A program made the position numbers and the translations under genes. A DNA stretch of 64,000 nt from Agarivorans litoreus (GTDB taxonomy: Bacteria > Pseudomonadota > Gammaproteobacteria > Enterobacterales > Celerinatantimonadaceae), in the NCBI RefSeq assembly GCF_019649015.1, contig NZ_BLPI01000001.1, forward strand, positions 3,033,001 through 3,097,000. Reading direction: 5' to 3'. Of this stretch, positions 1-64,000 are shown one piece after another (the stretch's first letter is position 1; every line of letters begins with the position of its first letter). The notes under the pieces were generated by a model. That model was not told where the DNA came from. It worked only from the letters and a program-made list of their open reading frames with translations, and did no database searches.

Positions 1-341
1 CTGACTATTCGACCGGTGGTTCGATGGACGTGCAAGTTAACTATCATGCGGGCTCGGGAGACACTGTAGACAGTAACGGTATTATCTTTCGTTTACGCGA
101 AATACAAGCGGGTTGGGTAGGCATTACTCAAGATCATACGGAAATAGATACCACTGCGGCTGGCCAAGTTTCTGGTACGAGTTCGGTGTCGATTCCTCTT
201 AATGATGCCACCGCAAGTGCAGATTTACCGAGTGGTGATTTCCACTTCTTATTTATCGAGTTTAATACCACTAGTGGTAAGCACGTGGAAGTTAAGGTTG
301 GTTTTGCACCAGGAGACATAACGATTGTAGCCGCACCTTAA
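1..341 (+). CDS. 3' end of a truncated secreted-type protein, function unknown
   Basis: The reading frame is open from the left edge of the window to a TAA stop, so the real start lies outside. The visible 113 or so residues are rich in Thr, Ser, Gly and Asp with alternating hydrophobic residues, as in a beta-sandwich domain at the end of an exported protein. An internal ATG at 24 is in frame but has no convincing ribosome binding site and is probably not the start. A strong hairpin terminator follows at 376-415. I do not recognise the family. Given the polysaccharide genes elsewhere, a carbohydrate-active or adhesive protein is possible, but that is only inference. Confidence 0.55.
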   Translation, partial: DYSTGGSMDVQVNYHAGSGDTVDSNGIIFRLREIQAGWVGITQDHTEIDTTAAGQVSGTSSVSIPLNDATASADLPSGDFHFLFIEFNTTSGKHVEVKVGFAPGDITIVAAP

Positions 342-375
342 TGAATTCGTTTGTTAAATAATCCTGTGTAGCTAT

Positions 376-415
376 AGCACCAGAAGCGCAAGATAGGCTT
401 CTGGTGCTTTTTCTT
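376..415 (+). terminator. Rho-independent terminator
   Basis: Twelve-base arms (AGCACCAGAAGC and GCTTCTGGTGCT) flank a short loop and are followed by a T-rich run. It ends the truncated gene at the left edge. Confidence 0.85.
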
Positions 416-595
416 TTATCACTTGCTGTTCGCTTACCGCATCTTCAGATTTGCTGTAAACCCCGCTAGCTAAGGCCTTAGTATGATAGGCTGTGATGGA
501 GCAACAGGGCGGTTTCTATAGCTGAATGAGGTAAGGCTTGGTTAAAGGTTATTACAGGTGCATTGCCGTTGTTTTAACTATGCGATGCTTGCGTA

Positions 596-1810
596 GGTAT
601 GATATCAGGGCGGGATCGCACTTTGTTAACTAATATGATCTAATTGTGCCAAACCCTCAGCAGCACAGTCATTTTGAACCTTATTGAACACTTATCTGTT
701 GTAGAAGATACTCGATCGGACATCAACCAGAAACACAACCTTATTGATGTTATGTTCCTTGTGATCAGCGCTATCGCATCGGGATGCGAAGGTTGGCAAG
801 ACATTGAATTTTTTGGAGAAGAAAAACTCGACTGGTTAAGAAAATATCGACCATTCGAGCATGGCATCCCTCGAAGACACACGATAGCTCGCATCTTGCG
901 TTCCGTTGTTGCGGAATCTTTGCTTGAAGCTTTGGCTCTTTGGATTAACGAACAACGAACTACTCAGAACAAACCCATTATCGCTTTTGACGGAAAGGTT
1001 CTACGGGGCTCCTATCGTAACGACAGGAAAACAGCATTGCAGTTGGTCACGGCTTACGACACCGAGCGTGGCCTCGTTCTAAGCCAAAAGCCGACTGAGA
1101 CTAAAAATGGTGAAATAAGCATTGTTCGTCAAATGCTTGATGTCATTAATGTAAAGGGTAGTGTTGTCACGGTTGATGCACTGCATTGCCAGCGTGAAAC
1201 ACTAGAAAAAATCAAAGAAAAACAAGCGCATGTTGTTGTCCAGGTTAAGAATAATCAGCCCAAGCTTAGAGCGGCTGTTGTGGAGCAGTTCCAAGCGATT
1301 TTTGATGCAGGTAAAGAGAAAATAGTCACCGAGGTCAAAGAGAAAAAACATGGTCGCAGCGAAGAGCGATACGTATTTCAGATAAAGGCCAAATTGCCCG
1401 ACGAATTGGCGAAGAAATGGCCGACGATAAGAAGCATCATAGCAGTGGAACGCCATCGTGTGATCAATGGTAAAGGTACTGTAGATACCTCTTACTACAT
1501 TAGTTCTTTGTCGCCAAACCACAAACTACTGGGCCATTATATTCGCCAGCATTGGCGGATTGAGAACAGCCAACATTATGTTTTAGATGTTGTTTTTAAA
1601 GAAGATAGCTCTCGTATTACTTTAGATGGTGCCGTTGAAAACATTGCGTTATCTAGACGTTTTGTGATGAATATGCTCAAGCAATGCGAATGTGGTGCGC
1701 CGAGCCAAAAAGTGAAGCTGAAGAAAGCGGGTTGGAACGATGATTATAGGGCAAGAGTCTTCTTTGGGTTATAAATCCATCAAAGTATGCTCCCGCCCTG
1801 GGTATGATAT
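596..1810 (+). mobile_element. Complete ISAs1-family insertion sequence with 10-bp target duplication
   Basis: The element proper is 606-1800 (1195 bp). Its ends are inverted repeats: the left begins CAGGGCGGGATCGCACTTTG and the right, read inward, CAGGGCGGGAGCATACTTTG, matching at 17 of 20 positions. It is flanked by a perfect direct repeat GGTATGATAT at 596-605 and 1801-1810. Element length, end sequence and 8-10 bp duplication fit the ISAs1 family. An intact duplication and a full-length transposase suggest a fairly recent insertion into intergenic DNA. Confidence 0.93.
644..1774 (+). CDS. ISAs1-family transposase
   Basis: This 376-residue protein is close to the usual length of ISAs1 (H-repeat) transposases. 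Visible marks are the N-terminal region typical of the family (residues about 30-90), an acidic DDE-type first position in IAFDGKVLRGS, a second in VVTVDALHC, and the C-terminal HWRIENSQHYVLDVVFKED block with the catalytic Glu. The start chosen is TTG at 644; no ATG in frame gives a full-length N-terminus. The gene fills the element between its inverted repeats, with no frameshift, so the element could still be active. Confidence 0.93.
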   Translation: MCQTLSSTVILNLIEHLSVVEDTRSDINQKHNLIDVMFLVISAIASGCEGWQDIEFFGEEKLDWLRKYRPFEHGIPRRHTIARILRSVVAESLLEALALWINEQRTTQNKPIIAFDGKVLRGSYRNDRKTALQLVTAYDTERGLVLSQKPTETKNGEISIVRQMLDVINVKGSVVTVDALHCQRETLEKIKEKQAHVVVQVKNNQPKLRAAVVEQFQAIFDAGKEKIVTEVKEKKHGRSEERYVFQIKAKLPDELAKKWPTIRSIIAVERHRVINGKGTVDTSYYISSLSPNHKLLGHYIRQHWRIENSQHYVLDVVFKEDSSRITLDGAVENIALSRRFVMNMLKQCECGAPSQKVKLKKAGWNDDYRARVFFGL

Positions 1811-1817
1811 TGGTGGC

Positions 1818-2684
1818 TTATTGGGCCTCTAATAAGGGCTCGCCTAAAGCATGCCAGTGGCTAACCCGTTGTTGTTTAACCCCTGATTGTTGAATGGCTT
1901 TATCAACCAAACCTAAGCGAATAATTTTAGCTAAGCCTTGATCAATGGCTTGGGCTATTTCAGCGCCGTGTGGGTGTTTCTTCGATACCATAAAATGACG
2001 ACTTTCTTGAAATTCTATTTTCACATTTGGGATCGGGTAAAAGCTGCCATAACTATCATGAATGGCTAGATCTGGGGTATTGGGGAACTCTAAAAAGGCA
2101 ACGTTAATTCTGCCTTTACTTAACATGCCAAATAATGACTGATTACGGTTGAGTTTATCTATGTTGTTAAAGCCACTACGCTGTAACTGGGCTATGTCTT
2201 GGTACCAAGTACTCCCTACGCTAATGGGTAATTCTCTAAGCTGCTCATGAGTTAAAGCTTGGCTGAGCAAAGGGGAATTGTCGTTAACATAAAAGCCTTT
2301 TTCAAAGGTATTTTTAGGGATAATAGCCACCGACTTGTAGGTACTATCATCAAAGTCACTTTCCCAAATATCGGCTTGATAAACTGCCACATTGCCTTGT
2401 TTCAACTCTCGCAGGCTGCGACCGGTATTAGGCGAGGTCACAAAGGTGAGCGAATACTGCAAATCGCTATAACTAAGGGCTTGAGTTAACAGCAGCAAGC
2501 TTACGGTTGCGCGATCTGAGTAGGGCGATTGGTAGTCACTAATTTGGCGAGGGTCACCACCTTTAAACTCAAGCAATTGCTGGTAATTTGAGAAGGTGCC
2601 TTGGTCACCAATAATCGACACATCGATATCGGCGAAAGAAGAAAAGCTAGACAGACATAAAATGCTGAATATCCACGGTCTCAC
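1818..2684 (-). CDS. Periplasmic substrate-binding-like protein
   Basis: A 288-residue protein with an N-terminal signal peptide (MRPWIFSILCLSSFSSFA). The rest looks like a type-II periplasmic binding fold of the extracellular solute-binding family 3 kind, with segments such as GRSLRELKQGNVAVYQADIW and a C-terminal helix DQGLAKIIRLGLVDKAI. No permease or ATPase is adjacent, so it may be a sensor-type or orphan binding protein. The start is GTG at 2684, supported by a GAGGAG ribosome binding site seven bases upstream on the minus strand. The ISAs1 element sits just beyond its stop codon. Confidence 0.65.
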   Translation of the reverse strand: MRPWIFSILCLSSFSSFADIDVSIIGDQGTFSNYQQLLEFKGGDPRQISDYQSPYSDRATVSLLLLTQALSYSDLQYSLTFVTSPNTGRSLRELKQGNVAVYQADIWESDFDDSTYKSVAIIPKNTFEKGFYVNDNSPLLSQALTHEQLRELPISVGSTWYQDIAQLQRSGFNNIDKLNRNQSLFGMLSKGRINVAFLEFPNTPDLAIHDSYGSFYPIPNVKIEFQESRHFMVSKKHPHGAEIAQAIDQGLAKIIRLGLVDKAIQQSGVKQQRVSHWHALGEPLLEAQ

Positions 2685-2809
2685 TATTGCTCCTCGTCTG
2701 GTTGTTGCAGTCTTTATTTAGTTAGCCGTTACTTACTGTAGCGTAAGATGACAAGTTAAAGTGTAGACTGTTTCACAATCGTTATTAGGGGCAATAGTTG
2801 AACAGGTGA

Positions 2810-3088
2810 TTAAGCCTTGTTTTTAGATGATTTAATCCGCTGAATAATGGTGAGGATCAATACCCACGAGGCGAGGATAAAGGTAATAATATTGGCTAAA
2901 AACACCGATAAATCTTGAATTAAGAAGCCGTAAATCATCCACAGGCCTACGCCCGTGGTTAATATGGAATACATGGTTAATGAAATTCCGGCAACATTCT
3001 TGGTCTTAATAATGTGTATTACCTGCGGAACAAACGACAAAGTGGTGCAGCTAGCTGCTATTAATCCAAGAATCGTAAGGGCTGTCAT
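2810..3088 (-). CDS. SemiSWEET / PQ-loop family small sugar transporter
   Basis: A 92-residue protein with three predicted membrane helices (about residues 4-22, 38-58 and 64-84) and the PQ motif in SFVPQVIHI near residue 20. That is the layout of a bacterial SemiSWEET, which dimerises to pass small sugars. A Lys-rich cytoplasmic tail ends the protein. A GGAG site lies about seven bases before the ATG on the minus strand. Substrate cannot be read from the sequence. Confidence 0.85.
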   Translation of the reverse strand: MTALTILGLIAASCTTLSFVPQVIHIIKTKNVAGISLTMYSILTTGVGLWMIYGFLIQDLSVFLANIITFILASWVLILTIIQRIKSSKNKA

Positions 3089-3184
3089 CTAAACTCCATT
3101 TTATTGGTAAACCAATTTGGGTGGATTATACCGTTTTGGTCAACCTTGTAAATAATGAAAGCGATTAAAGCCTGCACTCATCAC

Positions 3185-4120
3185 TTAGTTAAGCACGCTA
3201 GCTTCTAGGATGTTTTGATCCACAAGCTTGTTGAGTAGTTGCTGGCTATTCCTCCGTAGGTTATCGCGTAACAAACGCATCGCTGGAGTAATTGATTGGC
3301 GGCTGGGGCAAATAAGCCATAACTCGGTAGGAGTAGGTTGATAATCGTGCATTACACTCACTAAGTTACCGGCTAAAATATCTGAAGCCATATCTAAGCT
3401 AGATTTAACCGCCAGCCCATGGCCGGCCACACACCAGCGCCTCACTAAATCGCCATCATTTGCTGCTCGATTGCTCGTCATTTTAATCTTGTAGCTTTGT
3501 TGCTCATCATTAAAGCGCCAAACATCATGAACAATGTCGTGCAGTTGATAGAGTAAACCGTTGTGTTTGCTTAGCTCTTTAGGGTGCTTGGGTGTCCCAT
3601 GTTTTAGCAAGTACTCTGGGCTGGCGCACAATAGCCGTGGAGCGTTACATATTTTGAAGCCGTAAACACTGGCATCGTTGGGTGAACCATAGCGCAAAGC
3701 CATATCTACTGAATCACGATAAAAGTCGATGTTGCTGTCACTAATGCTGCTGCGCAGGTTTAGCGCAGGGTAGTGCGACATAAACTCATCTAGCCAGGGG
3801 CTGATTACATTTCTGCCCAGATCCGAGGAAAGAGCGATTCGTAGCTCACCGTCAATCACAGCCAAATCGTGTTTCATGTTTTGCTTGGCTTGCTCAAGCA
3901 TGTGCAGCGCTTGTTCGCATTGAGGAACATAACGCTCACCCGCGGCAGATAAACGCAGGTGTCTGGTTGTTCGAATAAATAGCTCCGCACCTAGTTGGCT
4001 TTCTACACGCTTTAGTGCGGCACTAGCCGTGGCAGAACGCATATCTAGCTTGGCTGCGGCAGCTGTAATACTGCGGCATTCTGCTACCTTTAAAATTACC
4101 TGTAAATCTTCCAGTAGCAT
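3185..4120 (-). CDS. LysR-family transcriptional regulator
   Basis: A 311-residue protein with an N-terminal winged helix-turn-helix (residues 1-60, including SITAAAAKLDMRSATASAALKR) and a C-terminal LysR substrate-binding domain. It is divergent from the ABM monooxygenase gene at 4255, with about 135 bp between them, so that gene is its most likely target by the usual LysR arrangement (inference). An AGGTG site precedes the ATG. Confidence 0.9.
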   Translation of the reverse strand: MLLEDLQVILKVAECRSITAAAAKLDMRSATASAALKRVESQLGAELFIRTTRHLRLSAAGERYVPQCEQALHMLEQAKQNMKHDLAVIDGELRIALSSDLGRNVISPWLDEFMSHYPALNLRSSISDSNIDFYRDSVDMALRYGSPNDASVYGFKICNAPRLLCASPEYLLKHGTPKHPKELSKHNGLLYQLHDIVHDVWRFNDEQQSYKIKMTSNRAANDGDLVRRWCVAGHGLAVKSSLDMASDILAGNLVSVMHDYQPTPTELWLICPSRQSITPAMRLLRDNLRRNSQQLLNKLVDQNILEASVLN

Positions 4121-4254
4121 AACAGCACCTTTTTATTGTCTATTTATTTTTGATAATGATTCAAATATTACCCTGTTTATTGAACTGTATGCAAAAGGCT
4201 ACTATTTAACCCGTTAAAGCGAACCAGCAATTTACTTATTTAGAGGACAGCCAA

Positions 4255-4545
4255 ATGGCCAAGTTAACTATCGTTGCAAACATTAAAGCGAAGGCAGACA
4301 AAATTGAGTTAGTAAAAGCAGAACTGCTTAAGCTGATAGATATCACCCGTGCCGAAGAAGGCTGTATTAACTACGATTTACATCAAGACAACGAAAACCC
4401 AGCGCACTTTGTGTTTTACGAAAACTGGGAGTCACGTGAACTGTGGCAAACCCACATGGGCAATACTCACTTAGCAGAGTACATGGCGGCAACCGAAGGC
4501 GCCGTAGCAGAGTTCACCTTGAATGAAATGACGCAAATTGCTTAG
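4255..4545 (+). CDS. ABM-domain (YgiN-like) quinol monooxygenase
   Basis: A 96-residue single-domain protein of the antibiotic biosynthesis monooxygenase family. The diagnostic pattern is an N-terminal strand, the EEGCINYDLHQDNENP segment near residues 35-50 and FYENWESRELWQTHM. Homologues such as E. coli YgiN are dimeric and act on quinols or protect against oxidised aromatics without a cofactor. A good ribosome binding site (GAGGA) lies about nine bases upstream. The divergent LysR gene is a likely regulator. Confidence 0.88.
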   Translation: MAKLTIVANIKAKADKIELVKAELLKLIDITRAEEGCINYDLHQDNENPAHFVFYENWESRELWQTHMGNTHLAEYMAATEGAVAEFTLNEMTQIA

Positions 4546-5005
4546 GCCTGAGTGTTTAAAGTACAGCGACATCCATTAATCATTTAGTGGATATCGCTTT
4601 ATTCTGATGCCAATGGTAAAGCTATATATAGCCAGTAGAATAAAGCTCTAATATTCCCTATCAAATATAGACCTCGGTGTATTTATAACGGATAACATTT
4701 CTGATTGTAGCTTACAAATTAATCTGGCTTATGTTTGAGTGTTTTTTATACAATCTAGGTGTTTATTATTAACTGGTTTTACTTAATCAGGTTTTTTACT
4801 GGATATTAGGATGTTTTTTTTGGAAGTATTTATTGATGGGTGCGCAGCCAGATTCTAAAAGCTCCTTATATGATATGGAGTATCTATTTTTGTTAACAAG
4901 AAAATCTAATGTAAAACTCATTTATTAATTTTTTATCTGGTTTTGTTGATTCATTTATTTTAGTGTTCTGGTAATATTTAATTTAACACTAAGGGATTAG
5001 ATAAA
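4546..5005 (+). other. AT-rich intergenic region
   Basis: About 460 bp with no ORF, RNA or clear terminator. The second half is visibly AT-rich and probably holds the promoter of the lipoprotein gene that follows. I see no defined operator. Confidence 0.5.
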
Positions 5006-6547
5006 ATGAAACTGTACTACTCACAATTAGCTTTAAGCCTTTGCTTTGTATTATCCGCTTGTGGCGGAGGTGGTGGCGGTGGTGGAGCCAATGATGGAGG
5101 CGGTGGTTCCACCGATGTGTCGAGCTTATATCAAGGAGTGGATACATCAGCAGCTATAACCATAGATAATTTAGGGCTCTTTGCTAGTTCTGTTAATGTT
5201 TTAATTCAGGATGATACGATATCTTTACCGAGTCAGAACCAAGCTGTTAGAACTCAGCTTTCAGCAAGGGCAAGTATTGACGAAACACTATTTTGCTCAA
5301 GTGGCTCTGCAAGCGTGAAAGGAAATATCGATGAAAATAAATTAACAGGGGTATTAGAGTTTAAGTTTGATTCGTGTGACCTTGAGGGAGAGGGGAATAT
5401 TTACGATGGAGCTTATAAAGTTGATGTGTCTAGAGTTAATCCTAATGATTTTTCACCAATTGATACTAATACTAGTTTTAGTAGTTTCCGCATCAAAACT
5501 AGTGATAACAACTATACAGAGCTAAACGGTAATTTAAAGAATGAAGGGCTTGGTACTTGTGATACTAAGGTTGTTCAAAATTTAGTCGTTACGTCTAGCA
5601 TTCAAGATTTAAATGTATATACAGATGAGCTAACCCTTAATAGAACATGTGCTAATCTTCCTGACACCAGTTTGTCATTTGACAATGCATCTGTTTCTGG
5701 TCGCGTTTATCTTGCAGAGCATGGTTTTGTTGATGTATCTAGTCAAAATTTGTTAATTGCAAGGTTTGTTTATTCTGGTCATGAAATTGGTGGCAGGGCA
5801 GATGTATATGCAGAAGGTAGCCTCAGTTTTGATAGCGACTCTTCTAGATTAAGCTTTGAAAGTAGCACCAGCTCTGTATTAGATATTAATAAATATGACA
5901 CACGGGTAACCTTGTTGGATAAAGAGAGTAATCTACTTTCGATTGATGTGTCTATGCCTTCATGGATGGCCAATATCACAGAGGTATTGGAATTAGATGA
6001 CACCGACTCGGATGGTATGTGGGATGGGTACGAACACCTATACGGATTAAATCATTTACTTGACGATAGCTCTGATGATTTAGATGAAGATGGATATTCA
6101 AATGGTTTAGAGTTTCAACTTTTCACCGCTCCAAATGATGAAAACGATCGTCCTGCAGCAGCGATTCGCCTTGGATTACTTAATCTTCCTGATACTGTTT
6201 ATGTTGGTCAAGAAGTAGATATGCAGATTGAAATGATCGCTTCGTTTGAGCAACGTTTTGCTGAAATTATTGGCGACTTTTCTATTTCTGCAGAGGTAGA
6301 TTTACAGTCTGGTCTGTGGGTGGTAGATAGCGACTATGGCTGTATACTAAATGGTAATGAGTTGAGGTGTGATAATATCTCAGCCCCAGCTTTGGCTGCT
6401 GGATCTTTGAATGGCAATGAAGTCAGTATTCTGGGCTCTATTCACTGGGTTCCTGATGCTGAAGAGAGCGGGTGTATTAATTTTAGTTATTCAGCCGACT
6501 ATAAGATTGACCTAGAGAGTTCGGGAGGCTGCTCTTATGTTTACTAA
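5006..6547 (+). CDS. Large lipoprotein with Gly-rich linker and Ca-binding type repeats
   Basis: The 513-residue product starts with a lipoprotein signal peptide whose lipobox LSAC (Cys at 19) is followed by two glycine runs that act as a linker. The middle is a Ser/Asp-rich beta region of unknown family. Residues about 330-375 contain DTDSDGMWDGYE and DLDEDGYSNGLEF, matching thrombospondin type 3 / EF-hand-like calcium repeats. Several Cys residues in the C-terminal part may form disulfides. It is likely attached to the outer membrane. Function is unknown. Confidence 0.75.
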   Translation: MKLYYSQLALSLCFVLSACGGGGGGGGANDGGGGSTDVSSLYQGVDTSAAITIDNLGLFASSVNVLIQDDTISLPSQNQAVRTQLSARASIDETLFCSSGSASVKGNIDENKLTGVLEFKFDSCDLEGEGNIYDGAYKVDVSRVNPNDFSPIDTNTSFSSFRIKTSDNNYTELNGNLKNEGLGTCDTKVVQNLVVTSSIQDLNVYTDELTLNRTCANLPDTSLSFDNASVSGRVYLAEHGFVDVSSQNLLIARFVYSGHEIGGRADVYAEGSLSFDSDSSRLSFESSTSSVLDINKYDTRVTLLDKESNLLSIDVSMPSWMANITEVLELDDTDSDGMWDGYEHLYGLNHLLDDSSDDLDEDGYSNGLEFQLFTAPNDENDRPAAAIRLGLLNLPDTVYVGQEVDMQIEMIASFEQRFAEIIGDFSISAEVDLQSGLWVVDSDYGCILNGNELRCDNISAPALAAGSLNGNEVSILGSIHWVPDAEESGCINFSYSADYKIDLESSGGCSYVY

Positions 6548-6605
6548 CTATGGGACCTGCTTCAACTTAAGGTTGCGCAGTTCAAATTAGTTCTTTATTT
6601 AATAT

Positions 6606-6634
6606 AAAAAAAGCCAGTCGAATGACTGGCTTTT
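6606..6634. terminator. Bidirectional terminator between lipoprotein gene and serA
   Basis: Arms AAGCCAGTC and GACTGGCTT enclose a short loop, with A-run on the left and T-run on the right, so it can serve both convergent genes. Confidence 0.85.
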
Positions 6635-6653
6635 GCTATACAGGCAACAAAGC

Positions 6654-7883
6654 TTAGTGAAGAATACGGGCGCGAATAGTGCCGTCAATTTCTTTAAGCT
6701 TAGTAATCGCTTGTTCGGCTTGCGCTGTTTCTACATCAATCACTACATAACCTATGCTGTCATTGGTTTGCAGGTACTGCGCTGCAATGTTGATTGAGTC
6801 TTCGGCAAAGGCAGAGTTAATTTTGGTTAACACACCCGGTTGGTTATGGTGGATGTGCAACAAACGGCTAGTGCCAGTGTGCTCTGGTAGTGCTACTTCT
6901 GGGAAGTTAACTGCCGACAAGGTTGAACCGTTGTCAGAGTATTTAGCCAGTTTCGAGGCTACTTCAATACCGATATTTTCTTGTGCTTCTTGGGTTGAAC
7001 CGCCTACGTGTGGGCTAAGAATGACGTTGTCATAACCACGTAACTTAGACACAAACTCTTCTTTGTTTGATTTTGGCTCAGTTGGGAAAACATCAATTGC
7101 CGCACCCGCAAGCTTTTTGCTTTCTAGTACCGACACCAAAGAATCGATATCAACTACCGTACCGCGAGAGGCGTTAATTAAAATAGAGCCTTGCTTCATA
7201 GCGGCAAACTGCGCTTCACCAAACATGTACTTGGTTTGTGCGGTTTCTGGTACGTGTAGGCTTACTACGTCACTCATTGCTAGTAGCTGGTCAAGGTCGG
7301 CGATTTGGGTAGCGTTACCCAAAGATAGCTTGTTTTCTATATCGTAGTAGTAAACTTGCATGCCTAGGGTTTCAGCCAAAATACCCAGCTGAGTACCAAT
7401 ATGGCCGTAACCGATAATGCCTAGCTTTTTACCACGTGCTTCATAAGAGTTGTCGGCCGATTTTATCCATTCGCCGCGATGTGCTTTGGCGTTTTTCTCT
7501 GGAATGCCACGCAGTAGTAAAATAATTTCACCTAATACTAGTTCAGCTACGCTACGAGTATTAGAGAACGGTGCGTTGAATACTGGAATACCTTTTTGCT
7601 GGGCAGCTTTAAGGTCAACTTGGTTAGTACCAATACAGAAACAACCAATGGCAACAAGCTTATTCGCTGCTGCTAGCACACGTTCGTTTAGGTCTGTACG
7701 GGAGCGAATACCAATGAAGTGAACGTCTTTGATTTTTTCAATCAGTTCTTCTTCTGCTAGCGAGGTTTTGATCATTTCTACATTTTCATAACCCGCAGAT
7801 TGGAAAGATTGCAGTGAGCTAGGGTGTAAACCCTCTAACAACAATACTTTGATTTTTTCCTTGCCTAACGAATACTTTGCCAT
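6654..7883 (-). CDS. serA: D-3-phosphoglycerate dehydrogenase
   Basis: A 409-residue protein matching E. coli SerA (410) almost throughout. It oxidises 3-phosphoglycerate with NAD+ in the first step of serine synthesis. Visible marks are the substrate-domain FIGIRSRT and AIGCFCIGTNQVDL, the NAD-binding GKKLGIIGYGHIGTQLG (about 155), catalytic INASRGTVVD (about 235), LSPHVGGSTQEAQ with the catalytic His, and a C-terminal ACT domain (HIHHNQPGVLTKIN) that binds serine for feedback inhibition. It stands in the conserved serA-rpiA-fau block. A GGAAGCAAAC stretch precedes the ATG. Confidence 0.98.
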   Translation of the reverse strand: MAKYSLGKEKIKVLLLEGLHPSSLQSFQSAGYENVEMIKTSLAEEELIEKIKDVHFIGIRSRTDLNERVLAAANKLVAIGCFCIGTNQVDLKAAQQKGIPVFNAPFSNTRSVAELVLGEIILLLRGIPEKNAKAHRGEWIKSADNSYEARGKKLGIIGYGHIGTQLGILAETLGMQVYYYDIENKLSLGNATQIADLDQLLAMSDVVSLHVPETAQTKYMFGEAQFAAMKQGSILINASRGTVVDIDSLVSVLESKKLAGAAIDVFPTEPKSNKEEFVSKLRGYDNVILSPHVGGSTQEAQENIGIEVASKLAKYSDNGSTLSAVNFPEVALPEHTGTSRLLHIHHNQPGVLTKINSAFAEDSINIAAQYLQTNDSIGYVVIDVETAQAEQAITKLKEIDGTIRARILH

Positions 7884-8093
7884 GTTTGCTTCCTAATACC
7901 CATGTTACCGCTCGAGCGGCTAAATTTAGCAAAAAAGCAGGGCTTAGGGAATGTAATTTTATTACATCAAATTTTATTCATGATGTGATTATTATTCTCC
8001 ATAGTGTTTTTTTTGAAGTTTTTAATGTTGTAATTGGGGTTTTGTTTAGTGCTTGATCGAGATTATTGATGGGGTGTTGGAATATTTCATAAA

Positions 8094-8124
8094 AAAAAGA
8101 GCGCGCAATGCACTCTTTTTTTTT
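8094..8124 (-). terminator. Terminator downstream of rpiA
   Basis: On the minus strand the stem GAGTGC/GCGCTC closes over a short loop and is followed by eight T; the A-run on the other side may let it work in both directions. Confidence 0.75.
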
Positions 8125-8138
8125 AAGGTCTTGCTTGA

Positions 8139-8792
8139 TTAGCGTTTTTTAGCGCCTTCTGGGGTGCCAATGATCACTTCATTTGCGCCGCGAGCTGCAA
8201 ACAGGCCATTAGTGACTACACCTACAATGGCGTTAATGTCGCGTTCCATTGTCACTGGATCTACAATCTTCATATTGTGAACATCTAAGATCACGTTGCC
8301 GTTATCGGTGACTACACCTTCACGGTAAACTGGGTCGCCGCCAAGCTTAACCAGCTCGCGCGCTACATAGCTACGGGCCATTGGAATCACTTCAACCGGA
8401 AGAGGAAAGTTGCCTAGTACTGGCACTTCTTTGGTATTGTCTACGATACAGATGAACTGGTCGGCAACCGCGGCAATAATCTTTTCACGAGTTAGGGCTG
8501 CACCACCGCCCTTGATCATGTGGTTTTGTTGGTTAATTTCGTCGGCGCCGTCTACGTAAACCGACAACTCACTCACACTGTTTAAATCAAACACTTCAAT
8601 GCCATAAGCAAGTAGCTTTTCGGTAGACGCTTCAGAGCTTGAAACCGCCCCTTTAATGCTGTCTTTCATGGTCGCTAAGGCGTCAATGAAATGGTTCACG
8701 GTAGAGCCTGTGCCTACGCCAACAATGGTGTCTTCTTGAACATATTCCAATGCGGCCCAGCCAGCGGCTTTTTTCATTTCATCTTGTGTCAT
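8139..8792 (-). CDS. rpiA: Ribose-5-phosphate isomerase A
   Basis: The product (217 residues from this start) interconverts ribose 5-phosphate and ribulose 5-phosphate in the pentose phosphate pathway. It shows the family blocks [59 protein letters not shown] and [12 protein letters not shown], which include the catalytic Asp and Glu residues. The open frame extends 23 codons further up, but the [11 protein letters not shown] start matches E. coli RpiA and has a GGAG site, so the start at 8792 is preferred. Confidence 0.97.
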
Positions 8793-8864
8793 TACAGTGC
8801 TCCGAGCAAAGTGAGGGGAAGGGCAAAAGTAGCCCGCTTGTTTGGCGCGGATTATAACCAAGCG

Positions 8865-8880
8865 ATGGCGTTAACGCCAT
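8865..8880. repeat. 16-bp perfect palindrome upstream of rpiA
   Basis: ATGGCGTTAACGCCAT lies between fau and rpiA, in the rpiA leader, and is followed by two GGCGCTTTT blocks. It could be an operator or part of a fau terminator; sequence alone does not decide. Confidence 0.4.
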
Positions 8881-8928
8881 GCTCCTTTGGCGCTTTTTTC
8901 GGCGCTTTTATTATTACTGTTTTAGTTA

Positions 8929-9519
8929 TTACCAACACCAATATCTGCTAGGAGTAATAATCCGTTTAAGTGGTTGATCCCATGCCTGAACTGGCACTTC
9001 GTTTATTTGCTGGCAATCGTGAGCGAGGCCAATAACTAAAGGTTTATCTCCACTAATTTGTGCCAGCAAGCGGTCGTAATAGCCGCCGCCCATGCCTAGG
9101 CGGTTACCTTGCGAGTCAAAGGCTACCAAGGGGGCTAGGATTAAATCTAGTTGCTGAGTGTCAATTACCTGTTTGGCGTCAAAAATGGGTTCGCCAATGC
9201 CAAATTTATTGGCTTGTAAGGGGCTGCTGGCTTGATAACGATGAAAGCACATCTCGCCATTTTGGGTGGGGTCAACTAAGGGCACATAAACCTGTTTACC
9301 TTGTTGCCATAAACAATTAATTAGCAAGCTTAAATCAAGCTCCCCGTCAAAAGCTAAATAGAGCGCTACCCGTTGCATCGGAATAAGCTCGGGATCGTCT
9401 TGCAAGTATTCAAGAATGGCTTGGCTAGCCTCTAGTTGTTGCAAAGGGCTTAAGGCGCTACGTTGTAGGCGTATCTGTTTGCGTAATTGCTGGCGAGGAT
9501 CTAGCTGAGTCATAAACAA
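8929..9519 (-). CDS. fau: 5-formyltetrahydrofolate cyclo-ligase
   Basis: A 196-residue protein of the ygfA/fau (MTHFS) family. It converts 5-formyl-THF to 5,10-methenyl-THF using ATP. Visible are the N-terminal LRKQIRLQRSAL helix, ALYLAFDGELDL, KQVYVPLV and the P-loop-like nucleotide site LGMGGGYYDR near residue 140, with the usual C-terminal RIITP. In E. coli and relatives it is transcribed with 6S RNA (zapA-ssrS-fau). Here it keeps its serA-rpiA neighbours but is more than 23 kb from ssrS. ATG at 9519 or 9513 could start translation. Confidence 0.96.
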   Translation of the reverse strand: MFMTQLDPRQQLRKQIRLQRSALSPLQQLEASQAILEYLQDDPELIPMQRVALYLAFDGELDLSLLINCLWQQGKQVYVPLVDPTQNGEMCFHRYQASSPLQANKFGIGEPIFDAKQVIDTQQLDLILAPLVAFDSQGNRLGMGGGYYDRLLAQISGDKPLVIGLAHDCQQINEVPVQAWDQPLKRIITPSRYWCW

Positions 9520-9670
9520 ACTTAACTGACAAATTAGACTTTAAGTGTGTATCTATATTGGCAATCAAGCAAGGCGCTGTTACACATTAAGCCAAAATTG
9601 GAGTCGATACCGAGAAGAGGGAGTAAAGGTCACCAAGCCTGATGAACAGGCTTGGTAAAAACCAGTAGAG

Positions 9671-10390
9671 TTATTCTTGCTCTACGTTGTGATACACGTT
9701 TTGCACGTCGTCACAGTCATCAAGCATGGCTAGAAATTTCTCGAACATTGCCACGTCATCACCGCTAATGGTGGTGTAGTTTTGCGGAATAAAGCTAATT
9801 TCTTCTAGTTCAAACTCTAACTCAGGCAAGGCTTGAGTTAATGAGGTTTTAACCTTGAAGTATTCAGTATGTGGAGCAAATACGGTAATCATACAGTCTT
9901 CACTTTCTACATCGGTAACTTCCACGTCGTCCATTAGTAGGATTTCTAGAATGGCGTCTTCGTCGTCACCTTTAAAGGCAAAAATAGCTTGGTGGTCGAA
10001 CATATGCGCCACGCTGCCTTGGTTACCAATTTTAGATTTGGTTTTTACAAAGGCTTGGCGAACGTCGGTAAAGGTACGGCTGTTGTTATCGGTTAAGCAG
10101 TCAACAATTACCATACAGCCGCCAGGACCGTAACCTTCGTAGCGCGCTGGAACGTAGTCTTCGCCTGCGCCGCCTTTGGCTTTGTCGATAGCTTTATCGA
10201 TTACGTGACTAGGAACTTGGTCTTTTTTGGCGCGGTCTACAACACTGCGTAACTGTAGGTTAGCTTCTAGATCGGCACCGCCATTTTTAGCGATAACGTA
10301 GATTTCTTTACTGTATTTAGAATAAACCTTGGTTTTTGCACCAGCGGTTTTGGCCATTGAGGCCTTACGTACTTCAAAACTTCTGCCCAT
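9671..10390 (-). CDS. YebC/PmpR-family (YeeN-like) regulatory protein
   Basis: A 239-residue protein of the YebC/PmpR/TACO1 family, closer to E. coli YeeN than to YebC. It keeps [16 protein letters not shown] (about 60-75), YEGYGPGG, the [11 protein letters not shown] segment, and the C-terminal [14 protein letters not shown]. Members bind DNA or act on ribosomes at difficult motifs; which applies here is unknown. The N-terminus is shorter in the GHSKW region typical of YebC, as in YeeN. It lies alone, just upstream of fau on the same strand. Confidence 0.88.
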
Positions 10391-10504
10391 AGGGATGCTC
10401 TTTTCTTCGATGCTTAAAAATTCTGGGAAAGGATTTTACCAGCTGAAATACAAGGAACAAGGGCTGGCGCGGGTTCTCGATCAATAATGCGCTTAATTTA
10501 GTTA

Positions 10505-10540
10505 AATCGTGAGGTATTTAACTGTTAAATCCTCACGATT
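10505..10540. repeat. 36-bp near-perfect inverted repeat
   Basis: Arms AATCGTGAGG and CCTCACGATT surround an inner inverted repeat ATTTAA/TTAAAT. It sits beyond the LolA-like gene stop (10591) on the minus strand. There is no long T-run, so it may be a processing or stability hairpin or an imperfect terminator. Confidence 0.6.
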
Positions 10541-10590
10541 ATCTAGGTGCTTGATAGCCTTTTGCGACTAAATAGCTGTTTGTAGCATAT

Positions 10591-11334
10591 TTAAAGTTGC
10601 TCTAAAGACTGCTTACTTAAATAGGCAGGGTTATAGTATTTGTCGGCAAGGCTATGCGCTTGCACCGACTCGTAATCAATCACCGTGCTTTTGTTGGTTT
10701 GGATGCTATCAACCAGTGTCATGGTTTTTACTACGGTTCGCCCATCTCGCTGGCCTTGCTCAAAGTAAGCTTGTTTTGCCAGTTTGCCAGACTTTAAGTA
10801 GAGGTCGGCTTTTAGTGGAAAATTGCTGCGGTGATCTACCCACAAGTCTATTTTTTGATAGCTGGCACCACTGGTTTTAGCCTGCAGTTGTAAATGCAGA
10901 GCCGTTACGCCATCTAGCACACTAATTTCACCTAATTCGCCTTGGTAATCTTCACTCCAAGTGAGGGTCGAGATGTCGCCTACCGAGGCTTCACCCAACA
11001 GTTTTTGCATGGGAGTAATGCGAATTGGCCTGCGGCTATTTGGCATAAGCAGCCAGTAATTGTCGCCGAGCATCAGCATTTTTTGCCCCAGCTCCGATTG
11101 CGCTTTAAATACCACTAGCGATTCACGTTCTGGGCGAATATACACGTTGTAACGGTGTTTCTTTTTTAGCTGCTGTTTATCAAATTGACTCACCTCGGTC
11201 ACTACTTTGGCCGATGCGCTCTGCAAGCGGTAGCTGTCGGCTTCAAGCAAGCGCAGACTAACTTCTTCATTCGCTTGCACTAAACCAATGCTAAATAAGC
11301 TACCTAATAACCACAGTTTAAATAGACTAAACAT
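10591..11334 (-). CDS. Outer-membrane lipoprotein-sorting (LolA-like) protein
   Basis: A 247-residue protein with an N-terminal signal peptide (residues 1-21, ending near VQA) and a LolA/LppX-like fold, of the kind annotated as outer-membrane lipoprotein-sorting protein. Marks are the early helix followed by SAKVVTEVSQFD, YWLLMPNSRRPIRITP and the IDLWVDHRSNFPLKADLY strand pair. It overlaps the permease gene upstream by 8 bp. Together with the ABC genes it probably handles a hydrophobic cargo between the inner and outer membranes; the cargo is not known. Confidence 0.8.
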   Translation of the reverse strand: MFSLFKLWLLGSLFSIGLVQANEEVSLRLLEADSYRLQSASAKVVTEVSQFDKQQLKKKHRYNVYIRPERESLVVFKAQSELGQKMLMLGDNYWLLMPNSRRPIRITPMQKLLGEASVGDISTLTWSEDYQGELGEISVLDGVTALHLQLQAKTSGASYQKIDLWVDHRSNFPLKADLYLKSGKLAKQAYFEQGQRDGRTVVKTMTLVDSIQTNKSTVIDYESVQAHSLADKYYNPAYLSKQSLEQL

Positions 11335-12541
11335 AAATAAGTGCCTCGGTAATAGGCTTCTTTATGCCTTTGTTAGCAGCAATGGCAGACGCCAATGCGC
11401 ATATACACACCACGCCTAAAGAGACGATGGCAGCCAACATGAATGAGAAAGTAATATGTAGTGGGTAGCCTACGCTGCGCCCCGGTGGAGGAGGCATTTG
11501 AATATCGGCAAATAGCAGCGTTAATGATACCGAGCCACTAAGTAGCACGCCTATTAGGCTGCCAATTAAGGCCAGAACTACAGCTTCTAATACAAAGCCA
11601 ATTAGCTGTTCCGAATTGGCAGTGCCCAAGGCGGATAGGGTGCCTATTTCTCGGGTTCGCTCAGTAACCGACATGCTCAAGGTATTAAACAACGACACAA
11701 ACACCACTAGCGCCATAATAAAGCCCATCACTCCAAAGATGCGGTTGTACAAGCCTTTTACCGCTTCGTAGAAGAAGGCCTGTTCCCACCATGGCGTGAC
11801 CAACAAACTTGGTTGCTGTTGTTCAACTTGTTGTTTGAGCTGGCTAATATCTTGATTGGCAAAGGCAAATACCGACATTAAGCTCACCTTATCGGTGGCG
11901 AGCAGGGCTTGGCTATCACTTAAGGAGATATACACTAGGCGTTTGTCCATCTCTGGAACACCCGTAGAAACAATGCCTTGCACGGTAAAGTCGAAGGCAT
12001 TTAGCGCGCCCTCTGTGGTGGTGCTAAGCAGCGTTAGCCAATCACCGGGTTGTACTTTCATGTTGCGTGCTAGTTCGTCGCCTAGCAAAATTTGTGGCAA
12101 GTCTTGGTCACTTTGCTCGGTGAGTAGTTGACCAGCCTTTAGGTCTAAAAAGGGCCCTTTCTGGGTAAACTCGCTGGGCAATACGCCTTGGCCTACAAAA
12201 ATTGCCGATTTATCGCCGTTGCTAATTAGGCCGCTAAATTCGATGCGCGGTTGCACCGCTTTTATCCCGTTTAAGGCCATTAAGTCTTGGCGTTGTTGTT
12301 GCCAGTTAGCTAAGCCGTATTGCAGGGGAGTATCTTCTTGCTGGTTAAAATACTCTGGGCTAGACAAGGTTAAGTGGCCAGTGTCGCGTGCGGCGGCCTC
12401 GGCTAGCGATTGATAGGTAAACAAACCAAATCCGCCAGAGGTGACCAAGGCCATTACCGCAATGGCGATAATAAGCACCGACATAATGCTGCGGCGGCGA
12501 TTTCGTTGCACATTAAGTAATGCATGTTTTAGGCGACGCAT
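11327..12541 (-). CDS. ABC transporter permease, FtsX/MacB type
   Basis: A 404-residue protein with one N-terminal membrane helix (about residues 20-40), a large periplasmic MacB-like domain (about 45-260), and three C-terminal helices forming the FtsX domain, including ERTREIGTLSALGT near residue 295. This is the LolC/E or MacB topology used for extraction or mechanotransmission rather than classical import. It overlaps the ATPase gene by 13 bp and the LolA-like gene by 8 bp, so all are co-translated. Confidence 0.9.
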   Translation of the reverse strand: MRRLKHALLNVQRNRRRSIMSVLIIAIAVMALVTSGGFGLFTYQSLAEAAARDTGHLTLSSPEYFNQQEDTPLQYGLANWQQQRQDLMALNGIKAVQPRIEFSGLISNGDKSAIFVGQGVLPSEFTQKGPFLDLKAGQLLTEQSDQDLPQILLGDELARNMKVQPGDWLTLLSTTTEGALNAFDFTVQGIVSTGVPEMDKRLVYISLSDSQALLATDKVSLMSVFAFANQDISQLKQQVEQQQPSLLVTPWWEQAFFYEAVKGLYNRIFGVMGFIMALVVFVSLFNTLSMSVTERTREIGTLSALGTANSEQLIGFVLEAVVLALIGSLIGVLLSGSVSLTLLFADIQMPPPPGRSVGYPLHITFSFMLAAIVSLGVVCICALASAIAANKGIKKPITEALIYV

Positions 12542-13215
12542 GCGCTAACCTCCTTGGGTAATACCTGTCCGTCTAGTAGTTCTATTTGTCGGTCGCAATG
12601 TTCACTCATCCGGTTATCGTGAGTGGCGATCACAAAAGTGGTGTTGTGGCTTTTGCCAATGGCCTTCATCAGCTCTACAACTTGGTGGGCGGTGTGGCTG
12701 TCGAGGCTAGCTGTTGGTTCGTCGGCAATGACCAAGCGAGGTTGGTGAATCAAAGCTCGTGCCACAGCAATGCGTTGTTGTTGGCCGCCCGACAAACGGT
12801 CGGGTTTAGCTTGTGCAAAGTCGGCCATGCCTACTGCATCTAAAATTTGCATAATGCGCTGCCTGCGTTGTTGGCTAGGCACTTTATTTAGCATTAGCGG
12901 GTACTCTACGTTTTCGTAGGCGCTCATTACTGGCACCAAGTTAAAGCGTTGGAATACAAAGCCCAGCTGTTGTCGCCGTAGCTGCATGCAATGCTGCGGG
13001 TCTTTATCCAGTTTTACCCCATCAAAATACAGCTCGCCTTGGTAGTTAAGATCTAACAAGCCACAAATATTAAGTAAGGTGCTTTTGCCTGAGCCTGATG
13101 GGCCGCAAAGAGCAATCATTTCGCCAGCACGAATATGTTCATTAACATTGTTAAGCGCCTGCTGGCTTACTTGGCCGGTTTGGTAAAACTTACTTAAGCC
13201 TTTAAATTGCAACAT
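12529..13215 (-). CDS. ABC transporter ATP-binding protein, LolD/MacB type
   Basis: A 228-residue ATPase with Walker A GPSGSGKST (about 39-47), Q-loop region LGFVFQRFNLVP, signature LSGGQQQRIAVARAL, Walker B LVIADEPTASLD and the switch His in VIATHD. Length and motifs match the LolD/FtsE/MacB subfamily. It pairs with the permease that follows it. Confidence 0.94.
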   Translation of the reverse strand: MLQFKGLSKFYQTGQVSQQALNNVNEHIRAGEMIALCGPSGSGKSTLLNICGLLDLNYQGELYFDGVKLDKDPQHCMQLRRQQLGFVFQRFNLVPVMSAYENVEYPLMLNKVPSQQRRQRIMQILDAVGMADFAQAKPDRLSGGQQQRIAVARALIHQPRLVIADEPTASLDSHTAHQVVELMKAIGKSHNTTFVIATHDNRMSEHCDRQIELLDGQVLPKEVSACVA

Positions 13216-13224
13216 ATTCTATCC

Positions 13225-13854
13225 TTAGCTCTTATTTTGCTTAGCCATTAGCTGCGCGGTGAGCTGGCTGTAATCATCATTTACACCGCTTTGCTGTAGT
13301 TGCTTAAACCATTGTTGAGCCAGTGCCGGTTGCTGGTTGTTTAAGGCCGCCTCTACAGCAAAGCGGTATACCCACGAGGTGGCTTGGGCTGGAGATTGCA
13401 AAAAGCGCTGGTCATTAAGTACTTGTTTAAAGAGCTGCATGCCTTGGTCTTGGTAATTAAAAAAGTCTGGCACGCTGGTAAAGGTTACTGCGGCCGTTGC
13501 CTGCATATATATCGCTTGAGGCAGGTAGCGATATTGCTGCTGCCATTGCTCTTCTCCAATCATATTTAAGGCTTTATCCATGCGTGCTAAGCCATCTTCG
13601 GTGTAACGCATTTTGCTCCAAGGCATCCAAGCATCGTCACCTTTTAAGGTCTCGGTGCCACCTAGATAAAACAAAGTCCAAGGGTCTGAAGGTTGCTGCT
13701 GATGGGCGAGTTGTAACTCTTTATACAGTGAATCTAGCTGCGAGTAGTCGCCTTGAGCTGCTTGAAAGTAAGTGGCAAGTTGTTGCTCGTTAATGCTAGC
13801 GCTTGCGGAATAAGAGCAAACAAGTAGTAGGCTGGCTAAAGTAAGCTTTTTCAT
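13225..13854 (-). CDS. Periplasmic helical-repeat protein of the ABC operon
   Basis: From this start the product is 209 residues, with a signal peptide MKKLTLASLLLVCSYSASAS. The body is helical and Gln/Trp-rich with the look of TPR-like repeats (for example DPWTLFYLGGTETLKG and PALAQQWFKQLQQ). The open frame extends 66 codons upstream, but those codons show no protein-like pattern, and the ATG at 13854 has an AAGGATT site and starts the signal peptide. It is first in the operon leading to the ATPase, permease and LolA-like genes. I do not know its precise role. Confidence 0.72.
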   Translation of the reverse strand: MKKLTLASLLLVCSYSASASINEQQLATYFQAAQGDYSQLDSLYKELQLAHQQQPSDPWTLFYLGGTETLKGDDAWMPWSKMRYTEDGLARMDKALNMIGEEQWQQQYRYLPQAIYMQATAAVTFTSVPDFFNYQDQGMQLFKQVLNDQRFLQSPAQATSWVYRFAVEAALNNQQPALAQQWFKQLQQSGVNDDYSQLTAQLMAKQNKS

Positions 13855-14265
13855 GATCAATCCTTGTGAGTGTGAGTACATGAGCAAGATTACGATTGAT
13901 ATTCCCTTACGGCTGCATGATGCGATAAAAGGTAGCTGGCGAAGATTAATGGAATGTTGAGCTGATGAATGAGCAGAGCGCAGAGCGAGGCTTAACGTGT
14001 TTACTCCATAACTAGTCTTAGTGTTTGCTGGTGGCCCGCAATCACTCTTCACCTATCGTTGCTTAGCTCATGTTGGTGAACAATAGCGTTAGACCGATTT
14101 TGTTTTAAATGGCCTTTTGGGGGGATGAATGCTGTAATTATATACAGAAATCTGCGATTCCTACTTTCTACAAGTGATTGCATACTTTCATGCTGATGTT
14201 TTTGTTATTTTTCGAGCTAGGTGGCTGATGTAGCTTAGGAAAGGTGATAACCTTGGTTTTATCAA

Positions 14266-14682
14266 ATGTATGATAAGAGGAAAAATTCCGTGTTTAAACA
14301 AGGAAATTTTCCTATTAATAAAATGTTATACGTAAAAGGAGATCGAGTGATATTCCCAGATGATATTGCTACTTGGCTAAAAATAATTGGGGCGCTGAGT
14401 ACAGCGATCGGCTCAATTCTTCTAGCTTGGCGCGTTAAAGAAATTCTAAAGTGGGTGGTTTATGGGCTTGTAGCCCATGAGCAGTCGCTAATGCAAGTTC
14501 GAAAAATATTAAACAACGAACAACAAACCGAACCAATGGTTGAGGGAGTAACAAATCATCTTCTGGATATTGAAAGTAAGCTAGGCATAATTTTGTTAAT
14601 CGCGGGTTTTCTTTTTCTAGCGGTTGGCATGTTGGCAACAGCAGCATCGTTCTTTTTTGTCGGCAGCGGTGCAAACGTATAA
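14266..14682 (+). CDS. Small membrane protein in a cassette-like unit
   Basis: A 138-residue protein with two likely membrane helices: about residues 35-55 (LKIIGALSTAIGSILLAW) and 107-132 (GIILLIAGFLFLAVG). A soluble helical part lies between them. I do not recognise the family. The stop codon TAA falls inside the CGTATAAC box that begins the attC-like site at 14676, the usual geometry of integron cassettes. A second in-frame ATG at 14320 is possible. Base composition differs from flanking genes. Confidence 0.6.
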   Translation: MYDKRKNSVFKQGNFPINKMLYVKGDRVIFPDDIATWLKIIGALSTAIGSILLAWRVKEILKWVVYGLVAHEQSLMQVRKILNNEQQTEPMVEGVTNHLLDIESKLGIILLIAGFLFLAVGMLATAASFFFVGSGANV

Positions 14683-14808
14683 CAAGGCAATGCAGCACAG
14701 CCACTTCGTGGCTTGGACAGCCTAGCCGTCGCTCGTTTTGTGCATGGCTTCGCCATTAACGCACAAAACAATCAACAACTAGTCTGCCGCTGATTGCGGC
14801 GTTATACG
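14676..14808 (+). repeat. attC-like recombination site
   Basis: A 133-bp segment starts with CGTATAAC and ends with its exact inverse GTTATACG. Just inside, GCAATGCAGCA and TGCCGCTGATTGC are imperfectly complementary, and the middle holds further inverted repeats (GTTTTGTGC with GCACAAAAC; AGCCACTTCGTGGCT). These are features of a long, VCR-type attC hairpin that lies after a cassette ORF. The core GTTATAC deviates from the strict GTTRRRY consensus and no integrase is in view, so the call is moderate. Confidence 0.55.
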
Positions 14809-14845
14809 TTTTATAAGTTCAGATGTAAGAAAAATAAGGAAAAAA

Positions 14846-15517
14846 ATGGAACAAGTAATTAAGCTTCAGTTGGCGCTGTTTTTTGAGTCTTACCAAATGA
14901 GACCAGATAACTTGATGCACAGTATCAACTCAGATATGGGGAACTTGTTTGATGCAATGCCACAAATCATCCCAATGCCTGAAGATGCACCTCTTGATAT
15001 TCCAAGGGTTCAACTTCGGTCTGAGAATAATCGTTACAACTGTAATATTGCTCCATCGAGAGTCGATTTCATAATAAATGGTAACGGCAGTAATGAGTCG
15101 TCTTGGGTACAGCTAACAAATGATTTTCTTGCAAAACTTCGTTTGTTTGTACGCTCAGTAAACTCTAAAGCTGGCAGTATCAGATTTGGTTTAATCGGTA
15201 ACTTTTTCGTACCAGATAACGCTAATAGTGCGTCAATCACTAGAAAGTACTTAAAAGTTGACCTTAATTCAGCTGAAGAAATTAACTTACGCTTTAACAA
15301 GCGTAACAGCTCACATGGGTTGAATCTTAACAATATAACCTCAATCAATACTGCTGTAGCTGAAATTAACAATATACCCAACAAAGGTGTTTTCATTGAA
15401 CTAGATATTAATAATATTCCTGACAATCGAAAACTTGATATCGAGAACCTTATTGAGTTAGTTAGTAAACAGTTACCAAATTTTGCTCCCGAAAAGGTGA
15501 AAGGGTTGGTGAAATAA
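14846..15517 (+). CDS. Hypothetical protein, first gene of a two-gene cassette-like unit
   Basis: A 223-residue soluble protein without signal peptide or membrane helix. It is rich in Asn and Ile, with a beta/alpha pattern (for example RVDFIINGNG, SIRFGLIGNFFVP and the acidic C-terminal helix). I recognise no family. Its stop overlaps the start of the next gene (TAATG), so the two are co-translated. A run of A with AAGG precedes the ATG. Confidence 0.65.
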   Translation: MEQVIKLQLALFFESYQMRPDNLMHSINSDMGNLFDAMPQIIPMPEDAPLDIPRVQLRSENNRYNCNIAPSRVDFIINGNGSNESSWVQLTNDFLAKLRLFVRSVNSKAGSIRFGLIGNFFVPDNANSASITRKYLKVDLNSAEEINLRFNKRNSSHGLNLNNITSINTAVAEINNIPNKGVFIELDINNIPDNRKLDIENLIELVSKQLPNFAPEKVKGLVK

Positions 15518-15849
15518 TGAGTTCATCATCAACTAGTCAGTATCAACCACCTTCTAGCTCTTCGGGTCAACCTAGTGATGCGCAAGCATGGCAAAAATTA
15601 GTTACTGATGCCGCTAAACCAAAGACACCAGCTCAGATTCGAGCTGCTGGGGACATAAAAGTAAAAGTTGGAGTCCTATGGTTAGTTGGCATTACTTGTG
15701 CAATTTTGGCTGTTTTTGGGGGAGTGGTTTTTATAAGAACTCCAGAGCACGCAAAAGACATATGGGTTATTATCGCTCCAATTATTACAGCAGGTCTAAC
15801 AGGCACTTTGGCTTTTTTAACCGGAGAAAAAGCAGGTTCATCGAAATAA
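15517..15849 (+). CDS. Small membrane protein, second gene of the cassette-like unit
   Basis: A 110-residue protein. The first 45 residues are a Ser/Pro/Gln-rich soluble stretch, followed by two membrane helices (about 53-73, VGVLWLVGITCAILAVFGG, and 83-102, IIAPIITAGLTGTLAFL). It is translationally coupled to the gene before it. The stop codon lies one base before another CGTATAAC box at 15850. The pairing of an unknown soluble protein with a small two-helix membrane protein is seen in toxin or membrane-effector modules, but nothing here proves such a role. Confidence 0.62.
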   Translation: MSSSSTSQYQPPSSSSGQPSDAQAWQKLVTDAAKPKTPAQIRAAGDIKVKVGVLWLVGITCAILAVFGGVVFIRTPEHAKDIWVIIAPIITAGLTGTLAFLTGEKAGSSK

Positions 15850-16161
15850 CGTATAACAAATAAGAATAGGTGTCGCGCAGCCGACACCTTATTCGGGTGT
15901 TGAACAAGCCCGATGCTCCTTTCTATAGTAAATAACGGTGTTGATGTTGGCGGGGCCAAGGTCCTGTTTACTTTTTACAAGACGAGTTTGGCTAAGACGG
16001 GGTGAATGGCGTTAAGCCCTTACCCGTATGGCGTAGCGCTAAGTTGTTATTGTGTGTATTTTCATCCTCATGTTAAGCCCTGCCATTCTCCTTGTACTGT
16101 TCGCCTTTCGGCTAGCTCGTTCGGCTAATGCCTATTCAGGCTTTGTTGTTGGTCTGCGGCA
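15850..16161. other. Gene-free stretch starting with a partial attC-like end
   Basis: It begins CGTATAAC, as does the site at 14676, then has a hairpin AGGTGTCG/CGACACCT. No matching GTTATACG closes it, so the site looks truncated. The rest contains two GTTAAGCCC copies (about 16012 and 16072) and no ORF or terminator that I can support. Confidence 0.4.
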
Positions 16162-16626
16162 CTAAACCACAATATTGGTTGTTACTTTTGTGGTCACCGA
16201 GTTAGCAATAAAACATTGCTGATGGGCTTGATGATGCATTTTCTCAAGCTTAGCTAGGCTCACCTCTTGCCCTGAAAAAACCACTTTAGGGTTGAGCTTT
16301 ACCTCTGTCATGGCCATTTTTCCTTGTTCATTTAGGGCCATTACTCCTACCGCTTTGTCTTCATAGCTATCCACTACCAAACGGTTTTTAGCAGCTATAG
16401 ATAAGAAAAACAGCATGTGACAGCTAGACAGTGAGGCGACAAAGGCTTCTTCTGGGTCAACGTTTGCTTCTACCGAGTATGGCAGCGGCACCACATGGGG
16501 TGACGACGAGGCTGCAACAGTTTGGCCACCATCAAAGTGCCAGTGGTGGCCTCGGCTGTATTGGTTGTTGGTATAAGTTTCATCGGCTTGGCGTTGCCAT
16601 TCTACAATGGCGAAGTATTCAGACAT
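16162..16626 (-). CDS. OsmC/Ohr-family protein
   Basis: A 154-residue protein of the OsmC fold, which reduces organic hydroperoxides through paired cysteines. The family block EEAFVASLSSCHMLFFLSIAAK (about residues 59-80) carries the first Cys, and HQQCFIANSV (about 136) carries the second. The N-terminal HFDGGQTVAASSSP is also typical. It diverges from the cupin gene across a long hairpin, so the two may share a stress response. Confidence 0.88.
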   Translation of the reverse strand: MSEYFAIVEWQRQADETYTNNQYSRGHHWHFDGGQTVAASSSPHVVPLPYSVEANVDPEEAFVASLSSCHMLFFLSIAAKNRLVVDSYEDKAVGVMALNEQGKMAMTEVKLNPKVVFSGQEVSLAKLEKMHHQAHQQCFIANSVTTKVTTNIVV

Positions 16627-16692
16627 AAGCGTTCCTGCGGTGAGTAAGCAAAGTTAAAACAATACAGGTTTAGCATGTTGCAGTCGTTAGTA

Positions 16693-16746
16693 CTTGGCAA
16701 TGAAAAATTCAAGCTTAAGGGCATTAGCTTGAAATTTATTGCCAAG
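16693..16746. repeat. Long imperfect inverted repeat between OsmC and cupin genes
   Basis: Arms of 23 and 21 bases begin CTTGGCAATGAAA and end TTTATTGCCAAG, with complementary TTCAAGCT and AGCTTGAA next to a 10-base loop. It occupies the divergent promoter region, so an operator or a small mobile repeat are both possible. Confidence 0.65.
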
Positions 16747-16787
16747 CAAGCAACTCTAATGGTTAACAGCGTTTTTTAGGAACCATT

Positions 16788-17444
16788 ATGCTCAACATGA
16801 ATTTTGACCAAGCCTTGGCGATTAACACCGAACAAATGGATTGGCTGGCTAGCCCCTCGGCTGGGGTATTGCGTAAACCACTAGAGCGAGAAGCAAAAGA
16901 GTCTGGCCATGTAACCAGCATTGTGCAGTATCAGCCAGAGTCTTTTTTCCCTGAGCATCCACACCCACAAGGTGAAGAAATTTTGGTATTAGAGGGGGGG
17001 TTTTCTGATGAGCGTGGTGATTATCCAGCGGGCACGTATATTCGTAATCCGCCAGGCAGCAAACATAGCCCTTTTAGCAAACAAGGCTGCGTGATATTTG
17101 TAAAACTTAATCAGTTTGATGCGCGCGATCTTACTCAGGTAACAGTTAACACTAAGCAAACGCCTTGGTTGCCAGGCATTGGTGGCTTGGAAGTCATGCC
17201 TTTGCATGAGTTTGAACATGAACATGTTGCCTTGGTTAAGTGGCCTGCCGGTGAGGTATTTCAGCCTCATCGTCATTTTGGTGGTGAAGAGATTTTAGTG
17301 CTGTCGGGAGAGTTTAAAGACGAACACGGTAGCTACCCTAAACTCACTTGGCTGCGCAGCCCTCACATGAGTCAGCATCATCCTTTTGTTGAACAAGAAA
17401 CCGTTATTTTAGTGAAAACCGGTCATTTACCGGTAAAGAGTTAG
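16788..17444 (+). CDS. Double-cupin protein, ChrR anti-sigma-like
   Basis: A 218-residue protein with two similar cupin domains. The first has FFPEHPHPQGEEILVLEGGF (about 46-65) and the second VFQPHRHFGGEEILVLSGEF (about 150-170), each with the metal-binding His-x-His...Glu pattern. Each is followed by YP..T..R.P. This is the ChrR-type cupin seen in anti-sigma factors and in stand-alone enzymes. No zinc-binding anti-sigma N-terminus is present, so it is not a full ChrR. It is divergent from the OsmC gene, which suggests an oxidative-stress link. Confidence 0.83.
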   Translation: MLNMNFDQALAINTEQMDWLASPSAGVLRKPLEREAKESGHVTSIVQYQPESFFPEHPHPQGEEILVLEGGFSDERGDYPAGTYIRNPPGSKHSPFSKQGCVIFVKLNQFDARDLTQVTVNTKQTPWLPGIGGLEVMPLHEFEHEHVALVKWPAGEVFQPHRHFGGEEILVLSGEFKDEHGSYPKLTWLRSPHMSQHHPFVEQETVILVKTGHLPVKS

Positions 17445-17518
17445 CTGGCGTTGGTTATCTGGGCGGAATACCGCTTAGTGTTTGTTTAAGTATTGGTGTT
17501 AGCGATAAAGAAGTAAGA

Positions 17519-17553
17519 GCGGTGCCCAATGAGGAGAGTCGGGCGGGCACCGC
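17519..17553. repeat. REP-like GC-rich hairpin
   Basis: GCGGTGCCC and GGGCACCGC form the arms, with an inner GGGCGGGC. It lies between the convergent cupin and alginate lyase genes. The sequence style resembles short extragenic palindromic repeats; no other copy was found in this window. Confidence 0.45.
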
Positions 17554-17567
17554 CCCTACAAAACGGT

Positions 17568-18629
17568 CTACTGTTCGAGTACTAATTTGTAAAAGCTAAC
17601 TTGGGTGTAATCACCAGCTTCTATGCCCTTGTTGGTACAGGCTGTGCCCCAGATAGGGTTTTTGGTACCTTGGTTACACTGATTGTAAGCACCTGCTTTA
17701 AAGTACATCCAGTCTTGAGCGTAGCTGGTGTCTAAGGCTTCCTCACCGGGATAAGGCTTGCTTAAATCAACCGCAAACTTCACTTCTTTCTCATCGGTTT
17801 CACCGATGTTGCTGGTAAAGGTGAGGTGCATAACATTGCCAATGAAGTTTACGTCGTAGCTAACTAGTTCGCCCAATAAAATGCCATCATCTGGGTTGGC
17901 ATCGGCTTTGGTTAAATCATGTTTACCAAATACGTCGTGAGAAATATCAAAGCGGTCTTTTTTGTCTTTAGGGTTAATTTCGTAGTTCCCAAAAATGCTG
18001 CCATGGGTATGGTTAGGCATTTTTCGGTAATAGATTTTTAGAGGTTCGTTGTTAGAACCATGAATTTGACCTATCACAACTGCGTGTGCGCCCATTTTGG
18101 TGTCGTTACCACTTTTACTTACTGCATCTACTGTAAGCGCAGCGGTTAAGCGCCCGCCTACTGCGCCAAATGCTGCGGCGTTATTATGCGATTCAATGGC
18201 AAAGTTGGTGGCTGGCGCTTTGTACTGGTATGCCTCATTTACGTCTAACATGGCGCGTAATTCACTGCGAGTATTTTTGCTGTTGGGCGTTGTTGGGCCA
18301 GTGTTAGGGGCTGCAAATACCATAGCGCCAGTTTCAGAGTCGGTATAAAACCACTCTGGGTGCACGTAAGGATAGTTGACGTAATTAAGCTGAGCAGCAG
18401 TAATCTCCATCTCTTTACCTTTACGGGCTTCAGTAAGGTCTGGAATTGGAAGGTTAATCTTCCACTTTTTCATATCGAAGTTTTCACTGGGCGCTTTAGT
18501 AGGATCAAGCTTGGCCATTAGTTGTTTTTGGTACTCGCTAGGCGCTGGTTTTACTTGGCTTGAAGTAGCGCTACTTGCCCCACTTACCACCAATGCTGCC
18601 ACAGCGCAGCTAATCGCTAATGTCTTCAT
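17568..18629 (-). CDS. Alginate lyase, polysaccharide lyase family 7
   Basis: A 353-residue exported enzyme with a signal peptide (residues 1-20, ending at GASSA). The PL7 hallmarks are in order: RSELRAML at 121-128, GQIHG near 187-191 with catalytic Gln and His, and YFKAGAYNQ near 318-326 with the catalytic Tyr. Such enzymes cleave alginate by beta-elimination. The catalytic domain occupies nearly the whole protein, with no carbohydrate-binding module. A GGAAA site precedes the ATG. It stands alone, not in an alginate-utilisation cluster. Confidence 0.94.
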   Translation of the reverse strand: MKTLAISCAVAALVVSGASSATSSQVKPAPSEYQKQLMAKLDPTKAPSENFDMKKWKINLPIPDLTEARKGKEMEITAAQLNYVNYPYVHPEWFYTDSETGAMVFAAPNTGPTTPNSKNTRSELRAMLDVNEAYQYKAPATNFAIESHNNAAAFGAVGGRLTAALTVDAVSKSGNDTKMGAHAVVIGQIHGSNNEPLKIYYRKMPNHTHGSIFGNYEINPKDKKDRFDISHDVFGKHDLTKADANPDDGILLGELVSYDVNFIGNVMHLTFTSNIGETDEKEVKFAVDLSKPYPGEEALDTSYAQDWMYFKAGAYNQCNQGTKNPIWGTACTNKGIEAGDYTQVSFYKLVLEQ

Positions 18630-18833
18630 GAATTTTCCATTTTTAATGAATCAAACAGACAGCCTTATGACTGAGTTACCAAAATAGTTTATTCTATTAT
18701 TGTATTACAATATGTGATTTAGATTACAAAAGCAGCGATTATTTGCCATTTGTTAATCTGGTCAAGCAAACGTAGTGTTAACACCCATTAAGGAGCTTGG
18801 CTTAACAAAGCTGATAGGCTGTGAGGTTGTGTT

Positions 18834-18866
18834 AAAAAAAACAGGTGCGTAAAAAACCTACACCTG
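18834..18866 (-). terminator. Terminator downstream of the PEP-CTERM gene
   Basis: On the minus strand CAGGTG pairs with CACCTG and is followed by eight T. Confidence 0.7.
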
Positions 18867-18887
18867 CCCATAATAAGATCTAAAGGA

Positions 18888-19691
18888 TTAGATTTTTTTG
18901 TGTTGGCGTCGTAAACCTAGGGCGATAAGGCCGATGCCAAATAAAGCCAAGGTTCCAGGCTCCGAAACCGAGACAATGGCAAATTGACCGTTAAGAATGG
19001 TATCGCGAAAGGCTTCATCTTCATCACCAAGGTAAGGAGTATTGATATTGTTGGTGATGTTAAAGTTAAGCTGCCACACTAGGTTGTCTCCGTTTTCCCA
19101 TAGCTCAAATAAGCTGCCGTAATCGGTAGAGAAAAAGTCTTCAGCTAGCGCATCGTCAATGCCTGCATCGTACCAGCTGTAGTCGAAAGACCCGCTTAGC
19201 GATACATCACCCATTACTGCGTTGCCAGAGTTAACAACTAGCTGCGCCACTTTAATGCTGTCACCATAAATAATCTCTCCACTGTTTTGGTCGTAGCCTA
19301 AAACACTAGTGAAGTTAATATTAATGTTGCCACCCTGGTCGAAGCTAACGCCACCCGTATCGGTAAACCCGCCGCTTAAATCGTTGTAGTCAAAGGTCAT
19401 CGCCCAGCTATTATTTAAGCCAGCGTTATACAGTGGGGTATTAGGACTTCGGTATAAACCTGAAGCATTGCCGTTGCCAGACTCAGTAAAGCTTGAGTTA
19501 ACATCTGGGCTACAGAAGCCCCCGGTGCAGTTGCCATTCTGCAGTGTCGAAGTAGCATGAATGTTAGTGGTTAAGTAGTCTGCCTTGGCTGTGCTAGTAC
19601 CACCTAAGTTTAAGTAGAAGGGCACCGCATGGGCTACGTTTATGCTAGCCGCGAGCACCAAGGCCCAGCAGCAAGAAGGGAGTATCTTCAT
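18888..19691 (-). CDS. PEP-CTERM sorted surface protein
   Basis: A 267-residue secreted protein with a signal peptide (residues 1-22, ending AHA) and a C-terminal sorting signal: SEPGTLALFGIGLIALGLRR, that is the PEP-like motif, a membrane helix and a basic cluster. The core is Asn/Gly/Ser-rich with beta character. Proteins with this tail are processed by exosortase and are often linked to extracellular polysaccharide. No exosortase gene is in the window. Ligand or role is not visible. Confidence 0.88.
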   Translation of the reverse strand: MKILPSCCWALVLAASINVAHAVPFYLNLGGTSTAKADYLTTNIHATSTLQNGNCTGGFCSPDVNSSFTESGNGNASGLYRSPNTPLYNAGLNNSWAMTFDYNDLSGGFTDTGGVSFDQGGNININFTSVLGYDQNSGEIIYGDSIKVAQLVVNSGNAVMGDVSLSGSFDYSWYDAGIDDALAEDFFSTDYGSLFELWENGDNLVWQLNFNITNNINTPYLGDEDEAFRDTILNGQFAIVSVSEPGTLALFGIGLIALGLRRQHKKI

Positions 19692-19908
19692 TTTATATTT
19701 CCATTATAAGTTGATGATAGTAATCAGCTTTTCCGTTTTACAATAATTGCTGACTTATTTGTTGTTAAGCAAAAAACAGACCTATCAATATAACCTTATA
19801 AAAAATATGGATATTGATTTTTAATTGATACATCAAAGACTTATATAATGTAAAAAAAGTCGACAGCGATTTGTTTAAGCGAATTGACCGAGGGGTAAAG
19901 GATCTAAA

Positions 19909-20124
19909 ATGAATGTGATTGAATTACGCGAGTACCAAATTAAGTCTGGAAAAACCGCTCAGTGGCTTAATTTGATGGAAAAGGAAATATTACCCTACCA
20001 ACGAAGTAAAGGCGTGGAGGTAATTAATAGCTATCTATATTGTGACGACAATGGCGATAAGTGGTTTGTTTGGTTGAGGCAGTTTAAAGATGAGCAAAGC
20101 CGCCAAGAGGTTCTTTATGCCTAG
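19909..20124 (+). CDS. Short NIPSNAP-like protein, possibly C-terminally truncated
   Basis: A 71-residue protein beginning MNVIELREYQIKSGK and containing KWFVWLRQFKDEQSRQEVLY, both typical of NIPSNAP-family ferredoxin-like domains. Normal members are about 100 residues, so the final helix and strand seem to be missing at the TAG. The gene has an AAGGA site and is convergent with the response regulator gene. It may be a remnant or a minimal version. Confidence 0.6.
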   Translation: MNVIELREYQIKSGKTAQWLNLMEKEILPYQRSKGVEVINSYLYCDDNGDKWFVWLRQFKDEQSRQEVLYA

Positions 20125-20146
20125 AAACAAGGTTAATCGTTAAGGC

Positions 20147-20896
20147 TTACATCGCTTTAAACAAATGGTTGGCGCTGCGGCTTACCGGATATTCGCTATT
20201 GTCTGCTAGTGCTACGGTGAGCTTGCCAAGCATGTTTTTGTTTACCCGTTTAATGGCGTTAACTCGAACTAAGGTTGAGCGATGGATCTGCCAAAATAAT
20301 CCCGGTTCAATTTGGCCTAGCAACTCTTTTAGCGGCGTTCGAATAACGTAGTCACCTTGCTGGCTGCGTACCGTGGTGTACTTGTCTTCCGCCACAAAGG
20401 CCAAAATGTTATCGATGGCAATAAGCTCTACCGCCTCTCCTTTACTGGCTCTTATCCATTGTAAGTATTCGGGCTTTTCGTCGAGTGCTTTCACCAGTGC
20501 TTGAAGGTCGTAGCTGGGACTAGCTTCAGCACTTGTTTGGCGCTGCTGAATACGTTGGCAGGTTTGCAATAAACGTTGCTCATCAATGGGTTTAAGCAAA
20601 TAATCAACGGCTTGCTGTTCAAAGGCTTGAATCGCATATTCATCAAAGGCCGTGGTGAATACAATATGTGGTGGTTTAGCTAGTTGGTTGAGCTTTTGCG
20701 CCACTTCAATACCGGTCATACCGGGCATACGAATATCTAGAAATACTACGTCGGCGGCCAGTTGCTCAGCAGCGGCTAAGGCGCTTGGGCCATCGCCCGC
20801 TTTATCTACAATCTCTAACTCTGGCCAACATTCCCCCAGCATTTTGTCTAAATGAAAACGCAGTAAGGGTTCGTCATCAACAATTATTGCTCGCAT
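20147..20896 (-). CDS. LytTR-family response regulator
   Basis: A 249-residue protein with an N-terminal receiver (acidic VDDEP at 7-11, phospho-acceptor Asp in VVFLDIRMPG near 54, Lys in YLLKPIDE near 104) and a C-terminal LytTR DNA-binding domain (IDNILAFVAEDKYTTVR onward, with IHRSTLVRVNAIKRV). It overlaps the sensor kinase gene by 13 bp and forms a pair with it. Related pairs (LytSR, YehUT/BtsSR) respond to envelope or nutrient cues. Confidence 0.94.
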   Translation of the reverse strand: MRAIIVDDEPLLRFHLDKMLGECWPELEIVDKAGDGPSALAAAEQLAADVVFLDIRMPGMTGIEVAQKLNQLAKPPHIVFTTAFDEYAIQAFEQQAVDYLLKPIDEQRLLQTCQRIQQRQTSAEASPSYDLQALVKALDEKPEYLQWIRASKGEAVELIAIDNILAFVAEDKYTTVRSQQGDYVIRTPLKELLGQIEPGLFWQIHRSTLVRVNAIKRVNKNMLGKLTVALADNSEYPVSRSANHLFKAM

Positions 20897-21906
20897 GGAA
20901 ACTCCAATTTGGCCAAGGTTCCGCCGGTTTCTAAAGCTTGAATATGTAAACTAGCTTGATTGGGAAATAAGCTCGCTAGCCGTTTTTGGATGTTGCTTAA
21001 GGCCAAACCATGGCCTTGTTTGGCTGCTTGTTTAAAGCCAATGCCGTTATCTTCGATAGTTATTTGCCAGCGCTGCTCGTCCACATTAATGCGCACATTT
21101 ACCTGGCCGCCTTCGGCCTTGGGTTCAATGCCATGAAAAACCGCATTTTCAACTAAAGGCTGCAATAACATGGGTGGCAATTGGCGCTGGTTAAGCTCTT
21201 GCGAAGTAAGCGTAACTGAATACTGCAGGCGCTCACCTAAGCGAATTTGTTGAATCGCTAAATAAGCACTAATACCTGCTACCTCATCTTCTAGGCGAAT
21301 ACTCTCTTGGCGGCTTTTTTTAAGGGTGACTCTTAATAGCTCGGTGAATTTATCTAACAGAATTTCTGCTTGCTTGGGCTCTACTGCGATGAGTGCTTTT
21401 AAATTAGCTAGGGTATTAAACAAAAAGTGCGGCTCAATTTGGCTTTGCAGTAATTTTAGTTGGCTGTAGGTAAGTGCTTGCTCCGCTTTTAGCTTTTCTA
21501 ACTCGGCTTGTTGCAGCGCCGAAGCCATACTTAGGTTTTGCTCGCGGCTAAAAAAGTAGTAGTAAATAACGGCACAGAAAAATAGGCCAATAATCACTAC
21601 TTTAAGCATTAAGGGCCAATCAAAATCGTCGTAATAAGGGCTTATCCAATACCAAGTATGGGCGCTACCAATGCTTAAGGTGAGTGGAGCGCTCAGCACA
21701 AATGCCCAAAAGCTACTCATTTTTGGAAACAGGGTATTAATCAACATGGTGGTGCAAGTGCCTACCGTGCCAAAACCTAAGGCAATAACGAAATGCATCC
21801 AATAGGGGCCGCCCCAAATTGCATTGGTGAGGTAGGCAATGGGGAAGGAAAACAGCGCGCAAATTGCCAACGAGCGCCACACTGATAAAAGGCATTTATT
21901 GTTCAA
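20884..21906 (-). CDS. LytS/YehU-type membrane histidine kinase
   Basis: A 340-residue protein with four likely membrane helices in the first 120 residues, a short coiled segment, then the His-kinase domain with the phospho-acceptor His in QIEPHFLFNTLANLKALI (about 157-175). The N box is LVENAVFHGIEPK and the G1 region IEDNGIGF, followed by HGLALSNIQKRL. It is the cognate kinase of the response regulator downstream and overlaps the barrel gene upstream by 4 bp. Confidence 0.93.
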   Translation of the reverse strand: MNNKCLLSVWRSLAICALFSFPIAYLTNAIWGGPYWMHFVIALGFGTVGTCTTMLINTLFPKMSSFWAFVLSAPLTLSIGSAHTWYWISPYYDDFDWPLMLKVVIIGLFFCAVIYYYFFSREQNLSMASALQQAELEKLKAEQALTYSQLKLLQSQIEPHFLFNTLANLKALIAVEPKQAEILLDKFTELLRVTLKKSRQESIRLEDEVAGISAYLAIQQIRLGERLQYSVTLTSQELNQRQLPPMLLQPLVENAVFHGIEPKAEGGQVNVRINVDEQRWQITIEDNGIGFKQAAKQGHGLALSNIQKRLASLFPNQASLHIQALETGGTLAKLEFPCEQ

Positions 21907-23084
21907 AAGAGTCCCTCGAGTTTTATTAAGCCAATTTTATTTTCTGGTAATAAGCTATATACCGCATCACTCGCTCCACCAAGATAGCGCAGCCTTGCGC
22001 CAAGCGTCCATCCTTGACTAAATTGGTAATCTAGCCTTGCTGTAGCGATCACGCCACCGTCTTCTGGCGCTAGCATTAAATCAAACGCCGGTTGCCAATC
22101 TTCTATGTCACGATGCCAATGCAGCATTACATTGTGTTGCAGCAAGTTTTGACCATTAAATACTTCACCTTGGGAAAAACGTAAGTGGCTAATGTCGCCA
22201 CTTTGTTGCTGCAAGTAATAACTAATATCGGCGACTTGTTGCCATTGTGTTTGGTTTAGCACGCGCTTATCAAACCAATATTCTAGGATCAGGTTATCAC
22301 CATTTAAATTTGCCCAAGTCATGCCTATTAAGGCTTGAAAACCATGATTAAATTGTTGATCGATTATCGGTGATACTTGACCAATGTTGCTGCTGTTTAG
22401 TTGGCTAACACTGCGCTGATAATGCTGCTGGTAACGGCTCTCGGCATGTACTTCCCAAGCATCACCAAAGGTAGTGACCCATGTTCCACCTAGGTTAAGC
22501 GCCCGTTTATTGTCGTAATAGCTTATTGCCTGCCATTCGCTATCGTTATTAAGTTGGTACCAACGTAAACCTAGGCCGCGTTGCTGTAGGCCTTCGGACT
22601 CTGTTGCTAGGTAAGAGTCGGTATAAAATAAAGCATATTCGCCATTGCCACTAAACTGGCTAAGGCTTAATACGCCCACGCCTTCTTCTACTTGAATAGC
22701 TACCGGATTACGCCGAAAAGGCAGGAACATATCCAAAGGGCGAAAACCATAACTTACGCCTAAGTCGATGCGTTGTTTACCTACCAGCAAGTCTCGCTCG
22801 GCTAGCTCGGTTTTCCAGAATAGCTCGGCCACAATTAAGTCATGCTGGTTGTCTTGTTTTTGTTTGGCTTGGCTTAAAGCAACTAGCTGCCCTTGTACAT
22901 TGCCATATTGAGGAAACCAGCGCAGAGCTGCATCGCCAAACCATTGGTCTTCACTGTTGAACACCGGGCTATTTGAAGCACTAGCAAAACCGCTATCTAG
23001 TTCCAAATGCCATTGCTGTTGCCAAGCGGCTTGACTAAAAGTACTGGTAAACAATAGCAGCCAAATAAAACGAAATTGAGCCAA
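21903..23084 (-). CDS. Outer-membrane beta-barrel protein linked to the LytTR system
   Basis: A 393-residue protein with a signal peptide (cut near SQAA, residue 20) and alternating aromatic and polar strands through to a C-terminal Phe (KIGLIKLEGLF), typical of an outer-membrane barrel. I do not recognise a named family. Being first in the operon with a membrane kinase and a regulator, it may be the system's target or input (inference). Trp and Gln are very frequent. Confidence 0.68.
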   Translation of the reverse strand: MAQFRFIWLLLFTSTFSQAAWQQQWHLELDSGFASASNSPVFNSEDQWFGDAALRWFPQYGNVQGQLVALSQAKQKQDNQHDLIVAELFWKTELAERDLLVGKQRIDLGVSYGFRPLDMFLPFRRNPVAIQVEEGVGVLSLSQFSGNGEYALFYTDSYLATESEGLQQRGLGLRWYQLNNDSEWQAISYYDNKRALNLGGTWVTTFGDAWEVHAESRYQQHYQRSVSQLNSSNIGQVSPIIDQQFNHGFQALIGMTWANLNGDNLILEYWFDKRVLNQTQWQQVADISYYLQQQSGDISHLRFSQGEVFNGQNLLQHNVMLHWHRDIEDWQPAFDLMLAPEDGGVIATARLDYQFSQGWTLGARLRYLGGASDAVYSLLPENKIGLIKLEGLF

Positions 23085-23430
23085 AACTTTTCCTAGTAAA
23101 ATCGTGTCCTTTGAGCATTAGCTTACGAGAGAGGTTAAGGGAACTGGTTTGAATGCGATAAACGGTTAGTTAAGTTGATAAAGTGTTTTAACTAGCGATA
23201 AGTGGTTGGCGGAATTAAAGAGGTTTTTTTGGGGGGTAGTTGGAATGTGAACTGTCTGGGGGCTTGGTTATTTCTAGTAGAATCTAGTGTGAGACTCCAT
23301 CAGCAATTAATCTGGTTGCCCTTATCAAGTTTGACTCGTTAGAACGCATGTCCTCCGAAGTAGATTATTAAGAGTTGTTTTTAAACTAATTTCTCGCTGT
23401 TACTAAAAATACTTGCAGTAATCTTTGTCT
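23085..23430. other. Intergenic region upstream of the copper/silver operon
   Basis: Divergent promoter region between the barrel operon and the Cus-like operon. I see no clear CueR or CusR box and no terminator. Runs of G and T near 23222-23240 mark a compositional change. Confidence 0.4.
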
Positions 23431-23802
23431 ATGACTTACCATCACAATGATATGAAAGCTTTATTTTTGATCTTTGTGTTTTGCTTACAAATGGTATCCG
23501 GCGTTTCTAGCGCTTCGGAGCATTCTTCGCATGCGCAAAAACATAGTGCCGATCAAGAAATAATGCACATGACTATGGATTGCCATAATGATGGCAATAA
23601 TCTAGGCGATGAGAATAAATCTAAGCTGAATGACTTATGTAAGTTAGATTGTCAGTTGTCATTGTGTGCTGCAACGCCTGCATTCATATCTTCCGGCTTA
23701 CATTTCATACTACAACCACAAAGTTTAGCCGCCAGTTTCTATACTTTTAATCTTCATCCGTCTTTACAGGACCTACCGTTTCGACCACCCCTTTCTGTTT
23801 GA
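23431..23802 (+). CDS. Small exported His/Met/Cys-rich protein at the head of the Cus-like operon
   Basis: From the ATG at 23431 the product has 123 residues. A signal-like segment ALFLIFVFCLQMVSGVSSAS is followed by a His-rich stretch, MHMTMDCHND, and a CKLDCQLSLC cluster, all likely to bind soft metals such as Cu+ or Ag+. The ATG at 23452 is also possible; neither has a strong ribosome binding site. It is followed by the TolC-like gene 39 bp away. Similar small proteins precede copper operons in marine bacteria, but I cannot name the family. Confidence 0.6.
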   Translation: MTYHHNDMKALFLIFVFCLQMVSGVSSASEHSSHAQKHSADQEIMHMTMDCHNDGNNLGDENKSKLNDLCKLDCQLSLCAATPAFISSGLHFILQPQSLAASFYTFNLHPSLQDLPFRPPLSV

Positions 23803-23841
23803 TTTAGCTAACTTTTTTTAAATCAACAGTAAGGAAGAAAC

Positions 23842-25107
23842 ATGTTTATTCCCTCTTGCAAAGAGGTTGTGCTTGTCGTTGCGCTATCGACAAGTGCCTC
23901 GCTGATAGCCGCCCCTTTAAATATTGAGCGTGCGGTAGAGCTAGCGCTTAGCAGCGATCCCTCTGAGAATTTATATGCTCAGCGACAACAACAAATAGCT
24001 GCCATGGGTGTGCAGAGTGGTCAGTTAAAGGACCCGATGGTCAGGCTCGGTCTCGCGAACCTACCCACTGATAGCTTCAAATTTGACCAAGACCCTATGA
24101 CTCAGCTGAGTGTTGGGCTTACCCAAGAGTTTAGCCGTGGCAATACCCGTGAGCTAAGCGGCCAGCGTTACCAAATATTGGAGCGGCAAACTGGCCACCA
24201 AGCTGCTGAGCGCCGCTTGGAACTTAGCCAGCAAATCCGACAAATGTGGTTAAGTGTGCGTTTCGCTAACACGGCACAACATCTTTTAGCCGAGAACAAG
24301 CGCTTGTTTGCTCGCAATGTTGAGCACGTGCGTGGCCAGTTCGAATTGGGCTATAAACAAAGCCAAGACCTGTTCCAAGCAGAGCTACAACTAAGCAAGT
24401 TTGATGAGCAGATCGCGGCTTATTCCCAGCAAGAGCAAGCCTATCGAGGACAGTTAGCAACGTGGCTTGGCGCTCAGGCTTACCAACCATTTGATAGCGC
24501 ACTTCCGCAATGGGATGCCACCGCTAATTATGCAGAGCAAGCTAATACCGAACACTACACACTGCTGTCGCAGCACCCTCTGGTGTTGGTGAAACAAGCC
24601 GCCATTGATGAGGCTGAAAAACAAATCGAAATCGCCAATGAGGCTTACAAGCCGGCCTTTAGAGTCGAAGTTGGATATGGTCATCGAAACACTCGTGATA
24701 TGGATGGTAGTGCTCGTCCCGATTTGCTTTCTGGTTTTTTGTCTATGGACGTCCCGTTGTTCACCGATAAACGTCAAGACCAGGCGGTTATTTCAGCTAC
24801 ACGTGGCAAGGGGGTGAAGCAAGCAGAACGCGACCTACTACTAAAAAACATGAATGGTAGGCTCCATGGTCAGATTGCACAGGTACAAAACCTTAATCTG
24901 CGCTTAGCTCGCTATCAGCAAACTTTGTTGCCGCAAGCCCAAGCTAATACCCAAGCCGCGATCCAAGGTTATCAATCTAATACAGTGAGCTTTGATCTGG
25001 TGGTCAAGGCTTTCATGGATGAAACAGCCTTGCAGTTGGAGTTTGAACAGTTACAAACCCAGCAGTACCAATCCCTTGCTCAAGTTCGTTATTTTCAGGC
25101 CCTGTAG
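23842..25107 (+). CDS. TolC-family outer-membrane channel of a Cus/Czc efflux pump
   Basis: A 421-residue protein with a signal peptide and the outer-membrane efflux protein repeat: long helices broken by strands such as DPMVRLGLANLP and RPDLLSGFLSMDVPLFTDKRQ. It is the CusC/CzcC-type partner that completes a tripartite pump across the envelope. The AAGGAAG site is close to the ATG, and the adaptor gene starts 12 bp after its stop. Confidence 0.88.
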   Translation: MFIPSCKEVVLVVALSTSASLIAAPLNIERAVELALSSDPSENLYAQRQQQIAAMGVQSGQLKDPMVRLGLANLPTDSFKFDQDPMTQLSVGLTQEFSRGNTRELSGQRYQILERQTGHQAAERRLELSQQIRQMWLSVRFANTAQHLLAENKRLFARNVEHVRGQFELGYKQSQDLFQAELQLSKFDEQIAAYSQQEQAYRGQLATWLGAQAYQPFDSALPQWDATANYAEQANTEHYTLLSQHPLVLVKQAAIDEAEKQIEIANEAYKPAFRVEVGYGHRNTRDMDGSARPDLLSGFLSMDVPLFTDKRQDQAVISATRGKGVKQAERDLLLKNMNGRLHGQIAQVQNLNLRLARYQQTLLPQAQANTQAAIQGYQSNTVSFDLVVKAFMDETALQLEFEQLQTQQYQSLAQVRYFQAL

Positions 25108-25119
25108 GAGTAGAACCGA

Positions 25120-27033
25120 ATGAATAAATTTGTATTAAGCAGTCTATTTCTAGCCCTTGGCTTGGGCGGAGGTTACTTCGCAAATGACTTGATGCAGCAT
25201 CAGCATAGCACCGATAGTCACACTGGTTATAGCGCATCGGGGGAAGCTGAGCCGCTGTACTGGGTAGCGCCAATGGATCCTAACTATCGCCGTGATAAAC
25301 CCGGTAAGTCTCCTATGGGCATGGATCTCATCCCCGTTTTTGAGGAGAGTCAATCTGCTAGCCAACCCGGCTTAGTCACCATCGACCCGAGTGTTGAGAA
25401 TAACTTAGGTGTGAGAACTGCCAAGGTTGAGCTGAACAATTTCGCCACGGCCATTGAAACAGTGGGCACACTTAACCTGAACGAGAATACCCAGTGGCAA
25501 CTTAATAGCAGGGTTTCAGGTTGGGTTGAAAAACTCGCGGTAAAAGCAGAGGGCGAGCGTGTTGACGCAGGCCAGTACCTTATGTCGATTTACTCACCGG
25601 AGCTGGTTAAGGCCCAAGACGACTTACTTAATGCCCTGAACATGGGTAACAAGCGTTTGATTGACTCCGCTAAAACTCGACTCAATGTACTGGGCATGTC
25701 AGCTCAGCAAGTTAAGCGCGTGACTAAGCAACGTCGTAGCGAACAGTTAGTTGAACTATATGCCCCTAGCTCTGCTTACATCGCTAAGCTTGGTGTGCGA
25801 GAGGGAGCTTATATCACCCCCGCTACTACGTTAGTTGATGCAGGAGCCTTGGATAGCATTTGGTTGATCGGTGAATTATTCGAGTCGCAAGCAGGCCTAG
25901 TGGCAGAGGGGGACCAGGTAGAGATGCGTGTGGATAGCTACCCCGGACAAACTTGGCAAGGTGAAATTGACTACATCTATCCCAATCTTGACCCGCAAAC
26001 TCGCACCTTGCGTGTTCGCATGGAGTTTGCCAATGATGACGAGCGGCTCAAACCCAATATGTATGCTCGAGTCAGAGTCTCCTCGGCACAAGCGAGCCAA
26101 GTATTAACCATTCCTAGTGAAGCGGTGATTAGAGGCGGCCGTTTTGATCGCGTAGTAATGAAGCGAGGCGCAGGAAAGTACCAAAGCGTGCGAGTTGAAG
26201 TGGGTCGCGAAAGTCAGGGGCAAGTGGAAATACTTGATGGCTTGATGAGTGGTGACACCATCGTAACCAGTGCCCAATTTATGCTGGATTCTGAATCTAG
26301 CTTAAGTGCTGATTTCAATCGCATTGGCCCTCCAGATAGGCTTACCAAGTCGGTAGTGGCGAGTGGTGTGGTAATGGCGGTAAAAGACGGAGCCCTCACC
26401 ATTGCCCATGAACCCGTGCCAGAGTGGGAGTGGCCAGGTATGGTGATGGACTTTCCATTGGAGCAGGCTGAAATTACCGAGCAGATCGTGCCGGGAAGAG
26501 AGCTCAAATTTACCATTAACAAACAAGATAATCAGTTTCCTATTTCCAAGCTTGTCCCAGGTGACTTGAATCCTGATGCATTGAAGCAACCAGCGATGGG
26601 GTATGACCACGGCACTATGGATCACAGCACAATGGATCATTCGCAGATGGACCACTCTCAAATGAACCATGGCAGCATGGATCACAGCACGATGGACCAT
26701 TCACAGATGGACCATTCTCAAATGAACCAGTCTCAAATGAACCATGGCAGCATGGATCACAGCACGATGGACCATTCACAGATGGACCATTCTCAAATGA
26801 ACCAGTCTCAAATGAACCATGGCAGTATGGATCACAGCACGATGGACCATTCACAGATGGACCACTCTCAAATGAACCATTCTCAAATGAACCATGGCAG
26901 CATGGATCACAGCACCATGGACCATTCACAGATGGGGCATCGTCCACAGCAAAATGCGGATATGGATACTAGCACCCTAGTGGATGAGGATTTGGATTGG
27001 CTGGATTTTGATGATGAAGAGGGAGAGCAGTAA
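25120..27033 (+). CDS. cusB: CusB-like periplasmic adaptor with CusF domain and Met/His repeats
   Basis: A 637-residue membrane-fusion protein. Near 45-70 it has a heavy-metal-binding segment ([18 protein letters not shown] then PMGMDLIPV). Residues about 90-405 are the RND adaptor with barrel-sandwich hybrid domain ([16 protein letters not shown]). Residues about 408-480 are a CusF domain with the Cu/Ag site [10 protein letters not shown]. The tail (about 497-607) is a tandem MDHSxMDHSQ array. Its stop overlaps the cusA start (TAATG). Fusion of CusF to CusB plus the long Met/His tail would give many sites for Cu+ or Ag+. Confidence 0.92.
26608..26940 (+). repeat. 75-bp tandem repeat encoding Met/His-rich units in cusB
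   Basis: Inside cusB, a 25-residue unit ([20 protein letters not shown] plus five more residues) occurs three times in full, with a 20-residue version before and a partial one after. Units are nearly identical in DNA, differing at single bases, so recent slippage is likely. The array stays in frame. Confidence 0.93.
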
Positions 27034-30000
27034 TGATCCCTAGTATTATTCGCTGGTCGATACACAATCGTTTTTTAGTCTTGGTCTCGACGCTCGCTAT
27101 TTTGGTCTACGGCGGTTTCGCCATCAAAAACACGCCCGTCGACGCCATCCCAGACTTGTCAGATGTGCAGGTCATCATTAAGACCTCCTATCCGGGCCAA
27201 GCTCCACAGGTGGTTGAAGATCAGGTTACCTATCCACTGACCACCGCTATGTTATCGGTACCTGGAGCACAGACTGTTCGAGGCTACTCCTTTTTTGGTG
27301 ACTCCTATGTCTACATCATTTTTGAAGATGGTACCGATATTTACTGGGCACGTTCGCGGGTATTAGAGTACTTATCGCAAGTCGCACCTAATCTGCCGGC
27401 AGCAGCAAAGCCCGCGCTAGGGCCTGATGCTACGGGTGTTGGCTGGGTGTTTAGTTATGCCTTAGTTGACCGCACCGGCCAGCATGACCTTAGTCAGTTA
27501 CGCAGTATTCAAGATTGGTTCTTGAAATACGAGCTGCAAACGGTTGCTGGAGTTAGTGAAGTGGCAACCGTCGGCGGCATGGTGAAGCAGTACCAGATAA
27601 GCATCGATCCCGATCTCCTGCGAGCCTACCAGCTGAGCCTGCCGCAGCTACAGAGTGCTATTTCTCAAGGGAATCAAGAGACCGGTGCCAGCGTAATTGA
27701 AATGGGTGAAGCCGAGTACATGGTGCGCAGTAGCGGCTACATAAGCTCGATCGAAGACTTGCAACAATTACCATTAAAACTCAACCCACAAGGTACTCCC
27801 TTGTTACTGGGTGATGTTGCCGATATTCAAGTAGGGCCACAAATGCGCCGAGGGCTCTCAGAGCTTGATGGCGAGGGCGAAGTGGTCGGTGGCGTAGTGG
27901 TGATGCGCTACGGGGAAAATGCCCAACAGGTCATTGCAGCTGTTAAAGACAAGCTAGACAGTTTGAGCGCTTCACTGCCCGCTGGCGTAGAAATTGTCAC
28001 CACTTATGACCGCTCTGGCTTGATTGAACGTGCTGTAGAAAACCTCAAAGACAAATTGATTGAAGAGTTTGTGGTGGTGGTCTTAGTGTGTGCGGCGTTC
28101 CTGTTCCATATCCGCAGCTCACTGGTGGTATTGGTAAGTTTGCCTGTGGGGATCATTATCGCCTTCATCGTGATGAGTTGGCAGGGCATCAATGCCAACA
28201 TCATGTCGTTGGGAGGCATCGCCATCGCCATTGGCGCGATGGTTGATGGAGCCATCGTAATGATTGAAAACGTGCACAAGCACATGGAGAAAACCGAGCT
28301 TACCGACGCCAACCGGTGGGAAGTGATTGGCAAAGCGGCTTCAGAGGTGGGGCCTGCCTTGTTCTTCTCGTTGTTGATCATTACCTTCAGCTTCGTGCCG
28401 GTCTTTGCCTTGCACGGCCAAGAAGGCAAGATGTTCTCGCCCTTGGCTTACACCAAGACCTACGCCATGGCGGCAGCAGCTGGCTTGGCAATCACGCTAG
28501 TGCCGGTACTTATGGGTTACTTTATTCGCGGCAAGGTGATTGCCGAGCATAAGAACCCATTGAATCGGCTTCTGATTGCCAGCTACAAGCCACTACTCAA
28601 GCTCAGCTTGAAAGCGCCTGTGCTAGTACTGCTTATCGCTGTCGCCTTAGTCGGTGTAGGTTTTTATCCGGTCAACAAGATTGGTAGTGAGTTTATCCCG
28701 CCTTTGGACGAGGGGGATTTGATGTACATGCCAACCACTTATCCTGGGATTAGTATTGGCAAGGCGCGAGAAGTCTTACAACAGACCAATAAGCTGATCA
28801 AGACAGTGCCAGAAGTAGAAAGGGTTTGGGGCAAAGTTGGTCGTGCAGAAACAGCGACTGATCCGGCACCTCTCACCATGATCGAAACCTTCATCACGCT
28901 TAAGCCCCGAGAGCAATGGCGAGAAGGAATGTCTACCGACAAACTGCGCCAAGAGCTTGATAACTTGGTGAACTTCCCTGGATTAACCAATGCTTGGGTA
29001 ATGCCGATAAAAACTCGTATCGACATGCTTGCAACTGGGATCAAAACGCCTATTGGCATCAAAATATCAGGCGAAGACCTCAGTGTAATTGAGACCATTG
29101 GTAAAGACATTGAAGACATCCTTGGCCAAGTTCCTGGCACCGCCTCCGCATACGCCGAGCGTGTTACCGGTGGACGCTATGTGAAAGTAGATATCGACCG
29201 AATTGCAACTGCTCGCTATGGCCTTAACATCGCCGATGTGCAAGCCGTTGTTTCTACAGCCATTGGCGGGATGAATGTGTCTGAGACAGTGGAAGGCTTA
29301 GAGCGCTACCCGATTAACTTACGCTATCCCCAGCGTTACCGCGACAGCGTAGAACAACTAAAACTATTGCCTGTGGTCACGCCAAGTGGACTGCGATTAA
29401 CCCTTGGAGATGTGGCAGCGGTTTACGTTGAAGACGGGCCGCCGATGATTAAGACCGAAAACGCACGCCCTAATGGTTGGATCTTCGTTGATATTGAAGG
29501 CCGTGACTTAGGCAGCTACGTACAAGATGCTAAGCAGTACGTGCAAGAGCATCTAACTCTGCCAGCGGGCTATTCAGTCAGTTGGTCAGGGCAATATGAA
29601 TACATGGAACGCGCAGAAGCCACCTTGAAAGTGGTGGTACCGGCAACGCTTGCCATCATTATGTTGCTGTTGTACATGGCCTTTAGGCGAGTGGGTGAAG
29701 TGCTCCTAATCCTAGGCACCTTGCCCTTAGCGATGATTGGCGGCGTTTGGCTCATGTATCTATTGGGTTACAACTTCTCCATTGCCGTTGGCGTGGGTTT
29801 CATCGCTCTAGCGGGGGTTGCTGTAGAAATTGGCGTCATCATGCTGATGTACCTTAATCAATCACTTGAAGAGACCTTGTCCAAACACAGCATTGTTAGC
29901 AAGCAACAATTACGCACAGCCATTGTTGAAGGTGCTGGTTTGCGCGTACGGCCGGTGATGATGACCGTTGCCACGGTGATCATAGGCCTAATTCCGATTA

Positions 30001-30155
30001 TGTATGGTGAAGGCACCGGCTCCGAAGTCATGCAAAGAATTGCTGCACCGATGATCGGCGGTATGGCCTCAGCGGTGGTATTAACCCTGCTAGTGCTGCC
30101 CTCAGTTTATTACTTATGGAAACGCATATCTCTGCGCAAACTAATTAACGAATAA
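27033..30155 (+). CDS. cusA: Heavy-metal RND efflux pump, CusA type
   Basis: A 1040-residue inner-membrane transporter of the HME-RND family, the usual length. Visible are the N-terminal helix followed by [16 protein letters not shown], the proton-relay helix [20 protein letters not shown] (about 395-415), Met-containing porter segments, and the second repeat [20 protein letters not shown]. It is monovalent-cation type by its CusA-like relay and by context. It uses the proton gradient to drive Cu+/Ag+ out through CusB and the TolC-like channel. Confidence 0.95.
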
Positions 30156-30173
30156 CAATTAAGGAGAAACACA

Positions 30174-30713
30174 ATGAAAAAGTTAGCTTCAATAGTTACC
30201 GCATCCATTCTTACGCTAGTGAGCGTTACCGCCAATGCCCACAGTGAACACTGTAAAGACACTGAGCTTGGCTCGGTTATGAAGGATATGAAATCTGAGC
30301 TTAAAGCCTACGTTGATGCATTCAAAGATGATGACCAGACCGCTATGCAGCAACATGCAGCACAACTGATTAGTAGTGCTAAAGAAGCCAAGCAACTGAT
30401 CCCACTGAAGCTGCAAGATAGCGAACATCACATGGCTGAGCATGAAGATCATATGGCAGAGATGGCTAACGTAGACCACTCGAGTATGAGCCATTCAAGT
30501 ATGGATCACAGTAACATGCCAGATATGGAAGGTATGGACCACAATACCCATATGGCACATGTGAGCTATATGAAAGGTATAGATGAACTGCTGGTGTTAT
30601 TTGGCCAACTACAACAAGTTGATGACAAGAAACTCGTCAAAAACACCCTAATCGAAGTGAAGAAGCACAGCAAACGAAGTCATAAAGAATTTCGTATGAG
30701 TTGCGATAAATAG
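30174..30713 (+). CDS. Periplasmic Met/His-rich helical protein
   Basis: A 179-residue exported protein with signal peptide (cleaved after TANA, residue 22). The mature part resembles a four-helix cytochrome b562-like bundle, interrupted near 85-125 by an insert of HMAEHEDHMAEM, MDHSNMPDMEGMDH type. The insert echoes the CusB tail and should bind copper or silver. It follows cusA by 18 bp. It probably stores or hands over metal in the periplasm. Confidence 0.75.
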   Translation: MKKLASIVTASILTLVSVTANAHSEHCKDTELGSVMKDMKSELKAYVDAFKDDDQTAMQQHAAQLISSAKEAKQLIPLKLQDSEHHMAEHEDHMAEMANVDHSSMSHSSMDHSNMPDMEGMDHNTHMAHVSYMKGIDELLVLFGQLQQVDDKKLVKNTLIEVKKHSKRSHKEFRMSCDK

Positions 30714-30786
30714 CTATTTATTGGCCGTCATAAATTGGCGGCCTAGCGAGACTGCTAAAGCGCCTAAGCTAAAGAGTGAGAGGGTG

Positions 30787-31431
30787 ATGATGAATGTTAA
30801 ACAAAAAATTTTGGTGTGGGACAGGTTCATTCGTTTTTATCACTGGCTGCAATTAGCTCTGCTAGTCGGTTTGTGGTTAAGTATGAAGTACGATGAAGTG
30901 GATTTGCACATGCAGCTAGGTTTGGCACTCTTGGCTTTGCTTCTGGTTCGATTCATCTGGGGCTACTTTGGTAGTGAAACCGCGCTGTTTAAGTCACTAC
31001 AGCTTCACCCTAAAGGTGCACTCGATGAACTTAAACAAGAATTGGGCGGCACAGAAAGCATACATACTGGGCACTCTTACCTTGGTTCTTATATGGTGCT
31101 GGCTTTATGGGTACTGCTGTTAATACAACTTCTATCAGGCTTGTTTAATTCTGATGACATTCTCTCTGATGGACCCTTATATGCCTATGTGGACGAACAA
31201 TACTACGAATGGTTTAAAGCCCTCCATTCAAATAACGTTGATTACTTATTTGCGCTTATCGCAATTCATATACTGGCGATTGGCTACTTTTGCTTAAGGA
31301 AGCGTGGTTACTTGAGAGCTATGTTCAGTGGTTATAAGAATAAAGATATTGCAAGCAAACCTAACATCAAGCCTGGGCTTTGGCCGATATTGGCAGCTAG
31401 TTTGCTGATAGCATTGACCTTAGTTTTCTAA
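30787..31431 (+). CDS. Cytochrome b561-like membrane protein
   Basis: From the ATG at 30787 (with AGAGGG just upstream) the product is 214 residues. It has four membrane helices with His residues positioned for two b hemes: FYHWLQ, DLHMQLGLAL, TGHSYLGSYM and ALHSNN/IAIHILAI. This matches the Ni/Fe-hydrogenase-type or prokaryotic cytochrome b561 domain. The open frame extends to 30721, but that part runs through a hairpin and lacks family features. In this operon it may deliver electrons for copper handling. Confidence 0.82.
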   Translation: MMNVKQKILVWDRFIRFYHWLQLALLVGLWLSMKYDEVDLHMQLGLALLALLLVRFIWGYFGSETALFKSLQLHPKGALDELKQELGGTESIHTGHSYLGSYMVLALWVLLLIQLLSGLFNSDDILSDGPLYAYVDEQYYEWFKALHSNNVDYLFALIAIHILAIGYFCLRKRGYLRAMFSGYKNKDIASKPNIKPGLWPILAASLLIALTLVF

Positions 31432-31452
31432 ATCGTAAACAACTACTGAATG

Positions 31453-31490
31453 AAAAGGCCTTGAGCGTGACTCAAATCAGCGGCTTTTTT
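31453..31490 (+). terminator. Probable terminator of the Cus-like operon
   Basis: TTGAG/CTCAA inner arms and an outer GCC/GGC with AAAAG/CTTTTT form an imperfect hairpin followed by six T. Confidence 0.5.
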
Positions 31491-31593
31491 GATCTAACTT
31501 ATCATATAGATAAATTGGGTTTGCGAGAATAAGAGTGAGAACAGTTACTATTTTTTATTAGAACTCTTACTTACAGGGATGGTAAATAAGTTT

Positions 31594-32511
31594 ATGGATC
31601 ACCAACATCAAGCCGCTTTTGATATTAGCAGCCAAGCTCACCAACACGATTTTTCTCACCACACCAATCAAGGTGAACAGCGTACATTAATTGTATTAGC
31701 GCTTACTGCCATTACCATGGTAGTTGAAATTGTTGCTGGAACTTGGTTTGGCTCCATGGCTTTGCTTGCCGATGGTTGGCACATGGGGACTCACGTTGCT
31801 GCATTCGTGATAACTATCTTTGTTTATCGATATGCTCGCAAGCACGCAAACAACCCCAAGTTCAGCTTTGGTACCGGAAAAGTCAGTTCGCTTGGAGGTT
31901 TTGCCAGTGCAATTGCTTTAGCGGTAGTTTCTCTTCTCATGATAATTGAGTCGATTACTCGCTTCTTCGAACCACAAGCGATTGCCTTTAATCAAGCGAT
32001 TTTAGTTGCTGTTATTGGCTTGTTAGTTAACTTAGTAAGTGCTTGGATTCTCAAAGATGATCACCATCATCACCATGACGAAGAGCACAGCCACTCTCAC
32101 CAAGATCACAATCTACGCGCAGCATATATGCACGTGCTGGCCGACGCACTAACATCATTACTCGCTATATTTGCTCTGCTCGCTGGCAAATACGCTGGGC
32201 TTAATTGGTTAGACCCAGTAATGGGTATTGTGGGAGCTCTAGTTATAAGTAAATGGGCCTGGGGCTTAATCTCATTAACAAGTAGTCACTTACTCGACCA
32301 ACAGTGTCAAACCACCGAGAACCGTGTGCGTGAAGCTTTGAAAGACGAAGAGATAGAAATCACAGATTTGCATGTTTGGCACCTCGGAGAGAAGTCACTT
32401 AGCGCTGTAATCTCAATACGCAGCGAAGCACCTCGTCCGTTGGTAACTTATAAACAGTTGTTACAACATATTCCTAAGCTGAAACATGTAAGTATCGAAG
32501 TTCATAAGTAG
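31594..32511 (+). CDS. Cation diffusion facilitator, DmeF-like
   Basis: From the ATG at 31594 the product is 305 residues; ATG at 31579 is also open but has almost no room for its ribosome binding site. It is a CDF exporter with six membrane helices. The zinc-type metal site is LADGWHMGTHV (first) and HVLADALTSLLA (second), that is DxxxH/HxxxD. A His loop DDHHHHHDEEHSHSHQDH lies between helices 4 and 5. A His-rich N-terminus is typical of DmeF, which exports Co2+ and Ni2+. It has its own promoter region after the operon terminator. Confidence 0.88.
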   Translation: MDHQHQAAFDISSQAHQHDFSHHTNQGEQRTLIVLALTAITMVVEIVAGTWFGSMALLADGWHMGTHVAAFVITIFVYRYARKHANNPKFSFGTGKVSSLGGFASAIALAVVSLLMIIESITRFFEPQAIAFNQAILVAVIGLLVNLVSAWILKDDHHHHHDEEHSHSHQDHNLRAAYMHVLADALTSLLAIFALLAGKYAGLNWLDPVMGIVGALVISKWAWGLISLTSSHLLDQQCQTTENRVREALKDEEIEITDLHVWHLGEKSLSAVISIRSEAPRPLVTYKQLLQHIPKLKHVSIEVHK

Positions 32512-32536
32512 GAGTCTAAGTTTTTCAGTTTTTCAA

Positions 32537-33041
32537 CAATGAGCTTCTTACGGAGAGGGAGAAACAATTTGAAGAAGAAAGAAGTAACAGAGTGCCGCTG
32601 TTGATTTTAGCCCTTGAGCTATGAGGTTCTTACGGAGAGGGAGAAACAATTTGAAGAAGAAAGAAGTAACAGAGTGCCGCTGTTGATTTTAGCCCTTGAG
32701 CTATGAGGTTCTTACGGAGAGGGAGAAACAATTTGAAGAAGAAAGAAGTAACAGAGTGCCGCTGTTGATTTTAGCCCTTGAGCTATGAGGTTCTTACGGA
32801 GAGGGAGAAACAATTTGAAGAAGAAAGAAGTAACAGAGTGCCGCTGTTGATTTTAGCCCTTGAGCTATGAGGTTCTTACGGAGAGGGAGACACAATTTGA
32901 AGAAGAAAGAAGTAACAGAGTGCCGCAGTTGATTTTAGCCCTTGAGCTATGAGGTTCTTACGGAGAGGGAGAAACAATTTGAAGAAGAAAGAAGTACCCA
33001 GAGTGCCGCTGTTGATTTTAGCCCTTGAACCATGAGGTTCA
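32537..33041 (-). repeat. Six 82-bp tandem repeats copied from the 3' end of 6S RNA
   Basis: The landmark TACGGAGAGG recurs at 32549, 32631, 32713, 32795, 32877 and 32959, exactly 82 bp apart, and the next unit merges into the ssrS 3' end. Each unit carries about 50 bp of 6S sequence (hairpin remnant CCCTTGAGCTATGAGGTTC, GAGTGCCGCTGTTG) and about 30 bp of flank. Copies are almost identical. The ssrS copy alone has CCCAGAGTG in place of ACAGAGTG and an intact hairpin. Confidence 0.93.
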
Positions 33042-33171
33042 AGGCGGGAAACAAGACCCTACCGTAGGCTTCTCAGTCGGGCTGAGCATGCTCAATAGCA
33101 GGGAAAAATCACCCTTAAGATACAATTATCGGCTCAGGGACATCACCAACTGGCGAACACCCCAGGAAACT
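32990..33171 (-). ncRNA. ssrS: 6S RNA
   Basis: Read on the minus strand, this roughly 182-nt RNA shows the 6S landmarks: GTTCGC near the 5' end, CCCTGAGCCGATA, the central GAGCATGCTC, TGAGAAGCC, and the 3' hairpin CCTTGAACCTCATGGTTCAAGG. The terminal helix pairs 5' CCTGGGGTGTTCGC with 3' GCGGCACTCTGGG. It lies directly after zapA, its conserved position. 6S RNA binds RNA polymerase with the housekeeping sigma factor and damps transcription in stationary phase. Ends are set by comparison with E. coli and may be off by a few bases. Confidence 0.95.
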
Positions 33172-33176
33172 AAACT

Positions 33177-33182
33177 CTTATA
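33177..33182 (-). promoter_or_regulatory. -10 box of the ssrS promoter
   Basis: TATAAG on the minus strand, six to seven bases before the inferred 6S start. A convincing -35 was not found. Confidence 0.6.
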
Positions 33183-33217
33183 CACTGTAGTAAAACTTCG
33201 AATACCTTGCGAGTACT

Positions 33218-33532
33218 CTATTCAACATTACCCACTGGTTGGCTCTGCTCTAGCAAGGCACGCTCAATGGTGTTTTGCAGCTCTACTATTCGCTGATTCA
33301 TATTATCAGCATAATTCTGATTTTTTGCTTGTTCGTTATGCAGCTCGTAAGAGAGGTGCAAACCAACCATTATGGCTAAGTGCTCGGTACTATTAACGCT
33401 GCTCTTTTCTTTGAGCGCTTCTAAACGTTGAGATAATTCGTCGGCGGCTTGGCGAAGTTTATCTTCTTCACCGACCGGGCAAGCTACTCGGTAGTTCTTG
33501 CCTAACAATATTATGTCTACGCCCTGCGTCAT
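33218..33532 (-). CDS. zapA: Cell division protein ZapA
   Basis: A 104-residue protein that bundles FtsZ protofilaments at the division ring. It has the family N-terminal DIILLGKNYRVACPVGEEDKL, a helical core with LSQRLEALKEKSS and AIMVGLHLSYEL, and a coiled-coil C-terminus ending in ELQNTIERAL. It is transcribed toward ssrS and divergently from the PilZ/ygfB side, the conserved arrangement in gammaproteobacteria. Confidence 0.96.
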   Translation of the reverse strand: MTQGVDIILLGKNYRVACPVGEEDKLRQAADELSQRLEALKEKSSVNSTEHLAIMVGLHLSYELHNEQAKNQNYADNMNQRIVELQNTIERALLEQSQPVGNVE

Positions 33533-33598
33533 GATTCGCCTTAGCTAAACTGTATTACGACCGAATATATAGCGCAGCGCGCTAACTTGCAACCATTG

Positions 33599-33627
33599 TT
33601 GCCGCGGCTTTGTGCAAGCTGCGGCAA
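33599..33627. repeat. Hairpin between zapA and the PilZ gene
   Basis: TTGCCGCGGCTT and AAGCTGCGGCAA pair over a 5-base loop in the divergent promoter region. Function is open; no T-run follows. Confidence 0.5.
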
Positions 33628-33800
33628 TAACGAGCAGTTTGCTGTAAAGCTAAACAAATCTGCGTTATCGGTCTCATAAAAGCTTATTTGATTGCTTGAA
33701 TATCCCTAACGATTTGTCCACCATAGCCAACTATAATTATTTGAGCGTTAACCTTAACGCTAGTTTCAAAAGTTTTTTAGGTAACAGGATACAAAGCTTC

Positions 33801-34406
33801 ATGGCGCAAGCAGGCAGTTTTGCCGATGAACGTCGCAGATTTTACCGCATCGTCTACCCAGTGCGTTTGATTCAGCTCCTCATCAAAATGGTTAACACTA
33901 AAATTGCCAACGTTGACCCCCAAGGCCGCAAAAAATCAGAAGTGAAAGACGCCTACGCGGCGCAGTTCATGCCGATGATGTACTTGGGCGATCATGTCTT
34001 TCCTGTGTTAGATGTATCTGAAGGTGGTTGCCGTATTCAATGGCGCTCTTCGGCGGAGCCTTTGCCTATTTCTAGTAAAATATTGGTGGGGCGGATCATT
34101 TTTCATAAAGACCTAAGCAAAATTGTTGATTACTTGCCTAAGGACCTTAAGGATGAGTTTGAAGATTTAAGCCTGCTTTACAGTACTGAAGGTTACGAAC
34201 ATCAGTTTGAGGCGAGAATTATCCGTAAGATTGAAAATAAGCGCGATCCCTACCCACAACTGTGCCTGCAGTTTACTAAGGCTACTCACATGTCGGCGCG
34301 ATTCATTCGCCAACAAGAAAGCACCTTAATTAAACTGTTTCGCGATCAATATATTGAGCGAGTGCGCCTGCGCCGCCAGCAGCTGAAAGAAGCCCAACAA
34401 AAATAG
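33801..34406 (+). CDS. PilZ-domain protein
   Basis: From the ATG at 33801 the product is 201 residues. It has the c-di-GMP-binding pattern ERRRFYRIVYP (about 10-20) and DVSEGGCRI (about 75), i.e. RxxxR plus DxSxxG. A Lys/Arg/Gln-rich helical tail follows. The frame is open to a TTG at 33696, but that stretch has no ribosome binding site and no domain. AGGA lies about 11 bases before the ATG. It probably reads c-di-GMP to adjust motility or surface behaviour. Confidence 0.83.
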   Translation: MAQAGSFADERRRFYRIVYPVRLIQLLIKMVNTKIANVDPQGRKKSEVKDAYAAQFMPMMYLGDHVFPVLDVSEGGCRIQWRSSAEPLPISSKILVGRIIFHKDLSKIVDYLPKDLKDEFEDLSLLYSTEGYEHQFEARIIRKIENKRDPYPQLCLQFTKATHMSARFIRQQESTLIKLFRDQYIERVRLRRQQLKEAQQK

Positions 34407-34497
34407 CCCGAAATTGCCCCTAAATATAAGTATAAAAATGGCCGCTAACTTTAAGCAGTGTTAGGATTAGCCAATTAAAAGTAGCTAGGTATTTAAT

Positions 34498-35064
34498 GTG
34501 ACTAAAATTGCATATCCAGATTATGAAGATCTGGGTGAACTCCTCATTGGTTCAAAAATATTGGTAAGCCCTGCTGAAGTTCATGGCCTGTTAAGTGGCC
34601 TTTTAGCAGCGGGTTTGCCTAGTGATGGCGACTGGTTGAGCCAGATAAATGCACTTATTAACGATGGCCAAGGTTTACCTGTTGAAATTAAAAAGCAGCT
34701 AAAAATTGTAATGGAAGCCACCCACAGCGGCATGAGCGATAGCTTATTGGGCTTTCAATTAATGTTGCCCAGTGATGACCTAGTAGTAGAAGAGCGTACC
34801 GAAGCCTTAGCTCAATGGGTACAAAGCTTTTTGGTGGGTTTTGGTGTGGTACAAAGCGATCTCAATAAGTTGGCCGAAGACGTGCAGGAATTGGTTAAAG
34901 ATTTCACCGAAATTAGCCAATTGTCTTCTGATTTAGATGATGACGAAGAAGAAAACGAACAAGCCTTATTCCAAGTGGTGGAATACGTGCGTATTGGCGC
35001 CATTACTATCTTTGCTCACCTTACTGCCAGTGATAGCGACCTACAACAACCTACATTGCATTAA
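34498..35064 (+). CDS. ygfB: YgfB/YecA-family (UPF0149) protein
   Basis: A 188-residue, acidic, all-helical protein. The N-terminal SPAEVHGLLSGLLAAG is the UPF0149 signature, and LVGFGV and the C-terminal EYVRIGAITIFAHL are also family-like. The start is GTG at 34498, with AGG ten bases upstream; an ATG two bases earlier is out of frame. It stands before pepP-ubiH-ubiI exactly as in E. coli. In Pseudomonas a homologue modulates AlpA-driven transcription; the role here is unknown. Confidence 0.93.
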   Translation: MTKIAYPDYEDLGELLIGSKILVSPAEVHGLLSGLLAAGLPSDGDWLSQINALINDGQGLPVEIKKQLKIVMEATHSGMSDSLLGFQLMLPSDDLVVEERTEALAQWVQSFLVGFGVVQSDLNKLAEDVQELVKDFTEISQLSSDLDDDEEENEQALFQVVEYVRIGAITIFAHLTASDSDLQQPTLH

Positions 35065-35088
35065 GCACTAATAAGCCAAGGAGTTGCT

Positions 35089-36384
35089 GTGTTTTTACAA
35101 CGTCGTCAGCAGTTATTTTCTGCCATGTCAGACAACAGTGTTGCGATTTTCTGTGCTGCCGAAGAACAAACGCGCAGCCGCGATACTGAGTTTCCCTTTC
35201 GCCAAGACAGCGACTTTTACTACTTCTGTGGGTTTAACGAGCCTAGCGCATTGTTATTGCTGATAAAGCACGCTGGCGAAACCCGTACTGTATTGTTTAA
35301 TCGCCGTAAAGATAAGCTCGCCGAAATTTGGCAAGGCCGCCGTTTAGGCCAAGAGCAAGCCGTTAGCCATTTAGGCATCGATAAAGCCCACGCCATAGAA
35401 GAGCTAGGTGAGCACTTACATCTTGAGCTAGATGGTTTAGAAAAGGTGTATTTAGCACAAGGGCGTTACCCCGCTTACGACCAACAAATTTTTGCTGCCA
35501 TCGAATGTTTACGCAATGGTTTGCGTCAAGGCTTTAAAGCGCCTAAGCAAATCGAAGACTGGCGACCCATTGTTGATGAGATGCGCTTGATAAAATCTGC
35601 CGACGAAGTGGCGCTTATGCGTAAAGCCGGTGAGATTTCTGCCGCTGGTCATGTGCGTGCTATGCGCAGTTGTAAGGTAGGCATGTGGGAATACCAGTTA
35701 GAAGCCGAAATTCATCACGAGTTTTTAATGGCTGGCTCACGCGCTCCTGCTTACGGCACTATTGTTGGTGCTGGCGACAACGCTTGTATTCTGCATTACA
35801 CCGAGAACGAAAGCGTGATGCAAGATGGTGATTTAGTGCTGATTGATGCCGGCGCCGAATACCAAATGTATGCCGGAGACATTACCCGAACCTTCCCAGT
35901 AAACGGTAAGTTTAGCCCCGAGCAAGCCAAGCTTTACAAGGTGGTTTTAGACGCCCAGTTAGCCGCTTTGGATATGTTAAAACCGGGTGTGTCGATTTAT
36001 GAGGTTAACCAAGTAGTGCTTAACATTATGGTAAGTGGCTTGGTTGATTTAGGCATTATGCAAGGTGACGTTGCCACACTCATTGAAGAAGAAGCTTACA
36101 AAGAGTATTACATGCACGGCTTAGGACATTGGATTGGCCTAGACGTCCACGATGTGGGTGACTATTACGATGTTAAGCGCACTCGACCATTGGTAGAGGG
36201 CATGGCCATCACCATTGAACCTGGCCTGTATATTCCTGCAGATGCCGAGGTGCCAGCGGCTTATCAAGGCATAGGTATTCGTATTGAAGACGATGTGGTG
36301 ATAACCAGCGAAGGTCGTGAAATTCTTACCAGCAATGTGCCTAAATCTATCGCCGAAATTGAAGCTCTAATGGCGACTAGCTAG
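35089..36384 (+). CDS. pepP: Xaa-Pro aminopeptidase P
   Basis: A 431-residue metallopeptidase that removes an N-terminal residue before proline. The metal site is read in LIDAGAEYQMYAGDITRTFP (two Asp, about 260-275), HGLGHWIGLDVHD (His), ITIEPGLY (Glu) and IRIEDDV (Glu). The N-terminal creatinase-like domain begins with RRQQLFSAM. GTG at 35089 is the start, preceded by a perfect AAGGAG. It is 24 bp after ygfB and 1 bp before ubiH. Confidence 0.97.
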   Translation: MFLQRRQQLFSAMSDNSVAIFCAAEEQTRSRDTEFPFRQDSDFYYFCGFNEPSALLLLIKHAGETRTVLFNRRKDKLAEIWQGRRLGQEQAVSHLGIDKAHAIEELGEHLHLELDGLEKVYLAQGRYPAYDQQIFAAIECLRNGLRQGFKAPKQIEDWRPIVDEMRLIKSADEVALMRKAGEISAAGHVRAMRSCKVGMWEYQLEAEIHHEFLMAGSRAPAYGTIVGAGDNACILHYTENESVMQDGDLVLIDAGAEYQMYAGDITRTFPVNGKFSPEQAKLYKVVLDAQLAALDMLKPGVSIYEVNQVVLNIMVSGLVDLGIMQGDVATLIEEEAYKEYYMHGLGHWIGLDVHDVGDYYDVKRTRPLVEGMAITIEPGLYIPADAEVPAAYQGIGIRIEDDVVITSEGREILTSNVPKSIAEIEALMATS

Positions 36385-36385
36385 T

Positions 36386-37600
36386 ATGAGCAAGGCCCAA
36401 ATCCAAGACCAGCATCAGCACTTTGATATTGCCATAGTGGGTGCGGGCATGGCAGGCGCAAGCCTCGCCTTGGCCTTAAGTAATAGTCGCACTGAGCAGC
36501 CATTACGCATTGCGGTTATCGAGGCCGCCGAGCTACATTTTGGCCAGCATCCCGGCTTTGATGGTCGCGCTATTGCTTTATCGGCTGGCTCACAGCAGTG
36601 GCTTAAACAGCAAGGTTTGTGGCAATACTTAGCGCCACATACCTGCGCCATAGAGCATATCCATGTTTCAGATCGCGGCCATTGCGGCTATACCACCTTA
36701 GATGCTCAGGAGTATCAGCTTGATGCTCTAGGGCAAGTGATAGAGCTAGAACACGCTGGTCGAGAGTTTCACACTTTACTTAGCCAACGCCAGCAGGTGC
36801 AGTTGTTTTGTCCCAACAAGGTAAACAAGATTGAGCAGCAGTCTGAGCAAGTACTTGTAGAGCTAGATAAGCAGCAAACCATTAGTGCTAGTTTATTAGT
36901 GGGCGCAGATGGCGCCGAGTCTTTGGTGGGTAAGCAAATAGGCAACCAACAGCAACATGATTTTGGCAAGTTTGCCTTAATTGCTAACGTACAGGCAGAG
37001 CAAGATCTCGCAGGTCGGGCTTTTGAACGCTTCACCGAAGATGGACCATTAGCGCTATTACCTATGACCGACAATCGTTGGTCGGTAGTTTGGTCACTTA
37101 CTGGCGAGGATGCTCAGCGCCTGCAAGCGGCCAGTGAGAATGAGTTTTTAGCGGAGCTACAGCGCGCTTTTGGTTACCGTGCTGGGCGCTTTATTGGAGT
37201 AGGCAAACGTGTTGCTTACCCACTGGTGCTGCGCCACTACTCACGCTTATTTAGCCACCGTTTATTGGTGCTAGGCAATGCCGCCCATGCGCTGCATCCT
37301 ATTGCCGGGCAGGGCTTTAATTTGGGGCTGCGCGATGTGGCAGCCCTAGCGGAACTAATTCAACAGCAGTGGAACAGCGGCGGCGATCTTGGCGCGCACA
37401 GCCTATTAGATGCATATCAAAAAGCGCGTGAGCAAGATAATGCCCGCACTATCTCTATGACATCTACGCTGGCTAGTTTGTTTGCCAGCAACGACAAAAC
37501 TTCGGTAGTTCCACGTAACCTTGGCCTTATGGCTATGCAACTTTCACCGCGCTTTAAATCGCTGCTAGCGAAACAAAGCTTAGGTTTATATCTCTCTTAA
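36386..37600 (+). CDS. ubiH: 2-octaprenyl-6-methoxyphenol hydroxylase
   Basis: A 404-residue FAD monooxygenase of ubiquinone synthesis, acting at C1 of the ring. It shows the FAD dinucleotide fold AIVGAGMAGASLALAL (about 13-28), the DG motif SLLVGADGAESLVG (about 170) and VLGNAAHALHPIAGQGFNLGLRD (about 293-315). The stop of pepP and the start here are one base apart, so they are co-translated. Confidence 0.95.
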   Translation: MSKAQIQDQHQHFDIAIVGAGMAGASLALALSNSRTEQPLRIAVIEAAELHFGQHPGFDGRAIALSAGSQQWLKQQGLWQYLAPHTCAIEHIHVSDRGHCGYTTLDAQEYQLDALGQVIELEHAGREFHTLLSQRQQVQLFCPNKVNKIEQQSEQVLVELDKQQTISASLLVGADGAESLVGKQIGNQQQHDFGKFALIANVQAEQDLAGRAFERFTEDGPLALLPMTDNRWSVVWSLTGEDAQRLQAASENEFLAELQRAFGYRAGRFIGVGKRVAYPLVLRHYSRLFSHRLLVLGNAAHALHPIAGQGFNLGLRDVAALAELIQQQWNSGGDLGAHSLLDAYQKAREQDNARTISMTSTLASLFASNDKTSVVPRNLGLMAMQLSPRFKSLLAKQSLGLYLS

Positions 37601-37619
37601 TCAGGACTAGGACAGGCAA

Positions 37620-38828
37620 ATGCAAGCGGTTGATTTAACAATTATTGGTGGTGGAATGGTAGGTTTGGCCTTAGCCAGCGCACTGGCCGACAGCCCATTG
37701 CGTATTGCCATTGTTGAACCTAAACCCTCACAGCCGCCAGAACTGAGTGAATATAGCTTACGAGTGAGTGCACTTAGTTTGTCTTCTCAACAGTTGTTAC
37801 AATCGCTAGGAGTTTGGCAAAGCATAGTAGAGCAGCGAGTTGCGCCTTATAACGACATGCAAGTTTGGGAGCACGACAGCTTTGCTAAAATTCGTTTTCA
37901 AGCAGAAAAGATGATGGTGCCAAACATTGGTCACATTGTAGAAAACGACATTATTCGCCACGCTTTATGGCAACAAGTTAGCCAGCAAAGCAATGTTACT
38001 ATTATTGAGCAGGCGGTAGACAAATTACACCGGGGCGATAGTGAATCATGGTTAAGTTTTGCCAATGGCCAAGGCTTAAGCTCTAAACTGCTGGTGGCGG
38101 CAGATGGCGCAAACTCTTGGTTGCGCCAGCAACTAGATATTCCTCTCACCTATTGGGATTACCAGCACACTGCCATTGTGGCCACCATTAAAACTGCGGA
38201 GCCACACCAAGATTGTGCCCGCCAAATATTTACCCCAGAAGGTCCCTTAGCCTTTTTACCCTTAAGTGATGCTAATACTTGTTCGATTGTTTGGTCGGTT
38301 TCACCCGACAGAGCCGCAGAGCTGCAAGCCATGAGTGAGGCCGAGTTTAATAAGCAACTTACTATGGCCTTTGATAATCGCTTAGGTCTGTGTGAGCGAG
38401 TAGGTGAGTGCGCTGGCTTCCCACTGCGAATGCGTTATGCACGCGATTTTGCCGGTAAAGGTTTCGCCCTTATTGGCGATGCCGCCCACACCATTCATCC
38501 CTTAGCTGGGCAGGGTGTAAATCTAGGATTAATGGATGCTGCCGCGCTAGCGCAAGAGCTAACGGCGATGCAAGAGGCCGGTAAAAGCATTAACGACTAC
38601 GCCAACCTACGCCACTTTGAGCGCTGGCGTAAAAGCGAAGCCAGCCAAATGATCGCTTCAATGGAGTTTTTTAAACGCTTATTTGGCAACGCCAACCCAG
38701 CACTTAAGTTACTGCGTGGAGTAGGCATGAGTTTGGTGGATAAGGCCGAACCGCTCAAGCAACAAGCGATGCGCCGCGCCTTGGGTTTAGAAGGTGATTT
38801 ACCGAAGCGAGCTAGTTTAAAAGCTTAA
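37620..38828 (+). CDS. ubiI: 2-octaprenylphenol hydroxylase
   Basis: A 402-residue FAD monooxygenase, formerly VisC, acting at C5 of the ring in ubiquinone synthesis. It has IIGGGMVGLALASAL, LLVAADGANSWLRQQL and ALIGDAAHTIHPLAGQGVNLG. It is paralogous to UbiH and follows it by 19 bp, as in E. coli. Confidence 0.95.
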   Translation: MQAVDLTIIGGGMVGLALASALADSPLRIAIVEPKPSQPPELSEYSLRVSALSLSSQQLLQSLGVWQSIVEQRVAPYNDMQVWEHDSFAKIRFQAEKMMVPNIGHIVENDIIRHALWQQVSQQSNVTIIEQAVDKLHRGDSESWLSFANGQGLSSKLLVAADGANSWLRQQLDIPLTYWDYQHTAIVATIKTAEPHQDCARQIFTPEGPLAFLPLSDANTCSIVWSVSPDRAAELQAMSEAEFNKQLTMAFDNRLGLCERVGECAGFPLRMRYARDFAGKGFALIGDAAHTIHPLAGQGVNLGLMDAAALAQELTAMQEAGKSINDYANLRHFERWRKSEASQMIASMEFFKRLFGNANPALKLLRGVGMSLVDKAEPLKQQAMRRALGLEGDLPKRASLKA

Positions 38829-39534
38829 GTTTTAGCGCTGACACTTAGAGGCTTTGTCAGCTTCTAAGGTTTGGCTAACGTTTACTTCAACCTTTAACCT
38901 GCAACGTCCACTTTGTTTGGCTTCGCCGTTTTCCTCAGGCTACCGCCAATACGCACTCCCCACTGGTTTTCGAGTCATTTCATTGATGTGTACGCTTAAC
39001 CACTAGGTAAGCATAACCATCACCATCACCGCTGCCAGTGAAGTTCCAGTCATTGTTGTTTTATGACTACTCCTTCTGTTCAGTTTGGAAAACCCTGCGA
39101 AAGCATCAGCGCATAAGCTAAGCTGTTAATACGCTCTTTGTTTAAATATTAAGCAGTTGCCATTAGCTAAATTTAGCTAATTGAAGCGCTCAAACAGGTG
39201 ATTTATTTTTATTAAGTTTTTTCTTGTGGATTAGTTTAACTAATGGGTGGTTATTTTAAGTCGGCCTTTTAAATTGTGGTTATGTTTGCACAGGCTAGCA
39301 ATAATTAGTGAATAACTAAGGAATGGCTTGCTTATTTGGTGTTTTTTGCTGTTTTTTGGCGTTTCTAGCTAAAGCTTGTCACTACGCTGTTGAAGGGATG
39401 TAAGCAAACTGTGCAGCTTATAGATTAGCTCAGCTTGTGATTGGTGCTTTCTTGTTGCGCACATCTCGCTATAATTGTTCAGCATTGGCAGGGGGAGTTT
39501 ATCCTTCGCGTCCTCATAATAAAGGGATCAGCAC
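38829..39534. other. 706-bp gcvT upstream region
   Basis: No ORF of protein-like composition and no recognisable glycine riboswitch. The right half carries a perfect 20-bp palindrome (39162-39181) and a related 15-bp one (39230-39244), and probably the gcv promoter. A weak hairpin lies just after ubiI near 38837-38861. Confidence 0.5.
39162..39181. promoter_or_regulatory. Perfect 20-bp palindrome, candidate operator
   Basis: ATTAGCTAAATTTAGCTAAT is fully self-complementary. The related ATTAGTT/AACTAAT at 39230-39244 lies 50 bp on. Both are about 300-370 bp before the gcvT start. Confidence 0.45.
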
Positions 39535-40626
39535 ATGACACAGCAAACGGTACTTCATCAAGCGCACCTCGACGCAGGCGCAAAGTTAGTGGATTTTCAC
39601 GGTTGGGAAATGCCGATTAACTACGGCTCACAAATCGAAGAGCACCACGCTGTTCGTCAAGCCGCTGGCATGTTTGATGTATCCCACATGACCATTGTTG
39701 ATGTGCAGGGCGAACAAGCCCAAGCCTTTCTTCGCAAACTATTAGCTAACGACGTAGCCAAGCTTACCGTTAAAGGTAAGGCGCTTTACGGCGGCATGTT
39801 AAACCATGAAGGCGGCGTGATTGACGACCTTATTACCTATTACTTTAGCGAAACCGATTACCGCTTAGTGGTTAACTCGGCTACCCGCGAAAAAGATCTC
39901 GCGTGGATCAACCAACAAGCCAGCGATTTTGCAGTAAGCATTACCGAGCGCCCAGAGCTAGCGATGATTGCGGTACAAGGCCCACAGGCTAAAAAGCTGA
40001 CTTCTGCGGTATTAGACAATGACCAAAACCTCGCTATCGAAGGTATGAAGCCGTTCTTTGGTGTACAAGCTGGCGACTTATTTATTGCTACCACTGGTTA
40101 TACCGGTGAGCAAGGCTACGAGATTGTGGTACCGCAAGATAAAGCGGTAGCGCTTTGGAAAGCGCTAGAAGCGCAAGGTGTGCAGCCTTGTGGTTTAGGC
40201 GCGCGCGATACCCTGCGTTTAGAAGCAGGTATGAATTTATATGGTCAAGACATGGACGAGAGCGTATCACCGCTAGCGGCCAACATGGGCTGGACCATTG
40301 CATGGGAGCCGCAAGAGCGCGACTTTATTGGCCGCCAAGCCTTAGAAGCTCAAAAAGCCGAAGGCACCGACAAGCTGGTTGGTTTAGTCATGGAAACCAA
40401 AGGCGTAATGCGTGCAGGCCAAGCGGTTACGGTAGTGAATGAGTATGGCGAAGCCTTACCGGGCGTTGTCACCAGCGGCACTTTTTCTCCTACTTTGGGT
40501 CAAAGTATTGCGCTGGCTCGTATCGCCAATTGCGACGTAGAAGAAGCCTTAGTGGAAATGCGCAAAAAACAGGTTAAAGTGAAAGTAGTAAAACCTGTAT
40601 TTGTGCGTAATGGCGCCAAAGTGTAA
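39535..40626 (+). CDS. gcvT: Glycine cleavage system T protein (aminomethyltransferase)
   Basis: A 363-residue protein moving the aminomethyl carbon of glycine to tetrahydrofolate. Family marks are [35 protein letters not shown], the folate-site [22 protein letters not shown] and the C-terminal [18 protein letters not shown]. It is first in the gcvTHP cluster. An AAGGGA site lies nine bases before the ATG. Confidence 0.97.
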
Positions 40627-40704
40627 GCCCCAATAATCGAATTTTGTTTGTAGATTTAACTTTAAATTAAAACCTTAAGTAAGAACTTATAGAGGAAAGG
40701 AATT

Positions 40705-41097
40705 ATGGCTAATATCCCTGCCGAACTGCGTTATGCCAGTACTCACGAGTGGGTACGTTCAGAAGGCGATGGCGTATACACCGTTGGCATTAGTGAGCAC
40801 GCGCAAGAGCTACTAGGCGACATGGTATTTATTGACTTACCAGACGTAGGCGACGAGATTGACGCAGGCGATGACTGCGCAGTGGCTGAGTCGGTGAAAG
40901 CCGCTTCAGACATCTACGCGCCACTAAGCGGCGAAGTAGTAGAAATTAACGAAGAGCTAGAAGATTCACCCGAGCAAGTAAACAGCGATGCTTACGGCGA
41001 CGGTTGGATGTTTAAAGTTAAAGTTAGCGATGAAAGCGAGCTAGAGAACTTACTCTCGGCCGAAGATTACGCCGCCACTATCGAAGAAGATGAATAA
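40705..41097 (+). CDS. gcvH: Glycine cleavage system H protein
   Basis: A 130-residue lipoyl carrier. The lipoylated Lys is residue 65 in [21 protein letters not shown] near 13-18 and the C-terminal [11 protein letters not shown] are also typical. It shuttles the aminomethyl group among GcvP, GcvT and the L protein. Confidence 0.97.
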
Positions 41098-41112
41098 GCT
41101 TTGATCAAAAAT

Positions 41113-41140
41113 GCGCTCCGCTAGTCGGGGCGCTTTTTTT
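41113..41140 (+). terminator. Strong terminator between gcvH and gcvP
   Basis: GCGCTCCG and CGGGGCGC pair over CTAGT, followed by seven T. It would lower gcvP expression relative to gcvTH unless gcvP has its own promoter in the next 70 bp. Confidence 0.8.
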
Positions 41141-41208
41141 ATCCGTAACACAATAATAAACCCGACTAAACGCAACGCATTTTGTTTCAGTAATACAGGA
41201 ATAGTTTA

Positions 41209-44094
41209 ATGAACCCGTCTTTGCCGTTAACCGAACTAGAGCAAAACCAAGACTTTATTCGCCGCCATATTGGCCCCGATCAAGCCGAAGTTAACACCAT
41301 GCTTAAACAGCTTGGCTTAAGCTCTGTAGAGCAACTTATTGAGCAAACGGTGCCTGAACAAATTCGTTTAAACCAAGACCTAAGTATTGGCGATAGTCTC
41401 ACCGAGCAACAAGCGCTTGCTGCATTACGTAAGCTAGCTAAACAGAACAAGGTTTACCGTAGCTACATTGGTATGGGCTACCACAATACCCATGTACCGC
41501 ACGTTATTTTACGTAATGTATTTGAAAACCCAGGTTGGTACACCGCCTACACGCCTTACCAGCCAGAGATTGCCCAAGGCCGCTTAGAAGCACTGCTTAA
41601 CTTCCAACAGTTAACCCTAGATTTAACTGGCTTAGAGCTAGCTAGTGCTTCGTTATTGGATGAAGCTACCGCCGCAGCCGAGGCCATGGCACTTGCTAAG
41701 CGTGTGTCTAAAAATAAAAAATGTAACCTGTACTTTATTGCCGACGACGTGCACCCACAAACCATCGACGTAGTAAAAGAGCGCGCCGATTTCTTCGGTT
41801 TCGACGTAGAAGTAGGTCCAGCCGAAAGTGTGGTTGAGCACAATGTGTTTGGTGCGCTGTTGCAATATCCCGGCACTACCGGCCGAGTGCGCGATTTAAG
41901 CGAGCTCATCGAACAAGTACATAGCAACAAAGGCATTGTGGCTGTAGCGGCCGATATTATGGCCTTGGTGATGCTTAAATCGCCGGGCGCGATGGGTGCC
42001 GATGTTGTACTAGGCTGTGCCCAACGCTTTGGTGTACCTATGGGTTACGGCGGCCCACACGCGGCATTTTTTGCAACCCGTGACGCTTACAAACGCTCGC
42101 TACCGGGTCGTATTATTGGTGTATCTAAAGACAGGCGCGGCAAGCCTGCTTTGCGCATGGCACTGCAAACCCGCGAGCAACATATTCGCCGCGAAAAAGC
42201 TAACTCAAACATTTGTACTGCCCAAGTATTGCTAGCCAACATGGCCTCGTTTTATGCGGTATTCCACGGCCCTGATGGCCTGCGCACCATTGCCCAGCGT
42301 ATTCACCGCTTAACCGCTATTCTTGCTCACGGCCTAGAGGCCAAAGGCCTAAGCCCAGAGCATGCGCAATACTTTGATACCCTAAGCATTAAAGTAAGCG
42401 ATAAAGACGCGATCAAAGCACGCAGCGAAGCATTAGGCATTAACCTGCGTATGGATTTAGACGGCAGCGTAGCGCTAAGCCTAGATGAAACCACCACTGC
42501 AAGCGACGTAAATGACTTATTCACCGTATTACTAGGCGAAGATCACGGCTTAGACGCCGCGCGTTTAGATGATATTGTGAAAGGCGAAACCTGCATTCCA
42601 GAAACGCTACTACGCGATACGCCAATTTTGGAGCATGAAGTATTTAACCGCTACCGCAGCGAAACCGATGTACTGCGTTACATTCGCAAATTAGAAGGTA
42701 AAGACTTAGCGCTAAACCACTCGATGATCTCGCTAGGCTCATGCACCATGAAGCTAAACGCCACCGCGGAGATGATCCCAGTAACTTGGCCAGAGTTTTC
42801 AAGCATGCACCCCTTCTGCCCAAGTGACCAAGCGCAGGGTTACCACGCCATGATTAGCCAGCTAGAAGATTGGTTGGTAAACATCACCGGTTACGATTCA
42901 ATTTGTATGCAGCCAAACTCGGGCGCGCAAGGTGAATACGCAGGCCTGTTAGCTATTCAAAAATACCACGCAAGCCGCGGCGACCATCACCGCAACATTT
43001 GTTTAATTCCTAGCTCGGCGCACGGTACTAACCCAGCTTCTGCACAAATGGCTAACTTAAAAGTAGTGGTAGTGGCCTGTGATAAAGAGGGCAACGTAGA
43101 CATGATTGATCTGCGCAGCAAAGCCGAAGAGCTAGCCGAGCAGTTATCCTGTGTAATGATTACCTACCCAAGTACCCACGGCGTATACGAAGAAACCATT
43201 AAAGAGATTTGCGACATTGTTCATGACAACGGCGGCCAAGTGTACATGGACGGCGCCAACATGAACGCGCAAGTAGGCATTACTTCACCGGGCTTTATTG
43301 GCTCAGACGTAAGTCACTTAAACCTACACAAAACCTTTGCTATTCCACACGGTGGCGGTGGCCCAGGTATGGGGCCAATTGGCGTTAAAGCCCACTTGGC
43401 ACCGTTTGTGGCTGGCCACAGCGTAGTAAGCAATGGTAAAGCTAGCCACGCCAATGCCGCAGTATCGGCAGCCCCTTATGGCAGCGCGTCTATCTTGCCT
43501 ATTAGTTGGATGTACGTAGCCATGTTGGGTAACCAAGGGCTGCGCCAATCATCAGAAATAGCCATTCTCAACGCCAACTACCTAGCCAGCCGTTTAAGCC
43601 AAGCCTTCCCGATTTTATATAGCGGACAAAATGGCCGAGTCGCCCACGAATGTATTATTGATATGCGCCCACTTAAAGAGGCCACCGGCATTACCGAAAT
43701 GGACGTAGCCAAGCGCTTAAATGACTACGGCTTTCACGCGCCAACCATGAGCTTCCCGGTAGCGGGCACCTTAATGGTAGAGCCTACCGAGTCGGAATCG
43801 CTGGCCGAAATCGACCGCTTTATTGATGCGATGTTATCGATACGCGCTGAGATAGCCAAAGTAGAAACGGGCGAGTGGACCCTACAAGACAACCCGCTAG
43901 TGTTTGCCCCGCACACTTTAGATGATTTAACCGACGCTCAATGGACCCACAACTACAGCCGCGAGCTAGCCGTGTTCCCATGTGACGCAGTTAAGCAAAA
44001 CAAATTCTGGCCTACAGTAAACCGCATTGATGATGTGTTTGGGGATAGAAATTTATTCTGCGCGTGCCTTCCTATGGAAGCCTATCAAGAGTAA
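41209..44094 (+). CDS. gcvP: Glycine dehydrogenase (decarboxylating), P protein
   Basis: A 961-residue PLP enzyme, full length for the fused bacterial P protein. The PLP Lys is in [18 protein letters not shown] (about 700), and [23 protein letters not shown] and [10 protein letters not shown] are also conserved. It decarboxylates glycine and loads the aminomethyl group onto GcvH. Confidence 0.98.
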
Positions 44095-44126
44095 AAATCA
44101 AAACCTTTTCAGTGTGTTATGATATA

Positions 44127-44155
44127 GAGCGAAGCAGTGGTGCTTCGCTTTTTTT
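44127..44155 (+). terminator. gcvP terminator
   Basis: AGCGAAGCA and TGCTTCGCT pair over a short loop, followed by seven T. Confidence 0.9.
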
Positions 44156-44177
44156 GGCTAGGGAGTAGCCTCAGACA

Positions 44178-44194
44178 TTAAAGTTACTCTGACC
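44178..44194 (+). repeat. Left copy of inverted repeat flanking the NACHT gene
   Basis: TTAAAGTTACTCTGACCC region, 14 identical bases plus CCC shared with the inverted copy at 47969-47985. The pair encloses the split NACHT gene. Confidence 0.65.
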
Positions 44195-44706
44195 CTTTTT
44201 GTTTTAACTGAGGTTAACGAATACAAGATATAGGACAATAATTTACGTTAACACCATATTACGCTATTGCATAATAATAAGACTTGCTTCATCTTGTTCG
44301 AACTAGAATCAACGTTGCTATACAAGAGCTAAATTATGTTAGAAGCCCTAGCCAGTTTGATGGAGAATGACCTCTCTAAAAACGTACTTGTCCCATTATT
44401 TCGTCAAATTTATGGTTGTCGGGTGGTGTTTACCGGCGGGGGATGTGAAAAAGGGCGAGACATAATAATTTATCAAAAAGATCCCCTTGAGCAAGACAAA
44501 TTTATCGGTGTGCAAGTAAAAAAAATACATGCCACACCAAACTCTCATTCAAAAAGTTTTCAGCAATTATTAACCCAGTTGAGTCAAATGACTTTCGAGC
44601 CAGCTATTTGTCCAGACAGCGGTAAAGAAGTAATGCTTTCTCAGTTGATTTTCGTAACCCCGTTCGAAGTCCCAGAGAAATCATTCGACACCCACTCAGG
44701 AGCCTA

Positions 44707-45807
44707 TATACCCAATCAACTTGAAGATGCAGGCTTGAGTACCTGAAAATTATCGTTCACTCGAGATGCCAAGGAGCCTGCGATCTCCTGAAGAGTCACA
44801 GAAAAAAATTGGTCTATCGCCGCCTTAAAGTCTCGTTTATTTTTGAAATAAACGTTGTTTCTCGACTTCTCGTTCATTACCTTCCATAACCGCTCTATTG
44901 GGTTGAGGTTTGGACTGTAAGGTGGGAGGTAATGCAATTCAATATTAAGGACAAACGCGGCATCTTTGACTAAGTTACTACGGTGATATCCCGCACCATC
45001 TAAAATGATATGAAGCTTATGGCCTAACGGGTAACTCTCTCTGAGCTTACAGAAAAAACGAACAATATTTTCACTGTTAATGCTTTCGTAATCGCTAACA
45101 ACCGTCGCTCCAATATCGGATAAATTCAGTGCGCCAATAAGGTTTAACCGACTACGGTTGCCCGTTGTTTCAATCACTTTTTCTTGGCCTGTACGTATCC
45201 AGCCATGGGTGATTTTGGTCGATAGCGTCGGGTGAACGGCATCGATAAACAATATCGATTCATCCTCGCCACAGCTTGTCTTTAGAGCTTCATAAGCTTC
45301 GATGAACGCCCGTTGTTTTGTCTCATCAAACTTGTGTGGAACGCCTTTCGGTTGCTTGTAGCTAAAACCATTGTGATGAAGCCACTTGTTCATACCAGAA
45401 ACCGTATAATCAAGTCCAAATGTCTCTTTAACGTAGGCGACAACTTGATGAGTGTGAGAATAGGTTTTCTCGGTCAAATGCTCGATTAGGTGCATGGTTT
45501 GAGTAGCAGAAAGTTTACTTTGGCTTCCGCCATTTTCGGGCTTAAGTTTTTCAGAAAGAACATAGTCGCTGAGATGTCGAGCGACTGTCGACTCGTGGAT
45601 GCGAAGGGCTTGAGAAATCATCACCTGACTCCAACCTTCAGAAGCAAGTAATACCGCTTTGATACGGTCTCGCACTCGACCATCGCGAGTGGAATCATGC
45701 ATCTGCTCGAGTTGCTGTTTCTGTTGAGGAGTCAGTATAATTTTCATGGTGTGTAGCATGATCCTCATTGACGAAAAAATCAATCACCTTCAATGATCAC
45801 GGGTATA
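44707..45807 (-). mobile_element. IS630-family insertion with TA target duplication
   Basis: The element is 44709-45805 (1097 bp). It is flanked by TA at 44707-44708 and 45806-45807. Its ends read TACCC on both sides, and with the TA make TATACCC; a second matching block TTGAAG.TG occurs 15-23 bases in. Insertion at TA and this length are typical of IS630. The element lies antisense to the interrupted gene. Confidence 0.9.
44716..45747 (-). CDS. IS630-family transposase
   Basis: From the ATG at 45747 the product is 343 residues; the open frame continues 12 codons further. N-terminal helix-turn-helix domains (about 1-110, e.g. RVRDRIKAVLLASEGWS) are followed by the DDE catalytic domain: LFIDAVHP (Asp), HIILDGAGYHRS (Asp) and PPYSPNLNPIERLW (Glu). 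It is full length with no frameshift, so the element may still be mobile. Confidence 0.94.
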   Translation of the reverse strand: MKIILTPQQKQQLEQMHDSTRDGRVRDRIKAVLLASEGWSQVMISQALRIHESTVARHLSDYVLSEKLKPENGGSQSKLSATQTMHLIEHLTEKTYSHTHQVVAYVKETFGLDYTVSGMNKWLHHNGFSYKQPKGVPHKFDETKQRAFIEAYEALKTSCGEDESILFIDAVHPTLSTKITHGWIRTGQEKVIETTGNRSRLNLIGALNLSDIGATVVSDYESINSENIVRFFCKLRESYPLGHKLHIILDGAGYHRSNLVKDAAFVLNIELHYLPPYSPNLNPIERLWKVMNEKSRNNVYFKNKRDFKAAIDQFFSVTLQEIAGSLASRVNDNFQVLKPASSS

Positions 45808-47968
45808 GAGATGTACTAAGAAAGGGAGTAACCATCATTGATGGGAAACGCCTTTTGTCGTTAATCGACAAACACAAGCCGGAATTGATTCGCGAGATAT
45901 CTGGGGATAGTGCTTATATCGGAGAAAAGATAAAGCCAGCTTTATCAAATAAAGCTTTAATGGATGCTCTTCACCTTGGAGATACAAAGGAACTTTGTGA
46001 TATCTATTGTGAGACTAAATTAGAGCTGGGCAATGATCGCGAACGCAATAATAAAGAACTAGTTAAGTATGATTACACAACTACAAAAACAACCATTAGC
46101 TCTGAAACGGTTGATAAAGCAACGGCTATGGAAAAATCCTTTACATTGTTAACAGGTGTTGAACTATATGAAAAAGATTCTTTATCATTATTTAGAGCTT
46201 CACTTACTAAAAAAGAACGTCTAAAAAAACAAATTAGCATTTTGTCGGATGAAATTATAAATATTGCTAATAAAGTAAGAGAAAAAATATCTAAAAGTTC
46301 GTTCGCTAAAGTTTACCCCAACGTAGCCAGCTCAGATTTTGATGATTTTATAAAATCTGAATATAGACATGTAAATTTGGGCCCTGATGAATTTTCTGAC
46401 TTTTCAAGTGAAGTCTTTGAAATTAAATCTATGATGGAAGGTAGAGGAAAAAAACGAGATGAAGTTGAGAAACTCAGAGGTCAAGATTCTCTTATTGAAA
46501 CTAGTGTAACCATTAATTATAACAGTAGCATCCTATGCCAGTTACTTAATGAGTCAATTGACAAGCTAGTTCATTATGAAAATACAACAATAACAGATAT
46601 TAAGGATTACTTGTTAATATCTCAAAAAATAGAATGTTTCTATAAAATCATTGAATCTATGAACTTAGATTTCAAGCAATCTTCAGAAGTTATACCAAGA
46701 ACTAGCAGTAAAGTGTCAATTACCGAAGTTTTCCAGTCCAGCTTAAATGTTATTGTATTAGGGGATGCGGGTTCAGGAAAAACGACTAACCTCCAAGTAT
46801 ATACAAAGTCGCTATTGGAGAGTTCCAAAAAAAACCTCGTAATTTACTTAACTCTCAACGACTTAGCTTTCTATGCTTTAAAATCGGACGAACGATGCTT
46901 GACCAAAGGGATTTGGTATTACTTAGCGGAATTGAGTGTTAACAACTTTTCATTTTTTACTTTAAAAGAGCATTTAAAGAATAAAAAAGTATGTTTGGTT
47001 CTTGACAGTATTGATGAAGCAGTTGTACAGCATGATTGGATCGTTTCATCTTTGAATGAGTTTTCAGTTTTATATAGCAACTGCCAAATCATTACATCCT
47101 CAAGGTTTACTGTTTCTGATCTACACACGTTAGGGTTCGTGAGCATCTCTTTATTACCATTTGACCGGGGGCAGAAAGAAGAGTTCTTTGAAAAGTGGTT
47201 CTCCGAGAGACCTGAGTTAGTTAAAGAAATTCTTTGTCATCTAGATAGTCGCCCAAAACTAGACAGGGTGATTACAAACCCTCTGTCTGCAACAATTATG
47301 GCTTCTCTTCAAGACTCGGCCGTACCTTTACCTAATACGGAAGCTTCACTATATAAAAAGAGGTTTGAGTTGCTCAGCGGTCTTTTCGACAAGTTCAAAG
47401 GTGTTAATCGAATGACTTCTTCACCGGAAGTCATTTTGAAGTGCAGTAGAGAGCTTGCCTATCATATGCATGATCGAAAGTGTAGAGAGCTTTGCAAAGA
47501 AGATATTATTGTTTTTCTCACCAAAAATTTACACGATGAAAGAATAGCCAATGAAGTATATGCTGAGCTTATAACACCATGTGAAATTCTGTTGGTAAAC
47601 CCAAATGGAAAATACGGTTTTGGTCATTTAAGGTTTCAAGAGTATCTAGCATCTGAACAACTAGTTAATCTTAGAAAAATAAGACTAGACAAAATGCTTG
47701 TTTCGTCTTGGTGGCACGACGTTTTCCTTCTGTATGCTCAACACGCATATGAAATTGAATGGTTAGTTGACTATGCGACAAATAACGAAATGACAAGAAA
47801 AACACATAAATTGTTGTTGAATATAACTTCTCATCGTCCTCCCGCTGAAGAAAAAAAACTAAATCAACGTATAGAAATTGCATTTAAGCAGGAGTTAGAT
47901 GGTTTACTCTATTAGATTATCCTATAAACTTTAGCTGCTCATTTCTGGAATGAAGCTAAAAATAGAGG

Positions 47969-47985
47969 GGGCAGAGTAACTTTAA
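47969..47985 (-). repeat. Right copy of inverted repeat flanking the NACHT gene
   Basis: GGGGCAGAGTAACTTTAA region, the inverse of 44178-44194. Beyond it, 47986-48164 has no ORF. Confidence 0.65.
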
Positions 47986-48164
47986 ATATCAGCCCTTTAG
48001 TACCTTGGTCTTATTGGGTTACCTGTTCTTTAAGTTACGTTATCATTCATTTTGTATTTTATTTAAAGGATGATTCAATCCCCCCTTTCATTTCAAACTC
48101 ACTTCCTGCCATTTTAGCATTCACTCCCGAAGCAGTAACATCTCTCAGATCAGGGGGCGCTTAC

Positions 48165-49676
48165 TTAAAAATCACTTATCACATTAAACGCTCTAAATTC
48201 GTCGTAGGCGTATTGGTCTGTCATGCCGCTGATGTAGTCGATAATCAGCCTTGTGCGGTAGTAAAACTCGCGACATTGTTCGTTGCCAAACTCATCGCTT
48301 ATGGGCTCTTCCGTCATGGCTTTTTGATAGGCTGCTAAATGTTTAGCCGGCAGCTTTTTGAATAGGCGCTGTATATAAGCAGAGCTTTTTTCTTTGGGTT
48401 TTGTGTTATCTACTAAGTATTCAAACTGGTCTTGGCTTAGCGCAAGTAGCGGTTGGTAACAGGCCATTAAGCCTGAGATAATTTGGTAGCCTTGTAGTTC
48501 GCGGGCTTCTACTTCTGGGTGGCAAAAGCAACGCTCTAGCGCGACGCTTTTAAAGGTTTCAACTATGAGGTGGTTTACGCTGCCATCTTCAATTAGCGCG
48601 CGGTTTAAGTTGCCTTGGTAAACCGCCTCTAAGTTTGCCACAAACTGATTTTTGGCATGTTCGGGCAAGCGTTGGTTTACTGCTACGCGTAGGTAAACAA
48701 AAAACATCGAGTCTCTTTCTTCATCACTCAGCTGTGGTTTTTTACTTTGGTGAGCAAAGTCGAGAATGGTGTCCATTTCTTTTGGTTTGCTGCAGCCATG
48801 TTCACTGCTTAGTTTGGCAAAGGTGGCTAATAGGGCGTGCTTTAGTTCTTTAATGCTCAGCACGCCTTTTTCTATGGCGTCTTCTAAGTCGGCAATGCCG
48901 TAAGACACATCATCGGCCGCTTCCATAATGTAAGAAAACGGCGAGCGGCAGAATTGGTCTATGTCTAAGCTATTGCGAATATCTTGAATGTAGTTTTGCT
49001 CGCTAAGGTAGTAACCTACCTTCTTTTTTAAGTAATTAAACGGTGCACTTTTATCTGGCTTAGCTTCAGTTCCGCAGCGGGTGTATTTGAGTATGCCAGA
49101 GGCTTGCGAGTAGGTGAGGTTGAGCTTTAATAAGGAGTGAATAAGCCGAATGCCTTGGGCGTTGCCCTCGAAGCTGACTAGATCTCGGTGAATCGCTTCT
49201 GGCAGAGTTTGTTTCGGTTTTTTGTTCTGGTCTTCATCTAACTCTGTTGCTTGAGAGCTTTGGTAAAGGCTATTGAGGTTTTCATTTAGCCAATCAATTA
49301 AGGCTTCTTCACCAAAGTGGCCAAAGGGCGGGTTGCCAATGTCGTGCATTAAACAGGACATTTCAACAATGCTTTCTAATTGCCGTTCTAGCCCTTTAAG
49401 TTGATAGCTGTTTTGTTCATCTACTAAGGCTTCGCAAATGAGCTGAGAAATATAGCGACCCACTTGCTGTACTTCTAAAGAGTGGGTAAGGCGACTGCGC
49501 ACTGCGGCGTTGCGCTCTAAAGGGAATACTTGGGTCTTTTGCTGCAAACGCCGAACCGCTGCGCTGTTAATAATGCGGCCTCGGTCGCTTTCAAACTTCT
49601 TTAAGTCGGCATTAAGATCTGGCTTAGCTGGGTAGGGCCGAGTACCGAGAATTTTGCTAGCGAAATTTACTGTCAT
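48165..49676 (-). CDS. dgt: dGTP triphosphohydrolase
   Basis: A 503-residue HD-domain enzyme matching E. coli Dgt (505). It removes the triphosphate from dGTP. Visible: FESDRGRIINSAAVRRLQQK, FPLERNAAVRSRLTHSLEVQ (first His), CLMHDIGNPPFGHFGE (HD pair, about 117-132), HRDLVSFEGNAQG and FSYIMEAADDVSYGIADLED. Dgt-like enzymes can limit phage replication by draining dGTP; others tune dNTP pools. It is transcribed toward the NACHT gene but separated by about 250 bp. Confidence 0.96.
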   Translation of the reverse strand: MTVNFASKILGTRPYPAKPDLNADLKKFESDRGRIINSAAVRRLQQKTQVFPLERNAAVRSRLTHSLEVQQVGRYISQLICEALVDEQNSYQLKGLERQLESIVEMSCLMHDIGNPPFGHFGEEALIDWLNENLNSLYQSSQATELDEDQNKKPKQTLPEAIHRDLVSFEGNAQGIRLIHSLLKLNLTYSQASGILKYTRCGTEAKPDKSAPFNYLKKKVGYYLSEQNYIQDIRNSLDIDQFCRSPFSYIMEAADDVSYGIADLEDAIEKGVLSIKELKHALLATFAKLSSEHGCSKPKEMDTILDFAHQSKKPQLSDEERDSMFFVYLRVAVNQRLPEHAKNQFVANLEAVYQGNLNRALIEDGSVNHLIVETFKSVALERCFCHPEVEARELQGYQIISGLMACYQPLLALSQDQFEYLVDNTKPKEKSSAYIQRLFKKLPAKHLAAYQKAMTEEPISDEFGNEQCREFYYRTRLIIDYISGMTDQYAYDEFRAFNVISDF

Positions 49677-49958
49677 ACTCTAAGCCGCTCTCTATCAATT
49701 AGAGTATTTATACTGCTGTATTATCAATAGAAAATCAATTAGTGAGGTTTTTGAAAATAGTAGTTTGGATCATTATTGAGAAGTGGCTGGCGTTGATAAC
49801 AGTGGGAGTGATGTTTTTATATTTACTTGCGATATAGGCGACGGTTTTAGCGTGGTATTTACGGCCTTGGCGGTTACACTAAGCCGCTTAGCTGGTGAGT
49901 ATTTACTCCCAGTATTACAGTGCTTTTATTAAAGCACCTTGTTTTATAAGGCTTGTTT

Positions 49959-51245
49959 ATGTCGTTTAGTGCGTTAGGTTTGTGTGATGCTTTGCTAAAA
50001 GCTGTTGCAGAGCAGGGTTATACCACGCCGTCATCAATACAGCTTGAAGCGATTCCGGCTGTGTTAAGCCAGCGTGATGTTATGGCGGCAGCACAAACTG
50101 GCACCGGTAAAACGGCCGCTTTTACCTTGCCAATGGTGCAGCTGTTAGCGGGTGGGAACAAGCCACAGGCTTTAGCGGTGCGGGCATTAGTGATTGCCCC
50201 AACTCGAGAGCTGGCTGCACAAGTTGCCGAAAGTGTTAAAAACTACAGCAGCAAGATGAACATTAGCACTGCTGCGGTATTTGGTGGGGTGAGGATTGAG
50301 CCGCAAATCGCTCAGTTGCAAGACGGAGTAGACGTGCTGGTGGCGACGCCGGGTAGATTGCTTGATCTTTATAAACAACAGGCTGTTAAGTTTGAGCAGC
50401 TTGAGATTTTAGTGCTTGATGAAGCAGACCGGATGTTGGATTTAGGCTTTATCGACGATATTCGGAGTATTCAAAGCTTACTGCCTAAACTGCGCCAAAC
50501 TTTACTGTTCTCTGCCACCTTTTCTCAACCGATTAAGGCACTAGCCAGGGGCATGCTTAATGACCCCAAGCTTATTGAAGTAACCGCAGTAAATAGCACC
50601 GTTGATACGGTTAAACAGCGTATTCATCCGGTAGATAAAGCACGTAAAAACGCCTTGTTAATTCACCTGCTTAAAAAGCATAAATGGCCGCAAGTGCTGG
50701 TGTTTAGTCGCACTAAACGCGGTGCCGATGCTTTGGTCTCTCAGTTGGCGAATGTGGGGATTACGGCTGCATCTATTCATGCAAACCGCACCCAACATGC
50801 GCGAACCAATGCCTTAGAGGGCTTTAAAGGTGGCAGCATAAAAGTGCTGGTGGCTACCGATATCGCTTCGCGAGGCATTGATGTTAGCCAACTGCCATGT
50901 GTGATTAATGTTGATTTACCTTATGTTGCAGAGGACTACGTGCATCGTATTGGTCGCACCGGGCGTGCTGGAGCCTCTGGTTTGGCGATTTCATTGTTTA
51001 GTGAAGACGAATCTAAACAGCTAAAGGCAATAGAACGACTGATTGGCCGCCAGTTTACATTGGATGTTATTCCGCGTTTTGCTCCTACTCAAAAACAGCC
51101 AGAACCGCCTAGCGATGACGACGATGTGTATGGCAATTTTGAGCCAGATCCCGTTGCGGATTACAAAGGTAAATCGAAAGGGCGAGGAAGTCGCAGTGGG
51201 AAAAGCTCTAGCAGGAGTGCTAAAAGTAACAAGCGGACAAGGTAG
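49959..51245 (+). CDS. DEAD-box RNA helicase, RhlE-like
   Basis: From the ATG at 49959 the product is 428 residues. Motifs in order: Q motif TPSSIQ, Walker A AAQTGTGKT, APTRELA, TPGRLLD, DEAD, SAT, and the C-terminal helicase HRIGRTGRAG. A basic Arg/Ser/Lys tail ends the protein, as in RhlE and related cold-active helicases. AAGG precedes the ATG by about seven bases; the TTG two codons upstream is less likely. Confidence 0.95.
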   Translation: MSFSALGLCDALLKAVAEQGYTTPSSIQLEAIPAVLSQRDVMAAAQTGTGKTAAFTLPMVQLLAGGNKPQALAVRALVIAPTRELAAQVAESVKNYSSKMNISTAAVFGGVRIEPQIAQLQDGVDVLVATPGRLLDLYKQQAVKFEQLEILVLDEADRMLDLGFIDDIRSIQSLLPKLRQTLLFSATFSQPIKALARGMLNDPKLIEVTAVNSTVDTVKQRIHPVDKARKNALLIHLLKKHKWPQVLVFSRTKRGADALVSQLANVGITAASIHANRTQHARTNALEGFKGGSIKVLVATDIASRGIDVSQLPCVINVDLPYVAEDYVHRIGRTGRAGASGLAISLFSEDESKQLKAIERLIGRQFTLDVIPRFAPTQKQPEPPSDDDDVYGNFEPDPVADYKGKSKGRGSRSGKSSSRSAKSNKRTR

Positions 51246-51325
51246 ACAAGTTATCGTTAATGCGACGTTGACAAGGTTACCTTCACATGCAAAATTTCAC
51301 ATATATAAATAAATGAATATGAGCG

Positions 51326-51652
51326 ATGAATCCTCAATTATTTTATAAATGCCTCGCTGATGATGTTCGCCTAAAAGCCTTAATGATTATTGCCGAGGCT
51401 GGTGAGGCCTGTGTCTGTGATTTGATGCAAGCCTTGCAGCTCGACCAACCAAAGACTTCTCGCCATTTAGCGCAGTTACGCAAATGCCAAGTATTGCTCG
51501 ATCAGCGGCGCGGCAAGTGGGTGTATTACCAATTACACCCTGAGTTACCAAGCTGGGCCGAGCGGGTGTTGCGAGAGACTCAAGCCAATAACAAAGACTA
51601 CTACCAAGCAGAGTTAGCGCGCTTTGAAGCGAATAAACAACGGCTTTGTTAG
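51326..51652 (+). CDS. arsR: ArsR-family arsenic-responsive repressor
   Basis: A 108-residue winged helix protein. The As(III)-binding motif CVCDL is at about 30-34 (GEACVCDLMQAL), and the recognition helix QPKTSRHLAQLR follows. It precedes an arsenite exporter gene by 53 bp, so it likely represses both. Confidence 0.93.
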   Translation: MNPQLFYKCLADDVRLKALMIIAEAGEACVCDLMQALQLDQPKTSRHLAQLRKCQVLLDQRRGKWVYYQLHPELPSWAERVLRETQANNKDYYQAELARFEANKQRLC

Positions 51653-51705
51653 TGGATTAATCACAGAACCCACCTACACAGGTAGCTGGGGAAGAAGGTA
51701 ATAAA

Positions 51706-52722
51706 ATGGGATTATTTGATCGATATTTAACAGTATGGGTAGGTTTAGCCATTGTTGTTGGCATTGCTGCCGGTAGCCTAGTGCCTGAGGTATTTGCGCT
51801 AGTGGCTGGCCTTGAGTTTGCACATGTTAACTTGGTGATTGCCTTACTTATTTGGCTAATGATTTATCCGATGATGGTGCAAATTGATTTTTCATCGATT
51901 AAAGATGTGGGTAAAAAACCAAAAGGTTTGCTGCTTACCATTGTGATTAATTGGCTGATTAAACCCTTTAGCATGGCGTTGCTAGGCTGGTTGTTTTTTA
52001 AAGGTATATTTGCCGATTGGGTAGACCCAAGCACCGCGACTGAATATATCGCTGGCATGATCTTGCTTGGCGTAGCACCGTGTACTGCGATGGTATTTGT
52101 GTGGAGCCAGCTTACCAAAGGCGACGCTAACTATACCTTAGTGCAGGTATCGATTAACGACGTAATTATGATCTTTGCCTTTGCGCCAATAGCCGGCTTT
52201 TTGCTTGGGGTGAGTGATATTAAGGTACCTTGGAATACCTTGCTATTGTCGGTGGTATTGTACGTTGTAGTACCACTAATAGCAGGGGCGATTACCCGTA
52301 AAAAGCTAGATAAAAGCAATGACCACTCACGGTTAAATCAGTTTTTGGCCACTATGAAGCCTTGGTCGATTATTGGTTTGCTGGCCACTGTAGTGTTGTT
52401 GTTTGGCTTTCAATCGGAAACAATATTAGCCAAGCCTGAAGCCATTGTTCTTATCGCTATTCCTTTGCTTATTCAAACCTATGGCATTTTTGCGCTGGCT
52501 TATTGGTTAGCCAAGCGCATGCGTTTGCCACATAACATTGCTGCCCCAGCTTGCATGATTGGCACCTCTAACTTTTTTGAGTTAGCAGTAGCGGTAGCCA
52601 TATCGTTGTTTGGTTTGCACTCTGGTGCTGCGCTAGCCACCGTAGTTGGTGTATTGGTTGAAGTGCCGGTAATGCTCTCTTTGGTATGGTTTGCTAACCG
52701 CACCCGCCATTGGTTTAGTTAA
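51706..52722 (+). CDS. ACR3-type arsenite efflux transporter
   Basis: A 338-residue membrane protein with about ten helices. It has the ACR3 residues in [15 protein letters not shown] (Cys essential for As(III) export) and the preceding [11 protein letters not shown] block. It belongs to the bile/arsenite permease family. A separate arsC reductase is not nearby, so export of arsenite alone is inferred. Confidence 0.94.
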
Positions 52723-52746
52723 GCTAGGTCGACTTATCTCCCTGCT

Positions 52747-53658
52747 CTAAGCAGTGGGGAGAGTGACAATTTGGTTGTTCTGAACATCTTCCACCGCAAA
52801 ATCTATCAATGCTCTTACCTTACGAGGCAGCACATTACCGTTTAGGTAAACCGCAAACAGCGGATGCATTGGCAGTTGGTAGTTTTCGAGCAGCCGCACC
52901 AGCTTTCCTTCACTTAGCTCTTTATGTAAAACAAAATTTGGGCATAGTGCTACTCCGCAACCATCCACTGCCCAGTCTCGGGCAATATTGGCACTATTCA
53001 CCATTAGGTTTCGTGAAGGATGAAAGGTGTATTCTTGGCCGTTTTGCTGGAATACCCAACGTTTAGCATTGCGCCTATTGGTGTCAATGATACAAGTATG
53101 GGCATCTAGGTCATCAGGAGTAAGGGGAGCGCCTTTAAGATTTAAGTAGCCGGGTGAGGCCACCAAGTGGCTGGTAAATTCAAACAGCTTGCGGGCTTTT
53201 AATGTGACTACATCAGGCATGCCTACTCGAAACGCTAAGTCGAAACCATCACTTGCTAGATCTACATGTTCGTCACTTAAGCGTAGGTCAATGCTTAGCT
53301 CAGGGTGGGTGGCCGCGAAGCGACTCAATAAACCTTTTATGTAGATTTCACCAAGAGTAACCGGTGCAGCTATTCGTAATATACCGCTTAGGCCTTTCGC
53401 TTCTTCACCAATGCCTGTGAGTAAATCATCCAATTCATCTAATAAGGCAGGCACGCGATTAAGTAGCTGCTGACCCGAAGGTGTAAGCCCCACTTTTCTG
53501 GTAGTGCGTTGTAACAGGCGAGCGCCAAGCTTGGTTTCTAATTCCGCTACGTATTTTGAGGTGAGTCGGTTGGATACGCCTAAGCGTTTTGCCGCTTCGG
53601 TAAATGAACCGGTTTGCGCCGTAGCAACAAATGCCTTTAAGCCGTCAATCAAGTCCAT
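52747..53658 (-). CDS. LysR-family regulator
   Basis: A 303-residue regulator with N-terminal winged HTH (AFVATAQTGSFTEAAKRLGV) and a C-terminal effector domain like those of CrgA/AaeR-type members (LQRTTRKVGLTPSG). It is divergent from the DOPA dioxygenase gene with about 150 bp between, so it probably regulates that pair of genes. Confidence 0.92.
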   Translation of the reverse strand: MDLIDGLKAFVATAQTGSFTEAAKRLGVSNRLTSKYVAELETKLGARLLQRTTRKVGLTPSGQQLLNRVPALLDELDDLLTGIGEEAKGLSGILRIAAPVTLGEIYIKGLLSRFAATHPELSIDLRLSDEHVDLASDGFDLAFRVGMPDVVTLKARKLFEFTSHLVASPGYLNLKGAPLTPDDLDAHTCIIDTNRRNAKRWVFQQNGQEYTFHPSRNLMVNSANIARDWAVDGCGVALCPNFVLHKELSEGKLVRLLENYQLPMHPLFAVYLNGNVLPRKVRALIDFAVEDVQNNQIVTLPTA

Positions 53659-53806
53659 GCCAATTACCTATTAAGAACATATGAAGGATAGTCATTCTAT
53701 ATCTTCTCCATTGTGAGGTGAATCTCTTAGGCTGATAATTGCTGCATTACTGTTTAATGCTTCGCTCAAGCCAAATGGCACTGGGCCGAAGGGAGAAAGA
53801 AGCGAG

Positions 53807-54628
53807 ATGGCTACTCTGCAAAGCTTAAATATACTTGGTGCTAAAGCGACGACGCCACCCATGCCGGTGGTGTTTATTGGCCATGGCAATCCGATGAATG
53901 CCCTAGAGGAGAATCGCTTCACCCAAAGTTGGTCGCAGCTTGGGCAAACCTTAACTAGGCCGCAGGCAATATTGATGATTTCCGCTCACTGGATGACCAA
54001 GGGAATAAATCTGGTAGATAGCTCCGCCAAGCCTAAAACCATTCACGATTTTTACGGCTTTCCTGATGCTTTATTTGCCGAGCGCTATCCTGCCATTGGT
54101 AACCCCTTGTTGGCGCAGCAGCTCACTGAGCTGTTAAGTGATCATCAGCTGCAAACCGATAGTAGCTGGGGGCTTGATCATGGTGCTTGGTCGGTATTGA
54201 AATGGATGTATCCAGCAGCAGATGTTCCAGTATTTCAGCTCTCTATCGACGTTTCACAAAACTTGAGCTGGCACTTCGCTTTAGGTCGTAGCTTGTCAGT
54301 GCTGCGTCGCCAAGGGGTGATGATTATCGGCTCGGGCAATATTGTACATAATTTAGCGGCGCTAAAGCCCAGCTCCCAACCTTATGAATGGGCAGAAGAG
54401 TTTGATGCCTTTTTTGCTAAACGCTTAGCACAACGAGAGTTTTCTGACTTAGTCAACCCAGCAGCCATGGGCGGCTTAATGCGCATGGCTAACCCAAGTT
54501 TAGAGCACTATATCCCAGCGATTACTGTGGCTGGTGCGTCAAGTAAACAAGATCATTTAAGCGTGGTAAGCGAAGGTTTTGACCTTGGTGCGTTATCCAT
54601 GCGCTCGTTTGTTTTTCATCAGGTTTAA
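53807..54628 (+). CDS. 4,5-DOPA-dioxygenase-like extradiol enzyme
   Basis: A 273-residue protein of the LigB/YgiD family. Metal and catalytic His are in FIGHGNPMNAL, ISAHWMT and SWGLDHGAWSVLKWMYP, with IGSGNIVHNL near 173. The enzyme opens catechol rings. It lies 20 bp before the glutathionyl-hydroquinone reductase gene. Confidence 0.92.
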   Translation: MATLQSLNILGAKATTPPMPVVFIGHGNPMNALEENRFTQSWSQLGQTLTRPQAILMISAHWMTKGINLVDSSAKPKTIHDFYGFPDALFAERYPAIGNPLLAQQLTELLSDHQLQTDSSWGLDHGAWSVLKWMYPAADVPVFQLSIDVSQNLSWHFALGRSLSVLRRQGVMIIGSGNIVHNLAALKPSSQPYEWAEEFDAFFAKRLAQREFSDLVNPAAMGGLMRMANPSLEHYIPAITVAGASSKQDHLSVVSEGFDLGALSMRSFVFHQV

Positions 54629-54648
54629 GATTGAATGAGGAGTTACTT

Positions 54649-55617
54649 ATGTTAGTAAATGGAGTATGGACGGAAGACTGGCAGCCTTTGCAAAAAGCGG
54701 ATGAACAGGGGCGTTTTGTTAGGCAAACTTCTGGGTTTCGCCATTGGATCACCGCTGATGGTAGCCCTGGTCCAACTGGTGAGGGTGGCTTTAAAGCCGA
54801 AGCTGGGCGTTACAGATTATACGTGGCCTTAATTTGCCCTTGGGCATCGCGCACGCTGATTGCACGTAAGTTAAAAGGCTTAGATGCGCTAATCCCTGTT
54901 ACGGTGCTTAACCCTAGTTTAACCCCGCAAGGTTGGCGTTTTGGCGGCTACCAAGGTGCAGATCAAGACCCGTTGTTCTCTGCTAATTACCTACACCAAA
55001 TTTATACTCAGGCTGATCCTAACTTTACCGGAAGAGCCACCGTGCCAGTGCTCTGGGACATGCAGCAAAATGTGATAGTGAATAACGAAAGTGCTGACAT
55101 TCTGCGCATGTTCGATAGCGCCTTTGAGGAATTAGCACCCTCTAAAATTCGCCTTTATCCAGAGCAACATAGTGAAGAGATTGATGCCCTAAATACGCGA
55201 ATTTATCACCAGTTTAATAACGGCGTTTATAAAGCTGGTTTTACTCAGTCGCAAACGGCTTACGAAGAAGCGGTAAAGGGGGTATTTGAAGTATTAGAGG
55301 AGCTGGAACAAAGGCTAGCAAAGCAGCAATACTTAGTTGGGGATACGCTTACCGAAACCGATATTCGCACCTTTGTAACGTTAATACGTTTCGATGTCGC
55401 CTATTACGGCCTCTTTAAAACTAATCGCAAACAAGTTGCCGATTACCCCAAGTTATCAGCGTACATGCAACGAATATTAGCCATACCTGGTGTGGCTGAG
55501 ACGGTGAATATTGACCATATTACTCGCGGATATTATTCGATTAGGGCTTTAAACCCTTCTGGAGTGCGCCCAATAGGACCTGCGCATATAGATGCTTTAA
55601 TGGCGGCGCTAGCCTAG
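54649..55617 (+). CDS. Glutathionyl-hydroquinone reductase (YqjG-like)
   Basis: From the ATG at 54649 (GAGGAG six bases upstream) the product is 322 residues. It is a Xi-class glutathione transferase: FRHWITADGSPGPTG, catalytic Cys in LYVALICPWASRTLI (about 55), and C-terminal TETDIRTFVTLIRFD. It reduces glutathionyl quinones. Its pairing with an extradiol dioxygenase suggests aromatic detoxification. Confidence 0.93.
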   Translation: MLVNGVWTEDWQPLQKADEQGRFVRQTSGFRHWITADGSPGPTGEGGFKAEAGRYRLYVALICPWASRTLIARKLKGLDALIPVTVLNPSLTPQGWRFGGYQGADQDPLFSANYLHQIYTQADPNFTGRATVPVLWDMQQNVIVNNESADILRMFDSAFEELAPSKIRLYPEQHSEEIDALNTRIYHQFNNGVYKAGFTQSQTAYEEAVKGVFEVLEELEQRLAKQQYLVGDTLTETDIRTFVTLIRFDVAYYGLFKTNRKQVADYPKLSAYMQRILAIPGVAETVNIDHITRGYYSIRALNPSGVRPIGPAHIDALMAALA

Positions 55618-55654
55618 TGTTATCACTTAAACAAAGTAGTGTTTACAACAGTTT

Positions 55655-55668
55655 TGTAAGCGCTTCCT
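55655..55668. promoter_or_regulatory. LacI-type operator, distal copy
   Basis: TGTAAGCGCTTCCT is an imperfect match of the site at 55807. It lies about 190 bp before the GH30 start. Confidence 0.6.
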
Positions 55669-55806
55669 TTTGTTTGGGCTGTCAAAAGGACGATACATCG
55701 ATATGTCCTCTTGAATATATCTACTTTAGGTCTTTTATTTAAAGGGATTTTGGCGTTTTTTGTTTTTTATCTGTTTATTTATTTTGTGATTCAGGAGGAT
55801 TGAAAA

Positions 55807-55820
55807 AGAAAGCGCTTTCA
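55807..55820. promoter_or_regulatory. LacI-type operator, proximal copy
   Basis: AGAAAGCGCTTTCA contains the perfect palindrome GAAAGCGCTTTC with the central CG of LacI/GalR-family operators, 41 bp before the GH30 start. No LacI gene is in this window. Confidence 0.75.
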
Positions 55821-55860
55821 TTATAGTCTGTGGGCAGTTTAGGTAAATAAGGTTGGGCTA

Positions 55861-57225
55861 ATGAAAGCAACACACTATAGAACACTGGAGCGCACCGGTG
55901 AGCGTTGGGCAGAAAAGGCACCAGTGGAGTTTAAGTCTCATTACAAAGTGCAGCAATCGATGATTGCGGTTAACTCGAAAGAGAGATTTCAAAGCCATAT
56001 CGGCTTTGGTGGCGCATTTACCGAAGCGGCAGCCAGCACCTTTTACGAGATGCCAGAGGCCTTACAAGAAGAATTTATTAAGGCTTATTTTGATAAAGAA
56101 CAGGGCTTAGGTTACGTATTAGGGCGGGTTGCTATTCATTCCTGTGATTTTGCTTTAGGCAATTACACCTATATTGAAGAAGGGGATAGTGAGCTTAAAA
56201 GCTTTGATCTTTCTCACGAGGAGCAATGGGTTATTCCCATGATCAAGCGGGCTGCTGAACAGGCTGGGCAGCCCATTACTTTGTTGGCATCGCCTTGGAG
56301 CCCGCCGGCATTTATGAAATCTAACGGTGAAATGAATTACGGCGGAAAACTGTTGGCCGAATATCAGCAATCTTGGGCGAATTATTACACCAAATTTATC
56401 GAACAGATGGAGCTACGTGGCGTGCCTATTTGGGGCATTAGTATTCAAAATGAGCCAGAAGCCGACCAAATCTGGGACTCGTGTTTTTATACCGCAGAGG
56501 AAGAGCGCGACTTTATCAAAGATTACCTTGGCCCAACAATGCATGCCGCAGGCTATCAAGATAAAGCCATTGTTATTTGGGACCATAATCGTGATGTGAT
56601 GGTGCAGCGAACAGCCATTGTATTAAGTGATCCAGAGGCAGCTAAGTATGTGTGGGGCGTGGGCAATCATTGGTATGTGAGTGAAGATTTCGAAAATCTC
56701 TCTATGGTGCATCACCTTTATCCAGATACTCATATTATCTTTACCGAAGGTTGTGTGGAGCTAACCGATACCTCGGTAGATAAGAATGATAAAAGTGGCT
56801 ACTTAGGTGCTTGGGGTAATGGTGAGCGTTATGGCAGAAACATTATTGGTGATTTTAACAACTATTCAGAGGGCTGGATTGATTGGAATTTGTTGTTAAA
56901 TGAGCAAGGTGGTCCAAATCATGTAGAGAATTTCTGCGAAGCGCCCATTATGTATAATCGCCAGACTAAGTCACTGATTTATAATAATTCATATTACTAC
57001 ATTGGCCATTTATCTCGCTATGTTGAGATTGGCGCTAGGCGCATTAAAACCCAAGTAATCGGCGACAATTTGCATGCAGTAAGTTTTGAAAATAGCAACG
57101 GTGAGCGAGTAGTGGTGGTTCAAAATGAAGGACATGTAGCCAAGCTTACTTTGGTGGTTGATGGTTTAGGCGCAGAGCTGTCTTTAGCGAATAACTCGAT
57201 CAGTACTTTTGTGTTAAAAGCATAG
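55861..57225 (+). CDS. Glycoside hydrolase family 30 enzyme
   Basis: A 454-residue enzyme without signal peptide, so probably cytoplasmic. GH30 marks are GFGGAFTEAAA (about 42-52), SPWSPPAFMK, the acid/base Glu in ISIQNEPEA (about 200), the nucleophile Glu in HIIFTEGCVE (about 295) and the C-terminal beta domain. Likely substrates are beta-1,3/1,6 glucans or related oligosaccharides taken up from algae. Two LacI-type operators in the 5' region imply sugar-induced control. Confidence 0.92.
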   Translation: MKATHYRTLERTGERWAEKAPVEFKSHYKVQQSMIAVNSKERFQSHIGFGGAFTEAAASTFYEMPEALQEEFIKAYFDKEQGLGYVLGRVAIHSCDFALGNYTYIEEGDSELKSFDLSHEEQWVIPMIKRAAEQAGQPITLLASPWSPPAFMKSNGEMNYGGKLLAEYQQSWANYYTKFIEQMELRGVPIWGISIQNEPEADQIWDSCFYTAEEERDFIKDYLGPTMHAAGYQDKAIVIWDHNRDVMVQRTAIVLSDPEAAKYVWGVGNHWYVSEDFENLSMVHHLYPDTHIIFTEGCVELTDTSVDKNDKSGYLGAWGNGERYGRNIIGDFNNYSEGWIDWNLLLNEQGGPNHVENFCEAPIMYNRQTKSLIYNNSYYYIGHLSRYVEIGARRIKTQVIGDNLHAVSFENSNGERVVVVQNEGHVAKLTLVVDGLGAELSLANNSISTFVLKA

Positions 57226-57262
57226 CCACCTGTTGGCTTATTGAACGTAAATCTTATCGTGT

Positions 57263-57288
57263 AAAAAAGCACCCTAGGGTGCTTTTTT
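57263..57288. terminator. Bidirectional terminator
   Basis: AAAAAAGCACCC and GGGTGCTTTTTT are a perfect inverse around TA, between the convergent GH30 and yghU genes. Confidence 0.92.
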
Positions 57289-57303
57289 AGTGGGCGATTG
57301 AGC

Positions 57304-58161
57304 TTAAGGCTTTTTACTTAATACCGCATCAATATCTGCCGCGCTGTGGCGCTCTGCCAGTTGCTCCCATTCTTCGCCCCATACCCGGTTAACAATACGG
57401 CCACGTTGCACAGCAGGGCGTTGTTCTATCTCTTTAGCCCAGCGCATTACATTGGTGTAGCTTGCGGCGTCTAAAAACTCTGCCGCTTCATAAACGGTGT
57501 TAAGCACAACGTTGCCATACCAAGGCCAAGTAGCAATATCAGCGATGCTATATTCGCTGCCGCCCAAGTACTGATTATTGGCGAGGCGTTTATCTAATAC
57601 ATCTAGCTGACGTTTAGCTTCCATAGTGAAGCGATTAATGGGGTATTCGTATTTTTCTGGCGCATAGGCATAAAAATGACCAAAGCCGCCACCTAAATAA
57701 GGAGCAGAACCTTGTAGCCAAAATAGCCAGTTCATGGTTTCGGTACGTGTGGCCAGGTCTTTAGGCAGCAGGTGGCCAAATTTTTCAGCTAAATACAGTA
57801 AAATAGCCCCCGACTCAAATACTCGAATAGGTGTGTCCCCGGAATGGTCGCTTAAAGCCGGAATTTTGGAATTTGGATTAATATCCACAAAGCCAGAAGA
57901 GAATTGGTCGCCTTCTCCAATGTTTATTAAGTAGGCGTCGTACTCTGCCTCTTTAATGCCTAGTGCCAGCAACTCTTCCAGCATTATCGTCACTTTTTGC
58001 CCATTGGGTGTAGCTAACGAATGCAGCTGTAAAGGGTTGGCGCCCACAGCTAGGGTTTTCTCATGCCGTGCGCCTGAATCGGGCCGATTAATGCTTGCCC
58101 ACTGACCACCACTTTCGCTGTCCATAGTCCAAACTTTCGGTGGTATAAATTCTGAAGTCAT
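57304..58161 (-). CDS. yghU: YghU-like disulfide-bond reductase (glutathione S-transferase family)
   Basis: A 285-residue protein highly similar to E. coli YghU. Conserved: PLQLHSLATPNGQKVTIML, NPNSKIPAL, RVFESGAILLYLAEKFG, ETMNWLFWLQGSAPYLGGG and WPWYGNV. It uses two glutathiones to reduce disulfides. Confidence 0.95.
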   Translation of the reverse strand: MTSEFIPPKVWTMDSESGGQWASINRPDSGARHEKTLAVGANPLQLHSLATPNGQKVTIMLEELLALGIKEAEYDAYLINIGEGDQFSSGFVDINPNSKIPALSDHSGDTPIRVFESGAILLYLAEKFGHLLPKDLATRTETMNWLFWLQGSAPYLGGGFGHFYAYAPEKYEYPINRFTMEAKRQLDVLDKRLANNQYLGGSEYSIADIATWPWYGNVVLNTVYEAAEFLDAASYTNVMRWAKEIEQRPAVQRGRIVNRVWGEEWEQLAERHSAADIDAVLSKKP

Positions 58162-58522
58162 TACTGCTCCTTAACTGATTTTTCTGCTAACAGCATAAAT
58201 ATGCTGGCAAGTATTGGCGTTAAAAGATCTAGGGTAACTATAAGAACCGTTAACTGATAAAAAAATTCTATTGGAAGCGGATATTGTTTTAACACTTTAC
58301 CTTAAGGGGCTGTGAAGATTGAAATATATTCCGAGGGACTCGCGTTTTATTGTTTATGTCCTAAAGCGAACAGCTAAATGAACTGTTAGCCAGGTTTTTC
58401 TAGAGAGTTCGTATTGGTGATTAATATCTCGACGTTCAATGAGGCGCCCAATAAACATTGAGTAGAAAACAACAAAAAGCCCGCTAAGTAGCGGGCTTAT
58501 ATTTAACTAGAAGGCGCTTAGC
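58162..58522. other. Intergenic stretch with a terminator
   Basis: At 58476-58499 AGCCCGCTA and AGCGGGCT form a hairpin; on the minus strand T-run follows, so it terminates the 5'-nucleotidase gene. Nothing else is clear here. Confidence 0.7.
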
Positions 58523-60367
58523 TTAGTTTTGCAGGTTGCTATCGGTGTCGTAGAACATTTGGGTGCTGTAGCTTTCTAGCGGCAGCTTGTCGATGGTTCC
58601 ATTACGTTCTACGTAATCAACAAATGATTGCGCGTAGTCTAAAAAGCTATCTTCAAATTTACTCTCATCAGCAGAGATGTCGGCAAAGCTAAAGTATCCA
58701 TCGCGGCCGCCAGCAATGTAGTTATTGGTTACCACTGTGAAGCTGTCACTATCGGCTAAGGCTATCCAATCGGTGGTGCCTTTCGCTTTTACTTCTACGT
58801 CGTATAAACGAGAGCCAGCAGCTTGCGACATATCCACCTTGTAACGTAAACCAGCAGCGTAAGGGTAAGCGCCAGTAGAGCCTTCTGGATCTAGCGAGTA
58901 ATCTACTGCTTCGTTAAGTACCGTTTTGATTTCTGCGCCAGTCATTTCCAAATACACCAAGGTATTCGCGAAAGGCAGTAAGGTGTAAGCATCGCCAATG
59001 GTGTAATCGCCTTGTGGTACGTCGTTACGCACGCCGCCGGCATTTTGAATGGCTACGTCGCCACGTACGGCTTGCTCCAAAAAGGCTTGAGCTACCAGGT
59101 TTGATATATCTGAACCATTAGCGCTGGTGGCCGATACATCACACAAGGTGCTACGGCCTTGGCCTGGGATGCGCTCAAAACATAGGTTTTGTGCCACTTC
59201 GCCTACTACTGATTGTTTTAGTAAGTCCACTTCTTCGGCATAAACAGCTAGTAAATCTGCAGCATTAGCGTCGGCTGTAACAATCGATAAGTTAGGATTG
59301 GCGGCTACTGCGTCGGTAACTGCAGTGCGAGTTGCACCGGTAAGCTCAACGCGGTCACCGTTAGTGTCTTTGCGCTTAAAGCTATCTGCTAGCAATAGGT
59401 GAGGGGTACCTGCACAGCTTTCTAGTTTGCCGTTGCCGTCGAAGGTTACAGCTAAATCACCCACTACCGCTGAGTATTGCCAAGCTTGGGCAACACATAC
59501 TGGGTCGCCGTCTAAGTTGCTTACCATGGTTGGGTAGTCACCTGCGCTGTTTAGGCCTAGTTCTTCAAAGTCACCTAATAGGGTGTGTGAGTCGCCACCA
59601 ATGATCACATCTACGTCAGTCAGTTTTGCGGCTAGCTCTAGGTCGTTTTTGTACTGATAGTGAGTTAACAAAATGATGTTGTTAACGCCTTTTTCTTTTA
59701 GCTCGTCGATGTACATTTGCGCCGTGCTGGTTTCATCATGAAACTGAGTGGTGGCGTCAGGGCTTGAAGAGTTTTTAGTTTTAGTGGCAATGTCGATGCC
59801 GATAATACCCACCTTGGCATCGCCAAATGACTTAATCATGTATGGCTGGAAGTAATCCCAACGGGTAGTTGGAGCAAGCGGCGATACGCCAACTTCAGGC
59901 TCTACGTTGGCTGCCAATACTTGGGTTTGGCAAGTTGGGCTATATAAAAACTCTAAGAAGGTTTTTAAGCCAGCATCGCCGCCATCAAATTCGTGATTAC
60001 CTAAAGCGAAAGCGTCAAAACACACTTCGTTCATTAAGGCTGCATCGGCTTCGCCTTTAAATAGGGTGTAGTAAAGATCGCCGGTAATTGCGTCACCCGC
60101 GTGCAGCTTTAATACATTGTCTTTACTTGCGGCTAGTTCATTGATTTTCGCCACAACTTTTGGAAAACCGCCTACCGAAACTCGCGTTGCTTCGCCCGCT
60201 AGGTTTAAGTCTATACCGCTATCAGCTTGTAAATGAGAGTGGTGATCGTTGATATGCAGTACGTTAATGCTAAGTGGCTGAGGGCTTGGAGTACTGTCGT
60301 TGTCATTACAGGCAACTAAAGCAACACTAAGGGGAAGAAGGGCTAACCATTCCTTGCGAAAATTCAT
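58523..60367 (-). CDS. UshA/NAD-nucleotidase-like 5'-nucleotidase lipoprotein
   Basis: A 614-residue protein with lipobox ALVAC (Cys at 20). The N-terminal metallophosphatase domain has NVLHINDHHSHL, GDAITGD, LGNHEFDGGD and LTHYQYKNDLELA. The C-terminal 5'-nucleotidase domain has IQNAGGVRNDVPQGDYT and NTLVYLEMTGAEI. It should release nucleosides and phosphate from periplasmic nucleotides. CGGAG precedes the ATG. Confidence 0.92.
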   Translation of the reverse strand: MNFRKEWLALLPLSVALVACNDNDSTPSPQPLSINVLHINDHHSHLQADSGIDLNLAGEATRVSVGGFPKVVAKINELAASKDNVLKLHAGDAITGDLYYTLFKGEADAALMNEVCFDAFALGNHEFDGGDAGLKTFLEFLYSPTCQTQVLAANVEPEVGVSPLAPTTRWDYFQPYMIKSFGDAKVGIIGIDIATKTKNSSSPDATTQFHDETSTAQMYIDELKEKGVNNIILLTHYQYKNDLELAAKLTDVDVIIGGDSHTLLGDFEELGLNSAGDYPTMVSNLDGDPVCVAQAWQYSAVVGDLAVTFDGNGKLESCAGTPHLLLADSFKRKDTNGDRVELTGATRTAVTDAVAANPNLSIVTADANAADLLAVYAEEVDLLKQSVVGEVAQNLCFERIPGQGRSTLCDVSATSANGSDISNLVAQAFLEQAVRGDVAIQNAGGVRNDVPQGDYTIGDAYTLLPFANTLVYLEMTGAEIKTVLNEAVDYSLDPEGSTGAYPYAAGLRYKVDMSQAAGSRLYDVEVKAKGTTDWIALADSDSFTVVTNNYIAGGRDGYFSFADISADESKFEDSFLDYAQSFVDYVERNGTIDKLPLESYSTQMFYDTDSNLQN

Positions 60368-60459
60368 CTTTACTAACTCCGTTTAGATAGAAAACTCTAA
60401 ACACTAGAGAGTTTAGATGAACCATAGATGAACTATTTTTGTTAGTTTTATGTCGGTGG

Positions 60460-61761
60460 CTAAACTGGCCAGTCAACCATGTTGGTATGGTCGCTTGATA
60501 AGCTCCCTAGCTCACCCTGCCAACGTTTAATAAATTGCTTATTTGGGTCAAACATTTTGCTTTGTTTATCGATGTCGAAGTGGCGACCACCACGTGGGTC
60601 TGCGCCTACTCCTGCAATGTATTGCCAATTCCCCCAGTTACTAGCTACATCGTAATCAATCAAACGTTGTTCAAAGTAGGCCGCGCCGTAGCGCCAGTCT
60701 ACTTGCAGTTCGTTTACTAGGCAGCTAGCGACAATTTGTCGGCCTCGGTTCGACATCCATCCACTGCTGTTTAGCTGATGCATTAGCGCATTTACCAAAG
60801 GGTAGGCCGTATTGCCCTCGCACCATTGCTTAAAGCGCTGGGCGTAAAAACTGGTATGTAAGGTTTTACCGTTAACCCCAGAAAAACTAAACAGCTTGCT
60901 GCCATGCGCGCGGGCATACCAATAAAAGTACTCGCGCCAAAGCAGTTCAAAGTAAATCCAATAGCTGGATTCATTAGCGCCGTGCTTTGCCTCGTAATTA
61001 CCTAAAGCCTGTAAAACTTGCCTAGGGCTAACAGCGCCATGGGCGAGAAACGGCGAAAAGCCAGTTGAGAACAGCTCGCCGCTTAGGGCGTTACGGGTTT
61101 GTTTGTAGTGGCTTGCAGCAGTGGTTGAAAAGTAATGCTCAAGATGATGACAAGCCGCTTGCTCACCTGCTTGAAAATCGCTTGAATGATGTTCTTGCAG
61201 TTTATTTAGCGGTGCAGGGCTTAAGTTACTTGGCACTTTAGGTAGCTGCTGTAAGATGGCTAAGGGCTCTGCTATCGTAAGCTCTTCTACTTGCTTACGA
61301 AAGGGCGTGAAGCTTGTTGGTAGGTTGCTTAAATCAAAAGGTAATTGCTGTTTCTCAAATAAGCTGTTACTGCTGGCGGAGTGAAAGCGGATCTGCGGAT
61401 AGGCAAGTTGCAGGGCAAGCCATTGCTTGGCTTCGTCACTGCCTGGGTGCACACTTCTGCCAATATCGGTGATGCGATAGTGTTGAAGGTAAAGGGCGAC
61501 TTGCTGCTCGAAACAACCATGTTCGACAAACAGCTGTTGGCCAAGTTGATTTAAGCTAAGATTGAGTTCACTTAAGGTCTGGTTTAAGTAGGCCTGTTTG
61601 GACAAGCTGATTTTGGTTTGGCTGAAGTGCTGAACAAAGGGGCTAGTGGCTTGGTTTATGTAAACGCAAATGAGCTGGTCAACTTGCCGCGCGAGTTGTT
61701 TAAGTGCAGGGTTGTCTTGCACTCTACAATCGTTATCGAAAATAAACAGCCCTAGTCGCAT
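60460..61761 (-). CDS. DASH-type cryptochrome / photolyase
   Basis: A 433-residue FAD protein. FIFDNDCRVQDNPAL is the N-terminal antenna domain; WIYFELLWREYFYWYAR, MSNRGRQIVASCL and DYDVASNWGNWQYIAGVGAD are the FAD-binding domain, and they match CRY-DASH. These repair UV-induced cyclobutane dimers in single-stranded DNA or sense blue light. GGAAAG precedes the ATG. Confidence 0.94.
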   Translation of the reverse strand: MRLGLFIFDNDCRVQDNPALKQLARQVDQLICVYINQATSPFVQHFSQTKISLSKQAYLNQTLSELNLSLNQLGQQLFVEHGCFEQQVALYLQHYRITDIGRSVHPGSDEAKQWLALQLAYPQIRFHSASSNSLFEKQQLPFDLSNLPTSFTPFRKQVEELTIAEPLAILQQLPKVPSNLSPAPLNKLQEHHSSDFQAGEQAACHHLEHYFSTTAASHYKQTRNALSGELFSTGFSPFLAHGAVSPRQVLQALGNYEAKHGANESSYWIYFELLWREYFYWYARAHGSKLFSFSGVNGKTLHTSFYAQRFKQWCEGNTAYPLVNALMHQLNSSGWMSNRGRQIVASCLVNELQVDWRYGAAYFEQRLIDYDVASNWGNWQYIAGVGADPRGGRHFDIDKQSKMFDPNKQFIKRWQGELGSLSSDHTNMVDWPV

Positions 61762-61874
61762 TTTTGCTTTCCAAAATTTGTGGTTAATAAATGGGTTTAC
61801 GTATCTGCTTGTTATTCAGTTTAATCTGGCGAGTGTTTGGCTGCTTAGTTTTTCTTTTACCATAGGAAATTACC

Positions 61875-62336
61875 ATGATCCCTTTGAATACTTCGATAGT
61901 GGCTGGCGTGGCTTTGTCGCAATTCGACGGTGAAACCAAAATGTTGCTAATGAAGCGAACTAAGGGCAATTATTGGTGCCATGTAGCGGGGCATATTGAA
62001 GGGGACGAAAAAGCCTGGCAGGCGATAATTCGAGAGTTTAACGAAGAAACCCACATTGAGGTGAAACAGCTATATAACGGCCAAATTCTTGAGCAGTTTT
62101 TTGAAGCTAATGTAAACGTGATGCAAATTATTCCGGTATTTGTGGTGTTTTGCCCGGCTGAGCAGGCGGTAGTGTTGAACCATGAGCATAGTGAATTTCG
62201 CTGGTGTAGCTTGCAAGAAGCCTGTGACTTAGTGCCATTTCCAAATCAGCGAGAAGTGTATCAACAGGTTTGGCAGAGCTTTGTTTTAAACAAACCCCAC
62301 CCTTTGTTTGAGGTAGATATAAGCTCACTTAGTTAG
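61875..62336 (+). CDS. Nudix hydrolase
   Basis: A 153-residue protein. The Nudix box GHIEGDEKAWQAIIREFNEE (about 40-60) matches GX5EX7REXXEE. Substrate is unknown. AGGAAA lies just before the ATG. The gene is divergent from the cryptochrome gene. Confidence 0.92.
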   Translation: MIPLNTSIVAGVALSQFDGETKMLLMKRTKGNYWCHVAGHIEGDEKAWQAIIREFNEETHIEVKQLYNGQILEQFFEANVNVMQIIPVFVVFCPAEQAVVLNHEHSEFRWCSLQEACDLVPFPNQREVYQQVWQSFVLNKPHPLFEVDISSLS

Positions 62337-62601
62337 CGAATGAACCAGGTGCGGCAAGTATGGTTAATGATGATTCTTTGATTAACCATCTCTGCAAATG
62401 TTAGTCTAAGTGTATGTTATTTATGAATTTGTACTATCTATTTGGCATGCGTTTAGTGCACTTGTAACTTGTTATGAAGATACTACAAATTTAGAGGTTT
62501 TCCGTTCAAGTGAGCCTAAAGCATGGTTTTAATTAAGCTTTAGCGAATTGAGTTGTTCTGTTTTTGGGCGATGTTCGCTTCCTCATCTTATAGGTTTGTA
62601 G

Positions 62602-63216
62602 ATGTATTTCTCTAAAGTATTACCTTTGTCTTGGTTGTTGTTACTTGCACTTAGTGGCTGTGGAGGCTCAAGCGATTCGCCAGAACCTCAGTCGGATGAA
62701 GAGGTGACTCCGGTCAACCCAGTTGAGCCAACAGAACCAACAGCACCAGAGCAGCCCAATGAGCCGGTTGATCCAGATCCTAGTGAACCGGTAGATAATT
62801 CATTACAAGCCAGTATGTTGCGCTTAGTTAATCAAGCACGCGGTGAAGGCCGTAATTGTGGCAGTACGTTTTTCCCGGCAGTTGCGCCTTTAAGCTCGAA
62901 CCTGTCTTTGCAATTGGCTGCTGAAGAACACTCTAATAACATGGCTAACTATGACTTCTTTTCTCACACCGGCTTAGATGGCTCAAGCTCTGCTACTCGA
63001 GCTAGTGCTCAGGGCTACAGTTGGTCTTATGTGGGAGAAAACATCGCCGCTGGGCAGCGCTCGGTGGAGGCTGCAATGAATGGTTGGCTTCAAAGCAGTG
63101 GCCATTGTGCCAATATTATGAATGCGAACTACACCGAGTTAGGCGCCGCAAAGGCCGAAAATGCCAGCAGCAGTTATGGCATTTATTGGACTCAAGTTTT
63201 TGGTGCGCAGCGTTAG
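62602..63216 (+). CDS. CAP/SCP-domain lipoprotein
   Basis: A 204-residue protein with lipobox LSGC (Cys at 20) and a Pro/Glu/Thr-rich linker (about 25-70). The CAP domain spans about 75-204: LRLVNQARGEGRNCG, AEEHSNNMANYDFFSHTGLDG, VGENIAAG and SSGHCANIMNANYTELG. Bacterial CAP proteins are often surface or secreted, with no agreed function. Confidence 0.92.
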   Translation: MYFSKVLPLSWLLLLALSGCGGSSDSPEPQSDEEVTPVNPVEPTEPTAPEQPNEPVDPDPSEPVDNSLQASMLRLVNQARGEGRNCGSTFFPAVAPLSSNLSLQLAAEEHSNNMANYDFFSHTGLDGSSSATRASAQGYSWSYVGENIAAGQRSVEAAMNGWLQSSGHCANIMNANYTELGAAKAENASSSYGIYWTQVFGAQR

Positions 63217-63657
63217 TTAAGTTAGCGGCTTGATTGCTCCTAACAAATAGCTTGAAGTTAACCACCGTTAGAAATCATGCCGCTAATCTAGTTTGTCTCT
63301 GAACATGCTAAAGCACTATCTAAAATTGCCAAGAATAAATAAGGCTTTTAAAGCTGAACATATCGCCCTTTTGTTGTTTTGGTAAACATCAGTGGCTGCG
63401 CATTTATTGAGCGTTAAACTCTGAGAGTAAACAATTTTTAATCATACCTTTCCAAGTTTTTCGATTTTAGGTAAACCAATTTTGAGTATTGGTGGTTAAA
63501 TTGTGATCAAAGATCAACCAAAGTGAGAGTTTGGTTGCTAATATCATGATGTAAATATCAATAGCCTTGGTGTAGTCGTGGTGTGCAGTGGCAGATACTC
63601 GGGCTTTTATTTATAGCCAATGAGACTGGCTAATAACCATAAATACAAGGAATGACC
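63217..63657. other. Upstream region of the CBM6 gene
   Basis: About 440 bp without an ORF. TTGTGATCAAAGATCAACC near 63501 resembles a CRP half-site, but the right arm is poor. It probably holds the promoter of the partial gene. Confidence 0.4.
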
Positions 63658-64000
63658 ATGAAATATCCACTTAAAAAAGCAGCTGTATTACCTGTATTAG
63701 TATTTGCTGGCGCAAGTTTGATGACGGGTACTGCGCTTGCAGAAACCATTCGGGTAGCTGCCGATAGTTTTGCCTATGCTAAAGGTGACTATGCCGACGG
63801 GCAGGCTAAGCCTGTTAGTACCTATACGATCAAGGGCAAAAAGGCGATTAACTACGTAAATAAAGGTGACCTAGTTGGTTACAACATCAATGTTGCGGAA
63901 AATGGTGTTTATGACTTGAGTTTTAATATTGCTACCGCAACCGCGCAGGGATCTGCGGTTGAGTTTCAAGTTAAACAAGATGGTAAGTGGGTATCCTACG
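63658..64000 (+). CDS. Secreted CBM6-containing protein, cut by window edge
   Basis: The visible 114 residues begin with a signal peptide MKYPLKKAAVLPVLVFAGAS... ending ALA (residue 28). A carbohydrate-binding module family 6 follows: IRVAADSFAYAKGDYADGQ, AINYVNKGDLVGYNINV and NGVYDLSFNIA, with the conserved N-terminal strand and Tyr residues. In marine bacteria such modules often precede agarase or other glycosidase domains, but the catalytic part is beyond the edge. AAGGA precedes the ATG. Confidence 0.85.
   Translation, partial: MKYPLKKAAVLPVLVFAGASLMTGTALAETIRVAADSFAYAKGDYADGQAKPVSTYTIKGKKAINYVNKGDLVGYNINVAENGVYDLSFNIATATAQGSAVEFQVKQDGKWVSY

Follow-up and report, generated by a model that had tools for sequence, protein, structure and literature searches.

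A split nuclease-NACHT gene in Agarivorans litoreus, probably of antiphage type, and its uninterrupted relative in Vibrio lentus

The window analyzed here, a stretch of 64,000 nucleotides from Agarivorans litoreus, contains two open reading frames on either side of an insertion element, which raises the question of whether these are the remains of a single gene and, if so, what its product once did. As read here, the gene is divided into a 124-residue PD-(D/E)XK nuclease piece and a 701-residue NACHT piece. The two pieces were used as separate queries throughout, and the joined length of 826 codons is arithmetic from the coordinates (Table 1).

A nucleotide search of the organism's own genome placed the intervening element at four sites, with 100% identity (rounded) over 1097 bp and bit scores of 1979, 1979, 1979 and 1975. 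All four copies start with TACCC, end with GGGTA and are flanked by TA on each side. NCBIfam NF033545 (E 4.6e-77) assigns the minus-strand ORF of 355 aa to the IS630 family transposases, and the ORF also matches Pfam DDE_3 (E 1.4e-36), while the terminal inverted repeats are imperfect, agreeing at 16 of the 30 outermost bases. With its DDE transposase, TA duplication and terminal inverted repeats, the element belongs to the IS630 family. The initial annotation, which described an Mrr-nuclease/NACHT gene broken by an IS630 element and 826 codons long once restored, is thus upheld by the element copies, the transposase match, the two open pieces and the coordinates. The insertion is probably recent, and the split copy in this strain is probably dead and would lack any function.

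Table 1. Positions of the features within the 64,000-nucleotide window.
Feature	Position	Strand	Basis or remark
Left copy of the cargo-flanking 18-base inverted repeat TTAAAGTTACTCTGACCC	44178..44195	-	Repeat comparison
N-terminal piece (P0001), PD-(D/E)XK (Mrr-like) nuclease domain	44336..44707	+	124 residues, stop-free
D42, Asp predicted to be catalytic; pairs with D48 in bNACHT25/32-type protein	44459..44461	+	Alignment
Q60 of nuclease piece	44513-44515	+	Alignment A2
K62 of nuclease piece	44519-44521	+	Alignment A2
IS630-family insertion element with IS630 family transposase ORF	44709..45805 (ORF 44716-45783)	-	TA on both sides
C-terminal piece (P0002): end of nuclease domain, helical middle, NACHT, C-terminal region	45810..47915	+	701 residues plus stop; stop-free reading over 45810-47912
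Post-nuclease stretch and helical middle	45894..46697	+	Mostly made up of the fast-evolving region (24% identical to V. lentus)
NACHT domain	46749..47207	+	Pfam PF05729, P0002 residues 314-466, over cut-off
Walker A, GDAGSGKT	46761..46784	+	From translation
Walker B with the acidic residues after it, LVLDSIDE	46995..47018	+	From translation
Compact C-terminal region after NACHT	47208..47912	+	No NCH1 match; most is 60% identical to V. lentus
Right copy of inverted repeat, one substitution	47968..47985	+	Repeat comparison

An uninterrupted homologue spanning the join, the lack of which had been named beforehand as a ground for giving up the reconstruction, is present in Vibrio lentus 10N.261.46.F8 as a single frame of 856 residues, 57% and 43% identical to the N- and C-terminal pieces, respectively. 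This orthologue crosses the break point in register: residue 123 of the N-terminal piece pairs with V. lentus residue 126, and residue 6 of the C-terminal piece with residue 134, which puts the first residue of the latter piece at position 129. The two positions in between correspond to residue 124 of the N-terminal piece and to one codon cut by the insertion. A profile built from two rows of the C-terminal region brought up both V. lentus and Neiella marina; in Neiella only a C-terminal stub is left, adjoining a TniQ gene.

Evidence for the nuclease comes from conserved residues and from a predicted fold. D42, Q60 and K62, the active-site residues proposed earlier, are unchanged in all seven rows of alignment A2, and in the four-row alignment A9 the Asp and Lys are invariant, though the Gln is not. 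When the model of the nuclease domain (pLDDT 78, pTM 0.75) was compared with the PDB in Foldseek, restriction endonucleases (FokI, MspJI, AspBHI and EcoO109I) made up 8 of the top 11 matches, with low TM-scores and only the first match passing E 0.001. No Pfam match was obtained for the N-terminal piece alone, and Mrr_cat in the V. lentus protein stays below the Pfam cut-off (17.7-19.2 vs 21 bits). The predicted nuclease fold and the conserved residues together place a putative effector domain at the N-terminus, as in bacterial NACHT proteins.

The NACHT module, with its Walker A and B motifs, scores above the Pfam cut-off of 26.7 bits in both the C-terminal piece (30.5) and the V. lentus protein (30.8), and profile A9 matched the NACHT region of NLRC4 in the PDB (E 4e-6). 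No Pfam sensor domain was found behind NACHT in either protein; this position is taken by a compact, conserved C-terminal region, with about 250 residues remaining after NACHT in V. lentus. The nuclease-then-NACHT order and compact C-terminus that had been proposed are hereby supported, while the helical middle stands as a low-confidence prediction. As the fold of the whole protein was unusable (pLDDT 49.6), the helical module and the role proposed for it are based on sequence. Sequence searches among solved structures gave nothing for the N-terminal piece or the helical middle. For the C-terminal piece the sole matches were a pair of papillomavirus E2 chains (E 0.42-0.47), which we attribute to chance, and for P0004 they were designed armadillo proteins in the nuclease region (E 6e-5 to 2e-3), which we regard as spurious.

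The nuclease-NACHT family is rare. Among 369 genomes of the class, the N-terminal piece matched only its own genome and one marginal sequence with two stops (E 0.009), and single-protein scans of genome contigs and viral contigs with the C-terminal piece gave no relative, nor did profiles A4 and A6 in the viral contigs. The nuclease profile A2, which is dominated by a stand-alone family, matched the own genome and four others out of 349 in the phylum, in frames of 334-390 residues that are too short for a nuclease-NACHT fusion; in viral contigs it matched five loci, with stand-alone proteins in all four that were inspected. A NACHT-like match in Scalindua (L066) was discarded, since by eye it carries no such nuclease. 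The stand-alone relatives (326-341 residues) share the catalytic residues of the window piece, but lack NACHT and carry an additional N-terminal half that the window piece does not have. They are found on plasmids of Escherichia, Enterobacter, Rhodococcus, Ensifer and Mycobacterium, with similar proteins on viral contigs. Closer in layout is the Deinococcus aetherius plasmid protein WP_264777828.1, where a nuclease (31% identity to the N-terminal piece) is followed by a NACHT-like region in one frame of 828 residues. It differs in having no long helical middle, a longer C-terminus and a NACHT score under the Pfam cut-off (20 vs 26.7 bits), and it falls into PDC-S60, a PADLOC candidate family (E 1.2e-13) that neither the window pieces nor the V. 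lentus protein match.

Nuclease-NACHT defence proteins are already known, namely bNACHT25/32 of clade 6, in which, according to PMC12169576, D48 is needed for phage protection and DNA degradation. As comparator we used the Enterobacter kobei plasmid protein WP_200923474.1, taken to be of this type. Like the window and V. lentus proteins, it joins in one polypeptide an N-terminal PD-(D/E)XK domain, in which an Asp stands where bNACHT25/32 have D48 (D45 in V. lentus, D42 in the window), and a NACHT domain, and both domains are homologous (26% identity, E 4e-8 for the nuclease; 24%, E 2e-15 for NACHT). The gene could consequently be a divergent clade 6 member whose NCH1 domain was lost or changed past recognition, and monophyly of the pair with the clade-6-type rows was not rejected (p-AU 0.058). 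We nevertheless find this rather improbable. NCH1 (PF22728), the C-terminal domain of bNACHT25/32, gave no match in the C-terminal piece or in V. lentus, as against 127 and 135 bits in two clade-6-type comparators. The pair also has a variable helical region of about 210 residues between nuclease and NACHT, unlike the clade-6-type rows; in A9 this middle of about 210 columns occurs in V. lentus only, and one C-terminal stretch in the other three rows only. In a 12-row tree, finally, the window and V. lentus proteins form a lineage of their own with strong support and a long stem. The suggestion that they represent an undescribed clade is accordingly plausible, with the strongly supported pair on its side and the unrejected clade 6 grouping against it, but not proven. 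No description of, or experiment on, this lineage was found in a literature search that left the founding bNACHT survey outside its scope.

NACHT proteins are described as tripartite, with an effector, a NACHT domain and a C-terminal sensor (PMC12169576; PMC10952713). The intact protein most likely serves against phages as a STAND/NACHT protein, and its N-terminal nuclease would destroy DNA when triggered. In the layout seen in V. lentus, a PD-(D/E)XK nuclease, a variable helical module, a NACHT switch and a compact C-terminal region, the resting protein would be kept inactive until a phage product or a phage-caused change is sensed, the favoured sensor being the fast-evolving helical module, possibly helped by the C-terminal region. 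NACHT would then bind ATP and drive oligomerisation, and the clustered nuclease domains would cut DNA and halt the infection, probably at the price of the cell. The target might instead be a plasmid, conjugation or a rival element, as no trigger is known for this lineage and related stand-alone nucleases reside on plasmids. This is unlikely, seeing that bNACHT25/32, the closest tested kind, protect against DNA and RNA phages (PMC12169576).

Avs proteins have a different class of NTPase and a long C-terminal repeat (TPR-like) sensor, and models for them are included in PADLOC. The initial annotation had also considered an Avs-type identity, and an Avs4-like protein, pairing an Mrr-type nuclease with a repeat domain that binds phage proteins, would likewise unite nuclease and STAND NTPase in one chain; an Avs4 structure is even among the fold matches of the nuclease domain. 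That match, however, ranks only 19th (Foldseek, E 0.088), the Pfam match above cut-off is NACHT, 856 residues are few for a long C-terminal repeat domain, and a PADLOC search allowing E values as high as 1 gave nothing for the window pieces (the V. lentus protein gave one weak match, mad8, E 0.0071). We therefore rejected Avs membership as highly improbable, NTPase class and C-terminus both differing from Avs4. It is also highly improbable that the halves are naturally separate genes with the element between them by chance: both are open frames today and stand-alone nuclease-domain proteins of 301-341 residues are encoded on plasmids and by a single genome from the genus of G031, but the V. 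lentus frame runs unbroken through the junction, the Deinococcus protein is likewise a single frame, and the element sits inside the nuclease domain, ahead of the final strand predicted for that domain (residues 133-135 of the model).

The genomic surroundings point in the same direction as the domains. The gene lies in the slot between gcvP and dgt, which carries other defence-type genes in three of six same-genus genomes, namely a retron-type-V-like RT, DUF6575/PD-T4-10_B-like and DUF4365 proteins; the neighbourhood hence supports the earlier reading of a defence-type gene. In four genomes, including that of the window, the cargo is flanked by inverted repeats of a Y1-transposase-associated type. 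Here an exact search of the genome for their 14-base core CAGAGTAACTTTAA gives just two sites, one in the left repeat and one at 47972. The gene is moreover AT-rich, with a GC content of 0.41 and 0.35 in its two pieces and of 0.45 in the window as a whole. The PDC-S60 match of the Deinococcus protein speaks for a defence role; the missing PADLOC matches of the window pieces, the single weak one of V. lentus and the rarity of the family speak against it. Overall, we favour a presumably horizontally acquired, NLR-related (NACHT) gene of putative antiphage function, inactivated by the IS630 insertion, with a probability of roughly 0.75.

More tentatively, and with considerable doubt, the family may show an unusual NLR-type order, i.e. 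an effector nuclease, a rapidly diversifying sensor and a NACHT switch, and no C-terminal domain dedicated to sensing; gcvP-dgt may likewise be a defence slot throughout the genus, with a cargo that is bounded by Y1-transposase-type inverted repeats and may be exchanged through them. A lineage without the known C-terminal domain, and with its fastest variation between effector and NACHT, would test whether a sensor can be located on the opposite side of the switch, a module that also occurs in animal immune receptors, and the intact V. lentus gene is small enough for direct tests. The split copy described here and the transposon-adjacent Neiella stub fit a frequent loss of such genes, and the gcvP-dgt slot is a place to seek more defence genes in the genus.

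Two open frames with an insertion element between them were found between genes that, by their sequences, we take to be gcvP (stop at 44094) and the dNTPase-like dgt (48165-49676, minus strand), in a host genome of 4.34 Mb and three contigs. The upstream frame encodes a PD-(D/E)XK nuclease fragment (N piece) and the downstream one a NACHT fragment (C piece), with GC contents of 0.41 and 0.35, respectively, against 0.45 for the window. The N piece had no match in Pfam, NCBIfam, PADLOC or PDB sequences; the C piece scored over the cut-off of Pfam NACHT, found no match in PADLOC and, in NCBIfam, matched the antiphage NACHT protein EruA weakly and far below the cut-off (22.5 against 1000 bits).

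The element carries an IS630 transposase (NCBIfam, E 4.6e-77). Its genomic copies share 100% identity (rounded), three scoring 1979 bits and one 1975, and all four start with TACCC, end with GGGTA and are flanked by TA at either end. Out of 288 plasmid records matched by the element, 148 were from Salmonella, and the eight matches listed were all from Vibrio (85.9-87.5% identity over the full length). The near-identity of the copies, together with pieces that are otherwise open, suggests a recent insertion. Loss of function would be the simplest reading of the window strain's copy, since its nuclease piece lacks the end of the domain and its NACHT piece lacks an effector.

Features of the split gene, its flanking repeats and its relatives
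Feature	Position	Remark
N piece (nuclease)	44336-44707	124 residues
IS630 element	44709-45805	4 near-identical copies in genome
C piece (NACHT)	45810-47912	701 residues
18-base repeat TTAAAGTTACTCTGACCC	44178-44195 and, inverted with one substitution, 47968-47985	flank the split gene
V. lentus orthologue	L064:6267-8837	single frame, 856 residues
Neiella C-terminal stub	L012:7412-8290 (contig also L065)	open frame, 291 residues

A profile of the C-terminal region, built from the window and a Neiella marina stub (genome G072), was scanned over genome_contigs and matched 221 stretches. Only three of these encode a relative, namely Vibrio lentus 10N.261.46.F8 (55%), Neiella marina J221 (34%, on a contig shared with G072) and a Candidatus Scalindua MAG (33% over 78 residues). 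The initial annotation had proposed that the two frames are halves of one gene, and this was borne out by the V. lentus protein, whose uninterrupted frame spans the break. Identity with the N piece is 57% (70/123) and with the C piece 43% (310/722 columns), and the two alignments join in register, as residues 126 and 134 of the V. lentus protein pair with N-piece residue 123 and C-piece residue 6. A truncated DUF6575 (PD-T4-10_B-like) gene adjoins the intact V. lentus gene (L064:8988-9374; DUF6575 1.4e-20). The Neiella stub is a second truncated copy of the same NACHT family; next to it are a TniQ gene (E 1.3e-12) and a TniB match that falls below the cut-off (E 0.0033). A search of the Neiella genome with C-piece residues 1-430, which had no positive control, found no match at E up to 1.

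The family appears to be rare. In overlapping genome samples, the C piece matched three of 197 relatives (its own genome, G072 and one marginal case), the identical three among 394 genomes of the order, and seven of 369 in the class, i.e. its own and six limited to the NACHT and following part, whose frames had no N-piece match except one at E 8.3. With the V. lentus protein, two of 227 genomes in the genus of genome G031 were matched. The first match, V. lentus by identity (100% over 856 residues), shows that this search works, while the second, at 301 residues, has only the nuclease domain (28% over residues 4-152). None of 50,697 phage records matched, and the NACHT part had no match among viral contigs.

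The gcvP-dgt interval (window 44095-48164; loci L051-L056) is a variable slot in the genus. The two genes are neighbors in four of six same-genus genomes (G001, G002, G004 and G005), enclosing different contents of 2.4-4.7 kb; G003 showed partial similarity on the gcvP side only, and G006 has other genes at this location. Defence-type genes occupy the slot in three of the six: a reverse transcriptase matching PADLOC RT_V in G001 (1.2e-145), a DUF6575 protein (3e-43; PD-T4-10_B 2.9e-6) and a protein of 612 residues that matches PD-(D/E)XK weakly (E 0.0046) in G004, and a DUF4365 protein in G005 (4.1e-19; PADLOC Aga REase 1.3e-12). The DUF6575 gene is fuller in G004 than at the V. lentus locus. 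No defence family was found in the subset of frames scanned in G002 and G003.

The exact 14-base core of the flanking repeat occurs at only two places in the genome, the 44178 and 47968 copies (reversed control, zero). A C-for-A variant, with one exact and two one-mismatch copies elsewhere in the genome, counts against uniqueness. The motif is inverted on both sides of the slot in the window, G001, G003 and G004 (up to three substitutions); G002 has two copies in the same direction, G005 one weak copy (four substitutions), and none was found in the G006 slot or the V. lentus locus. Only near-exact copies are meaningful, as two-mismatch counts were at or below control in G000-G003 and G006, and exceeded it in G004 and G005 alone. 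REPs are described as pairing with RAYT transposases (PMC3686654). Since related motifs cluster round a RAYT-like Y1_Tnp gene in G005 (L106:3082-5370; PF01797, 8.7e-15), we read the slot motif as probably of REP/RAYT type.

A seven-row alignment shows no variation at N-piece residues E10, D42, Q60 and K62. A six-row fold of the nuclease domain (pLDDT 78, pTM 0.75) had restriction endonucleases (FokI, MspJI, AspBHI, EcoO109I) as eight of its 11 best PDB matches, with Card1, Cap4 and Avs4 (rank 19) ranking lower and non-nucleases, e.g. acetyl-CoA carboxylase, intermixed from rank 13. As only the first FokI entry passed E 0.001 (3e-4) and the top 11 TM-scores by query length were 0.28-0.51, the fold call leans equally on the conserved residues and the match. 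The N piece also matched 21 of 72,556 plasmid records at E up to 1. Seven were inspected for annotation: in five the matching stretch is annotated as a stand-alone protein, 326-341 residues long, CP057205.1 has no annotated gene there, and one, from Deinococcus aetherius, encodes an 828-residue protein with an N-terminal nuclease followed by a NACHT-like region. A stand-alone family of about 330 residues with the same nuclease domain is found at loci L028-L030, L032, L033, L067 and L069-L071; its neighbors on five plasmids include VapBC (2), AAA-ATPase or ATP-binding genes (3) and helicase (2).

Known nuclease-NACHT defence was represented by the 753-residue Enterobacter kobei plasmid protein WP_200923474.1, with Mrr_cat, NACHT and NCH1 all over cut-off and Asp at position 48. 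This fits bNACHT25 and bNACHT32, described as clade 6 proteins with an N-terminal PD-(D/E)XK domain, NACHT, NCH1 and a catalytic D48 (PMC12169576). Its neighbors WP_057688290 and -291 are adjacent in number to bNACHT32's WP_057688292, which is circumstantial. The V. lentus protein is 26% identical to it in the nuclease (E 4e-8) and 24% in NACHT (E 2e-15). When these two were aligned with a Pseudomonas putida plasmid NACHT-NCH1 protein and the Deinococcus protein, Asp and Lys were invariant and Gln varied. Unlike the other three rows, V. lentus has about 210 extra columns between nuclease and NACHT and lacks a C-terminal stretch that they share. Pfam NCH1, a mark of clade 6, was present in both clade-6-type comparators (E. 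kobei and P. putida) and was found in neither the V. lentus nor the window protein. Between these last two, identity is 57% in the nuclease (70/123), 51% in NACHT (88/171), 60% in most of the C-terminal part (119/198) and 35% in the last tail (13/37), but only 24% in the helical middle (50/208). Such fast evolution would be expected of a sensor, but a loosely constrained linker could show it too. A four-row fold of the whole V. lentus protein (pLDDT 49.6, pTM 0.29) was usable only for predicting the middle as helical.

For a tree built on NACHT and the part after it, 14 rows were prepared and 12 used, L022 (no blastp hit) and L019 (stretch too short) being dropped. Window and V. lentus grouped at 100/100 on a long stem and did not fall with the clade-6-type pair, itself at 100/99; deeper nodes were weakly supported and a long-branch warning was raised. 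The pairs also stayed unjoined without L023. Forcing window and V. lentus together with the clade-6-type rows gave p-AU 0.058, or 0.136 with Deinococcus added, so the tree neither shows nor firmly rejects membership of clade 6.

From homology to tested proteins and from the neighborhood, we infer an antiphage role. Nuclease-NACHT defence as such is already known; the present proteins differ from it in the absence of NCH1, in the interposed variable helical region and in forming what appears to be a separate lineage.
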